NCBI RefSeq assembly: GCF_027257875.1
Contig: NZ_JAPVQY010000024.1
Coordinates: forward strand, 1-64,000
DNA length: 64,000 nucleotides
Source of the DNA: Burkholderia sp. IMCC1007
Lineage (GTDB): Bacteria > Pseudomonadota > Gammaproteobacteria > Burkholderiales > Burkholderiaceae
Direction of reading: 5' to 3'
Shown: positions 1-64,000 of the stretch, in pieces
How positions within the stretch are numbered: position 1 is the stretch's first letter
Layout: the number at the start of each line of letters is the position of its first letter
The notes under the pieces: generated by a model
The model's input: the letters and a program-made list of their open reading frames with translations, nothing else
Databases searched by the model: none
What the model was told of the DNA's origin: nothing
Made by a program: the position numbers and the translations under genes

Positions 1-35
1 GGCCCGGCGCCTTCTGCATTCCGGAACCGGTCGGC

Positions 36-170
36 TTACTTGGCCTTTTCAGCCGAATCGCTTATCGCGTGGCCACCCTTCGAAATATCCTCACCCATGC
101 CTGCAACGGTATTGCAACCGGCGAGCGCGGCGGTCATCACCAGCAGCATTGCAGCAATCGTACGCGTCAT
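36..170 (-). CDS. Entericidin-like small lipoprotein
   Basis: A 44-residue protein with a basic start, a hydrophobic stretch and a lipobox (LAGC, Cys at residue 19), then NTVAGMGEDISKGGHAIS, the signature of the entericidin EcnA/EcnB family of small cell-envelope lipoproteins. After signal cleavage it should be a lipid-anchored peptide of about 26 residues. The ATG at 170 has a GAGAACGAGAA purine run upstream as a plausible ribosome site. It is read away from the carbamoyltransferase gene to its right. It is too short for most ORF finders. Family identity is by motif only; the physiological role (in Escherichia coli a toxin/antidote-like pair) is not shown by the sequence. Confidence 0.85.
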   Translation of the reverse strand: MTRTIAAMLLVMTAALAGCNTVAGMGEDISKGGHAISDSAEKAK

Positions 171-364
171 TCTCGTTCTCCTTCGAATCAACAAGCCCGA
201 CCGGGCGAAGCGTCTGCGGCGCGGCGCCCTGCGACATGCAGGACACGGGGCCCGACCTGATTATACGGAGACAGCCGCCGCGCGCCAGTCCGCGCCGGCA
301 GGCGTGACACCGCCCCGACAAGCGGTTCGCACAGATTTTCCTTGACTTCGCCGCTCCTCGAACT

Positions 365-385
365 AATATACGCACCGCGTATATT
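365..385. promoter_or_regulatory. Perfect palindrome, candidate operator of the HTH-carbamoyltransferase gene
   Basis: AATATACGC (365-373), a 3-base spacer, then its exact reverse complement GCGTATATT (377-385). It lies 18 bases before the ATG at 404, in an AT-rich patch where the promoter should be. The downstream protein carries its own N-terminal helix-turn-helix, so autogenous control is a natural inference. Confidence 0.6.
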
Positions 386-403
386 TTCCACGAGGTGCCG
401 CCG

Positions 404-1699
404 ATGACCGTTCCCCAGCAAGCCTTCCTGCGCGACGCGATGCGCCGCCTCAACATGACCCGCGAAGCGTTCGCGAACCGCATCGGCGTGAGCCGCCGTG
501 CGCTGGATACATGGCTGTTGCCCGACGATTCGCAGGAATCGCGCGGCATGCCCGAGATCGTCGAGCGCTTCGTGTCGGAAATCGTCGAGCGCTCGGAACC
601 GGAAGGCGCAAACCATACGCAAAGCGTAGATAAGCAGGGGCTCTCGAAGCATTTCCTGTTCGAAGGCAAGCCGCAGCTGATCTCGGTGGACCAGTTCTCG
701 CGGGATTCGGTCGAGGCACTGTTCCGCGTCGCCGACGTGATGCAGCCGATCGCGCGCCGCCACAAGATTTCGCGCGTGCTCGAAGGCGCCGTGCTCGGCA
801 ACCTGTTCTTCGAAGCCAGCACGCGCACGCGCGTGTCGTTCGGCGCCGCGTTCTGCCGGCTCGGCGGCTCGGTGTGCGACACGACCGGCTTCACGTTCTC
901 GTCGATGGCCAAGGGCGAATCGATCTACGACACGAGCCGCGTGATGGCCGGCTACGTCGATGCGCTCGTGATCCGCCATCCGGAGAAGGGCTCGGTGGCC
1001 GAGTTCGCCCGCGCGACCAACCTGCCGGTGATCAATGGCGGCGACGGCCCGGGCGAACATCCGAGCCAGGCGCTGCTCGATCTCTATACGATCCAGCGCG
1101 AGTTCTCGCGACTCGGCAAGATCGTCGACGGCGCGCATATCGCCCTCGTGGGCGACCTGAAGTACGGCCGCACCGTGCATTCGCTCGTCAAGCTGCTCGC
1201 GCTGTACCGCGGGCTGAAGTTCACGCTCGTGTCGCCGCCGACGCTCGAAATGCCGGCCTACATCATCGACCAGATCGCGACGAACGGCCACGTGATCGAG
1301 CAGACGAACGACCTCGCGGCCGGGCTGCGCGGCGCGGACGTCGTCTATGCGACGCGGATCCAGAAGGAGCGCTTCACCGACGAGTCGTTCGAAGGCTACA
1401 CGCCGGATTTCCAGATCAACCAGGCACTCGTCGATTCGGTCTGCAAACCTGACACGCTGATCATGCATCCGCTGCCGCGCGACAGCCGGCCCGGCGCGAA
1501 CGACCTGTCGGTCGACCTGAACCGCGATCCGCGCCTCGCGATCTTCCGCCAGACCGACAACGGCATCCCGGTGCGCATGGCGATCTTCGCGGTGCTGCTC
1601 GGCGTCGAGAACCTCGTCCAGCATTCGATGCGCGACGCAACGTGGCGCCCGCCGGCATACCTCGGGCCCGAGGATGCGGTGTTTCACGGGATCGATTGA
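404..1699 (+). CDS. pyrB: Aspartate carbamoyltransferase with N-terminal helix-turn-helix domain
   Basis: 431 residues, about 120 longer than the E. coli catalytic chain. Residues 1-45 form an XRE-like helix-turn-helix (MTREAFANRIGVSRRALDTW); a linker to about residue 80 follows, then a complete carbamoyltransferase. All catalytic landmarks are present: STRTR at 139-143, SMAKGE around 167-172, R191, H219 in EHPSQALLDLYT, R256 in KYGRT, RIQ at 318-320 and HPLPR at 355-359. It should therefore condense carbamoyl phosphate with aspartate in pyrimidine synthesis. A GTG at 395 extends the frame, but GAGG at 392-395 is correctly placed for the ATG at 404, which was chosen. No regulatory-chain gene (pyrI) is adjacent. 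The HTH fusion and the palindrome at 365-385 suggest that the enzyme may regulate its own gene; this is inference. Confidence 0.85.
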   Translation: MTVPQQAFLRDAMRRLNMTREAFANRIGVSRRALDTWLLPDDSQESRGMPEIVERFVSEIVERSEPEGANHTQSVDKQGLSKHFLFEGKPQLISVDQFSRDSVEALFRVADVMQPIARRHKISRVLEGAVLGNLFFEASTRTRVSFGAAFCRLGGSVCDTTGFTFSSMAKGESIYDTSRVMAGYVDALVIRHPEKGSVAEFARATNLPVINGGDGPGEHPSQALLDLYTIQREFSRLGKIVDGAHIALVGDLKYGRTVHSLVKLLALYRGLKFTLVSPPTLEMPAYIIDQIATNGHVIEQTNDLAAGLRGADVVYATRIQKERFTDESFEGYTPDFQINQALVDSVCKPDTLIMHPLPRDSRPGANDLSVDLNRDPRLAIFRQTDNGIPVRMAIFAVLLGVENLVQHSMRDATWRPPAYLGPEDAVFHGID

Positions 1700-1773
1700 T
1701 CCGCATCCGGTGCTGCGCGGCCGGCCTTGGACTGCTTCAGTTCAAGGGCCGCGCGCCGACGGAACGCCCAACA

Positions 1774-1799
1774 CGCGCCGCCTTGCACGGCGCGTTTTT
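1774..1799 (+). terminator. Rho-independent terminator after the carbamoyltransferase
   Basis: CGCGCCG (1774-1780), a 7-base loop and CGGCGCG (1788-1794), followed directly by TTTTT. It lies 75 bases after the stop at 1699. Confidence 0.8.
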
Positions 1800-1839
1800 C
1801 ATCTTCGCTGGAGGTAACGTGGCGCCGACCCGCTCGGCA

Positions 1840-2259
1840 TCAGCCGGCCCACGGGTCGATCACGCGCAGGCCCGCCGCTTCGAACGGCGCGACGTCGCGC
1901 GTGGCCACGATCAGGCCGTTCGCTGCGGCGGTCGCGGCGACGAAGCCATCGGCAGACGCCATCGCATTGCCCGTGGCACGCGCCTTCGCACGGAGGCTTG
2001 CATACGCCTGACTGGCCGCATCGTCGAACGGCAGGATCCGGCCGCGAAACAACGGCACGACGCGTTGCTCGATGCTTTGGTGCAGCCAGTCTCGCCTGCG
2101 CCCTTCGGGCAACACGGCCACGCCGAATCGCATCTCCGCCAGCGTGATCGCCGCAAGAAACAGTGTCTCGACGTTCTGCGCGTCGAGCCATTCGATCACG
2201 GCCGCACTCGGCTCGCGTCGCAGCGGCTCGGAAATGACGTTGGTATCGACCAGGATCAT
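1840..2259 (-). CDS. PIN-domain toxin, FitB/VapC type
   Basis: 139 residues that start MILVDTNVISEPLR and carry the PIN acidic residues: D5 in VDTN, E42 in LAEMRFG, D104 in SADGFVAATA and D122 in the ATRDVAPFE segment. The family are Mg-dependent endoribonucleases that form the toxin of VapBC/FitAB modules. The ATG at 2259 overlaps the antitoxin stop by 4 bases (ATGA), so the pair is translationally coupled. The C-terminal GLRVIDPWAG is typical of the FitB branch. Its RNA target cannot be read from the sequence. Confidence 0.88.
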   Translation of the reverse strand: MILVDTNVISEPLRREPSAAVIEWLDAQNVETLFLAAITLAEMRFGVAVLPEGRRRDWLHQSIEQRVVPLFRGRILPFDDAASQAYASLRAKARATGNAMASADGFVAATAAANGLIVATRDVAPFEAAGLRVIDPWAG

Positions 2260-2495
2260 TCGAAGCTCATCGGATCGGTTGGCGCCGTGTCGCGCCGAAC
2301 CTCGAAATCGATACCGCCAGCCTCCCGCCCGATTTCAGCCAGCAGCGTTCCCAGCCTGGGGCGCCCGCTGGTGCGAACGGCTTGCTCGAGGATATCGCGC
2401 ACCTCGGCCTCGGTACTGCGGCCATGTTGCGCGGCACGGATTCGAAGCGCGCGGTGCACCTCGTCGGGCAGATTTCGAACGGTGATCACGGGCAT
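2256..2495 (-). CDS. FitA-like ribbon-helix-helix antitoxin
   Basis: 79 residues: MPVITVRNLPDEVHRALRIRAAQHGRSTEAEVRDIL is a FitA/Arc-type ribbon-helix-helix DNA-binding domain, and the acidic or hydrophobic tail should neutralise the PIN toxin encoded next. The frame opens 12 codons earlier, but GAGG lies 6-7 bases before the ATG at 2495 and family members begin MPVITVRNLP. The complex normally represses its own promoter. Upstream on this strand a GATAAT-like -10 lies among repeated TGACTGCA motifs (about 2519-2555), a reasonable place for the operator. Confidence 0.88.
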   Translation of the reverse strand: MPVITVRNLPDEVHRALRIRAAQHGRSTEAEVRDILEQAVRTSGRPRLGTLLAEIGREAGGIDFEVRRDTAPTDPMSFE

Positions 2496-2680
2496 GATGC
2501 GCCTCACTACATTTGCTTTCAATGCAGTCATATTATCACCTTGCAGTCACTTTGAACGAGTGAAGATGTAGCCACTTTAAGCCGCCCGCCGCGGCTTTCA
2601 TACTCGGCCATTCGGCCATCTCCCCCGCTCCGCAAGCCTTCGCGCCCTCCGCCACATTCGTCAACAATTTCCTTACAAAT

Positions 2681-2723
2681 GCGAACAAGAACGCTTCTCA
2701 TTTAACAAGAAATTACATAGAAT
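2681..2723 (+). promoter_or_regulatory. Fur-box-like site overlapping a sigma-70 promoter for the siderophore receptor
   Basis: GCGAACAAGAACGCTTCTCATTT (2681-2703) has the TTCTCATTT half of a Fur box intact, and its other half is degenerate. TTCTCA (2695-2700) and TAGAAT (2718-2723), 17 bases apart, make a good -35/-10 pair, so a Fur dimer here would block RNA polymerase. This matches the iron-uptake operon downstream. Confidence 0.6.
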
Positions 2724-2761
2724 GCCGCCTGAAACGAAATCGTAATAATTCCGGGCGGCAT
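2722..2761 (+). other. Leader stem-loop before the TonB receptor
   Basis: ATGCCGCC (2722-2729) is exactly complementary to GGCGGCAT (2754-2761), with a 24-base AT-rich loop. It would form near the 5' end of the transcript, about 55 bases before the receptor start. Its role is unknown: it may stabilise the message or serve as a small-RNA target. Confidence 0.45.
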
Positions 2762-2815
2762 GCACCTTTTCGTACCGCGCCGTTTCCGGGCCACACAGCG
2801 AGGTCGAACCGAACC

Positions 2816-5059
2816 ATGAAGTCACGCCCTGAAGAGCTGAAGCTCGGCAAATTCACCACCCTGTGCAGCGTGCTCGCCGCGAGCCCTGCATTCGCCGACG
2901 GCACGCCGTCGCCCGCTCCGGTCAGCACCGAAGGCCATCTCGCGCCGATCGAAGTCCAGGGCAAGGCCGAGCACAGCTACAAGGCCGACTTTTCCGCGTC
3001 CGTGAAATTCACCGCGCCGCTCGTCGATACGCCGAAATCGGTCACCGTGATTCCGCAGGCGCTGATCCAGAGCAGCGGCGCGGCCACCCTGACCGAAGCG
3101 CTGCGCACCGTGCCCGGCATCACGTTCGGCGCCGGCGAAGGCGGCAACCCGCTCGGCGACCGTCCGTTCATTCGCGGCTACGACACGCAAGGCAGCATGT
3201 TCGTCGACGGCATGCGCGACACGGGTGCCACCACGCGCGAGATCTTCAACACCGAACGCGTCGAGATCACCAAGGGTTCCGACGGCGCGTACGGCGGCCG
3301 CGGCGGCGCCGGCGGCAGCATCAACCTGATCACGAAGGCGCCGCATCTCGGCACGACCGCCGCCGCCAGCGCGGGCCTCGGCACCGACCGCTATCGGCGC
3401 TTCACCGCCGACGGCAACTGGCAGTTCGCCGATCACGCCGCGTTCCGCCTGAACCTGATGAGCCACAACAACGACGTCGCCGGCCGCGACGCCGTCAACA
3501 ACGAGCGCTGGGGCGTCGCACCGTCGATCGCGTTCGGTCTCGGCACGCCGACGCGCGTGACCGCGAGCTACTACCACCTGTCGACCGACGACATGCCCGA
3601 CGGCGGCATCCCGTACTTCTACACGACGTCGAACAAGCCGGCGAACGTCGGCACGATCTATCCGGCGCCCGTCGATCGCCACAACTTCTACGGGCTGATC
3701 GACCGCGACTTCCGCAAGACCACATCGGACATCAGCACGATCAAGATCGAGCACGACATCACGCCGAACCTCACGGTGCGCAACACCACGCGCTACACGG
3801 AATCGACGCAGGACTACATCTGGACGCAGCCGGACGACAGCCAGGGCAACGTGGTGAACGGCAAGGTCTGGCGCCGCAACAACAACCGCGACAGCTCGAT
3901 CAACAGCCTCGCGAACCTGACCGAGCTGTTCGGCGAATTCCGCACCGGCCCGTTCAAGCACAGCTTCACGACCGGCATCGAGCTGACACGCGAATGGGGC
4001 AAGCGCGATTCGTACACGGTCGCGACCGACAAGGGCACGATCTGCCAGAAAGGCATCGGTGCGCCGTCGGGCTACAACTGCACGAGCCTGTGGTCGCCGA
4101 ATCCGAACGATCCGTGGGCCGGCTCCGTCACGCGCAACAACGACTACGCGCATGCGCGCACCACAACGAAGTCGATCTACGGCTTCGACACGATCGAGAT
4201 CACGCCGCGCTGGCAGGTGAATGCCGGCGTGCGCGTCGACGACTACTCGACCCGCTTCACCGACACCAAGGCGAACGGCGGCAAGACCTATACGCGCGAC
4301 GACACGCTCTTCAACTGGCAGGCCGGCCTCGTGTTCAAGCCCGCGCAGAACGGCAGCATCTACGCGTCGTATGCGACGTCGTCGACGCCGGCCGGCATGC
4401 TGCTCGGCGAAGGCAGCGAAACGCAGTCGCTCACGCCGGGCCGCGGCGGCGTCGGCCCGAACGCGGATCAGATGTCCCCCGAGAAGAACCGCAGCATCGA
4501 GCTCGGCACGAAGTGGAACGTGCTGAACGACAAGCTGTCGCTGACGGCCGCGCTGTTCCAGATCGACACGACGAATGCGCGCGTGACGCTGCCCAACAAC
4601 CAATACGCAATGGTCGGCAACAAGCGCGTGCAGGGTCTCGAGCTCGGCGTCGCCGGCCAGATCACCAAGCAGTGGCAGGTGTTCGGCGGCTACACGTACA
4701 TGAAGAGCCAACTGCGCGACAACGGCAAGGACGCCGCGAACGACGGCAACCGCTTCCCGAACACGCCGAAGCACAGCCTGACGATGTGGTCGAACTACGA
4801 CATCACGCCGAAGTTCACTGTCGGCGGCGGCGCGTTCTACATGTCGGAAGTGTTCGGCGATCCTGCGAACCTGCGCGCCGTGCCGTCGTACTGGCGCTTC
4901 GATGCGATGGCGCAGTACCGGATCAACAAGAAGCTCGACCTGCAGCTGAACGTGAACAACCTGTTCAACCGCACGTATTTCGATCAGGCGTATCCGGCGC
5001 ACTACGCGTCGATCGCACCGGGCCGCTCGGCGTTCGTCACGCTGAACGCGCGCTACTGA
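2816..5059 (+). CDS. fiu: TonB-dependent catecholate siderophore receptor (Fiu/PiuA type)
   Basis: 747 residues. A signal peptide ends near ASPAFA (about residue 27). The plug domain spans about residues 55-190 and contains [36 protein letters not shown] and [11 protein letters not shown], and a 22-strand-type barrel follows, ending in [10 protein letters not shown] with the terminal aromatic. These are hallmarks of Fiu/PiuA receptors, which import ferric catecholates and monomeric catechol compounds across the outer membrane. It heads an operon with a Sel1 protein and a PiuC-type dioxygenase, the same set seen around piuA/piuC in pseudomonads. A Fur-like promoter precedes it. Length is normal for the family. 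Confidence 0.92.
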
Positions 5060-5062
5060 TCG

Positions 5063-5818
5063 ATGGAAGCCGTCTCGCTGAAGGCACTCGCGTCGGTGTC
5101 GCCGCGCGCGTTCGCCGAGATTCTCGCCGGGCCGCCCGAGCGCGCCGCCGCGTGGGTCGCGGCGGCCGCGGACAACGGCATCGTCGACGCTCAGGCCGTC
5201 TACGGGCAGTACCTGCTCGACGGGCACGGCGTCGCGCGCGATCCGGCCGCCGCGTTCGGCTGGTTCCGCCATGCGGCGCGGGCCGGCCATCCGATGGCGA
5301 TGAACATGCTCGGCCGCTGCTACGAGTTCGGCTGGGGCACGGCCGCATCCGCGCCGGTGGCCGTGTACTGGTATCGGCTCGCCGCGCAGGCCGGGCTCGA
5401 CTGGGGGATGTACAACTATGCGACGGCGCTCGCGCTCGGCAATGGCGTCGACGAGAACCGCGCCGACGCGCTCGCCTGGTTTCGCCGGGCGGCCGCGCTC
5501 GGTCATGCGAAATCGATCAACCTGATCGGCGGTTTCTACGAGGACGGCTGGGTCGTACCCGTCGACGCCGATGCCGCGTTCGATCACTATCGTCGCGCGG
5601 CCGAGGCCGGCGACTTCCGCGGTCAGTTCAACTATGCGCGGCTGCTCGCCGAGCGCGGGCGCGTCGACGAAGCGCTCGCCTGGCTCGCGCGTGTACCGGC
5701 CACCGCGACACCCGCGTTCATCGCAAAGATGCGCGCGTATCTGTTGTCGTCGCCGCTCGACGCTTTTCGTTTGGCGGCCATGCAGCTCGCGCCGCACGCA
5801 ATGGAATCCGCATCGTGA
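5063..5818 (+). CDS. Sel1-repeat (TPR-like) protein of the piu operon
   Basis: 251 residues built of five or more Sel1 repeats with the pattern A-x-Y-x-L-G-x-x-Y-x-x-G-x-G and A-x-x-W-F/Y-R-x-A-A: for example [31 protein letters not shown] and [12 protein letters not shown]. No signal peptide is visible, so it is probably a cytoplasmic protein-protein interaction scaffold. It starts 3 bases after the receptor stop and its stop overlaps the dioxygenase start (TGATG), so all three genes are one transcript. Sel1 proteins are found next to piuC in pseudomonads too, but their job in iron uptake is not established. Confidence 0.85.
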
Positions 5819-6498
5819 TGCTTCATATCCCCAGCGTACTGACCAAAGCGCAAGTCGCGCAATGCCGCGAATTGCTCGATGCCGCCGACTGGGTCGACGG
5901 CAACGCGACGTCCGGCGCGCAGTCGGCGCTCGCGAAACGCAACCGGCAATTGCCGGAAGGTTCGCCGATCGCACGCACCGTCGGCGACGCGATCCAGGAT
6001 GCGCTTGCCTGCCATCCGCTGTTCTTTTCGGCGGCGCTGCCGCTCAAGGTGTTTCCGCCGTTGTTCAATCGCTATGCAGGCGGCGAGACGTTCGGCACGC
6101 ATGTGGACAATGCGATCCGGCTGCTGCGCGGCACGGATTTTCGCGTGCGCAGCGACCTGTCGGCGACGCTGTTCCTCGAAGAACCCGATGCGTACGACGG
6201 CGGCGAGCTGTGCGTCGAGGATCCGTACGGCGTGCATCGCGCGAAGCTGCCGGCGGGCGATCTCGTGCTGTATCCGGCGTCGAGCCTGCATCACGTGACG
6301 CCTGTGACGCGCGGCGAGCGCGTCGCGTCGTTCTTCTGGATTCAAAGCATGGTGCGCGACGATGGAGATCGCACGCTGCTATTTCAGCTCGATACGCAGA
6401 TTCAGGCGTTGTCCGCGGAGAAAGGCGCGAAAGATCCGATGGTCATCGCGTTGACGGGGATTTATCACAACCTGTTGAGGAAGTGGGCGGATGCGTGA
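5818..6498 (+). CDS. piuC: Fe(II)/2-oxoglutarate-dependent dioxygenase, PiuC/YbiX family
   Basis: 226 residues. The double-stranded beta-helix iron site is visible as H-x-D in GTHVDNAIR (about residues 98-100) and the distal His in [15 protein letters not shown] (about 159-160), with Arg for 2-oxoglutarate in the GERV stretch. [20 protein letters not shown] is typical of PKHD-type hydroxylases. The gene is the last of the receptor operon. PiuC/YbiX proteins are always linked to Fiu/PiuA receptors; the substrate is not known with certainty, but a siderophore-derived compound is likely. The start overlaps the Sel1 stop by one base. Confidence 0.9.
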
Positions 6499-6549
6499 GC
6501 GGCGTCCCAGCCCCGACCGATTGCTTGCACCGATCCAGCACCCGGCCTA

Positions 6550-6573
6550 AAATGACCATCGTCAAATGACCAT
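6550..6573. promoter_or_regulatory. Direct repeat, candidate operator of the Phd/VapC module
   Basis: AAATGACCAT occurs at 6550-6559 and 6564-6573, a period of 14 bases, ending 9 bases before the antitoxin ATG. Phd/YefM antitoxins repress their own promoters through such repeated sites. Confidence 0.5.
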
Positions 6574-6582
6574 GCTCATATC

Positions 6583-6822
6583 ATGATGCCGCACGCTCCC
6601 GTATCGAAATCCGAATTCAAGGCTCGCGCCCTCGAATACTTCCGTCTCGTCGAAGCGTCGGGCGAAAGCCTGATCGTCACCGACCATGGCAAGCCGACGC
6701 TGGAAATCCGGCCATACCGCTCGCGCGAAGCCCAGCCGTTGGACATATTGCGCGGCTCGGTCATGCGCTATGACAATCCTCTCGATCCGATTGCGGAAGA
6801 TGATTGGGAGGCGTCGCAGTGA
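6583..6822 (+). CDS. Phd/YefM-family antitoxin
   Basis: 79 residues: VSKSEFKARALEYFRLVEASGESLIVTDHGKPTLEIRPY is the Phd/YefM fold that binds DNA through its N-terminus, and the tail (DNPLDPIAEDDWEA) is the acidic toxin-binding segment. It is followed by a PIN toxin with a GTGA start/stop overlap. Two adjacent ATG codons (6583, 6586) are possible starts. Direct repeats at 6550-6573 probably serve as its operator. Confidence 0.87.
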   Translation: MMPHAPVSKSEFKARALEYFRLVEASGESLIVTDHGKPTLEIRPYRSREAQPLDILRGSVMRYDNPLDPIAEDDWEASQ

Positions 6823-7214
6823 TCGTGCTGGATACACATGCATTGGTGTGGTGGGTGGCAGGCGACCCTTCGCTCAGCAAGAAAGCGCGAAGCGCGATCG
6901 AGCGTGCGCTCGGGGAAGGCACGCTCGCCGCATCCGCGATCTCCGCATGGGAGATTGCCATGCTGGTGCGCAATGACCGCCTCGCGCTGACGATGGACGT
7001 CGACGCATGGCTCGCCACCGTCGCGCAAATCGACGGCATTCGCTTCGTGCCCGTCGATGCCGATATCGCCGCGAAGTCGACCGACCTCCCTGGCACCTTC
7101 CACAAGGATCCGGCCGACCGGATGATCGTCGCCACCGCGCGGCGGCTCGGTGCGCCGCTCGTCACCCGGGACGAGAAGATCCGCGCCTACGCGCACGTCA
7201 AGACGCTCTGGTAA
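6819..7214 (+). CDS. PIN-domain (VapC-like) toxin paired with Phd antitoxin
   Basis: 131 residues from a GTG at 6819 that overlaps the antitoxin stop. It begins IVLDTHALVWWVAG, the DTHALLW subgroup of PIN domains, with further acidic residues in SAWEIAML, KDPADRMIVATA and TRDEKIRAY. It is expected to be a single-strand-specific ribonuclease silenced by the Phd-type partner. The upstream in-frame start at 6804 has no ribosome site and lies inside the antitoxin gene, so the coupled GTG was chosen. Confidence 0.87.
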   Translation: MIVLDTHALVWWVAGDPSLSKKARSAIERALGEGTLAASAISAWEIAMLVRNDRLALTMDVDAWLATVAQIDGIRFVPVDADIAAKSTDLPGTFHKDPADRMIVATARRLGAPLVTRDEKIRAYAHVKTLW

Positions 7215-7420
7215 TCCACTGATCATCAGGAGCGGCAGCGCAACAGCGCCTGCCCCGGGATTCCGGCCGCGCGGCGATTAGTCTGACCAGGCGAGGCCCG
7301 CCTCACCGCCATCCCTGACATTCTTTCCGCCCTGCCGGCCCGCATCGGTAACATCCGGACTTGCCGAGCCCCGCCCGCTCCCGCACAATCGGGCCACCTG
7401 CGTCCCTCCCCCCTGCGCCG

Positions 7421-8005
7421 ATGCCCTATGCGTCACTCGCCACCGGCGTCCTGCTCGCCGGCGGCCTCGGTCAACGCTTCGACCCGAGCGGTCTGCAAAG
7501 CAAGCTGCTCGCACTGCTCCCCGACGGCACGCCAGTCGCGGTCGCGGCTGCCCGTCATCTCGCGGCCGCCACGGCCGACGTGATCGCCGTCGTGCGCCCT
7601 GGCGCCGACAAACTCGCGACTCTGCTGAACGAAGCGGGCTGCCAGGTCGTCTATGCACCCGACACGACGCGCGGGATGGGCGCGAGCCTTGCGGCGGGCG
7701 TGCGCACGACGCCGGAAGCCACCGGCTGGCTGGTCGCGCTCGCCGACATGCCGTGGATTGCGGCATCCACGTACGAAGTGCTCACGCGCGCGCTCGATGC
7801 CGACGACGCGTCGATCGTCGCCCCCGTGCACCAGGGCGTGCGCGGTCATCCGGTCGGCTTCGCCGCCTGCCACTACGACGCGCTGGCCGCACTCGATGGC
7901 GATACGGGCGCCCGCACGCTGTTTGCCAGCGCCCCGGTGAACCTGCTCGACGTCGACGACCCCGGCATCCTGCGCGACGTCGATACGCCGGCGGATCTGC
8001 GCTGA
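7421..8005 (+). CDS. MobA-like nucleotidyltransferase (MocA type, molybdenum cofactor)
   Basis: 194 residues. The N-terminal GVLLAGGLGQRFDPSGLQSKLLALL is the Rossmann nucleotide-binding signature LAGG-x-G-x-R-x-G-x-x-K of NTP transferases, and VALADMPWIAASTY is the LaDmP metal-binding motif. GHPVGFAACHYDALAALDGDTGAR completes the MocA/CTP:molybdopterin cytidylyltransferase pattern. Such enzymes attach CMP to molybdopterin for xanthine-dehydrogenase-family enzymes. One such enzyme (31.5-34.2 kb) lies in this window, though 23 kb away, so the link is only suggestive. The ATG at 7421 follows a weak ribosome site; the frame is open upstream but lacks family similarity. Confidence 0.8.
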   Translation: MPYASLATGVLLAGGLGQRFDPSGLQSKLLALLPDGTPVAVAAARHLAAATADVIAVVRPGADKLATLLNEAGCQVVYAPDTTRGMGASLAAGVRTTPEATGWLVALADMPWIAASTYEVLTRALDADDASIVAPVHQGVRGHPVGFAACHYDALAALDGDTGARTLFASAPVNLLDVDDPGILRDVDTPADLR

Positions 8006-8226
8006 CGCACAGCCGATTGCACCGTCTCACTGGTCGCCCTGGCCGCAATGTGCATCGCGCGTGCCCGTTCGTCATGCGCGCCGACGCGATACCCGCGAAT
8101 GCTTGAATTTGCCGGCAATTCGCATGCTGCCGCGAGATTCCCGCTGCAAACGCGCGCCCGATTGCCTATAACGAAGACGAGGCGCGCGCGCCGCGCCACC
8201 GCCATCACGCATTGCGCGAGCTCTCC

Positions 8227-8370
8227 ATGGACCACACGACACCGATGCCGGAGCCCCCGGCCGACCCGAATCGCGATCCGGAAGACGACCCATTGTCGCC
8301 ACCGGCGCCCGGGCATCCCCACGACAATCCGCAGCAACCCGACGGGCCGCCGAGCAAGGATCCGGTTTAA
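8227..8370 (+). CDS. Small proline- and aspartate-rich hypothetical protein
   Basis: 47 residues, MDHTTPMPEPPADPNRDPEDD at the start and PPSKDPV at the end. It has no hydrophobic segment, about one third Pro, and many acidic residues, so it is probably disordered. It resembles short proline-rich hypothetical proteins that I believe recur in Burkholderia genomes, but no function is known to me. The start codon is preceded by GCGAG at about 10 bases. Composition and placement in an otherwise empty gap support a real gene only moderately. Confidence 0.5.
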   Translation: MDHTTPMPEPPADPNRDPEDDPLSPPAPGHPHDNPQQPDGPPSKDPV

Positions 8371-8633
8371 CCGGGCGCCCGCGCGCGGCTGCGCCGCCGA
8401 CATGCTTGCCCCTCTGCGCTGGACGATGATCCGTCGCCGCGGCGACACCGCACGCGCGCCGGCCGCTGCACCGTAGAACCGCGCTCGATCGATCGCCGCG
8501 GATGGCCGGCTGACAAGCCACGCACATCGCTCGGCTTGCAGGTAGCGCCCGCAGAATCGCCACGCGCGCATGACGCCATGCGCTGCACAGCCGCATGCCC
8601 GGCAATACATCGCGACGAAAGCCGCTTGCACGA

Positions 8634-9572
8634 CTACCCCGCCGCGCGTTCCCGGGCGACGCGCACCTCGTATGTCTTCAGGTGGTTGTACGCGATCCGC
8701 AGCAGCGACAGCGCATCCGTCGCCTGCGGATCGCGGCGTGCGAGCAGGTCGCCGATCACGTGATCGGCCTCGACCCGCGCATGGTTCTCGACGTCGCGCA
8801 GCATCGACGCGGTCAGCGGCGACGGCGTCAGCACCATCCGCTGCATCCGTTCGATCGCCGCCGGGTCGGACCGGTGCCCGTTGTGCGCGGCGATCGCGCT
8901 GCATTCGGCGAGCATCGTCTCGAGCAAACGACGGCCGTCCGGCGCCGCGAGAATGTCGCCGATCGCGCCGCGAAACAGCGACGTACTCGCCGCGAGCGTC
9001 GCGAGGAATATCCACTTCTCCCACATGCGCGCGGCGATGTCGTCGCTGAGCGTCGCGTCGAAGCCTGCGCCGCCGAGCACGTCTGCCAGCGCGCGCACGC
9101 GTGCCGATTCGCCACCGGCGAGTTCCCCGAACGACAATCCATGCGTGTCGTTCAGATGCACGATCCGCTGCTCGCGATCGAGCGTGGCCGCGATCACGCA
9201 CAGGCCGCCCAGCACCTGCGCGGCACCGAACCGGTCGCGCAGCACGTCGAGATGGCGCATCCCGTTGAGCATCGGCAGGATCAGCGTCGACGGCCCGACG
9301 AACGGCGCGAACGATGCAATCGCATCGTCGAGGCTGTACGCCTTGCAGCTCAGCAGCACGAGGTCGAACGGCGCGGCCGTGTCGGTCGCGCGCACGGTCT
9401 GCACGTTCGCAAGCGTCAGGTCGCCGCGCGGGCTGCGAATCAGCAGCCCGTCGCGCGCGAGCGCGGCCGCACGACCGTCGCGCACCAGGAACGTCACGTC
9501 GCGCCCCGCCGCCGCGAGCCGGCCGCCGAAATATCCGCCGACCGCGCCGGCCCCTACCACCAGAATTCGCAT
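8634..9572 (-). CDS. panE: 2-dehydropantoate 2-reductase (ketopantoate reductase)
   Basis: 312 residues. It begins MRILVVGAGAVGGYFGGRLAA, the NADPH-binding G-x-G-x-x-G motif. LLSCKAYSLDDAI contains the catalytic Lys region, MLNGMRHLDVL and EKWIFLATLAASTSL follow, and the C-terminal ApbA/PanE domain is present. The reaction reduces ketopantoate to pantoate in pantothenate and CoA synthesis; paralogues of unknown substrate are common in Burkholderia. AAAGGAGG sits 5 bases before the ATG at 9572, so the longer upstream frame (to 9671) is not used. It is transcribed divergently from the chemoreceptor. Confidence 0.88.
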   Translation of the reverse strand: MRILVVGAGAVGGYFGGRLAAAGRDVTFLVRDGRAAALARDGLLIRSPRGDLTLANVQTVRATDTAAPFDLVLLSCKAYSLDDAIASFAPFVGPSTLILPMLNGMRHLDVLRDRFGAAQVLGGLCVIAATLDREQRIVHLNDTHGLSFGELAGGESARVRALADVLGGAGFDATLSDDIAARMWEKWIFLATLAASTSLFRGAIGDILAAPDGRRLLETMLAECSAIAAHNGHRSDPAAIERMQRMVLTPSPLTASMLRDVENHARVEADHVIGDLLARRDPQATDALSLLRIAYNHLKTYEVRVARERAAG

Positions 9573-9831
9573 CGCTGCCTCCTTTCGGTTTCGTTCGGCG
9601 TCGCCATCCGCGCTCGGGCCTCCCGGGCGGACGGCGCAGCCGCCATCGTCCGACAGTATAGCGACGCTCATTATGTATATGCATAGATACCCGTACCGCG
9701 CTCGGTGGCATGGGCGGCGGCACGGCGTCTAAGGGATTTCCCGTCTACGGCAACGTTCGCTGCGCGCCGTCAAAGACTTATCTCGTCACGCCGTTCCGGC
9801 GCGCGCGTTCGACCGACCGACCTCATCCACC

Positions 9832-11385
9832 ATGCGCACACTCTCCCTGAACCAGAAACTTGCTTCGATGATCGTCATCCTGTGGCTTGGCCTGCTCGTG
9901 ATCGCCGGAATCGGCGCATGGCAGACCCGCGCATCGATGATCACCGACCGCCGCGACCAGCTTGCGACACTGGTGGCGCAGGCCGCGAGCGTCGCCGACC
10001 ACTACTACAAGCTGTCGCAGCAGAACGCGCTGCCGGAAGCCGATGCGAAGCAGAAGGCGCTCGAGGCGATCGCCGCGATGCGCTACGGCGCCGACGGCTA
10101 CATCTCGATCAACGACTCGAAGCCGGTGATCGTGATGCATCCGATCAAGACCGACCTCAACGGCAAGGACGTGTCGAATTTCGCGGATCCGAACGGCAAG
10201 CACCTGTTCATCGAAATCGTGAAGGCCGGCAACGTGAAAGGCGGCAAGGGTTTCGTCGAATATCTGTGGCCGAAGCCGGGCGCCGACAAGCCGCAGGACA
10301 AGACCAGCGCGGTGCAACGCTTCGCGCCGTGGGACTGGTATCTCGTGACGGGCATGTACATGGACGACGTGCGCTCCGCCGTGCTCGCGAGCATCGGCCG
10401 CTGGCTCGCGATGACGGCCGTGCTCGGCGCGATCGCGACCGCCGTGATGGTGCTCGTGCTGAAAAGCGTGCGCGCGAGCCTCGGCGGCGAGCTCGAAGTC
10501 GCGCTCGACACCGCGCAGCGCATCGCGCAAGGCGACCTGACCGCGCGCGTGAACGTGAAGCACGACGATCACGGCAGCCTGCTGCATGCATTGCACATGA
10601 TGCAGGGCGGACTGATCGACATGGTGTCGCGCGTACGGATGGGCACCGAGAACATCAACGTCGGCGCGAGCGAGATCGCGTCGGGCAACACGGACCTGTC
10701 GCAGCGCACCGAGGAACAGGCGGCCGCGCTCGTGCAGACCGCGTCGAGCATGGATCAGATGACCGCGAACGTGAAGCAGAACGCGGAAAGCGCCGCGCAG
10801 GCCGCGACCCTCGCGGACCAGGCCGCGCAAGTCGCGACGCGCGGCAGCGCGGTGGTCGACGATGTCGTGCGCACGATGAACGAAATCACCGATCGCTCGC
10901 ACAAGATCGGCGACATCATCGGCGTGATCGACGGTATCGCGTTCCAGACCAACATCCTTGCGCTGAACGCGGCCGTCGAGGCAGCGCGTGCGGGCGAACA
11001 GGGCCGCGGCTTCGCGGTGGTCGCGGCCGAAGTGCGCTCGCTCGCGCAACGCTCGGCGACGGCTGCGAAAGAAATCAAGACGCTGATCGTGTCGTCGAAC
11101 GAGACGGTCGAGCACGGCGCGACGCTCGTCACGCATGCTGGCGAGACGATGGCCGAGATCGTGCAGTCGGTGCGGCGGGTCAACGAGATCCTCGACGAGA
11201 TCAGCCATGCGTCGCGCGAGCAGAGCTCGGGAATCGAACAGGTCAATCGCGCGGTGGGCGAGATGGATCAGGTCACGCAGCAGAACGCGGCGCTCGTCGA
11301 GGAAGCCGCCGCCGCCGCGCATTCGCTGCGCGATCAGGCCGAAGCACTGCGGGAAGCCGTCACGCGGTTCGCGTTGCCGGCGTGA
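9832..11385 (+). CDS. Methyl-accepting chemotaxis protein with single Cache sensor
   Basis: 517 residues. The first membrane helix is at about 11-31, a periplasmic single-Cache domain at about 35-185 ([36 protein letters not shown]) and the second helix at about 188-210. A HAMP domain follows to about 265, then the cytoplasmic signalling hairpin with the tip [20 protein letters not shown] near residue 370. Glutamine/glutamate methylation heptads are visible ([16 protein letters not shown]). It should sense a small ligand outside the inner membrane and control CheA. The C-terminus lacks a CheR-tethering pentapeptide. No che genes are nearby, so it is an orphan receptor. It starts at the ATG at 9832 after a weak ribosome site. 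Confidence 0.93.
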
Positions 11386-11469
11386 CGGTGTCGGGCCGGC
11401 TACGTTCGGCCCGCATCACACCGCGTGTCGGATCTTGACGATGCAGGGCTCGCGGCTCGATGGGTATGT

Positions 11470-11727
11470 TCAAACACGTCCGGAATTCAAAAGCGAAGAA
11501 GTCAATGCCGCGCCGCAAGACGTCTTGTGCCCATCGAACGCGGCGGCGCGCCCTTCGACGGTGAAATTCGGATCGCCTTCGACGATGGTGCACGTGCCGT
11601 GGACCGGACACGAACAGGTGTCGCCGACGCAAGCAACGGCGAGGCCCATCACCTTGCTTGTTGCTGCGCCGGACTCGACTCGGCCGCCGTGGGTGTGGGG
11701 ATCGCCTACCCGGATGATTCCACGCAT
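11470..11727 (-). CDS. PAAR-domain protein (T6SS spike tip)
   Basis: 85 residues: MRGIIRVGDPHTHGGRVESG, then VARVG-like turns (VACVGDTCSCPVHGTCTIVEG), AAFDGHKTSCGAAL. Conserved His and Cys residues are those that bind zinc at the tip of PAAR cones, which sharpen VgrG trimers and can carry effectors. AGGAGG is placed well before the ATG at 11727. It lies last in the leftward T6SS cargo island that begins with vgrG near 21.3 kb, which supports a shared role. No C-terminal effector extension is present. Confidence 0.9.
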   Translation of the reverse strand: MRGIIRVGDPHTHGGRVESGAATSKVMGLAVACVGDTCSCPVHGTCTIVEGDPNFTVEGRAAAFDGHKTSCGAALTSSLLNSGRV

Positions 11728-11800
11728 GTTTCCTCCTGTGAATGATTGGTGCGGGGTCGCGTTCGCGTTCGCGTGCGGCAGGCCACTGTGCTGGTTTGCG

Positions 11801-13143
11801 TCACCATGAATAACCCTGCATGCCGTAATCGGTATCGTGTCGGCGTCCCCACCATGGCAGGTAGGCGTTGTTTCCTCCGCGTGCGCGGAACCAGTCCTTG
11901 GTTGGATCGATCGGTGTGAGTTTCGATGGCGGCCTGACGACTACCGCGAAGGGGTGCTCGGGGTCGGTCGTGCCGGCGACGAGCGCGTTGCCGCCGAAGT
12001 GATTGATCCGGCCGATCGCGAGCGCCACGTTCGTCAATGCGCTGCCGGTGCCCATGTCGCCAAGCAGGCCGGCCGTGTTGAAGGTCTGCTTCATGTAGTC
12101 GAATTCCGGAAGGGTTTCGGTCAGCGTTTGCGCGAGGGAGGCAACGCGTGACGACGACGCATCACTGCCCTTGCCTGCGTCGTGAACGATGTACTCGATG
12201 TCTGGAACCGAGATGCCGGCGTTGCGGGCTGCTTGGTCGATGGTCGCCTTCCACGCTTGCACGGCGCGGGTGGTGCCGACTTGCCGCGCAATCGCCTGCG
12301 TGTCGCCGGTTGCGGCCTTGCCGATCCATGCGAGCGGTTCACGCTCGGTGTTGAAGTCGGACCGGCGAGGAACAGCGCGACAAGGTTCTCGTTGATCTGC
12401 GCATCCGTGGGCGGGAAGTTCGGTGCGTCCCAGTTGACTACCCACACGGTCTTGTCGGGGTTCGCCTGCAGGTAGTCCAATGCCCGGTTCAGCGATGTAA
12501 AGCCGGCGTTCGCTCCGCCTTGGGCGATTTGCACATCGGGGAGTGTGTCGCGACTCCACATCGTCGAAAAATGCGGGTTCCCGATCGAAAACGCCTTTCG
12601 AATCGAGTCACGCAAATAGCTTTGCGATTCGTCCGGTTCAAGTCGATCCGGAATCGCAAGCTCGACGCGAATGCCCGCCAGTTCGCGCCAGCCCTTTTTG
12701 TTGACCGGACTCACTGTGTAGAAATACTTTGGATTGGAGGCATAGCGCGACCGAAGAAGCAGCGGTAACTCGGAGATGTACTTACGATAGAAGCCTCTAA
12801 ACGTTTCCTTGCCTTGGTTGCCATATGCGATACCCGCAACTGATTGCAGGGTAGTGAAAGACTTCGGATCGGTACGAATCATATCGTCATTCTTGTTCGG
12901 CGCGGCAAGCCCTTGTGTCCACAATAATTGCCATTCGGTCGGATAGTCCCGGCGTTGCAATGGGTTCAACCAGATCAGGCCAACTACCTGCGCGACGAAC
13001 GGCTTCGCCTGTTCCTCCCGTGTCCGCGCGGCGTTCGCTGCAGGTTCCTGGGCAGATGCAGCTTGTGCAGACCGCGTCATGGCCGTGACGAACATAAACA
13101 CCGCAAGCGCGGCCAAGGCACGTAAGACAACAAATCGTTTCAT
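11801..13143 (-). pseudogene. Second copy of the Tla3-type adaptor gene, frameshifted
   Basis: The frame from 13143 starts MKRFVVLRALAALAVFMF (signal peptide-like) and matches the intact adaptor at 14650-15993 along its length. It breaks near position 12357, where one T is missing (GTTGAAGTCGG here, GTTGAAGTTCGG in the intact copy). The rest of the protein (DFNTEREPLAWIGKAATGD to DTDYGMQGYSW) continues in another frame to 11801. Both halves are still well conserved, so the damage looks recent. The ribosome site (AGGAG) is kept. If translated, the product would be a 340-residue N-terminal fragment with a foreign tail. Confidence 0.85.
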
Positions 13144-13209
13144 CCAATCTCCTGTTGCTCGACGCGGCGGTCGCGTTTGCTCGCACGCATGCCACCGCGT
13201 CTGCTTGCA

Positions 13210-13430
13210 TCACCACGAATAACCCTGCATGCCGTAATCGGTATCGTGTCGGCGTCCCCACCACGGCAGGTAGGCGTTGTTTCCGCCGCGTGCGCGGAGC
13301 CAGTCCTTGGTCGGATCGATCGGCGTGAGTTTCGACGGCGGCCTGACGATGACCGCGAAGGGGTGTTCGGGGTCGGTCGTGCCGGCGACGAGTGCGTTGC
13401 CGCCGAAGTGATTGATCCGGCGATGGCGAA
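13210..13430 (-). pseudogene. C-terminal fragment of a third Tla3-type adaptor copy
   Basis: About 73 codons encode RINHFGGNALVAGTTDPEHP to the terminal DTDYGMQGYSW, nearly identical to the ends of the two other copies. Homology stops abruptly near 13430. Upstream of it lies the end of the lipoprotein gene. Downstream a 66-base spacer leads into the frameshifted copy, and the same spacer follows the intact copy. It is therefore the tail of a middle adaptor gene whose body has been lost. Confidence 0.85.
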
Positions 13431-13472
13431 ACGCAGACGATCCGACCCAATAATTATTGGGCAGCATCCCGA

Positions 13473-14477
13473 CTATTGAATTGGCTCGCAATTCTTCCGG
13501 TCTTCCTCCGATGGTCCGCGGTGTTGGGCCGCATCCATCCAACCCAGATTGAATTGGGTATAACTGTAATGACATAACAGCGTGGGCTTTCCGGCGACGC
13601 TTTTGTCATCGACGGTTAAGGCATCAAGTGTGAGGGGAACAGAAGGAAATATAACATCGGCTAACGCGATTTGATGGGCTCTATACTTGATGTTGTAATT
13701 TCCAACCCAATATTCCGCCGCCTTGCCTGATACAACGCGATAGCCGATCGGCGCTGTTTTTGGTGAAACATAATACAAGGCCATCGATTGATGTAGCCGC
13801 ACATCATCGCCCTCCGAAAACCGAAATAGGTCACTAGGAACAAATAGATCGGTCGGATAATCCTTTCTTTCATAATTCGGCTTCGGTTGTCTGGTAAAAA
13901 TCCATTGATGTTCGTCATCGTAAACGACCAACTGAATATCTATAGCCACAGGGCTGGCGAGAGAGTTGTAATCTTCAATCTGCCTGTAACGCCGCGCCCC
14001 GCCCGGATCGCGATTCCTTTTATCGGCAACAAGGTCATCGGGAATTGCAAACACGATTTCTGGGTAGTTATTGAATGCACCCATGAAACGATATTTGGTG
14101 CCAGGTACATAGGCGGAGATTGGGCGGCGCATGGGTAGATTCGTACCGTAGACTCTCCAACTAATCGGAGGTGCATCCAGAAGGGCTTTCCAATCGGGTT
14201 TTGTTCCACTCTTCAAGGCGGCCAGAGTTTGCCATTTACAGTCGCTGCTCCGATCGTGGCAATTATTATACAAATAAAGCCTGATGCCCTCGCTTTCCAG
14301 CGTCAACCACGGACGTGGTTCAGCCGGAAAGCTATAAATTTTCTCGTAAGATTTCGTTGAAAAATGCGGCACAATCATCGGCGGGCAACCGGCTAGCAAC
14401 ACACTTATCGGCAGCGCGACGATCAATTTTATCTTTTTCAAATATTTGGATTTTAATGTCAGGGGCATGCTATTCAT
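13473..14477 (-). CDS. AT-rich lipoprotein, candidate immunity protein of the lipase effector
   Basis: 334 residues with a basic N-terminus, a hydrophobic segment and the lipobox LLAGC (Cys at about residue 30), so an outer- or inner-membrane lipoprotein facing the periplasm. The body (SWRVYGTNLPMRRPISAYVPG, GYRVVSGKAAEYWVGNYNIKY) matches no family I recognise. Base composition is clearly lower in G+C than its neighbours and its codon use is atypical, which suggests recent transfer. It sits between remnants of an adaptor gene in the tle3 island. A periplasmic lipoprotein beside a periplasm-acting lipase effector is the usual layout of an immunity protein, but this is inference. Confidence 0.75.
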   Translation of the reverse strand: MNSMPLTLKSKYLKKIKLIVALPISVLLAGCPPMIVPHFSTKSYEKIYSFPAEPRPWLTLESEGIRLYLYNNCHDRSSDCKWQTLAALKSGTKPDWKALLDAPPISWRVYGTNLPMRRPISAYVPGTKYRFMGAFNNYPEIVFAIPDDLVADKRNRDPGGARRYRQIEDYNSLASPVAIDIQLVVYDDEHQWIFTRQPKPNYERKDYPTDLFVPSDLFRFSEGDDVRLHQSMALYYVSPKTAPIGYRVVSGKAAEYWVGNYNIKYRAHQIALADVIFPSVPLTLDALTVDDKSVAGKPTLLCHYSYTQFNLGWMDAAQHRGPSEEDRKNCEPIQ

Positions 14478-14506
14478 ACCATTCCGCTATTTTCATATCG
14501 TCATTG

Positions 14507-14584
14507 TTAATCTGGAATCGTGGTGGTGACGAAAGGACACACCATGAGCGCCACCAAACCGGGCGCGATAGTAAATGGCTGCAC
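14507..14584 (-). pseudogene. N-terminal remnant of the middle adaptor copy
   Basis: A 26-codon frame from GTG at 14584, encoding MQPFTIAPGLVALMVC and a few more residues, lies right after AACAGGAGAT, the same ribosome-site block that precedes the frameshifted adaptor. The DNA aligns with the signal-peptide start of the other copies (for example GGTGGCGCTCATGGTG beside GGCCGCGCTTGCGGTG). It ends in a stop at 14507, next to the lipoprotein gene. Confidence 0.5.
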
Positions 14585-14649
14585 TCGATCTCCTGTTACT
14601 AGACGCGGCGGTTACGTTCACATGCAGCGCGCCGCCAAGCCGATGTGCA

Positions 14650-15993
14650 TCACCACGAATAACCTTGCGTGCCGTAATCGGTATCGTGCCGACGCCCCCA
14701 CCACGGCAGGTAGGCGTTGTTGCCGCCGCGCGCGCGGAACCAGTCCTTGTCGGGATCGATCGGCGTGAGCTTCGACGGTGGCCGGACAACGACCGCGACG
14801 GGGTGCTCCGGATCGGTCGTGCCGGCGACGAGTGCGTTGCCGCCGAAGTGATTGATCCGGCCGATCGCGAGTGCGACGTTGGTCAATGCGCTGCCGGTTC
14901 CCATATCGCCGAGTAGACCCGCCGTGTTGAAGGTCTGCTTCATGTAGTCGAAGTCCGGAAGGGTTTCGGTCAGCGTTTGTGCGAGCGCGGCAACGCGCGA
15001 CGACGACGCATCACTGCCCTTGCCTGCGTCGTGAACGATGTACTCGATGTTCGGAACCGCGATGCCGGCGTTGCGGGCCGCTTGGTCGATGGTTGCCTTC
15101 CACGCTTGCACGGCGCGGGTCGTGCCGACCTGCCGCGCAAACGCCTGCGTGTCGCCGGTCGCGGCCTTGCCGATCCACGCGAGCGGTTCGCGCTCGGTGT
15201 TGAAGTTCGGGCCGGCGAGGAACAGCACGACAAGGTTCTCGTTGATCTGCGCATCCGTGGGCGGGAAGTTTGGTGCGTCCCAGTTGATTGCCCACACGGT
15301 CTTGTCGGGGTTCGCCTGCAAGTAGTCCAGCGCGTTGTTCAGTGACGTGAAACCGGTGTTCGCACCGCCTTGGGTGAGTCGTACATCGGGGGGCGTGGGG
15401 TCGCTCCACATCGTCGGAAAATACGTATTTCCGATTGAAAACGTCTTTCGAATCGAGTCGCTCAAGTAGCTTCGCGAGTCGTCGGGTTCGAGTCGATCCG
15501 GAATGGCAAGCTCGACACGAATGCCTGCCAGTTCCCGCCAGTCTTTCTTATTGTCCGGGGCCACCGTGTAGAAGTATTTTGGATTGCCGGAATAGCGCGA
15601 GCTCAGCAGCAGAGGAAACTTGAACATGTACTTTTGGTAGAAGCCCTTGAACGTTTCTTCGCCTTCGTTGCCGTATGCGACACCCGCTACAGATTGCAGA
15701 GTTGTAAAAGACTTTGGATCGGTGCGCACCATATCGTCATTTTTGTTTGGCGCTGCAAGTCCCTGCGTCCACAGCAATTGCCACTCGGTCGGGTAGTCCA
15801 TACGTTGTAATGGATTCAACCACATCAGGCCGATCACCTGCGCGACGAACGGCTTCGCCGGTACTTCAGCTGCTCGCGCGATGTTCCCTGCAGGTTCTTG
15901 GCCCGGGGCCGCCTGTGCGGGCCGCATCATGGCCGTGGTGAACATGAACACCGCCAGGGCGGACAGGGCAGGCAAGACAACGAATCGTTTCAT
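14650..15993 (-). CDS. tla3: T6SS lipase adaptor, Tla3/DUF2875 type (intact copy)
   Basis: 447 residues from MKRFVVLPALSALAVFMF, a signal peptide or anchor helix; then VAQVIGLMWLNPLQRMDYPTE, a long alpha/beta region, and a C-terminal part resembling a thiolase-like fold (IEYIVHDAGKGSDASSSRVA, ALAIGRINHFGGNALVAGTT). It sits directly after a Tle3-type lipase, as DUF2875 adaptors do; in Pseudomonas aeruginosa such an adaptor loads Tle3 on VgrG. An in-frame TTG at 16131 overlaps the lipase stop and would add a 46-residue membrane segment. The ATG at 15993 has AGGAG six bases upstream, shared by the second copy, and was preferred. Family assignment rests on context and motifs from memory. Confidence 0.72.
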   Translation of the reverse strand: MKRFVVLPALSALAVFMFTTAMMRPAQAAPGQEPAGNIARAAEVPAKPFVAQVIGLMWLNPLQRMDYPTEWQLLWTQGLAAPNKNDDMVRTDPKSFTTLQSVAGVAYGNEGEETFKGFYQKYMFKFPLLLSSRYSGNPKYFYTVAPDNKKDWRELAGIRVELAIPDRLEPDDSRSYLSDSIRKTFSIGNTYFPTMWSDPTPPDVRLTQGGANTGFTSLNNALDYLQANPDKTVWAINWDAPNFPPTDAQINENLVVLFLAGPNFNTEREPLAWIGKAATGDTQAFARQVGTTRAVQAWKATIDQAARNAGIAVPNIEYIVHDAGKGSDASSSRVAALAQTLTETLPDFDYMKQTFNTAGLLGDMGTGSALTNVALAIGRINHFGGNALVAGTTDPEHPVAVVVRPPSKLTPIDPDKDWFRARGGNNAYLPWWGRRHDTDYGTQGYSW

Positions 15994-16127
15994 CCAATCT
16001 CCTATTTCCAAGTGTGCCGGATCGGGTTGTTCAACATGTGCCATCAGCGTGGCCATGAGCACGGTGACAAGCATCCATGTCGACACGGCGACAGCTGCAC
16101 GTCGCGGCCACGTAGCGATCAGCGCCT

Positions 16128-18440
16128 TCAAATCACACCCCCGACCTTCAAGTAAAAGTCACCTTCACGTTCATTCGTGATCGCGTCGGGAATCGTGCCT
16201 TCACCACCCTTGACGTGTACCCATTCGTGCATCGGTAGATCGTTCAATTTCCCGCGCGCGAAATATTCGTAGTACTTCTTGTTCGGATGGCCATTGGGAA
16301 TTCCTTCCCCCATTCGCCAGTCCGCCTCAATGCGAAGTGATTTGAATTGCTTCTCGGTCAGGTAGCACAGACCCAAAGCAACGTCATACGCAAGCGCCTT
16401 TTCGGCGTGTTCTGGATTGGTCATCGTCGTCGAGTGGTTCGTTGGGCTATTGGTCGCACCGCGATCGAGCCAATCCACAATCTGCTTGTCGCGCCATTCC
16501 TTGTAGCCTTCGGGCACAGCGCTCTTTCCATCCTCACCAATGACGTGACCTTCGCGATCGAGCCATTCGGTATTCAGAGTGCGACGTGCCTCCATCCGCA
16601 TCAACGCGCGATCCTCGTAGCGCTGCCCGGCTTCGGTTGCTGCCGTGCCCTGGGCAACGCTGTCCTCGTTCTTCTCCTTGTATTGGTCGTAGGGGTCGTC
16701 CGCGCGCTTGTCTACATCGGCCTTGCTCGCGTCACGCCAAGCGGCCGGTGGATCGTTACCTTCGTTGAAGTCGCTTACTGCGTCGCCATCCTTCGTTTCG
16801 ACGGGTTTACCGAACCGCAATGCTTTCGGCGGGAATGGATCGTCCAGCGCGGGAGCATCCGCTACCACCGTCCAGCCTTTTGGTGGATCAGCGTTCACGC
16901 GCAGCATGTTCAATGCCGAACTGATTCCAGTCACGACGAACATGAGCGGTGCAGTTGCCAGCGTCGCCGCTATTCCAAAAACGCTTTCATTCCCTTTGAT
17001 TGCGCCGATCAGATTGAACTTGGCTGGCGGCGAGGGCGGATACCAGAAGCCTGACTTCGTCCCTTGCTTGCCATGCCGCCAATCGTCTTCCCAATAGCGG
17101 TACGGTTTTTGCACACCAACAGGGAGGCCCGATGCGAACACGCGTTGTGTCAGGATGCCAGCGGCGCCGATATCGTCGAGTTCGTGTTTGCTGATGCCTC
17201 GCCAACCGATGCCCTGAACCGTCACCGCCGAAATGACCTGATCGTGCGGGCAGCAATACGCTGTGACGCGGCCATACGTCGATCCATTCAAGCCGTGTCG
17301 ATCGCGATCCTCTTGCGCGGCATAAGACCGGTTGCTCGTCGGCGATACCCGTTTGTTTTTCATGTCTTCATCGACGTTGTCGACCGGCTGCTCGAAGTCT
17401 TTTCGAGCACCGATGATCGACAGGAACTTGCCGAAGGTCTTCGTGCGTGCGGCATAGGTCTGCCGCCCCCGATGCCCACTTCCATCTTTCGTCGCGCGTT
17501 GCGACCACGTATCCATGAACGTGTCGGATTTGTGCGGGCCGTCTGCATTCGCAAGGCTGTACGGCGCATTCGCCAGCACGTATGCGTCTGCCACGCAGTG
17601 CCCCGTCTGTCCCCATGGATCTTCGACGTCGGGGAATGCGTCTCCGAAGAAGGCTGCCGTGAGGCCCACGATGTTCCCTTGGCTATGACATACGACAGTG
17701 ATCGGTACGTCAGCCTGCATCTGGCGAATCGACTCGATCAGTTTGGCCAAGCGCAACGCCGCGAGCACGCCATACGCACGCGGCGGCGCGCGATACAGCG
17801 GCCGGTTGGTCGGGTTGATGCCTTGCACCGTCATCCATCCCATCGTCCGGTCATCAAGACCGCCGTGCCAAAGGTCAGGCAGACTCGAACAACCGTTCGT
17901 GAACGGACCACCGCCCCAGTAGTCCTTTTCGTTCAGAAAGATCTTGTCGCCGTATTCCTTCAATTCCGCTGCGGTCGCCCGATAACCCCATCGGAAGTGA
18001 ATGACAGGCGAAAACGACGGCTCGGGCTTGATGTAGTTGCCGGACCAAAGCTTCGGATTCAAAAACCCATCCGGCGTCACGCTTTCGGTGTACTTCGCCG
18101 GCGTCAATTGCCCGGCCTCGATGCCGCGATACATCAATTGATCGTCGAGCCGCCCGATCCGGCGATTAAGGCCTTTGCACAGTCCCTCCTCCGTCGCCTC
18201 GAACCATTCGCCCTCCGAATTCACGCCATGCACGAAGATGACGATCCCAGGCAATGGCATTTGCCTGATGCAGATAAGCGGCGTGTTCTTTGCGAACATC
18301 GTCATCCCTTCGACACCACCGACGATGATCGGCGGCGGTTCGGGGCGCGGCGCGGGTGCGTCGGACAAATCCGCTTTAGAGCCAGGCTCGTCAGTACGAG
18401 CATCTGCTATCGGTTGCGAATCGCGAAATGAATCAGTCAT
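16128..18440 (-). CDS. tle3: T6SS antibacterial lipase effector, Tle3 family
   Basis: 770 residues, no signal peptide. An alpha/beta-hydrolase core begins at LPGIVIFVHGVNSEGEWF (about 63-80, oxyanion-hole HG) and contains the nucleophile elbow VVCHSQGN with Ser253. A second half (YGRVTAYCCPHDQVISAVTVQG, later HEWVHVKGGEGTI) resembles the DUF3274 region of Tle3 lipases. The gene follows vgrG by 19 bases with its own AGGAG site and is followed by the adaptor gene, the order expected for a VgrG-delivered phospholipase toxin that acts in the periplasm of a rival cell. A proline-rich linker (PAPRPEPPP, about 29-37) precedes the hydrolase. Lipid specificity is unknown. Confidence 0.82.
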   Translation of the reverse strand: MTDSFRDSQPIADARTDEPGSKADLSDAPAPRPEPPPIIVGGVEGMTMFAKNTPLICIRQMPLPGIVIFVHGVNSEGEWFEATEEGLCKGLNRRIGRLDDQLMYRGIEAGQLTPAKYTESVTPDGFLNPKLWSGNYIKPEPSFSPVIHFRWGYRATAAELKEYGDKIFLNEKDYWGGGPFTNGCSSLPDLWHGGLDDRTMGWMTVQGINPTNRPLYRAPPRAYGVLAALRLAKLIESIRQMQADVPITVVCHSQGNIVGLTAAFFGDAFPDVEDPWGQTGHCVADAYVLANAPYSLANADGPHKSDTFMDTWSQRATKDGSGHRGRQTYAARTKTFGKFLSIIGARKDFEQPVDNVDEDMKNKRVSPTSNRSYAAQEDRDRHGLNGSTYGRVTAYCCPHDQVISAVTVQGIGWRGISKHELDDIGAAGILTQRVFASGLPVGVQKPYRYWEDDWRHGKQGTKSGFWYPPSPPAKFNLIGAIKGNESVFGIAATLATAPLMFVVTGISSALNMLRVNADPPKGWTVVADAPALDDPFPPKALRFGKPVETKDGDAVSDFNEGNDPPAAWRDASKADVDKRADDPYDQYKEKNEDSVAQGTAATEAGQRYEDRALMRMEARRTLNTEWLDREGHVIGEDGKSAVPEGYKEWRDKQIVDWLDRGATNSPTNHSTTMTNPEHAEKALAYDVALGLCYLTEKQFKSLRIEADWRMGEGIPNGHPNKKYYEYFARGKLNDLPMHEWVHVKGGEGTIPDAITNEREGDFYLKVGGVI

Positions 18441-18459
18441 TCAGAACTCCTGCACGTAC

Positions 18460-21261
18460 CTATGATTTTTTCTTGGTGAACTGCACTGCCAGCCTCTCGA
18501 CCTGATCGCCATCAATCGCCGGCAGCGTACCGGCCGCGTCGGTCGTCGAATTCGGGAGCACCGTGGACGAGTTTTTTACCCGACCGTCGAATCCGGCAGC
18601 CGCGTCGCCGTCAGCGGGATGGATCAATTTCGGCACTCGGCCGAGTGTGTCCTCAGAGAATTTCGGCATATCCACCTTCATACTCGCCGGCCCACCCCAC
18701 GAATGCCCCGCCGACTTCACGGTAAAAGCCCCCGGGCACCCCAACTCGATATCGCCGCCACTCAGCTTCAGATACGCCCCGCCGGACGTCACGAACACGA
18801 CTTCCTCACTCGCCGCGCCAGTCAGCTTCCCGCCCGCCGCCGTCAATTGAATGTCCTTCGCCGAATCGACTCGCGTATCGTCGTTCTGCGACTGAATCGT
18901 CACCTTCCCGTGATTCGCGATCGCCGATACGCCTTCGCTGTGCGCGAACATCGCGACACCGTGACCGGCATGCAGATTGATGCGCTCGCCGCTCGCGACC
19001 TGCACGTGCCGCTGCGCGATCTGATCGATGTTCTCGCCCGCATACACGACGTGCGTCTTCGGCGTGACGTTGAGCGACCCCGACTGCGCGCCGAACGCCA
19101 TCAACGCAGGCGCGTCGTCACCCGCTCCGGCCTGCGCGCCACCAGGCGTCCAGTTTCGAAACGCGTCGGCGAGGCTGTCCTGGCCCGCGGCATCGGCAGG
19201 CCGCCCGCCATGCTGGCCGGCATAGTCGCCGAGCGACTTGAAGAGCTCGGTGCATTGATCGAGCAGCCGAATCAATTCGTCGCGATCAAGCTGACCGCCA
19301 GCAGCCCGTGCACGCGCATAGGTCGACAGCAAAATGCCGCGAGCCGCGCGCAACGCCGCAGCGGCATCGGTGCGCAGCTCGGCCCCCTCGCCGCGATCGC
19401 TTCCGTGCCCACCATCGCGCGGCTGCGTCAGATAGCCGAGATTCAACTGGGTATGCGCGTGTTCGCTCGCCAACTGCGCGGAGATTTGCGACGGGGTATC
19501 GTCCAGACGCAGCTGGTTATGACGCCAGCCCTTGATTTCCTTGGTCTTGATACCCGACAGGTAGCGATTGCCGGGCAGCGCGCCGGTATCGCTGAAATTC
19601 GCGGGCGGGTTCGCACCGTTGCTCAGCACGCCGATGATGACCAGCCGATCGGGGTCGCCCGATAGACATCCGAGCAGAACTTCCATACCGACCCGCGGCA
19701 GGAACAGCGCACCGAACCCGCTGCCCGACAGGCTCGCGCCGACACGAACGGGCGCACTGTCGCCGGCGGAATCGTTCGTCCCGGCGCCTTGCGCGTGCGC
19801 ATGGTCGGCCGGGTCGAATCCGTGTATGCGCACGCGCACGCGCCCGGCCTCGTCGCAAAACACTTCCTCGCCCTCGGTGCCGACGATCGTGCCGGTCAGC
19901 AGGTGGACCGGCGGCACATCGACGTTCGGATCGTACGCGGGCTTGAGCGGCACGCCGCGCCGCACGCACGTGAAGCGGTTCTCGTAGCGCGTGTCGGTGT
20001 GCGCCGATCCGTCGGCAGGGGCCGCGGAAGCGGTTTGCGCGAGGTTCAGGCTCGCCGCGAAGAGCCCGCTCACGCGCCCCGTCAACTGCTTCGGCAGGTT
20101 GTTCAGGATCTCGTGCCGAACCGACGTGACCACGAACTGACGACGATCGACCGGCTTCATGTCGAGCTCGGGGTCGCCCGTCAGCGTGAACCAGTGACCG
20201 ACCGGCAGGTCGCGCACGCCGCTGATCCCGTCGTAACGTTCGGCTTCGAACTGGTGTGCGAGCATCCGGTCGCGCGTGATGCGGTCGTGATCGCGCCACG
20301 AATCGCCGACGTGCGGAATGTCGATCGCGACGTCGGTCAGCAGGTGCGCGAGGTCGTTCCCGGCTTCGCCCTGGTTGATGCCGGTGACGGCCGTGGAATC
20401 GTCTGCACGAGCCGTCTTGTAATCCCACGACGAGCGGCGCACCTTGCCGGACGACAGGCTCTGGCCGTGCGCGAACAGCGTCACGGTGTCGCGTTGCCCG
20501 ACCGCGGCGTCGCGCGGATGAAGACGCAGCACACCGGTCGGCGCCTCCGTCACGCGATACGGGTCGTCGCAGAATATCAGCGTGTGAATCGGCCGCTCGC
20601 CGGCCGGCCCGCGCGCAGCGTCGACCATCCCGGCCTTCGCGAAGACCGTGATGCCTTCCCGGCGCAGCAGACGCCGGATGAAATGCGCGTCGGACTCGTT
20701 GACCTGCCGCGTGAGTTCGCGCACCGGATAGCGCTCGACATCCAGTCCCGACAGGTCGAAGTCGAATGCCCGCGCGAGCGCGGAACTGCGCTGCCTCCAC
20801 TCGTTCATCAGCGTCGCGAGGATTTCCGGCACGCTGCGCGACCGGAACACGCGGGCGTTGGTGCGGCGATCCATCAGCGACAACGCGTCGCACACGTGTA
20901 GTTGATAGACGGTCAGCTCGCCGTCGGATTGGCCGGTGCGCACTTCGCGCACGATCGCATTGATCGCGCGCACGCGGCCCCGATCGGTCGTCAGCCGGAC
21001 CGAAACGGGCAGGCCGAGAAACAGCGTCGGCGACAAATGATCGTGGGTCGACACGCAGGTCAGCGTGCCTTCGATGCCGGACATCAGCCCCTCGCGGATA
21101 TCAGCGTGGTGAAGCGCCAGCAGATAGCCGACCGCGCGTTGCGCCTGTCCGAAATGAAGGGCGACCGGACGCTGGTTCAAGTCACCGAGACCGGACGCCA
21201 GATGCCGGAACGTGGTTGCGATCGACATCGCCATGCCAGGGTCGTGCTTGTTTCCGGCCAT
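18460..21261 (-). CDS. vgrG: T6SS spike protein VgrG with DUF2345 extension
   Basis: 933 residues. The gp27-like base covers about 25-400 (RYPVRELTRQVNESDAHFIRRLL, REGITVF), and the gp5-like OB fold is near 450-560 (LTGTIVGTEGEEVFCDEAGR, SGSGFGALFLPRVGMEVLLG). A DUF2345 beta-helix follows around 690-850, and a basic C-terminus ends FTKKKS, possibly the docking point for cargo. VgrG trimers form the puncturing tip of the type VI machine. No structural T6SS genes are in the window, so this is an orphan cargo island served by a machine encoded elsewhere. The ATG at 21261 is 2 bases beyond the stop of the response-regulator gene, implying translational coupling. The frame reads further upstream but only as a shadow of that gene. 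Confidence 0.93.
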   Translation of the reverse strand: MAGNKHDPGMAMSIATTFRHLASGLGDLNQRPVALHFGQAQRAVGYLLALHHADIREGLMSGIEGTLTCVSTHDHLSPTLFLGLPVSVRLTTDRGRVRAINAIVREVRTGQSDGELTVYQLHVCDALSLMDRRTNARVFRSRSVPEILATLMNEWRQRSSALARAFDFDLSGLDVERYPVRELTRQVNESDAHFIRRLLRREGITVFAKAGMVDAARGPAGERPIHTLIFCDDPYRVTEAPTGVLRLHPRDAAVGQRDTVTLFAHGQSLSSGKVRRSSWDYKTARADDSTAVTGINQGEAGNDLAHLLTDVAIDIPHVGDSWRDHDRITRDRMLAHQFEAERYDGISGVRDLPVGHWFTLTGDPELDMKPVDRRQFVVTSVRHEILNNLPKQLTGRVSGLFAASLNLAQTASAAPADGSAHTDTRYENRFTCVRRGVPLKPAYDPNVDVPPVHLLTGTIVGTEGEEVFCDEAGRVRVRIHGFDPADHAHAQGAGTNDSAGDSAPVRVGASLSGSGFGALFLPRVGMEVLLGCLSGDPDRLVIIGVLSNGANPPANFSDTGALPGNRYLSGIKTKEIKGWRHNQLRLDDTPSQISAQLASEHAHTQLNLGYLTQPRDGGHGSDRGEGAELRTDAAAALRAARGILLSTYARARAAGGQLDRDELIRLLDQCTELFKSLGDYAGQHGGRPADAAGQDSLADAFRNWTPGGAQAGAGDDAPALMAFGAQSGSLNVTPKTHVVYAGENIDQIAQRHVQVASGERINLHAGHGVAMFAHSEGVSAIANHGKVTIQSQNDDTRVDSAKDIQLTAAGGKLTGAASEEVVFVTSGGAYLKLSGGDIELGCPGAFTVKSAGHSWGGPASMKVDMPKFSEDTLGRVPKLIHPADGDAAAGFDGRVKNSSTVLPNSTTDAAGTLPAIDGDQVERLAVQFTKKKS

Positions 21262-21263
21262 GC

Positions 21264-21941
21264 CTATCGCACCCCGCCCGGCCGGCTCGCCGTCCTGCTG
21301 CCGGCGAAGCCAAGCCCCGCGGCCCGCTGGACGAGCTCGATGTCGTTGGTCGCGCCGAGCTTCTTCATCGCGCTGATCTTCTGCGCACTGACCGTCTGCT
21401 TGCCCTTGTTCAGCCGCTGCGCGATCATCTTGATCGGAACGCCGGCCAGATACAGGCGAATCACCTCGATCTCGCGCATCGACAACTTCACGGGCTGCCG
21501 GTCCTGTTCGGCGAGTGCGTCGACCGCGCGCCGCACGAGCGGCGACAGATAGTATCCGCCGCTGTAGCTGGAATGGATCGCCGTCACGATGTGGCCGACT
21601 TCGTCGAACTTGCTGACGAGGCTCGCGCCGCCTTGCGCGAGGATCGAACGGAAGATCACCGGGTTCTCGTTGCCGACCAGCGCGACGATGCCGACGTTCG
21701 GGCGCGTGCGCCGCAGCCAGTCGAACAGCGCGAGGCCGTCCATTTGCGCGTCGGCGCCGATCGAATAATCGATCAGCACGATGTCGCATTCGATCGTGCC
21801 GAGCGCCACGACGAGTTCGCCCGGAGACCGATAGACGCCCACGAGCTCGATCGCGCACGCGTCGACGGCAATGTGTTCCATGCCCGCCAGCGTCAACGGC
21901 CAGTCGTACGCGAAAACGGTGCGAATCCTGAATTTCCCCAT
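21264..21941 (-). CDS. RcsB/NarL-type response regulator heading the vgrG operon
   Basis: 225 residues. The receiver domain (1-130) has the phospho-acceptor D58 in DIVLIDYS. The LuxR-type helix-turn-helix (about 148-210) reads LSMREIEVIRLYLAGVPIKMIAQRLNKGKQTVSAQKISAM. This arrangement, with KQTVSAQKI instead of the usual TVKNHL, is characteristic of RcsB-like regulators. A Gly/Arg tail ends the protein. No sensor kinase is adjacent. The stop lies 2 bases from vgrG, so the regulator and the T6SS cargo are probably one operon and the regulator may control it. Confidence 0.88.
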   Translation of the reverse strand: MGKFRIRTVFAYDWPLTLAGMEHIAVDACAIELVGVYRSPGELVVALGTIECDIVLIDYSIGADAQMDGLALFDWLRRTRPNVGIVALVGNENPVIFRSILAQGGASLVSKFDEVGHIVTAIHSSYSGGYYLSPLVRRAVDALAEQDRQPVKLSMREIEVIRLYLAGVPIKMIAQRLNKGKQTVSAQKISAMKKLGATNDIELVQRAAGLGFAGSRTASRPGGVR

Positions 21942-22314
21942 GCGCAGTTCCAGAAGGTTCGCCGGGCCGCGCGTCGCGGAATGCAGGCACGCGGCCGGAT
22001 CGGCGTTGAATCGACGGTCAGGATATTTTTATCCTGAACGTTATTCTATGAAGCGGCGCGCGGTCGGGATATCGGACGGTGTATAAACCGGCCTTCAGAG
22101 ACGTAATACAAGTTTGATATTTGCGCTGATTCGTTCGTTCTGCGGCAACCGGAGTCGGCCGGATGGCCGACGTTGCGGGCCGCGCGGGCCGCATGGCCGG
22201 CCCGCGGGGTAAAATTGCCGCCTTTGCACGCATTCCGGGCGACCGGCCGGCGGCAGCGCGCCGATGGCAGCCGCGCCGCCCCGAGCGCCCGCAGCCCGAA
22301 CATCCGCTTCTCCC
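21942..22314. other. Divergent intergenic region, no gene seen
   Basis: Contains the promoters of the leftward response-regulator/T6SS operon and the rightward hypothetical gene. An AT-rich stretch (22020-22130) holds AATATAAAA-type sequence suited to the leftward promoter. Only short shadow frames are present. Confidence 0.5.
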
Positions 22315-22806
22315 ATGACCGAATCCGACCTGCAATCCGACGACACCTCCATCCACGAAGACGGCCTCTGGCGCGACAACGGCTGGACGGCACGCATCAT
22401 CAAGAACGAAGACGACGACGGCTGGGCCGTCGAGATGATCAAGGACGGCGAGTCCGAGCCCGCGCTGGTCGGCCCGTGGACGATGGGCCGCGACAAGAAG
22501 AATCCGAAACCGATGGACGCGAACGCGTTCCGCACGCTCGTGAAGACCGCGACCGAGGTGCTGATGCGCCACGCGCAGCAGCGCCGCGCGATGCTGCACA
22601 AGGAAGTGACGGTTCAGGGCGAAGATGGCCAGGAAGTGTCGGTCACGCTCGACATCGTGCCGGACGAGTTCGAGCCGTACGCGGAGCTGAAGGCGTTCGA
22701 CCCGTACGGCGAGCTGCTGGCCGACGCGAAGGTATCCGCGGGGTTCAAGCTCAACAAGGCCAGTGCCCAGCGCTGGGTCGAATCGGGCTTCGAACGTCCG
22801 GCCTGA
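22315..22806 (+). CDS. Conserved hypothetical protein
   Basis: 163 residues without signal peptide or membrane helix. It is acidic at the N-terminus (MTESDLQSDDTSIHEDG) and then globular: WTARIIKNEDDDGWAVEMIKDG, ANAFRTLVKTATEVLMRH and VSVTLDIVPDEFEPYAEL. Codon use and third-position G+C fit the genome, and the frame is free of stops for its whole length. I believe close relatives are widespread in Burkholderiaceae, but I know no function. The ATG at 22315 was chosen because upstream residues are Ala/Pro-rich and lack a ribosome site. Confidence 0.75.
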   Translation: MTESDLQSDDTSIHEDGLWRDNGWTARIIKNEDDDGWAVEMIKDGESEPALVGPWTMGRDKKNPKPMDANAFRTLVKTATEVLMRHAQQRRAMLHKEVTVQGEDGQEVSVTLDIVPDEFEPYAELKAFDPYGELLADAKVSAGFKLNKASAQRWVESGFERPA

Positions 22807-22887
22807 CGCGGGCGCCGGCGGCACGACGCCGCCGGGCCCGCATTGCGCCGCGCCGCCCCGGGGCGCCCCGGGGCGGCGCGGTCGGCA

Positions 22888-24309
22888 TCAGCCGTGCAGG
22901 CCGTGCGCGATCATCAGCCGATACAGCGTCGCGCGCGACACGCCCAGCTCCGCGGCAACGTCCGCATGCTGGTGCCGATGGCGCAGCAGCGTTTCCTCGA
23001 TCTTGCGCCGCTCCGCGTGCCGGCGCGCTTCCGCGAGGGTCGGCGGCTGGCGCGACGTGTACGGGTTCAATTCGAGATCGGCGGCCGAGATCAGCGGCCC
23101 GTTCGTCATCACGACCGCGAACCGGATCCGGTTGATCAGCTCGCGCACGTTGCCGGGCCATGCATAGTTGTGGATCGCCTCGATCGCACACGGCATGAAG
23201 CCGCGGATCCGGTGCGAGCTGTCGCCGCGATAGCGCCGCAGCACGTGCTCGGCGAGCAGCATGATGTCGCGGCCGCGCGCGCGCAGCGGCGGTTCGTCGA
23301 TGCGCAGCACGCACAGGCGGTAAAACAGGTCTGCACGAAAACGCCCGTCCTCCATCGCGGCCTCGAGATCGACGTGGGTCGCGGACACGATCCGCACGTC
23401 CACCGGAATCGACGCGTGGCCGCCCAGCCGCTCGATCTTGCCTTCCTGCAGGAAGCGCAACAGGCTTGCCTGGCTCTCGAACGGCATGTCGCCGATCTCG
23501 TCGAGAAACAACGTGCCGCCGTGCGCGGCCTCGATGCGGCCGATCTTGCGCTGGTGCGCGCCGGTAAATGCGCCGCGCTCGTAACCGAACAGCTCGGCCT
23601 GCAGCAGCGTCGGCGGAATCGCCGCGCAATTCACGGCGACGAACGGCGCAGCGGCGCGCGACGACTGCTGATGGATCGCGGCGGCGGTCAGCTCCTTGCC
23701 GGTACCGGATTCGCCGGCGATGAAGACGGTCGCCTCGGTGTTGGCGACCTTGCGGATCGTCGCGAACAGGCGGCGCATCGCGTCGCACGCGCCGATCATC
23801 GTGCCGCCGGGCGGTGCGGCATCAACGGCCGGGCCGCCTTCGGACAGCTTCATCATCCCGTATGCGTGGCCGACGAGATAACCGATGGTCGCGTCCGCGC
23901 TCCCGTGGCGCACGTAGTCGAAACAGCACTGTCGGATCAGGCGCGCAACCGCCGTATCGCGCAGCCCGTCGTCGTCGGTGAGCGCAACCCAGCCGACGCG
24001 CGGATCGCGCAGCAGCGTCTCGAGCGCCGCGACGTCGGGCGACGCGAAATCGCCGAAGTCGACGATGCCCGCATGCAGCCGGTTCGCCTTGACGAGATTG
24101 AGTGCGTCCGCAACGGTTTTCGCGCGCCATACGTCCCAGCCGCGCGACGCGAGATAGTCGACCAGCGCGGCGGCGGGATGCTGCGACAGATAGATGAGCG
24201 GCCGCGACGGCGCCGCGTGGTGGCGCCGGGCCGTCACGAACGGCGGCATGCAGACATCCCGTGCGCCCGCCTCCGGGCCTGACAAGCTGATGGGAGAGCA
24301 ATAGTTCAC
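22888..24309 (-). CDS. Sigma-54-dependent transcriptional activator (Fis-type HTH)
   Basis: About 473 residues. The N-terminal domain (35-150) is receiver-like (LIYLSQHPAAALVDYLASRG, AGIVDFGDFASPD) but lacks an obvious acid triad, as in VpsR-type regulators. The AAA+ domain has Walker A GESGTGKE, the sigma-54 contact loop ERGAFTGAH, Walker B GGTLFLDEIGD and the arginine-finger region. A C-terminal Fis helix-turn-helix ends the protein (AAELGVSRATLYRLM). A GTG at 24309 with GAGG five bases upstream was chosen; the ATG at 24249 has none. It follows, on the same strand, five genes for exported proteins. Control of that cluster is an attractive but unproven idea. Confidence 0.85.
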   Translation of the reverse strand: MNYCSPISLSGPEAGARDVCMPPFVTARRHHAAPSRPLIYLSQHPAAALVDYLASRGWDVWRAKTVADALNLVKANRLHAGIVDFGDFASPDVAALETLLRDPRVGWVALTDDDGLRDTAVARLIRQCCFDYVRHGSADATIGYLVGHAYGMMKLSEGGPAVDAAPPGGTMIGACDAMRRLFATIRKVANTEATVFIAGESGTGKELTAAAIHQQSSRAAAPFVAVNCAAIPPTLLQAELFGYERGAFTGAHQRKIGRIEAAHGGTLFLDEIGDMPFESQASLLRFLQEGKIERLGGHASIPVDVRIVSATHVDLEAAMEDGRFRADLFYRLCVLRIDEPPLRARGRDIMLLAEHVLRRYRGDSSHRIRGFMPCAIEAIHNYAWPGNVRELINRIRFAVVMTNGPLISAADLELNPYTSRQPPTLAEARRHAERRKIEETLLRHRHQHADVAAELGVSRATLYRLMIAHGLHG

Positions 24310-24421
24310 GATGGCCTCGCCGCTTGAGGTGGTCCGGCGGACAGCCCGGTGCGCAACGATGCGCGACGGGTCTTCCCGCGCGCTCGCGGCGCTGTCGGCG
24401 TGTCCGCCCGATGATGTTTCA

Positions 24422-25006
24422 TCAGCGGCAGAACACGACCCGCTGCGTATAGATTTGCGGTTCCGCGACCGGACCCGCTGGCTGGTTGAGTTCATGGTTG
24501 TAGGGCCGGTAGACCTTGCCGTTCACTGTGACGTCCGTCGCACGCGCCGTCTCGATCGTGTTCAGGCCGTTGCGTTGCCAGTCGCTGACACGGGCCGACG
24601 CCGAGACGCTCGACTCGCCGGCGATCTTCTGCGTGATCGCGCTGCTGTCGGTCCACGGTTGCGTGCGCATGTCCTCCGCGTGCTGCATCGCGCCGACCGT
24701 CTTGCCCGTCGATGCCGGCCCGGCCTGCGCTTCGAACGGCGTGCCGCGACCGTATGGCGGCGATTGCCACGAAGGCGCATGGCCTTCCTCCGGCAGCATG
24801 TAGATCACCTGCGGATCGCCGACCATCATCATCGGCATGCATGCCGTGTTGTCCGGGCGGCCGAGCGTCGTCAGCGCCTGCTGCACGCTCGCTGCATTCG
24901 CAACCGTCTGCTCGCTCAGGATCACGAAGACCGCAGGGTTCTGGAAAACCAACTGTGCGGCAGCTTGTGTGCCGTACAGCAATAGAGCGACCAAAAAGAT
25001 CCTCAT
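24422..25006 (-). CDS. Exported hypothetical protein (last gene of the Gly/Ser-rich cluster)
   Basis: 194 residues with a signal peptide (MRIFLVALLLYGTQAAAQ). The mature part has two Cys residues (TACMPMM and the C-terminal VVFCR), which could form a disulfide. QTVANAASVQQALTTLGRP and AGESSVSASARVSDWQRNGLNTI are notable stretches. AAGGAGG precedes the ATG at 25006. No family was recognised. It may be an accessory or chaperone-like periplasmic protein for the surface proteins encoded upstream on the same strand. Confidence 0.72.
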   Translation of the reverse strand: MRIFLVALLLYGTQAAAQLVFQNPAVFVILSEQTVANAASVQQALTTLGRPDNTACMPMMMVGDPQVIYMLPEEGHAPSWQSPPYGRGTPFEAQAGPASTGKTVGAMQHAEDMRTQPWTDSSAITQKIAGESSVSASARVSDWQRNGLNTIETARATDVTVNGKVYRPYNHELNQPAGPVAEPQIYTQRVVFCR

Positions 25007-25161
25007 GATTGAGGCCTCCTTGTACCCTCGACAGGCAAAAAGAGGTGTTGACCTCGGGGATGGGACCAACACCCGTCAAACCTGCAACGCTCGTCGCGCC
25101 GCGGGTTTCCGCGGCTCCCGCACGACCGGCGTGCGGTCGCGCGGAAGTCGCACCCGCGTGC

Positions 25162-27009
25162 TTACGACGACGTGCTCGTCGAGATGACGGTCGGAGCCGG
25201 CAAGACAGGAGCGGCCGGGGCAGCCTGCTGGTCGACGGTCGGCGCGAGATCCTTCGCCTGGTCGGTCACGGCCGGCGATTCGACGGCCGGTGCCGGTGCG
25301 GCAGCGGATTCGACCGCGGCCGGCGCCTTCGCATCGACAGCCGGCGTGTCGGCAACAGCGGCCGCTGCGGCGGGCTGCGCAGCTTCGGGGGCCGGTGCTT
25401 CGGCTGCTGCTTGCGGTGCGGCATCGGCAGCCTTCGCATCGAGCGCGGGTGCGGGCGTTGCAGCAGCGTCGGCCTGCGGTGCGGCGTCGGTCGCGGCCGG
25501 GGCGGCTTGCGCGGCATCCTGCGTCTTCCTGTCGACGGCCGGCTGCGCCGCGGCTTGCGCGACGTTGTCGGTCGCGGCCGGTGCCGGTTCCGGAGCCTTG
25601 TCGGCCACTGCCGGTGCGGGCTCCGGTGCCTTCTCGGCCACTGCCGGTGCGGGTTCCGGTGCCTCGTCGGCCACTGCCGGTGCGGGTTCCGGTGCCTTGT
25701 CGGCGACTGCCGGCGCGGGTTCCGGTGCCTTGTCGGCCACTGCTGGTGCGGGCTCCGGTGCCTTGTCGGCCACTGCCGGTGCGGGTTCCGGTGCCTTGTC
25801 GGCCACTGCCGGTGCGGGTTCCGGTGCCTTCTCGGCCACTGCCGGTGCGGGCTCCGGTGCCTTGTCGGCTACCGCCGGTGCGGGCTCCGGTGCCTTGTCG
25901 GCCACTGCCGGTGCGGGTTCCGGTGCCTTGGCGGCAACCGCAGGCGCAGGTTCCGCTGCCTTCTCGGCGACGGCCGGCGCGGCGACGATGGCGGCTGCAG
26001 GGACCGCGGCCATCGCGGCCGGTGCGACGGCAGGCACTGCCGCCACCGCAGGCGCGACCGCAGGTGCTGCCGCCGCAACCGGCGCGGCGACTGCCGCCGG
26101 CACGGCCGCAGCAGCCTGGGACGCCTTCACCGCAGCCGCTTGTACGGCGGCCGGCACTGCGCTGACAGCAGGCGCGGGCATCGGTGCCGGGATCGGCGCG
26201 GACTGGACGGCCGTCGTCGCGACCGGGCGCGTCTGCACGGGTGCCGGTGCGGCTGCGTCGAGCGGCGGCAGGCCCATGCGGTTGCGTACCAGCGGGTCGC
26301 GATACTTCACGTCGTCGGCGACGGTCGCGTCGGCGGACGGCGCCACGTTCGAGCGCGCCAGCGGCGCGGTCGTGCCCGGGCACAGGTGGCCGGTCGCTTC
26401 CACCGCACGCCGGTTCGCATCGCTCTGGCAGAGCAGCGCGAGCGCAACGTCGGTCAACCCCATCGCACGGAATTCACGCGCATCGAGACGGCGCACGCAA
26501 GCCTGATCGACGAGCGTCGTGCCGCCGGTCGCGCCGAACCCCGGGAACGACACGCCGACGCTCACCGAGCCCATGCAGGTATCGGACAGCGTGGTCGTGA
26601 GGCCGGGTGCCTGGATCGCCGGGTTCGTCTTGATCGTCTGGGTACCCGAATAGTTGACGTTTTCCGACGCCTGGGTGTTGTACGGGCTGGTGCCGGGTGC
26701 GCCGGCCGACGCGAGGGTGCTCCCGCCCTGTGGTGTCACGTTCGAACCGCCGCTCGTGCTGGACGGCAACGTCACGTTCACGTTCACGCTCGAATTGCCG
26801 CTCCCGCGCACGCCACTGCTGCTGGTCGCATTGCCGCCGGTCGACGTGTTCGTGTTCCTGTTCATGCTCGAGCCGCCGCCCTGGCTGATCGCCGTCGACG
26901 AGGTCGACGACTGCGCGCTCGAACTCGAGTCGGCGGTTTGCGCTTGGGCACCGATCGTGGTCATCGCGAACATTGCCGCACATGCCACCTTGATCTTGTT
27001 GCTGTTCAT
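25162..27009 (-). CDS. Exported protein with Ser/Asn-rich head and Pro/Ala repeat tail
   Basis: 615 residues. It has a signal peptide ending at AMTTIGAQA, then a Ser/Thr/Asn/Gly-rich region (about 25-115), and then a compact middle domain with four Cys (TLSDTCMGSVSVGVSFPGFG, VDQACVRRLDAREFRAMG, ALLCQSDANRRAVE, GHLCPG). A long Ala/Pro/Val tail contains about twelve 11-residue repeats of the type DKAPEPAPAVA. The tail looks like a rigid periplasm- or wall-spanning rod. No family is recognised with confidence; the Cys domain resembles domains I have seen in phage-related or surface hypothetical proteins. GGAGAA precedes the ATG at 27009. Confidence 0.78.
   Translation of the reverse strand: MNSNKIKVACAAMFAMTTIGAQAQTADSSSSAQSSTSSTAISQGGGSSMNRNTNTSTGGNATSSSGVRGSGNSSVNVNVTLPSSTSGGSNVTPQGGSTLASAGAPGTSPYNTQASENVNYSGTQTIKTNPAIQAPGLTTTLSDTCMGSVSVGVSFPGFGATGGTTLVDQACVRRLDAREFRAMGLTDVALALLCQSDANRRAVEATGHLCPGTTAPLARSNVAPSADATVADDVKYRDPLVRNRMGLPPLDAAAPAPVQTRPVATTAVQSAPIPAPMPAPAVSAVPAAVQAAAVKASQAAAAVPAAVAAPVAAAAPAVAPAVAAVPAVAPAAMAAVPAAAIVAAPAVAEKAAEPAPAVAAKAPEPAPAVADKAPEPAPAVADKAPEPAPAVAEKAPEPAPAVADKAPEPAPAVADKAPEPAPAVADKAPEPAPAVADKAPEPAPAVADEAPEPAPAVAEKAPEPAPAVADKAPEPAPAATDNVAQAAAQPAVDRKTQDAAQAAPAATDAAPQADAAATPAPALDAKAADAAPQAAAEAPAPEAAQPAAAAAVADTPAVDAKAPAAVESAAAPAPAVESPAVTDQAKDLAPTVDQQAAPAAPVLPAPTVISTSTSS
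25583..25978 (-). repeat. 33-bp in-frame tandem repeat (about 12 units)
   Basis: Units encode (D/E/A)-K-A-P-E-P-A-P-A-V-A with few changes, and the DNA period is 33 bases. Homogeneity of neighbouring units suggests gain and loss by recombination, so copy number probably differs between strains. Confidence 0.9.
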
Positions 27010-27053
27010 TTCATTCTCCGGACGAGGTTTGACCTCCCACCCAGGCAACCGTA

Positions 27054-27326
27054 CTAATTCCCCTGAATTCCTTCAGCTTTGCCTGCTTCCCCGAACTGCT
27101 TCCAGCCACTCCCCAGCTGGGACCAAGAGCCGCCCGACATTCCCGCCCATGGCTGAGAGTTCGGTGCCCCGATGGCACTGCCCGACGAAAGCGATTGTTG
27201 TTGTGACGGGTTGGTTGTAGGGTTTGACGTCTGCAAAGTCGATTGCACGTCCTCGGCAGCACGGTCAGCGCCATATGCCGTCAGAGACGCGAGCATCAGA
27301 GCGGCGGCAATCAGTTTCTGCTTCAT
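27054..27326 (-). CDS. Small exported Gln/Gly/Ser-rich protein
   Basis: 90 residues with signal peptide MKQKLIAAALMLASLTAYGA. The mature peptide is low in charge (TSNPTTNPSQQQSLSSG, MSGGSWSQLGSGWKQFGEAG), with several Trp in a Gly/Ser background. AAGGAG lies before the ATG at 27326. It lies 44 bases upstream of the repeat-protein gene, so the two are probably co-transcribed. No known family. Confidence 0.7.
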   Translation of the reverse strand: MKQKLIAAALMLASLTAYGADRAAEDVQSTLQTSNPTTNPSQQQSLSSGSAIGAPNSQPWAGMSGGSWSQLGSGWKQFGEAGKAEGIQGN

Positions 27327-27399
27327 GCCAACTCCTTACGGTGACAACAGGTGAGGCAAGAGACCAGCGTCGCTGGGAAACTGGTCCCCCAACACACTG

Positions 27400-27990
27400 T
27401 TACGGACTGCTTGCGGTTGCGCCAGAACTGCCTAGGCTGCCGCCCGATGCGGACGGTGATCCTGCCGGACCGGTACTCCACACGGTGGACGAGTTGAAGT
27501 GATTCGAACCCGCAACCGTCCCCGACCCGCCACTGCCGGTCCAGCCTGCAGCGCCGGCGTTGGCATTGCCGTTGTCGTTCGCACCCGTTGCCGTGTAGTG
27601 ATTTGCGCCGAGTACGATCGTGGCGGTGACACCGCCCGACAGCGCATTTGCGTTCTCGCTGCTCGTGCTGTTCCCGCCGAACGAGCCTGCGGCACCGATA
27701 CCGCCGCCTGCCGCGAACGCGCCCCCGTTCGTGCCGGAACCGCTGGCCGTCGAAGTCGAGTTGTGGAAGGCGGACGCCGTTCCGGCGGAACCATTGGGTG
27801 TGACGGTACTTCCTGAAGTCGCGCCCGCGACCGAATTCGAATTGCTCGTATAGCTGCCGGACCCGATCAATACCGAACCGGACACACCCGTCGCGACGGA
27901 TTGAGTCTGGTTCACTGTCGAGAGCCCGGCGGCCAGTACGGCCGACGATAGGGCTGTGAGCGCTACAGCTACAAAGACGTTGGCTTTCAT
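27400..27990 (-). CDS. Exported Gly/Ser/Asn-rich protein, possible fibre or adhesin subunit
   Basis: 196 residues: signal peptide MKANVFVAVALTALSSAVLA, then an almost uncharged sequence of Gly, Ser, Ala, Thr and Asn (SNSNSVAGATSGSTVTPNGS, GGAFAAGGGIGAAGSFGG, ANANAGAAGWTGSGGSG). There are no Cys and very few Lys or Arg. Such composition is found in amyloid-like fibres and biofilm matrix proteins. It shares local patterns with the 108-residue product encoded upstream (G-S/F-G-S/N-Y/F-T and GST-V). Function unproven. Confidence 0.75.
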   Translation of the reverse strand: MKANVFVAVALTALSSAVLAAGLSTVNQTQSVATGVSGSVLIGSGSYTSNSNSVAGATSGSTVTPNGSAGTASAFHNSTSTASGSGTNGGAFAAGGGIGAAGSFGGNSTSSENANALSGGVTATIVLGANHYTATGANDNGNANAGAAGWTGSGGSGTVAGSNHFNSSTVWSTGPAGSPSASGGSLGSSGATASSP

Positions 27991-28100
27991 AGCAATCCCT
28001 TGCTGTGATGAAGTTCAGCAGTCCGGTGCCGGGCCCACCTCAAACCGGCGACGCCCGGCATCCGTACCGCCAGCCAATGACGAACGCTACGCGCCGCGGC

Positions 28101-28427
28101 TCAATAGTGGTACAACGTCCAGCCGAGCGAGCCGGCAGTCGCGCCGCTGGTGCCGCCAGCTTGCGAGCCGCCGAACCCGTTGCCGCCGACGGTCGACCCT
28201 TGATTGTGGGTCGTGTATGAGAGCGAACTGCTGGCACCGTTGCCGGCAGTTGCGGCGGCTGCGCCAAGTGCCGCGCCCGAATCGATCGCCGTGAAGTTGC
28301 CGAATCCGGCAACCACGGCCATCGTCGAGCCACCGCTCGTCGAGGTGCTGCTGGATACCGTGCCGCTACCTGCGAACGCTGCACCCGAAACCGCCAGAAC
28401 TGCTGCTGCAATCAGAAGCTTCTTCAT
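28101..28427 (-). CDS. Small exported Gly/Ser/Ala-rich protein
   Basis: 108 residues: signal peptide MKKLLIAAAVLAVSGAAFA, then SGGSTMAVVAGFGNFTAIDS and a Gly/Ala/Ser-rich body ending in SLGWTLYHY, an aromatic C-terminus. Low charge and composition match the 196-residue neighbour, and the two look like diverged paralogues. It is the first gene of the leftward cluster. A purine-rich site (GGAGTCGACC) precedes the ATG at 28427, and an AT-rich region follows upstream where a promoter is expected. No sigma-54 -24/-12 element was found. Confidence 0.72.
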   Translation of the reverse strand: MKKLLIAAAVLAVSGAAFAGSGTVSSSTSTSGGSTMAVVAGFGNFTAIDSGAALGAAAATAGNGASSSLSYTTHNQGSTVGGNGFGGSQAGGTSGATAGSLGWTLYHY

Positions 28428-30391
28428 GGTCGACTCCATAACGGCGTGGACGGAATAAGCCGGAAAGGTTGCACGCCTTCAACCCTCCGTCTTGAGCAAT
28501 CCTCACAAGTAAGGATCACTATCCAATTACGAAGCATCGTTTTTAATTCTCCGCTTCATAATTTTGGTCAAGCCAAGTGTAGTTCTTATTTATTAGTTTT
28601 CCGAAGTTTTTTATAGGCGCCTTCGATAATTCCCGCAATACACAGAGATCACCAAAAGACAAAGCATTCGCCGTACCCGGATTAAAGAATTCTCAATACC
28701 GGATTATTTTTTCGATATCTCCCCCGCGGCATGCCGACACGTGGCATTCCGTTCAAGCGATCGGAAATACGCGAATATAATTGCCTGCCGCAAATACAGG
28801 CCCGCCGACACTATTCGCCTTATTACGGCGACAACGGGGCTGCTTCACAGTCAGATGGCATCGCATCTCCCTGAGCTACCGATAAAGGTGTTCCTGGCAA
28901 TCCGACCGACGGGCGTTCGAGCTAATGCAGCCCACGCCGGTATTGGCCCGGCGCAATCGAAACGGCCCTGCATGGTCGAAGACGAATCGGCGTCACGCTG
29001 TCCGGCATGAACAGCGTGGCCCAACCGGGTGAACTGAATGAAGGCGACTGTCGCGGTCGACCGGCCGTCGCCCAAAGCGACAGGCGCTCCTGCGCGTCCA
29101 TCGCGCGGAGGCCACGAAACCGGCAAGAAGCGACCCGCGAAGCCGGCACTGCGTCGCGAGCGATACTCCTATCTGTTCGACTACCCCACTGGTGCGCCAA
29201 GAACATGCGGATCAAGCTGATGCTGGTGGTCTTCATCGCTGTTTCCCCGACTGCTTATTGACGAGGTGGCCGCCCCACATCTTTTACGTGATGTCGACCG
29301 CTCGCCGATGCACCAACTGTCGCAAGCACCATGCCATGCGTTATTCCACCGAACCGTTGCACGCGGCGCACTCCAGCCCTCCCGGAATGCAGCGTCGCAA
29401 GTGACTTTTTTTGTTTCAGGAATGTATCGCGACAACCGTCGGGACCCACCCGCGATCATTGAACGCCGCGAAGCAATCCGCCAATAGGCGGACGAATGCG
29501 GCGTCCAGCCCCGCCTGGCGCGGGTCTGGGGGCAACTGTTGCAAACTTGAGAAGCGCATCGCCATGCACGTGAGACAGCGCCGGCGCGGCTCGGTCGTGA
29601 CATGCCCGCGGCGGCCCGTCCGGCGGGCCTGCGCCGTGCGGACGGCGGTAAATCGCAGTGCGCAGCCCGCAGTTCCGGATGCCCGGCGCGACGGGAATCG
29701 ATACGTTTACATGACGCGTGCTTCGTCAAAACCCGAATGCAATTGATTCATCCGTGAAAATGCCGCCAGATTCATCCGCGTGCGGCAGGTCGAACGCAAG
29801 ACGAATCCGGCGAAAAGCCAACAGCCGCCATCCCGATCAGGTTTCCGCGATAAACCACCGACGCGTCCGCATAACCATTCATTGCAGTTGCCTTATCAAT
29901 CTTTCTATTTCCGTTCGGTTCACCACCTTATCTGAAAATTGCCTTTTCGATGATTTTTTATGCCCGACCAATCGGTTCGCATTTTTCATGAACGAAACAT
30001 TTTTCGAAGCAAGGACCCGCGTAAATCTTCTTGCCGCAAAATCCGCATTCCAACGTTCGATCGACCGCTGAACATCCGTCGCGGCCGTATTTTCCGTGCA
30101 TTTCGTGTAATCGATCGCTGTCGCAGCGATCAGGTGCGGACGCATCGAACTGCCTCGGCGATTCACGCCTGCAACAAAAATGCGCATGCCGCGACCGTGC
30201 GGACGCGACGCCGGGACGACGCGTTCGCCCAGCGTCCCTGGCATGCCGATTGCCTGATGTCCGGCCCACGCGAGCGGCACGTCAACGCGATCGATACGCG
30301 CGGCGCGTGGCCGGCGCACGATGTGCGCGACTGGCGGATCGCGCCGTCGTTGCTGCAGACGAGCGTCGTCGCGCAATGAGCTGCCGCGCCG
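28428..30391. other. Nearly 2 kb with no supportable gene
   Basis: Frames here are short, overlap each other and lack family motifs or good starts. 28540-28720 and 29870-30080 are clearly AT-rich, unlike the rest of the window. The left end should hold the promoter of the exported-protein cluster. The region could hide regulatory RNA or a decayed insertion, but no inverted repeats or transposase motifs were seen. Confidence 0.5.
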
Positions 30392-31318
30392 CTACGTGCC
30401 GAGCAGCTCCTTGCGGCGCAGGTGCACGACGTCGCGCATCGGCGGCGCGCCGAACAGCCGGCTGTATTCGCGGCTGAACTGCGACGCGCTTTCGTAGCCG
30501 ACGGTCGCCGCCACCGACCCGACGTCGCCACCCTGGCGCAGCAACAGCCGCCGCGCCTCGTGCAGCCGCAACTGCTTCTGGTACTGCAGCGGGCTCAGCG
30601 TGGTCACGTGCTTGAAGTGATGATGGAGCGACGACACGCTCATGTTGACCGCCTGCGCGAGGGTCTCGACGCGCATCGGTTCCGCGTAGTGATCGCGGAT
30701 CCACTCGATCGCGCGCGCGATCCGGTGCGTCTGGCTGCCCGCGACCGCCATGTGCCGCAGCCGCGTGCCCTGCCCGCTCGTCATCAGCCGATACAGCAAC
30801 TCCTTTTCGATCAGCGGCGCGATGACCGGAATATCGGCCGGCGTATCGAGCAGACGCACCAGCCGCAACGCGGCATCGAGCAGCGGCGGCGTGAGCTCGC
30901 CGACCGCGATGCCCTCGCCTTCGGGGCCGGCATCGGGCTCGGGCAGCCGCATCTCGGCCGCGAGCTCGACGATGCGTTCCAGGTCGAGCGTCAACGTCAG
31001 GCACAGGTACGGGGCCGCCGGCGACGCCTGGGTGACGCGCGAGAGAATCGGCAAGTCGATCGACGTGATCAGGCAATGCTGCGCGTCGTATTCGTAGGCC
31101 TGGCCGGCGACGATCACGCGCTTCGCGCCCTGCGCGGCGATCACCAGCGCGGCGCGCGACACGCCGCAGCCGAGGTCGACCGGATGCGTATGCCGGTGCA
31201 GCATCAGCGCCGGCACGGCGGTCGAGTGCGAGCCGTCCGCAGGCGCGAAACGGCCGATGAGCGACGCCAGTTCGCGCCGCCCGGATTCGCGCGACGCCGC
31301 GATATCGGTCATGTCCAT
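30392..31318 (-). CDS. AraC-family regulator with AraC_N cupin
   Basis: 308 residues. The N-terminal cupin-like AraC_N domain (about 35-190: SRAALVIAAQGAKRVIVAGQ, YEYDAQHCLITSIDLPILSR) is followed by two HTH motifs in the C-terminal 100 residues (VETLAQAVNMSVSSLHHHFKH, VGSVAATVGYESASQFSREYSRLFG). This is the YqhC/AraC_N type that often controls aldehyde or redox enzymes. It is divergent from the 2Fe-2S/molybdenum hydroxylase pair that starts 182 bases away, so it probably senses the substrate of that enzyme. Confidence 0.88.
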   Translation of the reverse strand: MDMTDIAASRESGRRELASLIGRFAPADGSHSTAVPALMLHRHTHPVDLGCGVSRAALVIAAQGAKRVIVAGQAYEYDAQHCLITSIDLPILSRVTQASPAAPYLCLTLTLDLERIVELAAEMRLPEPDAGPEGEGIAVGELTPPLLDAALRLVRLLDTPADIPVIAPLIEKELLYRLMTSGQGTRLRHMAVAGSQTHRIARAIEWIRDHYAEPMRVETLAQAVNMSVSSLHHHFKHVTTLSPLQYQKQLRLHEARRLLLRQGGDVGSVAATVGYESASQFSREYSRLFGAPPMRDVVHLRRKELLGT

Positions 31319-31499
31319 GGCGGGTTCCTCGCTTCATTTCCCTGAATCGCGGGAGCATAGCGAAACGCCCGGCGCCGTGCCGGGGATTTGCAGGATTGTT
31401 CAATAAATTTGCAGGATTGGGTAGACGCAAAACCGGACGTGTCGCGCACACTCGCGACTAGCCTGGCGCATGCCGGGTTTTCCCCATGGAGACAATACA

Positions 31500-31961
31500 A
31501 TGCCCACCACGTTTGTCCTGAACGGCAAGAGCGTGACGCTCGACGCCGATCCGTCGATGCCTGTCCTCTGGGCAATCCGCGAACACGCGGGGCTGACCGG
31601 CACGAAGTTCGGCTGCGGCATGGCGCAGTGCGGCGCGTGCACAGTCCATCTCGAAGGCCAGGCCGTGCGCTCGTGCGTGCTGCCGCTCGCCGGCATCGCG
31701 GGCAAGCACATCACGACGATCGAAGGGCTGCAGAGCAAGCCCGCGCATGCCGTGCAGGCCGCGTGGGTCAAGCTGCAGGTGCCGCAGTGCGGCTACTGCC
31801 AGTCCGGCCAGATCATGTCGGCCACCGCGCTGCTCGAGCAAAACCCGAAACCGACCGACGCGGACATCGATGCCGCGATGAACGGCAACCTCTGCCGCTG
31901 TGCGACCTACGCCCGCATCCGGGCCGCGATCCACGACGCGGCCGCGACGCTGGGAGCGTGA
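31500..31961 (+). CDS. 2Fe-2S subunit of an isoquinoline 1-oxidoreductase-type molybdenum hydroxylase
   Basis: 153 residues. The plant-type ferredoxin cluster has Cys in [16 protein letters not shown] and later C (SCVLPL). The second cluster domain has CGYCQSGQ and [10 protein letters not shown]. The family passes electrons from the molybdopterin subunit encoded immediately downstream. The ATG at 31500 follows GGAGACAATACA; the earlier in-frame ATG at 31470 gives an unsupported extension. The stop is 2 bases before the large-subunit start. Confidence 0.92.
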
Positions 31962-31963
31962 CC

Positions 31964-34174
31964 ATGACGATCGAACTCGACAATCCCGGTTCGGTGCGGC
32001 CGTCGCGTCGCACGTTCCTGAAAGCCGCGGGCGCCGCGGCCGCGGTCAGCCTGACGATCGGCTTCGAATGGGCCGGCCTCGGCCGCCGCGCGCTCGCCGC
32101 GACGCCGCCCGCAGCCGACTTCGCGCCGAACGCGTTCCTGCGCATCACGCCCGACGGCGCCGTCACGGTCATCGCGAAGCACGTCGAAATGGGCCAGGGC
32201 GCGTACACGGGTATCGCGACGATCGTCGCCGAGGACCTCGACGCCGACTGGTCGAGCGTGCGCGTCGAAAGCGCGCCGGCCGATGCGAAGCGCTATGCGA
32301 ACCTCGCGTTCGGCACGATGCAGGGCACGGGCGGCAGCTCGGCCATGTCGAACTCGTGGCAGCAACTGCGCGAAGCGGGCGGCAAGGCCCGCGCGATGCT
32401 GGTATCGGCTGCCGCCGCGCGCTGGAAGGTGCCGGCGAGCGAGCTCACCACGGCCGGCGGCGTCGTCACGCACGCGAAAAGCGGCAAGACGGCCGCGTAC
32501 GGCACGCTCGTCGCCGACGCGTCGAAGCTGCCGGTGCCCGACAAGGTCAAGCTGAAACAGCCGGCCGATTTCAAGCTGATCGGCCATCGGATTCCGCGTG
32601 TCGACGCAGCGGCGAAATCGAACGGCACCGCGCATTTCACGCTCGATACGACGTTGCCCGGCATGCGCGTCGCGCTGCTGCAGCGTCCACCGCGCTTCGG
32701 CGCGACGGTGAAATCGTTCGACGCGACGGCCGCTAAGGCCGTGCCGGGCGTCGTCTCGGTCGTGCAGGTGCCGGGCGGCGTCGCGGTCGTCGCGACGGGC
32801 TTCTGGGCCGCGAAACAGGGCCGCGATGCGCTGAAGATCGACTGGGACGAAACGCACGCCGAAAAGCGCAGCTCGGACGAACTCATGCGCGAATATCGGC
32901 AACTCGCCGACAAGCCCGGCACGTCGGCGCGCAAGGACGGCGATGCCGATGCGGCGATCGCCGGCGCCGCGCGCAAGGTCAGCGCGACGTACGAATTCCC
33001 GTATCTCGCGCACGCGCCGATGGAGCCGCTCGACGCGGTCGTCAAGCTGAGCGCCGACAGTTGCGAAATCTGGGCCGGCGACCAGTTCCAGACCGTCGAC
33101 CAGGGCAACGCGGCCAAGGCTGCGGGGCTGAAGCCCGTGCAGGTGCGCATCCACACGCTGTACGCGGGCGGCAGCTTCGGCCGGCGCGCGAACGCGTGGT
33201 CGGACTACGTGGTCGAGGCCGTGTCGATCGCGAAGGCGCTCGGCGCCGACGGCAAGCCGGTCAAGCTGCAGTGGACGCGCGAGGACGACATCCAGGGCGG
33301 CTTCTATCGCCCGATGTACTTCCACAAGCTCGACGCGGGCCTGACCGCGGACGGCCGGCTGGTCGGCTGGCGCCACCGGATCGTCGGCCAGTCGATCCTC
33401 GCGGGCACGCCGTTCGAGCCATTCATGGTCAAGAACGGGATCGACGCGACGTCGGTCGAGGGCGCGGCCAACCTGCCGTACGCGGTGCCGAACGTGTCGG
33501 TCGAACTCACCACCACCAAGGTCGGCCTGCCGGTGCTGTGGTGGCGCGTGGTCGGCAGTTCGCACACGGCCTACGCGGTCGAGGCGTTCGTCGACGAAGC
33601 CGCGCACGCTGCGGGCAAGGATCCGTATGCGTTCCGCCGCGACCTGCTCGCGAACGAGCCGCGCATGCGCGCGGTGCTGGACCTCGCCGCGCAGAAGGCC
33701 GGCTGGGATCCGGCCAAGCCGCTGCCGAAGGGCCGCGGGCGCGGCATCGCGGTCGCCGAGGCGTTCAAGAGCTACGTCGCGCAGGTGGCCGAGGTGTCGG
33801 TCGACGCCGACGGCAACGTGAAGGTCGAGCGCGTGGTGTGCGCGGTCGACTGCGGGATCGCGATCAACCCTGACATCGTGGCCGCGCAGATGGAAGGCGG
33901 GATCGGTTTCGGCCTCGGCGCGGCGCTGCACAGCGCGATCACGCTGAAGGACGGCCAGGTCGAGCAGCGCAACTTCGATGGCTACCACGTGCTGCGGATG
34001 GCGGAGATGCCGAAGGTCGAGGTGCACATCGTGCCGTCGGCCGAGGCGCCGACCGGTGTCGGCGAGCCGGGCGTCGCGCCGGTCGGGCCGGCGGTGGCCA
34101 ACGCGATCTTCGCGGCGACGGGCAAGCGGCATTACGTGCTGCCGTTCGATTCGGCGGGTACCGCGAAGGCTTGA
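31964..34174 (+). CDS. Molybdopterin-binding subunit, IorB/xanthine-dehydrogenase family, Tat-exported
   Basis: 736 residues. A twin-arginine signal is present ([20 protein letters not shown], residues 13-32). Molybdopterin-binding segments include [61 protein letters not shown] and the C-terminal [19 protein letters not shown] with the catalytic Glu. The two-subunit form without a FAD protein is typical of periplasmic aldehyde or N-heterocycle oxidoreductases that donate to cytochromes. No cytochrome c gene or XdhC-type chaperone is adjacent, so partners must be encoded elsewhere. The substrate cannot be inferred beyond aldehyde or heteroaromatic. Confidence 0.9.
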
Positions 34175-34190
34175 TGGCGCGGGAAAAGCG

Positions 34191-34225
34191 GGCCGCGCGG
34201 CGGGGGCGTCGCGCGGCCGGTTTTT
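34191..34225 (+). terminator. Terminator of the molybdenum hydroxylase operon
   Basis: GGCCGCGCG (34191-34199) pairs with CGCGCGGCC (34210-34218), followed by GGTTTTT. The next gene (Fic) converges from the other side. Confidence 0.75.
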
Positions 34226-34275
34226 GGGTAGCGGACGGGATCAGGCCGCTGTGGGCAACTATGCGCCGCGGGCGC

Positions 34276-35478
34276 TCACCCTTGTTCAACCTCCGGCCAG
34301 AGCCTTGGGAAAAGAAATCGAAGGGCCGCAAGCGGCAATCCAAAGGAGAGATCGCCGCGATGCGAGGGGGACGTCAACAATCCGAAGTCGAGCAGTGATC
34401 GAACGATGCGCCGCGCAAGGACGTCGCTTACCCCCAGCATCTGGGCAAATTCCGCGCGGGTTACAGTTCGACGCAATGCGACGAACTCCATGGCCAAGGC
34501 CGCCGACTCCGCCTTGACGACCGATTTCTCCGTACCGATCGTCCATGGGTTGAATTCCAGGTACCGCAGCAGATCCAGCATACGCCCTGCCACACCGTCG
34601 AACTCGGTCATATGGACCATGAACCCCACCTGATCCTCACAGCAAGCCAGAAAGAATTGAGCGAACTTGACGAGCCCTTCCTGGGATAGATTGCCCCGGC
34701 CGTCCAGATCGTTGCGCCGTGTCTGATCGGCTTCGCTCAGCGTGGAGTAATACCTGCCATCCTCGCGCGCCAAGCCGCGAAGCGGCGACCATAGACCGTG
34801 GGTGAGATCGGCTGCGCGTAGTCCAAGATGCGAATGCAGACGCGCTACGCGACCGTTGCCATCCATAAACGGGTGCACCCAGGCCAAACGATGATGCGAG
34901 CAGGCAATGCCGATCAGCTGGTACTCCTTTGCGCGAATGCGGCCATACCGTGCCGCCCAGGCCTGAAGCAAGGGCTCGATCATTTCCGGCTCCGGCGCCA
35001 GATGGCGCCCGACCGTTACCGCCAACTGCCGAAGTTCGCCCGGGACAATAGCCTGTCCGTCACCGGTGACGCGCTCATCGGCAGTGAGACACGAAAAGAA
35101 ACGCGCGTGAATGGCCCGGATTCGCGCGGGCTCAAACAGCGCGGCGACGGGAAGCGAGCCCCATTCTTCTTCGAGTGCCGTTTCCGTTGCGATATGCGCG
35201 ACCGCGAATCGCTGCTTCCTGCGCTCGACAATATCGGTCGAATAGTCCCGGTGAAGCGCAGCTTCGATCTTGGCAGGCGTCGTATGCTGCCCTTCGATCT
35301 TGTTCGTGTAGTACGAATTCATTGCGCGCAGTTGGGGAACGAGCGCTCTCGCCAATGGGGTGTCCCGCACGGCGAGCAACCGCTGCGAAGAGTCGACAAG
35401 TTGCGTCGCCTGTTCAAGGAGCGGATCAAGGACCCGATCCTCGGGAAACAATGGCTCAAAAGTAGCGACTGTCGTCAT
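34276..35478 (-). CDS. Fic-domain protein with N-terminal inhibitory motif
   Basis: 400 residues. The Fic core has HPFMDGNGRVAR at 202-213 (His202 catalytic base, Asp206 for Mg, Arg213 for phosphate). An inhibitory helix [S/T]xxxE[G/N] occurs upstream as TNKIEG (58-63), so this is a class II, self-inhibited Fic enzyme; the Glu62 would occupy the ATP gamma-phosphate site. A C-terminal winged helix (TRAEFAQMLGVSDVLARRIVRSLL, about 340-365) completes the Fic_N/Fic/HTH layout. Such proteins transfer AMP to Ser, Thr or Tyr of a target. No antitoxin gene is needed or present. The start at 35478 is followed by MTTVATFEPLFPEDRVLDPL, as in relatives. Confidence 0.9.
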   Translation of the reverse strand: MTTVATFEPLFPEDRVLDPLLEQATQLVDSSQRLLAVRDTPLARALVPQLRAMNSYYTNKIEGQHTTPAKIEAALHRDYSTDIVERRKQRFAVAHIATETALEEEWGSLPVAALFEPARIRAIHARFFSCLTADERVTGDGQAIVPGELRQLAVTVGRHLAPEPEMIEPLLQAWAARYGRIRAKEYQLIGIACSHHRLAWVHPFMDGNGRVARLHSHLGLRAADLTHGLWSPLRGLAREDGRYYSTLSEADQTRRNDLDGRGNLSQEGLVKFAQFFLACCEDQVGFMVHMTEFDGVAGRMLDLLRYLEFNPWTIGTEKSVVKAESAALAMEFVALRRTVTRAEFAQMLGVSDVLARRIVRSLLDFGLLTSPSHRGDLSFGLPLAALRFLFPRLWPEVEQG

Positions 35479-35486
35479 GCTTCGAT

Positions 35487-35605
35487 GTCGGGTTCAATGT
35501 AGGGTTTCAAGTCGGCAATTATAACCACTTAAGCCCATGATTTATATATATTTTCCCCATATCCAAGTCGGGTTCAATGTAGGGTTCCGTGGAGGGTTCC
35601 ATGGA
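35487..35605. repeat. Direct repeats upstream of the Fic gene
   Basis: A 20-base sequence, GTCGGGTTCAATGTAGGGTT, occurs at 35487-35506 and 35567-35586. The second copy leads into a 12-base tandem repeat (GGGTTCAATGTA, GGGTTCCGTGGA, GGGTTCCATGGA; 35570-35605). On the minus strand the repeat could encode Glu-Pro or Asn-Pro tetrapeptides, but no good gene start is visible. Its origin is unclear; it may be an old insertion or duplication. Confidence 0.7.
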
Positions 35606-35650
35606 GGGTTTGTCCACACACCCTTCCCGGCCGCCCCACGGCCCCATGCG

Positions 35651-35853
35651 CGTAACCGCCCGCCTATTCCCACCACCTGTTCCCACGTTACGCCGCCCGT
35701 AACGTCCGTAACGTTCCCGCTTGACGCTACGTAACAATCCTTCAATGCGGCTCCGACCCTTCCATCGCCGCCGCGCCCTCCGTGTTGAAAATTCTTTTAA
35801 ATTCAACGCGGACAGACCGATGGCGCTGTCGCCGGCGACCGTCGTTGCGTAAC
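35651..35853. promoter_or_regulatory. Six CGTAAC motifs upstream of the winged-helix regulator
   Basis: CGTAAC at 35651, 35698, 35707, 35730 and 35848, and its reverse GTTACG at 35687. Two of them form the perfect palindrome ACGTTACG-N5-CGTAACGT (35685-35705). All lie within 275 bases before the start at 35926. Iterated motifs of this kind are typical regulator-binding sites. Confidence 0.55.
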
Positions 35854-35925
35854 AGAACACCCCTGGCCCGGAAGTTGCAGAACGTGTTCCCGCAAACACT
35901 CCTTTACGGACATGCGAGGGCCAAC

Positions 35926-36324
35926 ATGGATTGCAAATACCTGTACATCGACAACATAAAGATCAACTTCGTGCGCCGCACGATCGAAATCGACAATAAA
36001 GTCGTCGACGTAACGCCGCGTGAGTTCGACGTCGTCGAATTCCTGCTCGACAACATGAACAAGATCGTGCCGCGGCAAGCGATCCAGGAAGCCGTCTGGG
36101 GGCGGGAGCTCGGCGTGTCGTCGCGCACGCTCGACACCCATATCTCGCGCATCCGCTCGAAGCTGCAGCTCGATTACGACAAGAACCTGCGGATCATCCC
36201 GATCTATGCGGTCGGCTATCGGCTGGTGCTGTTCGGTGCGGCCATGACGCACGTCGAACGCCATGATGCGGCGCCGATCCTGCGCGCCGCGCCGCAGCCG
36301 GCGATGGCCGCCGACTACGCGTAA
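35926..36324 (+). CDS. Stand-alone OmpR/PhoB-type winged-helix DNA-binding protein
   Basis: 132 residues. Residues 8-103 form a complete trans_reg_C winged helix (DVTPREFDVVEFLLDNMNKI, REAVWG-like QEAVWGRELGVSSRTLDTHI, RSKLQL, IIPIYAVGYRLV) with no receiver domain. A short tail of about 30 residues follows. The frame is open to 35782, but similarity begins at MDCKYLYIDNI and GCGAGGG precedes this ATG. Orphan regulators of this kind act without phosphorylation or pair with other proteins. CGTAAC repeats in front of and at the end of the gene suggest autoregulation. Confidence 0.85.
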   Translation: MDCKYLYIDNIKINFVRRTIEIDNKVVDVTPREFDVVEFLLDNMNKIVPRQAIQEAVWGRELGVSSRTLDTHISRIRSKLQLDYDKNLRIIPIYAVGYRLVLFGAAMTHVERHDAAPILRAAPQPAMAADYA

Positions 36325-36347
36325 CACGTAACACGTAGCGCGTAGCG
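36320..36347. repeat. Heptamer tandem repeat over the regulator stop codon
   Basis: CGTAACA twice, then CGTAGCG twice (36320-36347). The first unit contains the stop codon of the winged-helix gene and repeats the CGTAAC motif seen upstream. Confidence 0.7.
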
Positions 36348-36504
36348 GCCGCCCGCGGCGGTGCCGCTGCGCGCGCCGGCGAGGTTCCCCACCCCGACGT
36401 GCCGCACGCCCCGCCGTGCAGTGCATCGCGGCGCGACGCCCGTCGCCGCACCGTGACACGACCCGCCGCCTCCGGGCGGCCGCCGCCCGTGCCGGCGCTG
36501 CGCG

Positions 36505-38472
36505 TCACCCGGCGCGCTGCGCGTCGAGCCACGCCTGGAACATCAGCACCGTCCACAGCGGGTGCTGCCAGTTCATCCGGCCGGTCTGGTGCTGCCGCCA
36601 CAGCCGCTCGACCGCCTGCGGGTCGAAGAACCCTTCGTCGCGCAGCCGCGACGGCTGCAGCAGCGCGTCGGCCCAATCGCGCAACGCGCCGCGCAGCCAG
36701 TGATCGACGGGCGCGCAGAATCCCTGCTTCGGCCGGTCGATCAGCGCCGACGGCACGTACCGGTCCAGCAACCGGCGCAGCAGCACCTTCGGCTGCCCTT
36801 CCGGCAAGCGCACGGACGCCGGCAGCCGCCACGCGAATTCGACGACGTGATGATCGAGGAACGGCATGCGCGTCTCGAGACTCACCGCCATCGCCGCGCG
36901 ATCGACCTTCGCAAGGATGTCGGTCGGCAGGTACGTGAGCGTGTCGATCGCCATCGCCTGTTCGGCGAAGCTCAGATGCGCGGGCCACGCGGACACCGTA
37001 TCGAGCGGCGTCGGCGGCTCCTGGCCCGCGAGCGCGATGCGCTCCGGATGGTGCACCGACGACATCAGCAGCCGGTACAGGCCGATCCGGCTCTCGGCCG
37101 TCATCACGTGGCCGAGCTTGTGCAGCCGGTCGCCGATGCGCGGCGTCGATTCGCGTGCCTCCACACCGCCCCACGCGCCCTGCGCGACCGCCGCAAGCTG
37201 GTCCGCGTGATCGGGGCGCAGCGCATGCAGCGCGGCGGCGATCCGCGCGCGCACCGCGGCCGGCACGCGATGCAGCTTGCGCCACAGGCGCGGCGTCAGG
37301 AAGTAGCGCGTATAACCGCCGAACAGTTCGTCGCCGCCGTCGCCGGACAGGCTCACCTTCACGTGCCGGCGCGTCAGCTCCGACACGAGGAAGGTCGGGA
37401 TCTGCGACGCATCGGCGAACGGTTCGTCGTAGATCGCCGGCAGCTTCGGCACGACGCCGAGCGCGTGATCGGCCGTCACGTAGAGTTCGGTGTGCCGCGT
37501 GCCGAGATGGCGCGCGACCGCCTTCGCGTAACCGGCCTCGTCGTAGCCGGCCTCGTGAAAACCGATCGTGAACGTGTCGACCGGCTTCGCCGACTGCGCC
37601 TGCATCAGCGCGACGATCGCCGACGAATCGACGCCGCCAGACAGGAACGCGCCGAGCGGGACGTCGGCTTCCATCTGCCGCGCAACCGCCTGACGCAGGA
37701 TCACGTCGAGCTGCCCGACGGCGTCGTCGGCGCTGCCGTCGAACGGCGCCTCGCGTCCCGCTTCGATCGCCTGCTTGAGCGTCCAGTACGCGCGCGCACG
37801 CGGCGTGTCGTGCGCATGCTCGAACTGGATGTAGGTGCCCGGCGGCAGCTTGCTGATGCCGCGATAGATCGTATGCGGCGCGGGCACGCTCGACTGGCGC
37901 AGATACAGGCACAACGCATCGCGATCGATCGCGCCGTCGAAACCCGGATAGCCGCGCAGCGCCTTGAGCTCCGATGCGAACACCAGCGCGTCGCCGATCC
38001 GGCCGTAATAGAGCGGCTTCTCGCCGATCCGGTCGCGGGCGAGCGTGAGCACCCGCGACGCACGATTCCATAGCGCAAACGCGAACATGCCGGTTGCGCG
38101 CCGCAGCGTTGCGTCGATGCCCCATGCGGCGATCGCCGCGATCAGTACCTCGCTGTCGGAGTGGCCGCGCCACGCCGGTGCGCGACCCGCGCGCTCGAGT
38201 TCCGCGCGCAACTCGCGATGGTTGTAGATTTCGCCGTTGAAGACCATGACGTAACGGCCGCACGCGGAAGCCATCGGCTGCCGGCCGTGCACCGACAGGT
38301 CGACGATCGCGAGCCGCCGGTGGCCGAGCGCGATGCCGGCTTCCGGGTCGACCCAGATGCCCTGCCCGTCCGGCCCGCGATGCGCGAGGCTCGTCGTCAT
38401 CCGCGCGAGCGTGCCGCGCGCTGTCTCCTCATCGAAGGCGACGCTATTCAGAAAGCCGTCGATTCCGCACAT
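36505..38472 (-). CDS. asnB: Glutamine-hydrolysing asparagine synthase
   Basis: 655 residues. Cys2 (MCGIDGFL) is the glutaminase nucleophile, with RLAIVDLS, FNGEIYNHRELR and SDSEVL in the N-terminal Ntn domain. The synthetase domain has the PPi loop LSGGVDSSAIVAL near residue 270, and SLSGDGGDELFGGYTRYF. Length and architecture are those of AsnB paralogues common in Burkholderia, which may also amidate carboxyl groups of polysaccharides or peptides. It stands alone, not in a polysaccharide cluster here, so its substrate beyond aspartate is open. The gene is oriented towards the winged-helix regulator (convergent). Confidence 0.9.
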   Translation of the reverse strand: MCGIDGFLNSVAFDEETARGTLARMTTSLAHRGPDGQGIWVDPEAGIALGHRRLAIVDLSVHGRQPMASACGRYVMVFNGEIYNHRELRAELERAGRAPAWRGHSDSEVLIAAIAAWGIDATLRRATGMFAFALWNRASRVLTLARDRIGEKPLYYGRIGDALVFASELKALRGYPGFDGAIDRDALCLYLRQSSVPAPHTIYRGISKLPPGTYIQFEHAHDTPRARAYWTLKQAIEAGREAPFDGSADDAVGQLDVILRQAVARQMEADVPLGAFLSGGVDSSAIVALMQAQSAKPVDTFTIGFHEAGYDEAGYAKAVARHLGTRHTELYVTADHALGVVPKLPAIYDEPFADASQIPTFLVSELTRRHVKVSLSGDGGDELFGGYTRYFLTPRLWRKLHRVPAAVRARIAAALHALRPDHADQLAAVAQGAWGGVEARESTPRIGDRLHKLGHVMTAESRIGLYRLLMSSVHHPERIALAGQEPPTPLDTVSAWPAHLSFAEQAMAIDTLTYLPTDILAKVDRAAMAVSLETRMPFLDHHVVEFAWRLPASVRLPEGQPKVLLRRLLDRYVPSALIDRPKQGFCAPVDHWLRGALRDWADALLQPSRLRDEGFFDPQAVERLWRQHQTGRMNWQHPLWTVLMFQAWLDAQRAG

Positions 38473-38946
38473 TGATTTGTTCGCCTCTGTTGACCTGTTC
38501 CGTCACGCGGCGCACGACCTTGCGGCCGACCGTCCGCCTGACGGTCAAGCCATATTACGAAGAAATAAATCAGCAATAATTCATGGGTGAATGCCGGCGA
38601 GGACCGTAAAAAAACCGGCGTCAAGCACTACGACGCAGCGCGCAGCCGGCGGCGCGAGTGCGACCGGATCGGCGCGACGCATCGCGGGCTCAACTGGAAA
38701 AGCGAACGTGCGTGCCAGCGCGTGCTGCGCGAAGCGCGGCATGTCGTTGCCGAGCGCGTCCGATCGCAGCACGAGCGCAACCGCCACGGCGACCGGCCGC
38801 ACCGCGATGCCGATGCCCTGCCTGACCGTGCTCGATAGCGAGCGACATCGCGAGATTGCCCGGCACCGCCGCGTTCTCGATCTTCTGCTGCACGCGTTGC
38901 TCGCACGACACGACGCGCGGTGGCCGCGTCGCATCCGTCGACGCGT
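38473..38946. other. Gap between asnB and the LuxR gene, no supportable gene
   Basis: 470 bases. An AT-rich patch at 38540-38590 fits the asnB promoter. Frames on both strands (for example one of 117 codons on the minus strand ending at 38581) lack ribosome sites and family motifs. Confidence 0.5.
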
Positions 38947-39780
38947 TCAGGACTCCAGACGTCGTGCGGCGAGATACGCGAGTTGCGCGCGGTTCTGCAC
39001 GTTGAAGAGTTTTTCGAGCGAGCGGATATGGTGACCGACCTTGTGCAGCGACGTGCGCAGCGCGCTGGCGATCTCCTGGTCGGACAGCCCGTGCACGAGG
39101 CGCTCGAGCACCTGCTGCTGTTCGTCGCCGAGCGCGAAGCCGCGCATGCGCGCGATGCGCGCCGCGAGGAACGGCAGCGCGACGCGATGCACCGCGAGGC
39201 TCACCGACAGCGCACCGCCGATCACGCGATCGTCGATCCATTCGGTGCCCTGCGTTTCCGACGTCACGTTCACCGCGACGCGCAGGTCGAGCCGCGGCGC
39301 GGACAAACTGAACATCACGCCGCTGTTCATCGCGTGCGCGCGCAGATGGCCGGCCAGCGCGAGCACCTTGCGATCGCCGCTGCCGTGCGCGGCCACCTCG
39401 ATCTCGTCGAGCCGCCACGCGACCGGAAAGCCGCTCTGGTGCGCCTGCGCGAAGCGCGGATCGCGCTCGTACAGCATCCCGTCGATATACGGCTGCATGA
39501 ACGTCGCGGGCGCGAGCTCGCGCAGCAGATGCGCGCACAGAATGCGTCGCCCGATCATCTCGTATGCGCCGTAACCGAGCGTACTGAAACCGATTTGCCG
39601 CAAGCGCTCGTGGCATTGAGCGAAATCGACTAAAGCAAGGTCGGATTTACCGGACATCGATTGCCCACCGGTAAAAACGTCGCAATCCACCGGATGATTT
39701 TCTTTCGAATAAGCGGCAATGGCCGCGATCTCGGCTTGCGAGAACCACTCGACGCGTGGCGCGTCGTTAGCGTACGTCAT
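38947..39780 (-). CDS. LuxR-family solo regulator with autoinducer-binding-like domain
   Basis: 277 residues. The N-terminal half resembles the acyl-homoserine-lactone domain: LYERDPRF carries the Asp-Pro pair and FPVAW the later Trp that contact the signal in TraR/LuxR, although the first Trp/Tyr of the pocket are less clear. The C-terminal HTH reads LGDEQQQVLERLVHGLSDQEIASALRTSLHKVGHHIRSLEKLFNV. No luxI synthase is in the window, so it is an orphan receptor. It is divergent from a second LuxR-type gene with the same architecture. The first 38 residues are unusual and the true start may lie at an internal Met. Confidence 0.85.
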   Translation of the reverse strand: MTYANDAPRVEWFSQAEIAAIAAYSKENHPVDCDVFTGGQSMSGKSDLALVDFAQCHERLRQIGFSTLGYGAYEMIGRRILCAHLLRELAPATFMQPYIDGMLYERDPRFAQAHQSGFPVAWRLDEIEVAAHGSGDRKVLALAGHLRAHAMNSGVMFSLSAPRLDLRVAVNVTSETQGTEWIDDRVIGGALSVSLAVHRVALPFLAARIARMRGFALGDEQQQVLERLVHGLSDQEIASALRTSLHKVGHHIRSLEKLFNVQNRAQLAYLAARRLES

Positions 39781-40060
39781 GAGGAGCCCACCCTTCCCAA
39801 TATGTGAACCTGCCCCGTTACGTTCTGGTCTTTTCTTTATGAATTACTTCGGGTCGCTCTATGGGCGCGAATATGAATCTTTCGCCGCGATGAATATTAC
39901 GGCATATTACGTGCACGCCGGCATTTTTGTACAATGCCCCCGCGTTTCGTCAGGGATGACGATCGGCGCATACCACAACGATGCTCGATCGCACCGCCGC
40001 GAACGCCGTACACGATACGGCCGCCGTCAGGCGATGCGCGTCGATTCCGAGGGATGGCTC

Positions 40061-40972
40061 ATGTCCGACATGGCAGTGCATGAAGAAGCGGTCTCCCCCA
40101 CCTTGTCCCGTTCGCCGCGGCGCGCCGCCGCGTGCCCCGACGCATCGCGCGCGCGCCCGGTGCCGGTCGTCTGGTGCGACGACGTGAAGCGCGGCGACGT
40201 CGCGCCACCGAATGCGCCGAAGCTCGGCGTCGCCGACACGCTCGCGCGTGCGCAGAGCACCGCCGAGCGCAGCCGCATCATCGCCAGCCTGCTGCATTTG
40301 ACGGGCTTCTCGACGTTCGCGTACTTCGCGCTCGAATTCGCGCGCGAGCGCATCGAGAATCTGTATCTTCACGAGGCATTCACGCCCGCCACCTATCGCG
40401 GCGACTACGTGCGCCACCACCATCACGACATCGATCCGCGCACGCGCGACGCGCGCGCGTGCAACATGCCGATCGTGTGGGACCTGCAGCAACTGCGCCG
40501 CGACCATCGCGAGCGCGAACGCGACGACCGCGCATGCATCGCGCCCGCCGCGTTCGACGGCTTCCTGCAGACGATGCAGGACGACGGCATGTGCAGCGGC
40601 ATCATGTATTCGATGGCCATACCGGGCACGCGGCTGCATGCGTTCATGAGCTTCACCGCGCCGCGCCGCACGCGCGAATGGATCACGCCCGCGACGATCG
40701 AGCAGGCGTTGTCGATCGGGCTGTCGGTGCACAAGTTCGCATCGCCGCAATTGATCGCCGCGGCGCGCGAGCGCGCGGTCAACGGGCTCACGCCGTTCGA
40801 GCAGGAACTGCTGCTCGGCATCGCGGAAGGCGCGTCCGACAAGGAGATCGGCCGGCGCCTCGACACCAGCGCGCACAACGTCGACTATCACCTGCGCAAG
40901 CTGCGCAAACGCTTCGGCGTCGCGAACCGGATCCAGCTCACGTACTTGACGTCGAAGCTCGAGCTGATCTGA
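40061..40972 (+). CDS. Second LuxR-family solo regulator, divergent partner
   Basis: 303 residues. After a basic, probably disordered leader of about 60 residues come a signal-binding-like domain (FSTFAYFALEFARERIENLY, DIDPRTRD with the Asp-Pro pair, MPIVWDLQQLR with the Trp) and a LuxR HTH (LTPFEQELLLGIAEGASDKEIGRRLDTSAHNVDYHLRKL, RFGVANRIQLTYL). GAGGGA lies at the right distance before the ATG at 40061; ATG 40034 and longer frames are alternatives. Divergent LuxR pairs of this kind may cross-regulate. The ligand is unknown. Confidence 0.83.
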   Translation: MSDMAVHEEAVSPTLSRSPRRAAACPDASRARPVPVVWCDDVKRGDVAPPNAPKLGVADTLARAQSTAERSRIIASLLHLTGFSTFAYFALEFARERIENLYLHEAFTPATYRGDYVRHHHHDIDPRTRDARACNMPIVWDLQQLRRDHRERERDDRACIAPAAFDGFLQTMQDDGMCSGIMYSMAIPGTRLHAFMSFTAPRRTREWITPATIEQALSIGLSVHKFASPQLIAAARERAVNGLTPFEQELLLGIAEGASDKEIGRRLDTSAHNVDYHLRKLRKRFGVANRIQLTYLTSKLELI

Positions 40973-40998
40973 CGCGCGTGCATCGCCCGCGTAAACGC

Positions 40999-41025
40999 AC
41001 ATGCCGGCCTCGCGGGCCGGCATGT
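40999..41025. terminator. Hairpin between convergent luxR and Nramp genes
   Basis: ACATGCCGGCC (40999-41009) and GGCCGGCATGT (41015-41025) form a perfect 11-bp stem with a 5-base loop. There is no T tract on the plus strand. It could end both transcripts or protect their 3' ends. Confidence 0.55.
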
Positions 41026-41079
41026 ACGGGTTGCGGCGCGGTGCCGGGTCCGGCGCCGCTTCCACACAGATGATCGCCG

Positions 41080-42726
41080 TTACTTCAGCAACATCATCTG
41101 CACGACCTTGACGATCACCAGACCGACCGCGATCACCAGATAGCCGCGCAGCACGGTCATCCAGACGCGGGTCGACACCGTCATCTTCTGTGGCTCGAGC
41201 GTGTCGAGCGGCGGCATGCGCCACGTATCGCGCAATGTGCGATCGACGCCGGGTTCGACGACACGCTTGTGGCGGCGAATCAGCACCGTCGCCAGATAGC
41301 CGACGATGGCCAGCACGCTGCCGCCCACCAGCACGTCGAGGATCGCTTCGCTGCTGATGTCCGGATACATCACCGATGCGGTGAGGATGATCGACAGCAT
41401 CACGAGCACCCAGATCACCGCGCCCGTGAAGACATTGAGCTTCGTCGAGTTGATCCACGGCCCGAGCACCTGCTTGTCGTTGCAGAGCAGCAGCAGGAAC
41501 ACGGTCGCGCTCGGCAGCAGCACGCCCGCGAGGGTCTGCACCGCTTCGGTCAGCAGGCCGAGCGGGCTGCCCGGAATCAGCACCAGCGCAGCGGCCGCCG
41601 CGACGATCCCGAAGTACACGAGATAGAAGCCCTTCGCATCCGACACGCCGCGATGCAGCGAATGACGGATCTTGAACACGTCGCCGATCGCGTAGGCGGT
41701 CGACAGCGACACCGCCGCCGCGCCGATGATGCACGCGTCGAGCAGCGCGATCGCGAACAGCGTCGCGCTCGTATGGCCCGCATACTTCTCGAGGCCCGCG
41801 ATGACGCCGCGCGCGTCGGTGAAGTTGCCGAATTCCGGATGGCCCGAGAACAACTGCGCCGAGAACGCGATCATCGCGACCGCGCCGACCAGCACGAACG
41901 CGATGCCGATCCACAGGTCGGCCTTTTCATATTTCATGAAGCGCGGCGTGATGCGCTTGTCGATCACGTAGCTCTGCTGGAAGAACAGTTGCCACGGCGC
42001 GACCGTCGTGCCGACGATGCCGATCACGAGAAGCATCACGTCGGACAGCTTCGCGTGCGCGGGCCAGTTCGGCACGAAGAAATCGCGCGACATCTGCGCG
42101 ACCGGCGGGTGGATCGTCACCAGCACCGGCACGAGCAGCAGGCTCATCAGACACAGCCCGATCGCGAACCGCTCGAAACGCCTGAAGTCGCCGGTACTCA
42201 CCGCGGCCATCGTCAGCGCGGCGGCCACGCACACGCCGGCCACCTTCGGCAATCCGAAGAAATCCAGCACGAACGTGATGCCGATGAACTCGGTGACGAT
42301 CGTCAACGCGTTGAGCAGGAACAGGTCGATCACGCTGAATGCGCCCCAGAACTTGCCGAAGCGCTCGAAGATCAGGCGCGCATGGCCGACGCCGGTGACC
42401 GCGCCCAGCCGCAGCACCATTTCCTGGTTCACGTACAGCACCGGCACGAGCAGCAGCAGCGTCCACAACAGCGTCGTGCCGTAGTTCTGGCCGGCCTGCG
42501 TATAGGTGCCGAATGCGCCGGCATCGTTGTCGCCGACCATCACGATCAAGCCGGGGCCGATGATCGCGAGCAGCGTGCGCAGGCGCGCCCACCACGTGCC
42601 ACGCGCGGCGGTGTCGTGATGCGCGATCGTGCCGAGCGCACCGCGGATGTCGCCCACATGGGCATCATCCAGCACGGCGCTGCGTTCGGCAGCAATGGGT
42701 GCAGAGACGTTGGATGGCGTGGACAT
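41080..42726 (-). CDS. Nramp-superfamily divalent metal transporter, NRMT-like
   Basis: 548 residues, 11 or 12 membrane helices. In helix 1 the canonical metal motif D-P-G-N is replaced by D-N-D-A-G (residues 66-70, VGDNDAGAF), and in helix 6 the Met-Pro-His of Mn/Fe transporters is replaced by TVAPWQ (241-246). Loss of the soft Met ligand is the hallmark of Nramp-related magnesium transporters, so Mg uptake is likelier than Mn or Fe. The ATG at 42726 follows GGAATTCATC. The C-terminal extension (CNDKQVLGPWINSTKLNVFTG onward) is as in relatives. A long leader with two micro-ORFs precedes it. Confidence 0.85.
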   Translation of the reverse strand: MSTPSNVSAPIAAERSAVLDDAHVGDIRGALGTIAHHDTAARGTWWARLRTLLAIIGPGLIVMVGDNDAGAFGTYTQAGQNYGTTLLWTLLLLVPVLYVNQEMVLRLGAVTGVGHARLIFERFGKFWGAFSVIDLFLLNALTIVTEFIGITFVLDFFGLPKVAGVCVAAALTMAAVSTGDFRRFERFAIGLCLMSLLLVPVLVTIHPPVAQMSRDFFVPNWPAHAKLSDVMLLVIGIVGTTVAPWQLFFQQSYVIDKRITPRFMKYEKADLWIGIAFVLVGAVAMIAFSAQLFSGHPEFGNFTDARGVIAGLEKYAGHTSATLFAIALLDACIIGAAAVSLSTAYAIGDVFKIRHSLHRGVSDAKGFYLVYFGIVAAAAALVLIPGSPLGLLTEAVQTLAGVLLPSATVFLLLLCNDKQVLGPWINSTKLNVFTGAVIWVLVMLSIILTASVMYPDISSEAILDVLVGGSVLAIVGYLATVLIRRHKRVVEPGVDRTLRDTWRMPPLDTLEPQKMTVSTRVWMTVLRGYLVIAVGLVIVKVVQMMLLK

Positions 42727-42840
42727 GATGAATTCCGTACGGCTAATGGTTATCTGGCAAGCATGCGACCTTGGCATGCACGCGGGCGGCTGCTTGATGG
42801 CGGCCACGTGTGCGCATGCCGAGGCGCGCTCGGCGCTGCT

Positions 42841-42978
42841 TCAGCGGATCAACGATTTCAGGCGGTTCAGCAGACGGGAGAACACCCGCGGGCGGGCGTC
42901 GAGCGTCAACATCGCGTCGTAGTGGGGGCGCGATTGCGTGACCTGCGGGAGGTTCGACAGCAGAAGGCCGAAGTTCAT
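42841..42978 (-). CDS. 45-residue leader ORF upstream of the Nramp gene
   Basis: MNFGLLLSNLPQVTQSRPHY and a basic C-terminus (RVFSRLLNRLKSLIR) that could form an amphipathic helix. A strong ribosome site (CCAGGAGCC) stands 8 bases before the ATG at 42978. It ends 114 bases before the transporter start. I believe similar short ORFs occur in other Burkholderia genomes at this place, but this is memory, not a search. Either a small membrane-associated partner protein or a regulatory leader peptide. Confidence 0.55.
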   Translation of the reverse strand: MNFGLLLSNLPQVTQSRPHYDAMLTLDARPRVFSRLLNRLKSLIR

Positions 42979-43060
42979 GGGCTGGCTCCTGGCGGCGACG
43001 GCATGCGTGCCGGCCGCGTGGTGGGCGCGGGGCCAGTCCGGGCCTGAACGTCGTGTCAGG

Positions 43061-43147
43061 CTAGCGAGCCGGAGTGTCCCTGCGACCCGGGTTCAAAAGG
43101 GTCTGTTGGTGCAACGGGCATAAGGGACAACTGTCACTGTCGTTCAT
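43061..43147 (-). CDS. 28-residue Cys-containing leader ORF
   Basis: MNDSDSCPLCPLHQQTLLNP with a CPLC pair, ending in Arg-rich residues. AGGAG sits 7 bases before the ATG at 43147. It is followed by the 45-residue ORF and the Nramp gene on the same strand. Size, position and Cys pair fit a metal- or redox-responsive leader peptide; this is inference. Confidence 0.4.
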   Translation of the reverse strand: MNDSDSCPLCPLHQQTLLNPGRRDTPAR

Positions 43148-43480
43148 GGCGGCTCCTGTGCGGTGTTCCTGCGAACACGGTTACCCGCCGCACGGCGTGC
43201 GGGCCGGCATTCGCGGGCCCGGAAACGGGATGCGCGAACGCGGCCGCCTGCCAGGCGGCGGTCAAACCGGACGGCGCATGCGAAAACGCATCACGCTAAC
43301 CGGCGCGAATCAGGGTGCACGTAGGGAGTTGCTGCGGAGTACTGCTGCGCGCACCGTTTGCCTGGGCGACAAACGGCGGCTTCGATGAGGCGCGGACGTC
43401 GGTCGCTCAGGCGGAAATTTCGTTCGAAGATCGACTACTGCAGGCGTCCAAGGCGGCGGCCCCAAGAGTGAAGATGGCGG

Positions 43481-43510
43481 ATTCTATGGACGCCCCGAAA
43501 GTGAAGTCAA
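43481..43510 (-). promoter_or_regulatory. Sigma-70 promoter for the Nramp leader transcript
   Basis: On the minus strand TTGACT (43510-43505), an 18-base spacer and TAGAAT (43486-43481). The predicted start is near 43474, giving a leader of about 330 bases before the first micro-ORF and 750 before the transporter. Confidence 0.55.
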
Positions 43511-43737
43511 CCCCTCGAAACCCCATTTTCCGAAATAAATTTCGCGCATCGCCGCACTGAAAGATTTACCCGCGAAAACACGTGCCGTAACCTTTCAGCG
43601 TGGCGCGTGCGCCACCCGGGCGGCGCGTACGAACAACGGCGTCGCGGTGGGTCGTACCAACCGTCGACACCTCCGGTGCCCGGAACGATCGGCTGCGGCG
43701 TCCGCGCCACGCGCGCTGCTTTTTATGCGTTTTTTGC

Positions 43738-43767
43738 TTGCGCCGCAGCAAAACTCGCGACTACAAT
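43738..43767 (+). promoter_or_regulatory. Sigma-70-like promoter upstream of the CSSC micro-ORF
   Basis: TTGCGC (43738-43743), 18 bases, TACAAT (43762-43767). It would start a transcript near 43774 that covers the 20-residue ORF and probably the small membrane protein and porin genes beyond. Confidence 0.5.
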
Positions 43768-43796
43768 CCGCCCCAATTCATCAAGGGAGTCCCTCC

Positions 43797-43859
43797 GTGG
43801 ACACATGCTCTAGTTGCAGTTCGATGCCGGTCCAGGCCGGCCAAGCCATCGCGAGATAG
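43797..43859 (+). CDS. 20-residue Cys-rich micro-ORF
   Basis: GTG start, product MDTCSSCSSMPVQAGQAIAR. GGGAG is 7 bases before the start and a promoter-like element lies 30 bases upstream. The Cys-x-x-Cys pair near the N-terminus parallels the 28-residue ORF on the other side of the gap. Possible leader peptide; low certainty because of its length. Confidence 0.35.
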   Translation: MDTCSSCSSMPVQAGQAIAR

Positions 43860-44045
43860 CAGCCAGACGCATGTCTTACGCCGCTAGCTCGCATTCGTCG
43901 GGTTAGCGCGCTTCCTCCCGGGCCAGCATCGCCGGTTCGCCAGTTGCACGCTCCGTTACGTTCCACCCTCCGATCGCAGGTCGCGTCGTGCGCCCGCGCT
44001 CGTTCACGTCGTCCGGCATTCGCCGGACCGGACGGAGGCAGCGTC

Positions 44046-44315
44046 ATGTTCTTTCAATCGTTCGCGGCCAGACTCAAGCGACTCGTCCACGCCGGATGCG
44101 ACCGCCCGTTCGTTTCGGCCCTCTCGCCGCTCGCCCACGCATTCGGCAACTGGCGCGGCACGGCGCTCGTGCAGCTGCCGGCGGCGCCCCGCCCGCTCGA
44201 TTGCGCGCTGCTCGGCGCGATGGCCGTCGCCGTCGCGCTCGTCGCGCTGCTCTGCACGAGCGCTTCGCGCGTCGGCTTCGCGCACGTGTGGCGTATCGGC
44301 GGCTGGCTGCCGTAA
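44046..44315 (+). CDS. Small inner-membrane protein upstream of the OprB porin
   Basis: 89 residues, with one clear membrane helix (CALLGAMAVAVALVALLC, about 53-70) after a basic amphipathic N-terminus (FAARLKRLVH). GGAGG precedes the ATG at 44046. It lies 106 bases before oprB in the same direction. No family recognised; it might help porin or envelope assembly. Confidence 0.6.
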   Translation: MFFQSFAARLKRLVHAGCDRPFVSALSPLAHAFGNWRGTALVQLPAAPRPLDCALLGAMAVAVALVALLCTSASRVGFAHVWRIGGWLP

Positions 44316-44421
44316 GCGCGTCCGCCACCGGGCGGCCGCGTGTCACGCGCCGTCCGCGCACCGGATCGGCCGACGTTACCCCTTCATCAGTTCAACCAAT
44401 CAATCAACTCATGGAGTCCAC

Positions 44422-45921
44422 ATGAAGATTCGCTTCGAACCCGCACTGCGAACACCGCGCGTCGATGCACTGGCCGCGCTGCTGCTGTCGCTCGCCGCCG
44501 TGCCTGCGTTCGCGCAATCGGCAGCCCCGACCGCTGCTGCTGCCGCTACCGCCGAACCGGCCAGCGGCACCAGTGACGCCGCCGCTCCCGCACAGGCCGC
44601 CGATGCTGCCGCGCCCGCTCCCACCGGCTTCCGGGAGCGTTCGAACCTGCTCGGCAACATGGGCGGCCTGCGCGACGTGCTCGGCGATCGCGGCGTCACG
44701 CTGAACCTGCAGGAAACCAGCGAATACCTGTACAACGCCGCGGGCGGCACCGCACGCGGCGGCGCATACCAGGGCCTCACGCAATTCGGCTTCGACGTCG
44801 ATACCGAGAAGGCGATCGGGCTGCCGGGCGGCACGTTCAACGTGTCCGGCCTGCAGATCCACGGCACCAACCTCACGCAGCGCTACCTGCAGACGCTGCA
44901 GACTGCCACCGGCATCGAGGCGAATTCGACCACGCGCCTGTGGGAGCTCTGGTACCAGCAGGCGTTTCTCGACGGCAAGGCCGACGTGAAGGTCGGCCAG
45001 CAGAGCGTCGACCAGGAATTCATGGTGAGCCAGTACGCGGCGACCTTCATGAACGCGACGTTCGGCTGGCCCGTGCTGCCGTCGACCGACCTGCCGGCCG
45101 GCGGCCCCGCGTATCCGTTGTCGTCGCTCGGCGTGCGTCTGCGCGTGAAGCCGGCCGATGCGTGGACCGCGATGGTCGGCGTGTTCGACGGCAATCCGGC
45201 CGGCCGCGACGACGGCGATGCGCAGGCGCTGAACGCGCACGGCACCAACTTCAACCTGCGCAGCGGTGCGTTCGTGATCGGCGAACTCCAGTACGCGCTG
45301 AACACGCCGCCCGCGGATCCGAAGGCGCCGCAGCCGGCCGGCCTGCCCGGTACGTACAAGATCGGCTTCTGGTATCAGTCGCAGCACGCGAACGATTCGC
45401 GCTTCGGCAGCGACGGGTTGTCGCTCGCGAATCCGGCGAGCAACGGCATCCCCGCCACGCATCGCGGCAACTACGGGTTCTATGCGGTCGCGGATCAGAT
45501 GGTGTGGCGGCCGGCGGCCGACAGCCCGCGCTCGGTCGGCGTGTTCGCGCGCGTGATGGGTGCGCCGGGCGATCGCAACGTCGTCGACTTCGCGGCCAAT
45601 GCGGGCGTCACGCTGAAGGCGCCGTTCGCCGGACGCGACAACGACACGGCCGGCATCGCCGTCGGCTACGCAAAGATCGGCTCGCATGCGCGCGGGCTCG
45701 ACGGCGACACGGGCACCTACACGACGCCCGGCTATCCGGTGCGCCGCGCAGAGACCGTGATCGAAGCGACCTACCAATATCAGGTCACGCCGTGGTGGCA
45801 GTTGCAGGCCGACCTGCAGCACTTCTTCCGGCCGGGAGGCGGCATCCCGAACCCGAACGCGGCCGGCGCGCGCATCGGCGACGAAACGGTGGTCGGCGTG
45901 CGCACGACGATCACGTTCTGA
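44422..45921 (+). CDS. oprB: Carbohydrate-selective porin OprB
   Basis: 499 residues with a signal peptide (LAALLLSLAAVPAFA) and an Ala/Pro-rich linker to about residue 70. The OprB barrel follows: GFRERSNLLGNMGGLRDVLGDRGVTLNLQ, EFMVSQYAATFMNATFGWP and the terminal Phe in VVGVRTTITF. OprB proteins let glucose and other sugars cross the outer membrane. The neighbouring convergent gene is periplasmic trehalase, so trehalose or its glucose product is a plausible substrate. Confidence 0.92.
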   Translation: MKIRFEPALRTPRVDALAALLLSLAAVPAFAQSAAPTAAAAATAEPASGTSDAAAPAQAADAAAPAPTGFRERSNLLGNMGGLRDVLGDRGVTLNLQETSEYLYNAAGGTARGGAYQGLTQFGFDVDTEKAIGLPGGTFNVSGLQIHGTNLTQRYLQTLQTATGIEANSTTRLWELWYQQAFLDGKADVKVGQQSVDQEFMVSQYAATFMNATFGWPVLPSTDLPAGGPAYPLSSLGVRLRVKPADAWTAMVGVFDGNPAGRDDGDAQALNAHGTNFNLRSGAFVIGELQYALNTPPADPKAPQPAGLPGTYKIGFWYQSQHANDSRFGSDGLSLANPASNGIPATHRGNYGFYAVADQMVWRPAADSPRSVGVFARVMGAPGDRNVVDFAANAGVTLKAPFAGRDNDTAGIAVGYAKIGSHARGLDGDTGTYTTPGYPVRRAETVIEATYQYQVTPWWQLQADLQHFFRPGGGIPNPNAAGARIGDETVVGVRTTITF

Positions 45922-45936
45922 CGCATCGCGGATCCG

Positions 45937-45977
45937 ACACGGGCCGGACGCCGCTTGCGCGGTGATCCGGCCCGTGT
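45937..45977. terminator. Hairpin between convergent oprB and treA
   Basis: ACACGGGCCGGA (45937-45948) pairs perfectly with TCCGGCCCGTGT (45966-45977) around a 17-base loop. There is no clear T tract, but the position between two convergent genes suggests a bidirectional terminator. Confidence 0.6.
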
Positions 45978-46031
45978 GGGTCCGGGCGCTCGTGCGCCCG
46001 GTCCTTGTGCGCTACCGCCCGCTACTGCCCG

Positions 46032-47777
46032 CTACTGCCCATTGTCGCCGTACAGCTCGAGCAGCTTCAGCGTGACGCCATTGGTCCAGCCGAAGCCATC
46101 CTGCAGCGGATATTCGCCGCCACCGCCGCCGCCCTCGCCCGCACCTTCGACCACGTACTTCTCGACGAGCTTGCCTTCGGTCGCATACACGTGCCGCACG
46201 TCGGTCAGGAAGCGCGTGCCGATGTCGTTCGCGAGCGCCGGTTCGCCATAGCGGCGCAGCCCTTCGATCGCGATCCACTGCAGCGGCGCCCAGCCGTTCG
46301 GTGCGTCCCACTGCTGGCCCGTGTTCTCGGTCGTCGTCGCAAGGCCGCCGGGCTGCAACAGCGTCTTGCGCACTTCGCGCGCGGTCGCCTTCGCGCGCTC
46401 GGGCCATGCAACGCCCACGAACAGCGGATACAGCGCGGCGGCCGACACGGCGTCGCGCGGCTTGCGCAGTTGCCAGTCGTAGTCGCCGTAATAGCCGTGA
46501 CGGTTCCACAGATAGCGATTGATCGCGGCCGCGCGGCGGGCGGCCCGCCCGGAGAAGTCCGCGACGCACGCGACGTCGTGCGATACCGTGCAGCCCTTCA
46601 CGATCGTGCGCTCGAGATTGAACATCAGGCTGTTCAGGTCGACCGGCACGATCGATGTCGTGCGGATCGTCGCGAGCGTCCTGCCGTCGCCGAACCAGCG
46701 CGAGCTGTAGTCCCAGCCGCTTTCGGCACCCGCGCGCAGGTCGCGATACACGTCGTTCGCCGGACGGTTCGGCACGGCCTTCGCGGTCGTGACGTCCTCC
46801 AGATACGATTCATCGCGCGGCGTGTCGCTCGCATCCCAGTAGCGGTTCAGCACCGCGCCGTCGGGCATCGCGACCACGTGGCGCGCGGCCTGCCCGCGCG
46901 GCGTCGTGGTTTCTCCCTGCATCCAGTACGCGTACTCCTTGCGCAGCGCCGGCAGGTATTTCTGGTAGACCTTGTCGCCTTCGGCCTGCGCGGCGAGCGT
47001 GACCATGTACGCGAAGAACGGCGGCTGCGAGCGGCTCGCATAGTACGTGCGGTTGCCGTTCGGGATGTGCCCGACCGTGTCGATCAGATGCGCGAAGTTG
47101 TCGAGCATGTCGTCGACGAGATCCTCGCGACCCGACACCTGCAGCCCGAGCATCGTGAAATAGGTGTCCCAGTAGTAGCCCTCGCGGAAGCGGCCGCCCG
47201 GCACCACGTACGGCTTCGGCATCGGGATCAGCGAACTGTACGGGGGCACCGTCGCGCTCGTGCGCGTGAGCTGCGGCCATAGCCAATCGATGTGCTGGCG
47301 CAGCGTCTGGTTCGCCGGCGGCGTGACGCCGCCCTCGGGCGGCGGCGTGAAGTGCTGGTCGACGAACGCCTTCAGCGAAAAGCCCGGTTGCGATTTTTGT
47401 TGCTGATACAACTGCATGATCGTCGCGGGATCGGTATCGGGCGTCGCGTCGACGAAGGTCTTCTGGTCCGGATAGAGCTGGGCCGTCTGCACCGCGACGA
47501 ACAGGCCGCCGTACAACTGGCTCGGCGGCGGCAGCAGCGCGCCGGAAGCAGCGGTCGTGAACGCCGTCGTGGCGGGCGCTGAAGCCTGCGCGGCCGGTTG
47601 CGCGGCGGCCCGGTTCGCGCTGTCGGCCTGTGCGGCGCAACCGGCAACGGCCAGGTACGCGACGGCCATGACGGCTGCCCAGCGCGAGCGCGGCGCGGGC
47701 ATGAGCGGATGTGAGTCGCGAAGCGAGTCCGGATGCGATGCGGTCGATTCGAACGATGCGGCACGACGTGACGTCAT
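46032..47777 (-). CDS. treA: Periplasmic alpha,alpha-trehalase (GH37), lipoprotein-like start
   Basis: 581 residues. GH37 signature 1 is [15 protein letters not shown] and signature 2 is [10 protein letters not shown]; catalytic Asp and Glu lie in these regions and the glycine-rich loop [21 protein letters not shown] precedes the end. It hydrolyses trehalose to two glucose. The N-terminus has a hydrophobic segment ending AVAGC, which matches a lipobox, so it may be membrane-anchored in the periplasm. GGAGGGGAACGTC gives a strong ribosome site for the ATG at 47777; longer upstream frames are not used. It converges on the OprB porin. Confidence 0.93.
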
Positions 47778-48088
47778 GACGTTCCCCTCCTTTCGATGGT
47801 GAGTGGCTCGGCAGGGGTCTCGTTCGCGCGTGCGCTCGTCTCGATGGCCGTCGATCGATGCGCGTGGTTGTATTCCGCAGATAGGGTCGACTGTCGCACG
47901 AAACGCGCGGCGCATGCAAGCTTCGCTGCCGTGCCCGCGCGTCGCCGTCATCTGCGTCACAGGCGTCGGGTCACATCCGCACCGCAACGGCAGTCGTCTC
48001 TTTCGCCGAACGCCGTAGCAGGAACGACTGTTGCAACATGCAGAACAAGCGTTGTCTCGCGTGACGCACCGACCACATTCTGGGCATA
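47778..48088. other. Divergent region between treA and the MFS gene
   Basis: 311 bases with no gene. It must hold both promoters; no clear operator was seen. Confidence 0.5.
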
Positions 48089-49504
48089 ATGGCATCTTTA
48101 CCGCGCGCCCTGCCCATGTCGCCCGTCTTTCTAGCACCGCTCATCGTTGCCTGTGCGTTGTTCATGGAAAGCGTCGACGCGAACATCATCGTCACCGCAC
48201 TGCCTGCGATGGCGAGGGACTTCGGGCACAACCCCGTCACGCTGAACATTGCGATCACGGCCTACGTGGTCGGCCTCGGCGTGTTCATCCCGATCTGCGG
48301 CTGGCTCGCCGACCGCTTCAGCGCCCGCGCCGTGTTCCGCACCGCGATCGGCATCTTCGTCGCCGGTTCGCTGATGTGCGCGGCGTCCAACTCGCTCGGC
48401 GTGCTCACGTTCGCGCGCTTCGTGCAAGGCGTCGGCGGCGCGATGATGGTGCCGGTCGGCCGGATCATCATCTTCCGCGCGGTGCCGCGCTCCGATCTCG
48501 TGCGCGCGATGAACTACCTCGCGATTCCCGCGTTGTTCGGGCCCACGGTCGGGCCGCTCGTCGGCGGCTTCATCACGACCTATCTGCACTGGCGGATGAT
48601 CTTCTTCATCAACGTGCCGATCGGTATCTACGGGATCTACCTCGCGAGCAAGCACATCGCGAACACGCACGAGCCCGATCCCGGGCCGCTCGACTGGTTC
48701 GGCTTCCTGCTGTCGGCGAGCGGCGCGGCGCTGCTGCTGATGGGGCTCACGCTGATCGACGGTTCGCTCACGTCGCGCAGCAACGCGATCATGATGTGCG
48801 CGGCAGGTACCGCGATGCTCGCGCTCTACGTGCCGTACGCGCGCCGCAAGGCGCGCCCGGTGCTCGACCTCAGCTTCCTGAAGATCCCGACGTACCACGC
48901 GAGCGTGGTCGGCGGCTCGCTGTTCCGCATCGGCCTCGGCGCGGTGCCGTTCCTGTTGCCGCTCGCGTTGCAGGAAGGGCTCGGGATGAGCGCGTTCCAC
49001 TCCGGCCTGATCACGTGCGCGTCCGCGCTCGGCGGCGCGGTGAGCCGCTCGACGGCCACCCATACGCTGCGCCGCTTCGGCTTTCGCACGGTGCTGATCT
49101 ACAACGCGGCGTTCGCCGGGCTCGCGATCGCCGCGTACGGGCTGTTCCATCCGGGCATGCCGACCTGGGCGATCTGGATGATCGTGCTGGTCGGCGGCAT
49201 CTTCCCCGCGCTGCAGTTCACCAGCCTGAATTCGATGATCTACGCGGACATCTCGCAGAGCGACGCGGGCCGCGCCACCAGCCTCGGCAGCGTCGTGCAG
49301 CAGATGTCGCTCGGGCTCGGCGTGACGGTCGCGGGCCTCGTGCTGCACATCTCGCACTGGTTGCAAGGGCACCAGACGATGGTGTGGTCGGATTTCTGGC
49401 CGGCGTTCGTCGTGGTCGGGCTGTGCTCGTTCGCATCGATTCCGATCACGCGGCGGCTGCCGCCCGGCGCCGGCGACGAAGTCGCGCGCGGCAAGCGGCA
49501 ATAA
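48089..49504 (+). CDS. DHA2-family MFS exporter (14 membrane helices)
   Basis: 471 residues. Motif A-type loop [14 protein letters not shown] after helix 2, motif C ([29 protein letters not shown]) in helix 5, as in drug:proton antiporters of the EmrB/HsrA branch. The N-terminal [19 protein letters not shown] matches this branch. It is likely an efflux pump of unknown substrate. No EmrA-type adaptor gene is adjacent. The ATG at 48089 has a weak ribosome site; ATG 48116 is an alternative. Confidence 0.88.
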
Positions 49505-49589
49505 ACGAGCGGGCGGGAAAGCGAACCGGCGGGAAAAAGCTCGGCGGGAAGGTCGGCCGCGAAAGGCCGGCAGCGAAAAACCGGAAAAA

Positions 49590-49773
49590 CAAAAAAATCA
49601 GCGGACATCCACTCGGGGCCGGTGCACAGCCGCATGGATGTCCGCTCAGGGCTCCGGGTCTCTCGTTTTGGGGGGTGAGAATCCCGGATTCGCTTCCTGC
49701 GTGCCATGGACATATCGTGCGTCGGAAGCGGAATCGTTGCGCGCACATTTCGTCGCGCGATGACTGCACTATA
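49590..49773 (-). ncRNA. Candidate small RNA ending in an orphan intrinsic terminator
   Basis: On the minus strand AGCGGACATCCA and TGGATGTCCGCT (49646-49635 and 49611-49600) form a perfect 12-bp stem, followed by GATTTTTTTGTTTTT, a strong rho-independent terminator. No minus-strand gene precedes it; both flanking genes are on the plus strand. About 150 bases upstream are TATAGT (49773-49768) and a consensus TTGACA (49800-49795), though 21 bases apart. A transcript of about 170 bases from near 49761 would contain another small stem, GAATCCGGGATTC. No long frame is present. Confidence 0.5.
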
Positions 49774-49892
49774 GGGAAACTCGCGCCGCGCATCTGTCAA
49801 GCATTGTCAGATGCAACCCGTGCCCGCACCGCACGCGCGTGCCGCTTTCGCGCTAAAGTGGTGCCCGACCGTCACCCTCGACCGCCGTTCCG

Positions 49893-51104
49893 ATGCTTAC
49901 GCTCTCGCCCGCCGCCGCCCGCGCGCTGCATCTCGCCGCGCAGGGCCTGCTGACTCCGCCGCGCCGCAAGGCGACCAAGGCCGACGTGCTCGACACGATC
50001 CGCCGGATGGCGCAGCTGCAGATCGATACCATTCACGTCGTCGCGCGCAGCCCGTATCTCGTGCTGTTCAGCCGCCTCGGCGACTTCCCCCCGCAATGGC
50101 TCGACGAACATCTCGCCGACGCGCACCTGTTCGAATACTGGTCGCACGAAGCGTGCTTCCTGCCCGTCGAGCAGTTCGGGCTGATGCGCTACAAGATGCT
50201 CGATCCATCGGGGATGGGCTGGAAATACGCGGCCGAATGGCATGAGCAGAACCGCGCCGACATCGAACGGCTGCTCGCGAGGATTCGCGACGAAGGCCCG
50301 GTGCGCTCGGCGGACTTCATCCGCGAAGACGGCGCGAAGGGCAACGGCTGGTGGGACCGCAAGCCGGAGAAGAAGCATCTTGAAGTGCTGTTCACGACCG
50401 GCGACCTGATGGTGTCCGAGCGCCGCAATTTCCAGCGCGTGTACGACGTGCGCGAGCGCGTGCTGCCCGGCTGGGACGATGCGCGCGACCTGCCGCCGCG
50501 CGAAGCGGTGCTGCCCGCGCTGCTCGACTACACGTGTCGTGCGCTCGGCGTCGTGCGGGCGGACTGGGTGGCCGACTACTATCGGCTGCCGCGCCGTTCG
50601 TACCGCGCGGAGCTCGAGCGGCTCGCCGACGCGGGCGACCTGATTCCGGTGGAAATCGCCGACTGGAAGGAGCCGGCCTACGTGCATCGCTCGCTCGAAG
50701 CGCTGCTGCCTGCCGCCGCGGCCGACACGCTGCGCTCGACGGTCACGACGCTGTTGTCGCCGTTCGATCCGGTGGTGTGGGACCGGCGGCGCGCATCGAC
50801 GCTGTTCGGATTCGACTACACGATCGAGTGCTATACGCCCGCGCACAAGCGGCGCTACGGCTATTTCTGCCTGCCGGTGCTGCATCGCGGCCGGCTGATC
50901 GGGCGCGTCGACGCGAAGGCGCATCGCGTGCTCGGCACGTTCGAGCTGAAGGCGTTCCATGTCGAGCCCGGCGTGCGGTTCGGCAGCGGGCTCGCGGCCG
51001 ACGTCGCGAAGGCCGTGAAAAAGCTCGCGGCATGGCACGGGACGCCCGCCGTGACAGTCGTGCACGCGCCGCCCGAGCTGGAGAAAGCGCTGACACGCGC
51101 GTGA
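49893..51104 (+). CDS. YcaQ/HTH_42-family winged-helix DNA glycosylase
   Basis: 403 residues. The family core has the catalytic Q-x-D motif in MAQLQIDTIHVVARSPYLVL (Gln and Asp near residues 42-46), then LFEYWSHEACFLPVEQF, YDVRERVLPGW and LLSPFDPVVWDRRRASTLFGFDY. Escherichia coli YcaQ (AlkX) unhooks interstrand crosslinks; the Streptomyces relative AlkZ gives self-resistance to a DNA alkylator. Here there is no biosynthesis cluster nearby, so a housekeeping repair role is likelier. Length is normal. Confidence 0.87.
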   Translation: MLTLSPAAARALHLAAQGLLTPPRRKATKADVLDTIRRMAQLQIDTIHVVARSPYLVLFSRLGDFPPQWLDEHLADAHLFEYWSHEACFLPVEQFGLMRYKMLDPSGMGWKYAAEWHEQNRADIERLLARIRDEGPVRSADFIREDGAKGNGWWDRKPEKKHLEVLFTTGDLMVSERRNFQRVYDVRERVLPGWDDARDLPPREAVLPALLDYTCRALGVVRADWVADYYRLPRRSYRAELERLADAGDLIPVEIADWKEPAYVHRSLEALLPAAAADTLRSTVTTLLSPFDPVVWDRRRASTLFGFDYTIECYTPAHKRRYGYFCLPVLHRGRLIGRVDAKAHRVLGTFELKAFHVEPGVRFGSGLAADVAKAVKKLAAWHGTPAVTVVHAPPELEKALTRA

Positions 51105-51176
51105 TGCCTGCGTCGTTGCGCTGGCTGGCGACGATGCACGCTGCGCTTGCACCTGCCGCCGGTCGGCGGCGGCTGC

Positions 51177-51395
51177 TCAGTCGCGCAGCTTGCGAAAACG
51201 CGGCGTGCCGTCCGGCAGGTTCTCGTTGAACATCGCTTCCGGCCGCACCCACAGCCCGCGCGCATGCGGCCACAGATGCTCGTACACGACGACCGATTCC
51301 TCGGTCTCGGAATGACGGGCGACGCCGATGTAGCGATACAGCCCGCCCTTGTAGTGGCGATGCGTGGCGAGCTGTTCGGCTTCCTGTTCGGTCAT
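51177..51395 (-). CDS. DUF1653 family protein
   Basis: 72 residues: HYKGGLYRYIGVARHSETEESVVVYEHLWPHARGLWVRPEAMFNE is the DUF1653 core, a small beta-rich domain of unknown function. AAGGAAAG precedes the ATG at 51395. It overlaps nothing and is followed 65 bases upstream by the acetyltransferase gene on the same strand. Confidence 0.88.
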   Translation of the reverse strand: MTEQEAEQLATHRHYKGGLYRYIGVARHSETEESVVVYEHLWPHARGLWVRPEAMFNENLPDGTPRFRKLRD

Positions 51396-51460
51396 GATCT
51401 GCTTTCCTTCGGCAAAAACGAAAGCGCGTATTGTATGCGCTCGTATGCGCTCGCCGTGCG

Positions 51461-51904
51461 TCAGCGTTTCGCGTAGATGTCCGGGCGGCGGATCTCCATC
51501 AGCCGTTCGGGATGCGCGGACGGCCCGAAACCGACCGGCCGGTACAACGCGTGCGCGTCGGTCGTCATCAGCATGATGCGGCGCAGGCCCTGCACCATCG
51601 GCTGTGCAAACACGTGATCGATCAGCGCGCGGCCGTAGCCGTTGCCGCGTTCGGCCGGCAACACGAACACGTCGCACAGGTACGCGAACGTCGCGTGATC
51701 GGTGACGAGCCGCGCAAACCCGACGAGCCTGTTACCGACATACGCGCCGAAGCACAACGACCCGTCGATCGCGCGCTCGACGACGTCGCGCGGAATGCCC
51801 TGCGACCAGTACGCGTCGCGATGCAGGAAATCGAAGATCGCGTCGATGTCGAGCTCGCGCTTGTCGGTGGAAAATCTCAGCGTGGCGGGTGTGGCTGCGG
51901 GCAC
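51461..51904 (-). CDS. GNAT-family N-acetyltransferase
   Basis: 147 residues from a GTG at 51904 with GGAGAG five bases upstream. The acetyl-CoA site is ERGNGYGRALIDHV, with FARLVTDHATFAYLCDVFVLP before it and the Tyr region HALYRPVGF near the end. The frame opens further upstream to 51976, but without a ribosome site. Its substrate is unknown. Confidence 0.85.
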   Translation of the reverse strand: MPAATPATLRFSTDKRELDIDAIFDFLHRDAYWSQGIPRDVVERAIDGSLCFGAYVGNRLVGFARLVTDHATFAYLCDVFVLPAERGNGYGRALIDHVFAQPMVQGLRRIMLMTTDAHALYRPVGFGPSAHPERLMEIRRPDIYAKR

Positions 51905-51985
51905 GTCGGCTCTCCGGTCGGATCGGGGCGAAGCAGCAACGATAGCGCGGCGCGAGGTGGTCGACAAGCGGCACACGATTCGACA

Positions 51986-52046
51986 TGTACGACGATCCGT
52001 ACAACAATTTCACCGGCGCTATACTTGTGCGGTTTTGAGTACAAGT
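51986..52046. promoter_or_regulatory. Operator/promoter of the yefM-yoeB module
   Basis: TGTAC (51986-51990) with GTACA (51999-52003), and ACTTGT (52023-52028) with ACAAGT (52041-52046), are two inverted repeats resembling YefM boxes. TATACT (52020-52025) is a good -10 that overlaps the second. The last arm ends 10 bases before the antitoxin ATG. Confidence 0.55.
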
Positions 52047-52056
52047 GAGACAGACC

Positions 52057-52536
52057 ATGCGCACGATCCACTTCTCGGCTGCTCGCGGCAATCTGAAGAC
52101 GGTCATCGATCAGGTCGTCAACGATGCGGACGTGACGCTCATCACGCGTCGCGACGCGCCAAACGCAGTCATCATGTCGCAGGAATACTATGACAGCCTG
52201 ATGGAGACGGTCCATCTGCTCCGCTCGCCGGCGAACGTCGCCCATCTCGAACGCTCGATCGCGCAATTGCGCGATTGCGCAAGGGCAAGACGAAAGCGCA
52301 CAAGCTCGCGGAGGACGATGAATGAGCGTCCGCCGCGAGCTCTTTACTTCCGACGCGCGGGACGACTACGTTTATTGGCAGAGGCAAGACCGCAAGACGC
52401 TCAAGCGCATCAACCGGCTCATTCGCGAAGCGCAGCGGACGCCGTTCGAAGGTATCGGCAAACCCGAAGCGCTGAAGGCCAATCTGTCCGGCTTCTGGTC
52501 GCGCCGCATCGACGATACGAACCGCCTGGTCTATGA
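52057..52536 (+). pseudogene. yefM: yefM antitoxin gene with 8-bp duplication frameshift
   Basis: Residues 1-72 are a normal YefM/Phd antitoxin (MRTIHFSAARGNLKTVIDQV, TLITRRDAPNAVIMSQEYYD, LLRSPANVAHLERSIAQLR). At 52266-52280 ATTGCGC is repeated with an 8-base period. Removing 8 bases gives an 86-residue protein ending KAHKLAEDDE whose TGA at 52323-52325 overlaps the toxin ATG, exactly the normal layout. As sequenced, the frame instead runs on to 52536 through the toxin gene out of frame (159 residues). The DNA-binding half stays intact; the toxin-binding tail is replaced. It could be a true mutation, slippage variation or an assembly error. Confidence 0.85.
52266..52280 (+). repeat. 8-base tandem duplication inside yefM
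   Basis: ATTGCGCG at 52266-52273 followed by ATTGCGC at 52274-52280. It is not a multiple of three and causes the antitoxin frameshift. Confidence 0.9.
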
Positions 52537-52588
52537 AGCGGACGATCTTCAGATCAGCATCGTGTCGTGCCGTTATCACTACGCGTAG
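52322..52588 (+). CDS. yoeB: YoeB-family mRNA interferase toxin
   Basis: 88 residues, very close to E. coli YoeB: DDYVYWQRQDRKTLKRINRL, PFEGIGKPEALKANLSGFWS, RRIDDTNRLVYEA and CRYHYA. The catalytic Glu49, Arg68, His86 and Tyr87 are all present, so the enzyme should cleave mRNA on the ribosome. Its antitoxin partner upstream is frameshifted, which makes an intact toxin surprising. It is translated from the ATG at 52322 that overlaps the ancestral antitoxin stop. Confidence 0.92.
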   Translation: MSVRRELFTSDARDDYVYWQRQDRKTLKRINRLIREAQRTPFEGIGKPEALKANLSGFWSRRIDDTNRLVYEADDLQISIVSCRYHYA

Positions 52589-52822
52589 CGCCAACGCCGC
52601 GGCCTTCCCCTTCCCCGCTCACGGCGCCGGCAGCGTCCAGTCGGTCTTGCAGTGCAGCCGTCACGCGCTTCGCGGGCGGCATTGCGGTCGGCGCCGTGCA
52701 TCCGGACGACGCGAAAAAGCTGCTCGACTATGGCGCGTCACCGCACGCACAAACGGTTGTGCACGCAACTTGACTCGATTCGGTCACCGCGTCGCCTGCG
52801 CAATCACTTACCGTACCGCTTC

Positions 52823-53446
52823 ATGCCCTACCGACTCATCGCGTTCGACTTCGACGGCACGCTTGCCGATTCGCTCGACTGTTTTCTCGCGGCGTTGACG
52901 CAGGCGTCGCGCCTGCACGGCTTTCGCGACGCCACGCCCGAACTTCGCGCCGCGCTGCGCGGGATGTCGGCGCGCGAGATCATCCGTGCGCTCGACGTGC
53001 CGATGTGGAAAGTGCCGCGCGTGACGGTCGACATGCGTCGGCTGATGCGGCCGAACATTGCGCAGGTGAAGCTGTTCCCCGGCGTCGACGATACGTTCGA
53101 TGCGCTCGCCGCGCGCCGAATCCGCATCGCGATCGCGACGTCGAACACCGAGGACATCGTGCGCGACCGGCTCGGGCCGCGCGCGAGCCGCCACGTCGAC
53201 ATCTTCGCGTGCGGCATTTCGCTGTTCGGCAAGGCGCACCGGCTGCGCGCGCTCGTGCGCGAAGCCGGCATGCAGCCTGCCGACGTGCTGTACGTCGGCG
53301 ACGAAATCCGCGATGCCGATGCGGCCCGCCGCGCGGGCATCGCGTTCCTGGGTGTCGCATGGGGCTACACGGCGCCCGACGCATTGCAGTCGCATTGCGC
53401 GACGCCGCTGCTGCCGCGCCTCGACGCGCTGCTCGATCGCGTGTGA
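52823..53446 (+). CDS. HAD-superfamily hydrolase (phosphoglycolate phosphatase-like)
   Basis: 207 residues. Motif I is FDFDGTLADSLD (Asp nucleophile and acid), motif II IAIATSNTED, motif III Lys in GKAHRLRAL and motif IV VLYVGDEIRDADAARRAG. A helical cap lies between motifs I and II. It is therefore a small-molecule phosphatase or related hydrolase in the Gph branch. The ATG at 52823 follows a weak site. The gene stands alone. Confidence 0.87.
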   Translation: MPYRLIAFDFDGTLADSLDCFLAALTQASRLHGFRDATPELRAALRGMSAREIIRALDVPMWKVPRVTVDMRRLMRPNIAQVKLFPGVDDTFDALAARRIRIAIATSNTEDIVRDRLGPRASRHVDIFACGISLFGKAHRLRALVREAGMQPADVLYVGDEIRDADAARRAGIAFLGVAWGYTAPDALQSHCATPLLPRLDALLDRV

Positions 53447-53867
53447 TCGATGTCTCGCGATTCGCGTGCTCGGTTCGATACGACGTCACGCATGTGGTAC
53501 GCATACCGGTGCGCATCCGCTGCGCGTGCTACCCGCACGATGATGAAACGCCGATGACACGCGTGCACGCCGCATCCATTTCGAGCACACCGTGCACGCA
53601 AAAATTGCCGCCGCGATACGCGCAACAGGTACGCACTACCTGCCGTTCGCGCGTACTTTGATTCGTCTTACCAACCGTTACACAAACCACAGCGCGGTTG
53701 CACCTGCTACCCGCACGCTCTCCTAGAATCAGTCGGGCCGCGAAACACTTCGATCGCCACCGCGGCAGAGCGGCGGTCGATTCCGGCCCGGGCGCGCCCG
53801 GTCTCTCGCACAGCTGCGGATCACGCGATCCGTCCGTTAATCAGAGCCCCGATCGAAAGGAGGTCCC
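53447..53867. other. Intergenic region before the DUF4142 gene
   Basis: 421 bases with no gene recognised. The right end holds AAAGGAGG immediately before the DUF4142 start, and an AT-richer patch near 53655-53700 that may carry its promoter. Confidence 0.5.
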
Positions 53868-54437
53868 ATGAACCGCTTTCCCACCATCTCGCGCGTTGCA
53901 TTGTCTGCCGCTGGCCTGCTGCTCGTCGCCGTGACGGCGAACGCGCAATCCGCGCAACCGTCGGCGGCCGCACCGGCTGCCGCGAATGTACGCATCCACG
54001 AAGCCGACCAGGCCTTCATCACGGACGGCACGAAGACCGTGTCTACGCAGCACGACGCCGCGCGCATCGCCGATTCGCGCACGTCGGACAGCCAGGTGAA
54101 GGCGTTCGCGAAACGCGTGTCGACCGACGATGAGAAGATCATCCAGGCAATGCGCGCAGCGAGCCCGCGCGGCGTCGACGTGCCGGCCAACGATCCCGAC
54201 ACCACCGTGCTGGACAGCATCAAGAACCTGCGCGGCGCGGACTTCGACAAGGCGTATATCGAGCAGGTCGCGCTCGCCGGCGAGCAGAAGACGATCTCGG
54301 CGTTCCAGGCCGAAATCGCGTCGGGCCGCGACACGAAGCTGAAGGAAGTCGCACGCCAGTCGCTGCCGATCCTGCAGGCGCACTACGCGGACGCGCAGAA
54401 GCTCGCGCAACGTCACCACCTCGCATCGGCGCAGTAA
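53868..54437 (+). CDS. DUF4142 periplasmic protein
   Basis: 189 residues: signal peptide ending VTANAQ, then a helical DUF4142 domain (ADQAFITDGTKTVSTQHDAAR, SQVKAFAKRVSTDDEKI, FDKAYIEQVALAGEQKTISAF, LPILQAHYADAQKLAQRH). DUF4142 proteins are ferritin-like helical bundles of unknown function, often stress-related. AAAGGAGG lies 5 bases before the ATG. Confidence 0.88.
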   Translation: MNRFPTISRVALSAAGLLLVAVTANAQSAQPSAAAPAAANVRIHEADQAFITDGTKTVSTQHDAARIADSRTSDSQVKAFAKRVSTDDEKIIQAMRAASPRGVDVPANDPDTTVLDSIKNLRGADFDKAYIEQVALAGEQKTISAFQAEIASGRDTKLKEVARQSLPILQAHYADAQKLAQRHHLASAQ

Positions 54438-54552
54438 CGCGATGCACGGCCGCGCACGGCGCGCGGCACCCTACCTGCCCCATCGTCGCGCCGCCGCCCC
54501 CATTCCGGCGGCGCGATGCATGCGGCACCCGACACGCACTACGCACTACACA

Positions 54553-55152
54553 TTACGTCGCGAGCTTCGCCTTCAGCCGCTCGCGCACTTCCGGCCATTC
54601 GTCGTCGATGATGCTGAAGCGCACCGAATTGCGCTTGCGGCCGTCGGGCATGATCCGTTCGTGACGCACGATCCCTTCCTGCTTCGCACCGAGCCGCAGA
54701 ATCGCCGCGCGGGACTTCTCGTTCAGCTCGTCGGTCGTGAACTGCACGCGCACGCAGTGCAGCGTGTCGAACGCATACGCGAGCAGCAGCCATTTCGCTT
54801 CGGTATTCGCGCGCGTACGCTGCGCAGATTCGCCGAGCCACGTATGACCGATCTCGAGCTTGCGATGCTGGCGGTCGATCTTCCAGAAACGCGTGCTGCC
54901 GATCACGCGGCCCGATGCGCGGTCGACGATCACGAACGGCATCACGGTGCCGCTCGCGCGCCCCTGCAGCGCGGTGTCGATATACGCGTCGACCGTTGCT
55001 GCACCCGGCACGACCGTGACCTTCAGGTTCCATAGTTGACCGTCGGCGGCGGCATCCAGCAACGCCTGCCGGTCGGACGCTTCGAGCGGCCGCAGTTCGA
55101 TGCGCTCGCCGGTGAGCGTCGGTTGCGCGAGGGAAGATGAAGCGTCGGTCAT
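54553..55152 (-). CDS. GNAT N-acetyltransferase, RimJ/RimL type
   Basis: 199 residues: LTGERIELRPLEASDRQALL, VIVDRASGRVIGSTRFWKID, LEIGHTWLGESAQRTRANTEAKWLLLAYAFDTL, VRVQFTTDELNEKSRAAILRLGA. This is the RimJ/RimL-like acetyltransferase pattern, which acts on protein N-termini or small amines. The gene is isolated. Substrate unknown. Confidence 0.88.
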   Translation of the reverse strand: MTDASSSLAQPTLTGERIELRPLEASDRQALLDAAADGQLWNLKVTVVPGAATVDAYIDTALQGRASGTVMPFVIVDRASGRVIGSTRFWKIDRQHRKLEIGHTWLGESAQRTRANTEAKWLLLAYAFDTLHCVRVQFTTDELNEKSRAAILRLGAKQEGIVRHERIMPDGRKRNSVRFSIIDDEWPEVRERLKAKLAT

Positions 55153-55227
55153 GACAGGTTCCGTTTCCGTGAAAGTGAGGACGAGGATCGCGACGACTGC
55201 AGCGAAACGTTCATCATACGGCCGCCG

Positions 55228-56142
55228 CTAGCCGGGCAGCGCCGCGAGCCGGCGCCGGATCGCTTTCGCTTCGCCGCGCAGCGCGTCGGCGAATGCGTCG
55301 ACGAGCAGGCTCTTCGGCCGGTGCTCCGGCACGATCACGCTGACGCGGTACGGAAACGAGCGCGTGAGCGGCCGCACATGCAGATCGCGCCCGACGAAAT
55401 CGAGTGCGGTCAGCGGATTGACGATCGCGGCGCCGAGCCCCTGCCGCACGAACGCGCACACGGACACCGCCGACGGCGTTTCGATCACCGAGCGCGGCGC
55501 GACGCCAAGCTGCGCGAACGCCTCGTCGATCATGATCCGGTACGGGTCGTTCAGCGACAGGCTCACGAACGGGCGATCGGCGAGATCCGCGAGATCGATC
55601 GCGTCCTGCGCCAGCAGCGGATGACCGTCGGGCAGCACGCACACCTCGTCGACCTCGAGCAGCGGCGTCAGCACGGTGCCGGCCGGCGCGGCGTCGTGCT
55701 CGGTCAGCCCGAGATCGTAGCGCTGCGCGGTCAACCATTCCTCGAGCACCGGCGACTCCTGCGTCGCGACCGACACGCTGACGCCCGCATGCGCGTCGTG
55801 AAAACGCCGGCACGCCCCGGGCAGGATCGCGTGCGAGAACGCCGGCAGCGCGATCACCGACAACTGTCCGTCACGAAACTCGCGCAGCCGCGCGGCCGTC
55901 GCCGCGACGCGCTCGAGCCCCACATAGGCGAGCCGCACGTCGTCGAACAGCGTGAGCGCGGCCATCGTCGGCCGCAGCCGGCCATGCGTGCGCTCGAACA
56001 GCGCGAAGCCGACCACCTGCTCCATGCGCGCGAGCTCGCGGCTGATGGTCGGCTGCGACGTGTAGAGCATTTCGGCCGCGCGCGTCGTGCTGCCGGTGAC
56101 CATCAGCGCGCGGAAAACCTCGATATGCCGGTGTGTGAGCAT
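55228..56142 (-). CDS. lysR: LysR-type regulator divergent from lysA
   Basis: 304 residues. N-terminal winged HTH (MLTHRHIEVFRALMVTGSTTRAAEML, TSQPTISRELARMEQ) and a substrate-binding domain (GQLSVIALPAFSHAILPGAC, VRQGLGAAIVNPLTALDFVGR). Divergence from diaminopimelate decarboxylase, 108 bases away, is the classical lysR-lysA layout, so it probably activates lysA in response to diaminopimelate and lysine. The longer frame to 56214 crosses into the shared promoter and was not used. GCCT-TTC-AGGC at 56197-56207 may be part of its site. Confidence 0.83.
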   Translation of the reverse strand: MLTHRHIEVFRALMVTGSTTRAAEMLYTSQPTISRELARMEQVVGFALFERTHGRLRPTMAALTLFDDVRLAYVGLERVAATAARLREFRDGQLSVIALPAFSHAILPGACRRFHDAHAGVSVSVATQESPVLEEWLTAQRYDLGLTEHDAAPAGTVLTPLLEVDEVCVLPDGHPLLAQDAIDLADLADRPFVSLSLNDPYRIMIDEAFAQLGVAPRSVIETPSAVSVCAFVRQGLGAAIVNPLTALDFVGRDLHVRPLTRSFPYRVSVIVPEHRPKSLLVDAFADALRGEAKAIRRRLAALPG

Positions 56143-56250
56143 GGCACCTATATCCAGAGTGAATCGAATGTCGATAAACAGGCATTTTACTGTATAGCCT
56201 TTCAGGCGCATCATTCACGCTATCCGTTCATTCGATCCGATTCGTCCGCC

Positions 56251-57489
56251 ATGTCCCTCGATTCCCGCCAGCTCGCGGCGCTCGCGCAGCAATACGGTAC
56301 CCCGCTGTGGGTGTACGACGCCGACGTCATCCGCGAGCGCATCGCCCAACTGCGCCAGTTCGACGTGATCCGCTATGCGCAGAAGGCGAACTCGAACCTG
56401 CATATCCTGAAGCTGATGCGCGAAGAAGGCGCGTGCGTCGATGCCGTGTCGCTCGGCGAGATCGAGCGCAGCCTCGCGGCCGGGTTCAGTCCCGCAGGCG
56501 AGCCGGAAGGCGTCGTGTTCACCGCCGACCTGATCGACCGCCCGACGCTCGCGGCCGTGCTCGCGCATGGTGTGACGGTGAACGCCGGTTCGCTCGACAT
56601 GCTGTCGCGCGTCGGCGAGCACGCGCCCGGCCATCGCGTCTGGCTGCGCGTGAATCCGGGCTTCGGCCACGGCCACAGCAACAAGACCAACACCGGCGGC
56701 CCGCAGAGCAAGCACGGGATCTGGATCGACGACGTGCCGCGCGCGATCGAGATCGTGCGCCAGCACGGGCTGAAGCTGGTCGGCATCCACATGCACATCG
56801 GCTCGGGCGTCGACTACGGCCACCTGTCGCAGGTGTGCGACGCGATGGTCGATCTCGTCACGTCGCTCGGCCACGACATCGAAGCGATCTCGGCGGGCGG
56901 CGGGCTGTCGATTCCGTATCGCGACGGCGAGCCGCGCGTCGACGTCGGCCACTACTTCAGCCAGTGGGACGCCGCGCGCAAGCGGATCGAACGGCATCTC
57001 GGCCACGCGGTGCGCATCGAGATCGAACCGGGCCGCTTCCTCGTTGCCGAAGCCGGCACGCTCGTCACCGAAGTGCAGGGCGTGAACCGCCGGCCGAAGC
57101 ACGACTTCGTGCTGATCGATGCGGGCTTCAACGACCTGATGCGCCCGTCGATGTACGGCAGCTATCACGCGGTGTCCGTGCATGCGCACGACGGCGCGCT
57201 GCCCGCCGGCCGGCCGCTCGTCGACATCGCGATCGCCGGGCCGCTGTGCGAATCCGGCGACGTGTTCACGCAGGACGCAGGCGGCGTGGTTACGCACCGC
57301 AAGCTCGCGCAGCCGCAGATCGGCGACCTGCTGTTCCTGCACGACGCGGGCGCGTACGGCGCATCGATGTCCTCGAACTACAACAGCCGGCCGCTCGCAC
57401 CGGAAGTGCTCGTCGATCGCGGCACGCCGCGGCTGATCCGCCGCCGGCAGACGATCAGCGAACTGCTTGCGCTCGAAACGTTCGAGTAA
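56251..57489 (+). CDS. lysA: Diaminopimelate decarboxylase
   Basis: 412 residues, a type III PLP barrel: Lys45 (IRYAQKANSNLHIL) binds PLP, GIHMHIGSGVD and AISAGGGLSIPY contact the phosphate, EPGRFLVAEAGTLVTEV follows, and GPLCESGDVF supplies the Cys-Glu-Ser-Gly-Asp of the active site. It makes L-lysine from meso-diaminopimelate. It is shorter at the N-terminus than some LysA and lacks leader sequence; the frame before 56251 belongs to the regulator region. A strong terminator follows at 57529. Confidence 0.9.
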   Translation: MSLDSRQLAALAQQYGTPLWVYDADVIRERIAQLRQFDVIRYAQKANSNLHILKLMREEGACVDAVSLGEIERSLAAGFSPAGEPEGVVFTADLIDRPTLAAVLAHGVTVNAGSLDMLSRVGEHAPGHRVWLRVNPGFGHGHSNKTNTGGPQSKHGIWIDDVPRAIEIVRQHGLKLVGIHMHIGSGVDYGHLSQVCDAMVDLVTSLGHDIEAISAGGGLSIPYRDGEPRVDVGHYFSQWDAARKRIERHLGHAVRIEIEPGRFLVAEAGTLVTEVQGVNRRPKHDFVLIDAGFNDLMRPSMYGSYHAVSVHAHDGALPAGRPLVDIAIAGPLCESGDVFTQDAGGVVTHRKLAQPQIGDLLFLHDAGAYGASMSSNYNSRPLAPEVLVDRGTPRLIRRRQTISELLALETFE

Positions 57490-57528
57490 CCGCGCCTTCA
57501 CGCTGCGTTCGACGCCCGTCGAGCGCTC

Positions 57529-57573
57529 ACGGCCACGCTTGCCGCTTCCGGCATGCGTGGCCGTTTTGCTTTT
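57529..57573 (+). terminator. Rho-independent terminator of lysA
   Basis: ACGGCCACGC (57529-57538) and GCGTGGCCGT (57555-57564) form a 10-bp stem, followed by a T-rich run TTTGCTTTT. Confidence 0.85.
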
Positions 57574-57688
57574 CGCGCGTGCTGCCCGCACAGGGCAACC
57601 GCTCACGTGCGCCGTAGCACCGCATGCTGCACACGCCGTGCAACCGCAGCAGATCGCTTGCATCACGTTCCACGCGGAGAGAAAAACA

Positions 57689-57705
57689 TTCCACGGCGCG
57701 TGGAA
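57689..57705. promoter_or_regulatory. Palindrome upstream of the amino-acid transporter operon
   Basis: TTCCACG (57689-57695), GCG, CGTGGAA (57699-57705), a perfect inverted repeat; another TTCCACG lies at 57669. TTGACA (57737-57742) follows closely. The region 57574-58090 has no convincing gene and is the natural promoter and operator zone for the transporter. Confidence 0.45.
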
Positions 57706-58090
57706 AGTGCGTGCATTTTTGGAAGCACTTTCCTTTTTGACAAAACTAAGATTGCCCTCAGTCGTTCAGCATTTGCGTCGCCGGATACGCATCGACGATG
57801 CACCCGGTCTACCTCACTCGCAAGCCGCACGGGCAATCATGAACACGATGCTTGAACTCTTCGTCGCGCACCGGAACCCGTTCGATACGAACGCCGTGCG
57901 CTCCGCCTGCGTGCGCGAACGCATGCCGCAACGCATCGCGGCGAACGGCGCGCGTCGCACTCGCCGCCACACTCGCCGCGCCGCATCCGGCCGCGGCGCC
58001 TTCGATCCGCTTCCCGCCCACGGCGACGCCGCCCGTCGCCGCGGACACGCACGCCCTCGATTTTTTCCGACAACGACCACGGAGACGACC

Positions 58091-58891
58091 ATGAAACACT
58101 TCACCCCGACGCTCAAGCAAGGCCTCGCCGCCGCCCTCCTCTGCGTTGCCGCCACGGCATCGCACGCGGCCGATCTGCTCGACACCGTCAAGCAGGCCGG
58201 CGTACTGAAGATCGCGCTCGAAGGCACCTACCCGCCGTTCGACTACCGCAACGCCGACGGGCAGCTCGAAGGATTCGACGTCGACGTCGCGAAGGCGGTC
58301 GCGGCCCGGCTCGGCGTGAAGCCGCAGTTCGTGACGACCGAATGGAGCGGGATTCTCGCCGGGCTGCAGGCCGGCAAGTTCGACGTGATCGTGAACCAGG
58401 TGGCGATCACGCCGTCGCGCCAGCAGGCACTCGATTTCAGTACGCCGTACGTGTATTCGTCCGCGCAACTGCTGCAACGCCAGAACGACGCGCGTGCATT
58501 CAAGTCGCTCGACGAATTGAAGGGCAAGAAAGTCGGCGTGACGATGGGCAGCAACTACGTCGATCTCGTGAAGACCGTGCCCGCGATCGATCTGCAGGTG
58601 TATCCGGGCACGCCGGAGAACCTGCGCGACCTCGCGGCGGGCCGCATCGATGCGGCGGTCAACGACCGCCTGATGCTGAGCTACCTGATCAAGAACTCGC
58701 ACCTGCCGCTGCGCCCCGGCGCCGTGGTCCCGGGCGGCGAAGACCGGATGGGCATCCCGTTCCGCAAGGGCAATCCGAAATTCGCGAAGGCGATCGACGA
58801 CGCGGTCGCGTCGCTGCAGCAGGACGGCACGCTGAAGAAGATCTCGATGCAGTGGTTCGGCACGGATACCTCGCGGCCGGTCACGCAATAA
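58091..58891 (+). CDS. Polar amino-acid (probably cystine) ABC transporter, substrate-binding protein
   Basis: 266 residues: signal peptide MKHFTPTLKQGLAAALLCVAATASHA, then a family 3 solute-binding domain (GVLKIALEGTYPPFDYRNAD, GFDVDVAKAVAARLG, GILAGLQAGKFDVIVNQVAIT, GGEDRMGIPFRKG). The pattern EGTYPPF and linkage to a permease, an ATPase and a MetC-type lyase suggest a TcyJ/FliY-like cystine transporter, but glutamine or another polar amino acid cannot be excluded. GGAGACGACC precedes the ATG at 58091. Confidence 0.88.
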   Translation: MKHFTPTLKQGLAAALLCVAATASHAADLLDTVKQAGVLKIALEGTYPPFDYRNADGQLEGFDVDVAKAVAARLGVKPQFVTTEWSGILAGLQAGKFDVIVNQVAITPSRQQALDFSTPYVYSSAQLLQRQNDARAFKSLDELKGKKVGVTMGSNYVDLVKTVPAIDLQVYPGTPENLRDLAAGRIDAAVNDRLMLSYLIKNSHLPLRPGAVVPGGEDRMGIPFRKGNPKFAKAIDDAVASLQQDGTLKKISMQWFGTDTSRPVTQ

Positions 58892-58959
58892 CGCAGCGCT
58901 GCAAAGGCCCGCGCGCCCCCGATGCGCGGGCCGGCCGAAACACAATCAGGAGACACGCG

Positions 58960-59619
58960 ATGGAAGCACTCGATCTGATCATTCATACGCTGCCCGTCAT
59001 GGTGAAGGGCGCGCTGTTCACGCTCAAATTCGCGGTGGCGTCGATGGCGCTCGGCCTCGTCGTCGGGCTCGTGGTCGCCATCATGCGCATCGGCAGCAAC
59101 CGGCTCGCATCCAGCCTCGCGCAGGGCTACGTGAGCCTGATGCGCGGCACGCCGCTGCTCGTGCAGATGTTCGTCGTCTACTACGGGCTGCCCGATCTCG
59201 GCATCACGCTCGACCCGACGACGGCCGGCATCTTCACGTTGACGCTCAATGCCGGCGCGTATCTGTCCGAAAGCATGCGCGGCGCGATCCTCGGCATCGG
59301 CCGCGGGCAATGGGCGGCCGCGCACAGCCTCGGCCTCACGCACGTGCAGACGCTGCGCTACATCGTCTGCCCGCAGGCGCTGCGCCTGGCCGTACCGAGC
59401 CTCGGCAACACGCTGATCAGCCTGATCAAGGACACGTCGCTCGTGTCGGTGATCACCGTCACCGAATTGCTGCGCTCGACGCAGGAAGTGATCGCCGCGA
59501 CGTTCCAGCCGCTGCCGCTCTATCTCGCCGCCGCCGCGATCTACTGGGTGCTCAGCACGCTGCTCACGCGCCTGCAGGGCCGTGTCGAAACGCGTCTCTC
59601 GTTGCCGTCCGCGCATTGA
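58960..59619 (+). CDS. Amino-acid ABC transporter permease
   Basis: 219 residues with about five membrane helices, the HisM/GlnP-type permease domain with GTPLLVQMFVVYYGLPDLG and the EAA loop AAHSLGLTHVQTLRYIVCPQALRLAVPSLGN. A single permease gene implies a homodimer. AGGAGACACGCG precedes the ATG. It is co-linear with the binding protein (68 bases) and the ATPase (46 bases). Confidence 0.9.
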   Translation: MEALDLIIHTLPVMVKGALFTLKFAVASMALGLVVGLVVAIMRIGSNRLASSLAQGYVSLMRGTPLLVQMFVVYYGLPDLGITLDPTTAGIFTLTLNAGAYLSESMRGAILGIGRGQWAAAHSLGLTHVQTLRYIVCPQALRLAVPSLGNTLISLIKDTSLVSVITVTELLRSTQEVIAATFQPLPLYLAAAAIYWVLSTLLTRLQGRVETRLSLPSAH

Positions 59620-59665
59620 GCATGCACGCGCCGCCCTCAACATGAACCTCAACCACGGACACAAC

Positions 59666-60391
59666 ATGATCACGCTCGACAACGTATCGAAGTGGTATGG
59701 CAAGCATCAGGTCCTTTCCGCATGCAGCGCGGCGGTATCGAAAGGTGAAGTGGTCGTCGTGTGCGGGCCGTCGGGCTCCGGCAAGTCGACGCTGATCAAG
59801 ACGATCAACGGCCTGGAGCCGTTCCAGAAAGGCAGCATCGTCGTCGACGGCATGCGGCTGGGCGACCCGGCCGCGAAACTCGCGCAACTGCGCGCGCGGG
59901 TCGGCATGGTGTTCCAGCATTTCGAGCTGTTTCCGCACCTGTCGATCACCGACAACCTGACGCTCGCGCAGATCAAGGTGCTCGGCCGCCGCAAGGACGA
60001 GGCGATCGAGAACGCGATGAAGCTGCTCGATCGCGTCGGCCTGAAAGCGCATGCGCACAAATATCCGGGGCAGTTGTCGGGTGGCCAGCAGCAACGTGTC
60101 GCGATCGCACGCGCGCTGTCGATGAACCCGGTCGCGATGCTGTTCGACGAACCGACTTCCGCGCTCGATCCCGAGATGATCAACGAAGTGCTCGACGTGA
60201 TGGTCGAGCTCGCGCGCGACGGGATGACGATGGTGTGCGTCACGCACGAAATGGGCTTCGCGAGAAAGGTCGCGCATCGCGTGATCTTCATGGACCAGGG
60301 CGCGGTGGTCGAGGATGCGGCAAGCGATGCGTTCTTCGCCGCGCCGCGCTCCGACCGCGCGCGCGACTTCCTCGACAAGATCCTGCATTGA
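59666..60391 (+). CDS. Amino-acid ABC transporter ATP-binding protein
   Basis: 241 residues. Walker A GPSGSGKST, Q-loop FQHFELFPHLS, signature LSGGQQQRVAIARAL, Walker B MLFDEPTSALDPE and the His switch VTHEMGFA are all present. It belongs to the GlnQ/HisP/TcyN group. The ATG at 59666 gives the usual MITLDNVSKWYG start; ATG 59642 would add eight residues. It powers the permease encoded just upstream. Confidence 0.92.
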   Translation: MITLDNVSKWYGKHQVLSACSAAVSKGEVVVVCGPSGSGKSTLIKTINGLEPFQKGSIVVDGMRLGDPAAKLAQLRARVGMVFQHFELFPHLSITDNLTLAQIKVLGRRKDEAIENAMKLLDRVGLKAHAHKYPGQLSGGQQQRVAIARALSMNPVAMLFDEPTSALDPEMINEVLDVMVELARDGMTMVCVTHEMGFARKVAHRVIFMDQGAVVEDAASDAFFAAPRSDRARDFLDKILH

Positions 60392-60442
60392 GCGCACGAC
60401 GGCCGCACTGCCTCGATTGACCGACTTTCAAAGGACGACATC

Positions 60443-61630
60443 TTGAACCACCCGCACTCGACCGACACCCTCCTCGCTCACGAAGGCCGCTCGCATGGGC
60501 AGCCCGGCTCGCCGGTGAATCCGCCCGTGTATCGCCAGTCGACGCTGCTCTTTCACGGCACCGATGCACTCGACGCGGTGCGCGGCACGCCGCTCGCGTA
60601 CGGACGGCACGGCAGCCCGACCACGCGCGCGCTCGAAAAGGCGCTCGCGCGTCTCGAAGGCGCACACGCCGCGCTGCTGACGCCGAGCGGACTCAGTGCG
60701 ATCGCGACCGCGCTGCTCGCGGTGCTCGATCCCGGCGACCATCTGCTGATGGTCGACTCCGCGTACGACCCGACGCGCTCCTTCTGCGACGACACGCTCG
60801 CGCGCCTCGGCATCGAGACGACGTACTACGATCCGGCGCTCGGCGCCGGCATCGCGTCGCTGATGCGGCCGAACACGCGCGCCGTATTCGCCGAATCGCC
60901 CGGCTCGCTGACCTTCGAAGTGCAGGACATTCCCGCGATCTGCCGCGTCGCACACGCGCACGGCGCGGTCGTGCTGCTCGACAACACGTGGGGCACGCCG
61001 CTGAATTTCCGTTCGTTCTCGCATGGTGTCGACGTGTCGATCCACGCCGCGACGAAGTACATCGCCGGCCACTCCGACCTGCTGATGGGCGTGATCCTGA
61101 CCACCGAGGCGCTCGCGCCGAAAGTCACGCGCTGTTATCGGCAGCTCGGGATGACCGTCAGCGGCGACGACGCGTATCTCGCGCTGCGCGGCCTGCGCAC
61201 GCTGTCGGTCCGGCTCGAGCGCCACCAGCGCAATGCGCACGTGCTGACCGAATGGCTCGCGCAGCAGCCGGAAGTCGCGCGGATCCTGTATCCGGCGCGG
61301 CCGGGCGATGCCGGCCACGCGCTGTGGCAGCGCGACTTCACGGGCGCATGCGGGCTGTTCGGCCTGGTGCTGCATCCGCAGCCCGACGAAGCCGTGCGTG
61401 CACTGCTCGACGGGATGACGTGCTTCGGCATGGGCTATAGCTGGGGCGGCTTCGAAAGCCTGATCATCCCGTCGAACCCGTCGCGCCATCGCACCGCGAC
61501 GCAATGGGCGGCCGCCGGCCCGCTGCTGCGCATTCACGCGGGGCTCGAGCATCCGGACGACATGATCGCCGATCTCGACGCCGGTTTCGCGAGAATGCGC
61601 GCCGCCGCGGCCGCATGCGCGGAAGCCTGA
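60443..61630 (+). CDS. metC: Cystathionine beta-lyase (MetC-type Cys/Met metabolism PLP enzyme)
   Basis: 395 residues from a TTG start with AAAGGA 8 bases before it. PLP is held by Lys about 204 in SIHAATKYIAGHSDL; YGRHGSPTTRALEKALARLEG and FGMGYSWGGFESLI are MetC-family signatures. It should cleave cystathionine, and often cystine, to pyruvate, ammonia and a thiol. Placement directly after the transporter suggests use of imported cystine or related sulfur amino acid. TTG may limit its level. Confidence 0.9.
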   Translation: MNHPHSTDTLLAHEGRSHGQPGSPVNPPVYRQSTLLFHGTDALDAVRGTPLAYGRHGSPTTRALEKALARLEGAHAALLTPSGLSAIATALLAVLDPGDHLLMVDSAYDPTRSFCDDTLARLGIETTYYDPALGAGIASLMRPNTRAVFAESPGSLTFEVQDIPAICRVAHAHGAVVLLDNTWGTPLNFRSFSHGVDVSIHAATKYIAGHSDLLMGVILTTEALAPKVTRCYRQLGMTVSGDDAYLALRGLRTLSVRLERHQRNAHVLTEWLAQQPEVARILYPARPGDAGHALWQRDFTGACGLFGLVLHPQPDEAVRALLDGMTCFGMGYSWGGFESLIIPSNPSRHRTATQWAAAGPLLRIHAGLEHPDDMIADLDAGFARMRAAAAACAEA

Positions 61631-61713
61631 CATCGGGGCAACGCAGCGCACGTTCGTATCACGACGCATCACGCTTTTTTCAACGTTCGACCACCACTGA
61701 TAGCGAGGCCATC

Positions 61714-62058
61714 ATGAAAGACACACTGTTCATTCTCCGCCCGGGTTTCTTCAAGGACTCCGAAGGTCCGTTCTACTGCGGCGACTCGGTTGCCGTCGAA
61801 GGGCTGCTCAGTTTCTATCCGCAATTGCGCGACGCGGTCGCGGTCGAGTATATCGACGCGCCGCGGCCGCGCCAGCCGATCGTCGCGCTGATCGGCGAGG
61901 ACAACCAGTCGGCACCCGTGCTCGTGCTCGGCAACGGGCAGACACCGAAGGATGATGCGATCGGCGTTCGCGAGCACAACGGCCGGCGCTTCATCGATTC
62001 GCCCGCCGATATCCGGCGATATCTGTCGTCGCAATACGGCGTCGCGCATGTCGCGTAA
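61714..62058 (+). CDS. DUF3088 family protein
   Basis: 114 residues: MKDTLFILRPGFFKDSEGPFYCGDSVAVEGLLSFYPQLRDAVAVEYIDAPRP. The Cys in YCGDSVAVEGLL and the thioredoxin-like pattern are those of DUF3088. It is the last gene of the transporter-metC unit, 83 bases after metC, so a role in handling sulfur or thiols is plausible, but no function is established. Confidence 0.82.
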   Translation: MKDTLFILRPGFFKDSEGPFYCGDSVAVEGLLSFYPQLRDAVAVEYIDAPRPRQPIVALIGEDNQSAPVLVLGNGQTPKDDAIGVREHNGRRFIDSPADIRRYLSSQYGVAHVA

Positions 62059-62090
62059 GCAGGCGGGCGCCTGATGTCGATGGGCGCCAG

Positions 62091-62123
62091 CGAACGGGCC
62101 CGGCGGCAGGCGCGGCCCGTTCG
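62091..62123 (+). terminator. Hairpin after the DUF3088 gene
   Basis: CGAACGGGCC (62091-62100) pairs with GGCCCGTTCG (62114-62123). No T run follows, so termination would be weak or factor-dependent. Confidence 0.5.
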
Positions 62124-62295
62124 CCATTCCAGTATGTGCGCCCTGCGCTCGGTCAGTCGGACAAGTTGTTACCGATGATCGGCGTCGAGCGCTCCGCCGC
62201 CGGCCCCGGGCGTATGAGGTTCAACGCGACGCTGGTTGGTGGCACACCGCTGGCCTGTCGCGACATTCGCGAGCAGCGTGAATTGCCGGCTGCCG

Positions 62296-62319
62296 TGAAC
62301 GTGAACGTGAACGTGAACG
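62296..62319. repeat. Hexanucleotide tandem repeat GTGAAC x4
   Basis: Four perfect GTGAAC units (62296-62319). They lie in the degenerate region beside the LuxR HTH relic and are prone to slippage, though no gene is expressed through them. Confidence 0.9.
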
Positions 62320-62353
62320 CGGATGAGAACGCAGCAAGCTCGGCCGATACGTG

Positions 62354-62461
62354 ACGCGCGCGCCACAACGCGGCTTCAGTCCGGTTGCTCACGCCATGCT
62401 GACGACGCAATGCATACAGGTAGTTCTTGAAGCGCCTTCCGCGACGTTCGGCGCTCGGTAA
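62354..62461 (-). pseudogene. Relic of a NarL/LuxR-type response regulator HTH
   Basis: FKNYLYALRRQHGVSNRTEAALW (minus strand) matches the end of the recognition helix and dimer helix of NarL/FixJ regulators. The receiver domain and the front of the HTH are missing, and the reading beyond this point is low-complexity. There is no start codon with a ribosome site. Confidence 0.55.
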
Positions 62462-62506
62462 ATCTGCCTGTTCGACTCGCCGCGTCACGTCACCACCCGC
62501 CCCACG

Positions 62507-63394
62507 TCAGCCCGCGCGCCGCACCGGCGCCACTTTGGAAAAATACTTCGCGCCCGCGACGCAGCCGACGACCACGACCGTCACGGCGAGCATCGACGGC
62601 GGCACCGTCTCGTGCAGCAGCCCGGCCGCGAGCAGGAAGCCGAAGAACGGCTGCAGCAACTGCAGTTGGCCGACGCCCGCGATCCCGCCGAGCGCGAGCC
62701 CGCGATACCAGAACACGAAGCCGATCAGCATGCTGAACAACGACACGTATGCGAGCCCCCACAGCGCGGCGGCGTCGACGCCGTCGAACGTGGCCGGCCA
62801 CGTGAACCACGTGAGCGGCAGCATCACCGGCAGCGACAGCACCAGCGCCCACGAGATCACCTGCCAGCCGCCGAGCTGGCGCGACAGGCGCGCGCCTTCC
62901 GCGTAACCGAGCCCGCATGCGACGATCGCGGCCAGCATCAGCGCATCGCCGACCACCGACGCACTGCCGCCGTTGCGCAGCGCAAACGCGGCCACCGCGC
63001 CGCTGCCGAGCAGCGAGAAGATCCAGAACGGCAGCCTCGGCCGTTCGCCGCCGCGCCACACGCCGAACAGCGCGGTCGCCAGCGGCAGCAGCCCGACGAA
63101 TACGATCGCGTGCGCGGACGTCACGTGCTTCAACGCAAGCGCGGTCAGCAGCGGAAAACCGACCACGACCCCGAGCGCGACGATGACGAGCGACGCGGTC
63201 TCGGCGCGCGTGGGCCGCTTCTGCTTCAGCGCGACGAGCAGCGCGAGGCCGAGCACGCCGGCGATCGTCGCACGCGCAAACGTGAGGAACAGCGGGTCGA
63301 GCCCCTGCACCGCGACGCGCGTCGCAGGCAGCGAGCCGCTGAAAATGATCACGCCCAGCAGGCCGCTGAGCCATCCGTCGGTCGTCTTTTGCAC
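62507..63394 (-). CDS. EamA/DMT-family transporter
   Basis: 295 residues with ten membrane helices and two EamA repeats (ATRVAVQGLDPLFLTFARATIA; ARLSRQLGGWQVISWALVLS; FSMLIGFVFWYRGLALGGIA). DMT proteins export amino acids or other metabolites. A GTG at 63394 with AGGA six bases upstream was preferred to the TTG at 63415. It is divergent from a MocR-type regulator, a pairing often seen between exporters or vitamin genes and their PLP-binding regulators. Confidence 0.87.
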   Translation of the reverse strand: MQKTTDGWLSGLLGVIIFSGSLPATRVAVQGLDPLFLTFARATIAGVLGLALLVALKQKRPTRAETASLVIVALGVVVGFPLLTALALKHVTSAHAIVFVGLLPLATALFGVWRGGERPRLPFWIFSLLGSGAVAAFALRNGGSASVVGDALMLAAIVACGLGYAEGARLSRQLGGWQVISWALVLSLPVMLPLTWFTWPATFDGVDAAALWGLAYVSLFSMLIGFVFWYRGLALGGIAGVGQLQLLQPFFGFLLAAGLLHETVPPSMLAVTVVVVGCVAGAKYFSKVAPVRRAG

Positions 63395-63481
63395 GGCAAA
63401 TCCTGATCGGAACAAGGGGGATGTCCGATGATCCGCCGCCCGCGAAATGCGCGTAAGCTACAGCCCAATACAATTCCGACA

Positions 63482-63510
63482 AACTGTACTGAACAACTGA
63501 CCGTACAGTT
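63482..63510. promoter_or_regulatory. Inverted repeat between the EamA and MocR genes
   Basis: AACTGTAC (63482-63489) and GTACAGTT (63503-63510) are exact reverse complements, 13 bases apart, just before the MocR start at 63522. Probable operator of the divergent pair. Confidence 0.6.
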
Positions 63511-63521
63511 CGACCTTCGCC

Positions 63522-64000
63522 ATGAGCCAATCCGCCCAGAACCTTGCCCCGCCCGCGGTGTCGCGCACGCGGGTGGAAACCGTGATGGACACGCTGCGCG
63601 CGCGGATCGCGAGCCGCGCGCTGATGCCCGGCGCGCGCGTGCCGTCGATCCGGATGATGGCCGACGCGCTGCACGTGTCGAAATCGACCGTCGTCGACGC
63701 GTACGAACGGCTCGCCAGCGAAGGCGTGCTCGTCGCGCGGCGCGGCTCCGGCTTCTACGTGTCGGGCCACGCGCCGCCGCTCGCGCTCGCCGAACTCGGG
63801 CCGCGCCTCGATCGCGAGCTCGATCCGCTGTGGCTGTCGCGTCAGGCGCTCGAAGCGGCACCCAGCTCGGTGAAGCCCGGCTGCGGCTGGCTGCCGGCGT
63901 CGTGGCTGCCCGACGAGAGCCTGCGCCGCGCGCTGCGCGCCGTGTCGCGCGACGAACCCGACGCCCTGACCGACTATGCGACGCCGCTCGGCCTGCCCGC
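63522..64000 (+). CDS. MocR-type GntR/aminotransferase regulator (partial, runs off the window)
   Basis: 159 codons visible, with no stop before the window end. The GntR winged helix covers about 15-85 (RTRVETVMDTLRARIASRAL, ARVPSIRMMADALHVSKSTV, DAYERLASEGVLVARRGSGF) and is followed by the start of the fold-type I PLP domain (PGCGWLPASWLPDESLRRAL, DYATPLGLP). Full MocR proteins are about 470 residues. These regulators sense PLP or amino compounds and usually control a divergent gene, here the EamA transporter. Confidence 0.9.
   Translation, partial: MSQSAQNLAPPAVSRTRVETVMDTLRARIASRALMPGARVPSIRMMADALHVSKSTVVDAYERLASEGVLVARRGSGFYVSGHAPPLALAELGPRLDRELDPLWLSRQALEAAPSSVKPGCGWLPASWLPDESLRRALRAVSRDEPDALTDYATPLGLP

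What the first reader, a model, noticed from the sequence alone, without database searches (positions are those of the whole stretch)
52057..52588. Frameshifted YefM antitoxin beside an intact YoeB toxin
An 8-base duplication (52266-52280) replaces the toxin-neutralising tail of YefM, yet YoeB keeps Glu49, Arg68, His86 and Tyr87. The DNA-binding half of YefM is unchanged. A cell should not tolerate this unless slippage restores some antitoxin, another antitoxin protects, or repression alone suffices. The repeat could act as a phase-variation switch.
Basis: partly seen in the sequence, partly recalled or inferred. Interest (0 to 1): 0.7.

Follow-up and report, generated by a model that had tools for sequence, protein, structure and literature searches.

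The report
Decaying YefM-YoeB toxin-antitoxin locus
A common bacterial toxin-antitoxin gene pair in a Burkholderia genome carries a frame-breaking insertion in the antitoxin gene, most likely because the whole pair is wearing out, which is an ordinary fate for such genes rather than an on/off switch.

Summary
The frame break is real in the assembly. At 52266-52281 an imperfect 8-base repeat shifts the yefM frame, which then runs on (159 codons in all) through most of yoeB out of frame. yoeB is open and keeps its four catalytic residues. Of 64 other Burkholderia genomes searched, 19 carry the full locus; in all 19 YefM has 86 residues, overlaps yoeB by 4 bases and lacks the extra 8 bases. The longer form is therefore derived and seen in one genome.

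The DNA-binding half is not unchanged (D8A, D22N, in none of the 19), and most of the toxin-contact stretch known from E. coli YefM lies before the break.

Best reading: a dispensable chromosomal yefM-yoeB locus in decay. This lineage has more amino-acid changes in the pair than expected (omega 0.159 against 0.037, p=0.009 uncorrected), with no significant excess in the two flanking genes, and has lost an operator half-site kept in 18 of 19 relatives. The break also ends the stop/start overlap that may couple toxin to antitoxin translation. Phase variation is unsupported: such repeats are at chance level. A still-working fused antitoxin or an assembly error is not excluded. Interest low.

The parts
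51983..52004 (+). upstream operator-like inverted pair (TGTAC ... GTACA), kept
   Evidence: alignment of 20 genus sequences; the E. coli operator core TGTACA is from PMC4803016 (passage)
52020..52047 (+). promoter/operator: -10-like TATACT overlapping a palindrome whose left half reads TGTGC where 18 of 19 relatives have TGTAC; right half GTACAA kept (also in 18 of 19)
52057..52272 (+). yefM, part still in frame (72 codons); PF02604; carries D8A and D22N
   Evidence: Pfam 70.5 bits over residues 1-69; whole-genome family match 52057-52272; private changes
52266..52281 (+). imperfect period-8 repeat; 8 bases more than all 19 full-length genus relatives; frame break of yefM
52273..52536 (+). out-of-frame extension of the yefM reading frame (87 codons plus stop), basic, predicted mostly without regular structure after about residue 90
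   Evidence: ORF list; model (low overall confidence, mean pLDDT 63.1)
52282..52325 (+). former antitoxin tail, no longer in the yefM frame; still ends in a stop overlapping the yoeB start by 4 nt; 52282-52321 is 95% identical to the nearest relative
52303..52341 (+). hairpin with the yoeB Shine-Dalgarno in its stem and the AUG in its loop; most stable of 20 homologues, not conserved in all
   Evidence: (z -2.60, 4 of 200 shuffles as good)
52322..52588 (+). yoeB toxin gene, open, 88 aa; catalytic residues kept; V6E, W13R, G21R, Q32R, P50A against the closest relatives
   Evidence: TIGR02116 107.7 bits
51461..51976 (-). flanking GNAT acetyltransferase gene, control gene and synteny marker
52823..53446 (+). 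flanking HAD-family hydrolase gene, control gene and synteny marker

Best explanation
This is a vertically inherited, dispensable chromosomal yefM-yoeB locus in decay. An 8-base insertion put the last codons of yefM out of frame. Shown: the break, its derived state, more amino-acid change in the pair on this lineage than on the rest of the tree, loss of one operator half-site, absence of the pair between the same neighbours in a number of relatives. Inferred: selection on the pair had already relaxed and YoeB is weakened or poorly made, so losing the antitoxin tail was survivable. Also inferred: because yefM no longer stops at the yoeB start, ribosomes no longer finish there and re-start on yoeB, and the yoeB ribosome-binding site lies in a hairpin, so toxin output probably fell with the same mutation.
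For: 86-aa YefM with 4-nt overlap in 19 of 19 relatives. Branch test on 157 codons of 20 sequences: window omega 0.159 against background 0.037, LRT 6.78, p=0.0092; yoeB alone 0.232 against 0.053, p=0.032. It is the largest LRT when each of 20 terminal branches is tested in turn. Controls, window branch against background: GNAT 0.203 and 0.148, p=0.56; HAD 0.132 and 0.090, p=0.53. Changes polarised against sister L002: yoeB 4 nonsynonymous/2 synonymous in the window, 0/2 in L002 (8 unpolarised); yefM N-part 2/3 and 0/1 (5 unpolarised). Operator half TGTAC lost in the window, kept in 18 of 19; the exception, L020, has the second highest LRT. GNAT lies next to HAD with no yefM-yoeB detected in 11 of 30 loci. 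One YoeB, and no other YefM above cut-off, in the genome. Decay of chromosomal TA loci is described in PMC7167474 (passages) and TA loci whose proteins are not toxic in PMC7280312 (passages).
Against: All four catalytic residues are kept. Omega on the branch is still well below 1 (p=0.00017; yoeB alone p=0.023), so selection acted for most of the branch. p=0.0092 would not survive correction for 20 branches, though this branch was named in advance. At the 52 YoeB columns conserved in 90% or more of 120 homologues the window departs at only one (W13R); 74 of the 120 depart at one or more, so by this measure YoeB is not an outlier. R13 occurs in 5 and A50 in 21 of 120, and R13 in two relatives with full-length YefM (L014, L017). 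L020 has 4 private YoeB changes, the window 3. In P. putida yefM could not be deleted (PMC7280312, passage), so an active YoeB without antitoxin would be a real problem. The hairpin hides the Shine-Dalgarno about as well in some relatives with full-length YefM.
Confidence: 0.58

Rival explanations
1. The frame-shifted protein is still a working antitoxin: it keeps the DNA-binding domain and most of the toxin-contact stretch, so the pair is functional with an odd tail.
For: The toxin-interaction region is residues 51-89 of E. coli YefM and 39-77 of RelJ (PMC7354431, passage). Through the alignments this is roughly window residues 40-80, of which about 31-33 of 39 lie before the break at 72 (a numbering offset of 9 for E. 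coli is my inference). The model shows one long helix from 58 to 88. omega is below 1 and catalytic residues are kept.
Against: The last contact residues and the whole acidic end are replaced by a basic extension, mostly without regular structure in a low-confidence model. Private D8A, D22N and the operator change point to relaxed selection.
Confidence: 0.22
2. Assembly or sequencing error: the real genome has the ordinary frame.
For: Draft of 138 contigs; one genome only; 19 of 19 full-length relatives lack the 8 bases.
Against: The spacer base between the two 7-base copies does not match the base after the second copy, so it is not a simple repeat-copy artefact. The other changes in the pair and the operator are independent of it.
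Confidence: 0.1
3. Another antitoxin in the cell neutralises YoeB in trans.
For: Three weak PF02604 matches elsewhere in the genome, one in this window at 6583-6819.
Against: All three are below the Pfam cut-off of 29.8 (22.8-27.6 bits); two sit beside PIN-domain proteins, that is, they look like VapBC-type pairs.
Confidence: 0.05
4. Phase-variable switch: the 8-base repeat expands and contracts and turns the antitoxin on and off.
For: The repeat is tandem-like and out of frame.
Against: Only two imperfect copies; 7 such repeats in 64 kb against 8.9 expected; no second copy in 19 of 19 relatives. That known contingency loci use many exact copies is recalled, not from a call.
Confidence: 0.03

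Closest known systems
YefM-YoeB (Phd/YefM antitoxin with Txe/YoeB toxin), e.g. E. coli, PDB 2a6q
   Same: Gene order, toxin family and catalytic residues, DNA-binding half of the antitoxin, TGTAC-based operator, genus locus with 4-nt overlap
   Different: Antitoxin frame broken after residue 72, so its end and the stop/start overlap are lost; one operator half-site altered; extra amino-acid changes in both proteins
Decaying chromosomal TA loci (E. coli, as reviewed in PMC7167474; non-toxic P. putida loci, PMC7280312)
   Same: Conserved chromosomal place, lesions in the genes, absence from a number of relatives
   Different: Here the clearest lesion is in the antitoxin while the toxin frame is still open; the examples in the passages I saw are of lost or changed toxins (a frameshifted YacB, a parE pseudogene; PMC7354431)

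Membership tests
YefM-YoeB type II toxin-antitoxin | YoeB-family toxin with catalytic Glu, Arg, His, Tyr | tested here: met
YefM-YoeB type II toxin-antitoxin | full-length YefM antitoxin with toxin-binding end | tested here: not met
   PF02604 met in the N-part (70.5 bits), but YefM equivalog NF008499 only 70 bits against cut-off 121 (full-length relatives were not scored against it); frame broken after residue 72
YefM-YoeB type II toxin-antitoxin | antitoxin stop overlapping the toxin start (usual layout in this genus) | tested here: not met
   19 of 19 relatives have a 4-nt overlap; the window frame runs to 52536
YefM-YoeB type II toxin-antitoxin | autoregulated operator with paired TGTAC sites | tested here: inconclusive
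   one of two sites kept, one half-site lost; binding not testable here
YefM-YoeB type II toxin-antitoxin | toxicity of YoeB and neutralisation by YefM | not testable with these tools
   needs expression
phase-variable (contingency) locus | repeat tract beyond chance | tested here: not met
   7 against a mean of 8.9 (range 2-17) in 50 shuffles
phase-variable (contingency) locus | length variation among strains of the species | not testable with these tools
   one genome per species held; no second copy in 19 other species
decaying TA locus | derived lesion together with relaxed selection on that lineage | tested here: inconclusive
   lesion derived; omega raised, p=0.009 uncorrected, yet below 1; flanking genes not significantly raised

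The most novel reading that the evidence does not exclude
The overlapping stop/start layout of yefM-yoeB is itself a fail-safe: any frame break in the antitoxin tail also stops ribosomes from ending at the toxin start, so the mutation that disarms the antitoxin also mutes the toxin, helped by a hairpin over the yoeB ribosome-binding site that is most stable in this lineage. Antitoxin-first loss would then be survivable.
Probability: 0.2. Interest if true: 0.5.

Novelty: new member of a known kind. Interest (0 to 1): 0.17.

Why it matters
If true, it is one more example of how chromosomal addiction modules die, with the less usual feature that the antitoxin frame is broken while the toxin frame is still open. 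Its main use would be as a natural test of whether coupled translation lets a cell survive losing the antitoxin first. It does not show a switch or a new system.

Tried and rejected
Phase variation: rejected on chance counts and lack of a second copy in relatives. Another YefM in trans: only sub-cut-off relatives. First thought that W13R and P50A alone show a dead toxin: withdrawn, since R13 is in 5 and A50 in 21 of 120 homologues, R13 sits beside full-length YefM in two relatives, and the window departs at only 1 of 52 well-conserved columns. Conserved coupling hairpin: not conserved across all 20 sequences, so kept only as a lineage feature. Frame-shifted YefM elsewhere: I aligned 23 database proteins with the window ORF, 20 of the 120 listed and 3 further ones of the 120 listed. 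Most keep the tail, some reading on past it. P0010 (contig of 720 bases) also departs right after residue 72, into an unrelated end, and P0016 (longest contig 1945 bases) departs about there too; both lie on short contigs that I did not pursue, so a break near this place elsewhere is not excluded. PADLOC: no match for either protein. Plasmid records: 4 Burkholderia hits, none covering 80% of the query; of the two opened, L139 (B. cenocepacia) has the pair with the pieces spaced as in the 19 relatives, and L140 (B. multivorans) has no yefM-yoeB match between GNAT and HAD. Papers: frameshift + antitoxin + YoeB + Burkholderia gave 3 papers on other subjects, by their titles; other searches are. 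In those listings (titles and starts of abstracts) I did not see this locus or the fail-safe idea. I saw passages only of PMC3303803, PMC4803016, PMC7354431, PMC7167474 and PMC7280312, and no paper in full; PMC7256200 was not read (one search failed).

Rows dropped: one GNAT codon column, because 8 of 19 relatives have a stop there (168 of 169 used), so the GNAT start used may be too far upstream; L024 left out of the alignment as it appears to be the same contig as L009; only the 9 best candidates per genome were scored.

Full report
What is there. The window is part of an 8.57 Mb, 138-contig genome of the genus Burkholderia: the nearest named relative of YoeB is from B. catarinensis (94% identity), and the four best listed proteins are named Burkholderia. 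The species itself is not named by the tools. At 52057 yefM starts; residues 1-69 match PF02604 at 70.5 bits. At 52266-52280 a 7-base word is repeated with period 8, and from there the frame differs from the relatives. The reading frame stays open to 52536, 159 codons from the ATG, running through most of yoeB in another frame. yoeB (52322-52588, 88 aa) is open (PF06769 132.1 bits; TIGR02116 107.7 bits).

Comparison. A DNA search of 65 genus genomes, the window's own included, gave 22 with any match and 20 with a full or near-full match, so 19 of 64 others carry the full locus (the 9 best candidates per genome were scored). In all 19 YefM is 86 residues and its stop overlaps the yoeB start by 4 nt; all 19 lack the 8 bases. 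The broken form is therefore derived and known from one genome; other strains of the species were not available. The pair sits between a GNAT gene and a HAD-hydrolase gene. Of 30 HAD loci examined (the window's own included; 65 of 65 genomes have some HAD match), 15 show the pair at least in part, 11 have GNAT next to HAD with no detectable pair, and 4 show neither GNAT nor the pair in the stretch held. The locus is dispensable in the genus.

More than one change. D8A and D22N in YefM, and V6E, Q32R and P50A in YoeB, are private to the window among 20 sequences. G21R is derived against the sister lineage L002 but its residue is also in L020; W13R also occurs in L014 and L017. In the 120 best listed homologues E6 occurs in 0, R13 in 5, R21 in 5, R32 in 3 and A50 in 21, so V6E is the most unusual and the others are tolerated elsewhere. 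At 52 columns conserved in 90% or more of them the window departs at one; 74 of the 120 depart at one or more, so YoeB is not an outlier by that measure. A codon branch test gives omega 0.159 on the window branch against 0.037 elsewhere (LRT 6.78, p=0.0092), the largest LRT of 20 terminal branches (not significant after correction for 20). omega is still below 1 (p=0.00017). GNAT (0.203 against 0.148, p=0.56) and HAD (0.132 against 0.090, p=0.53) show no significant rise. Upstream, the left half-site of the downstream operator reads TGTGC where 18 of 19 relatives have TGTAC; the exception, L020, has the second highest LRT and 4 private YoeB changes against the window's 3. Against relaxed selection as a full story: all four catalytic residues are kept.

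What the break does. The toxin-interaction region is residues 51-89 in E. coli YefM and 39-77 in RelJ (PMC7354431, passage). Through this corresponds to roughly window residues 40-80, so about 31-33 of 39 positions lie before the break at 72 (E. coli offset inferred). The model of the ORF as it stands, low in overall confidence (mean pLDDT 63.1), has a helix 58-88, then little regular structure apart from a weak helix 126-139. The second effect is on the toxin: the stop that overlapped the yoeB start is no longer in frame. Overlap is taken as support for translational coupling in a Streptomyces yefM-yoeB (PMC3303803, passage). The yoeB ribosome-binding site lies in a hairpin stem, the most stable of 20, but some relatives with full-length YefM (L002, L003, L007) hide it about as well. 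That toxin output has fallen is inference.

How it most likely works. A locus under weak selection picked up changes in operator, antitoxin and toxin; the 8-base insertion then broke the antitoxin end and uncoupled the toxin. The order of these events is inferred. Survival is explained by a weakened or poorly translated YoeB, by partial function of the fused protein, or both. I put 0.58 on decay, 0.22 on a fused protein that still works, 0.1 on an assembly error, 0.05 on trans protection and 0.03 on a switch. (On rechecking I moved 0.02 from decay to the fused protein, because YoeB is not an outlier at its best conserved columns.)

Known or new. TA decay on chromosomes is described (PMC7167474, passages), as are TA loci whose proteins are not toxic (PMC7280312, passages); in that study yefM itself could not be deleted in P. 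putida, which is why tolerance here deserves an explanation. The finding is a new instance of a known kind.

Noticed in passing
window 6583-7214: A VapBC-like pair: a 79-aa protein with a sub-cut-off PhdYefM match (25.2 bits) next to a 131-aa PIN-domain protein (70.5 bits).
   Followed up: partly
L016 (G055), yoeB: A relative with full-length YefM has His86 of YoeB replaced by Arg, so a catalytic residue has been lost while the antitoxin is kept; the toxin may be decaying first there.
   Followed up: no
L020 (G037): Second lineage with raised omega, private K28E, Q38R, R39P and a change at 54 in YoeB and the same operator half-site altered, with full-length YefM: a possible earlier stage of decay.
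   Followed up: partly
P0010 and P0016, database proteins: Two YefM-like proteins on short contigs that depart from the family at or near residue 72; in P0016 YoeB-like residues follow directly. Origin and reality unknown.
   Followed up: no
L105 1435-1722 (G000:C117): A 95-aa weak PhdYefM relative (27.6 bits); I did not look for a partner toxin beyond the ORF list.
   Followed up: partly
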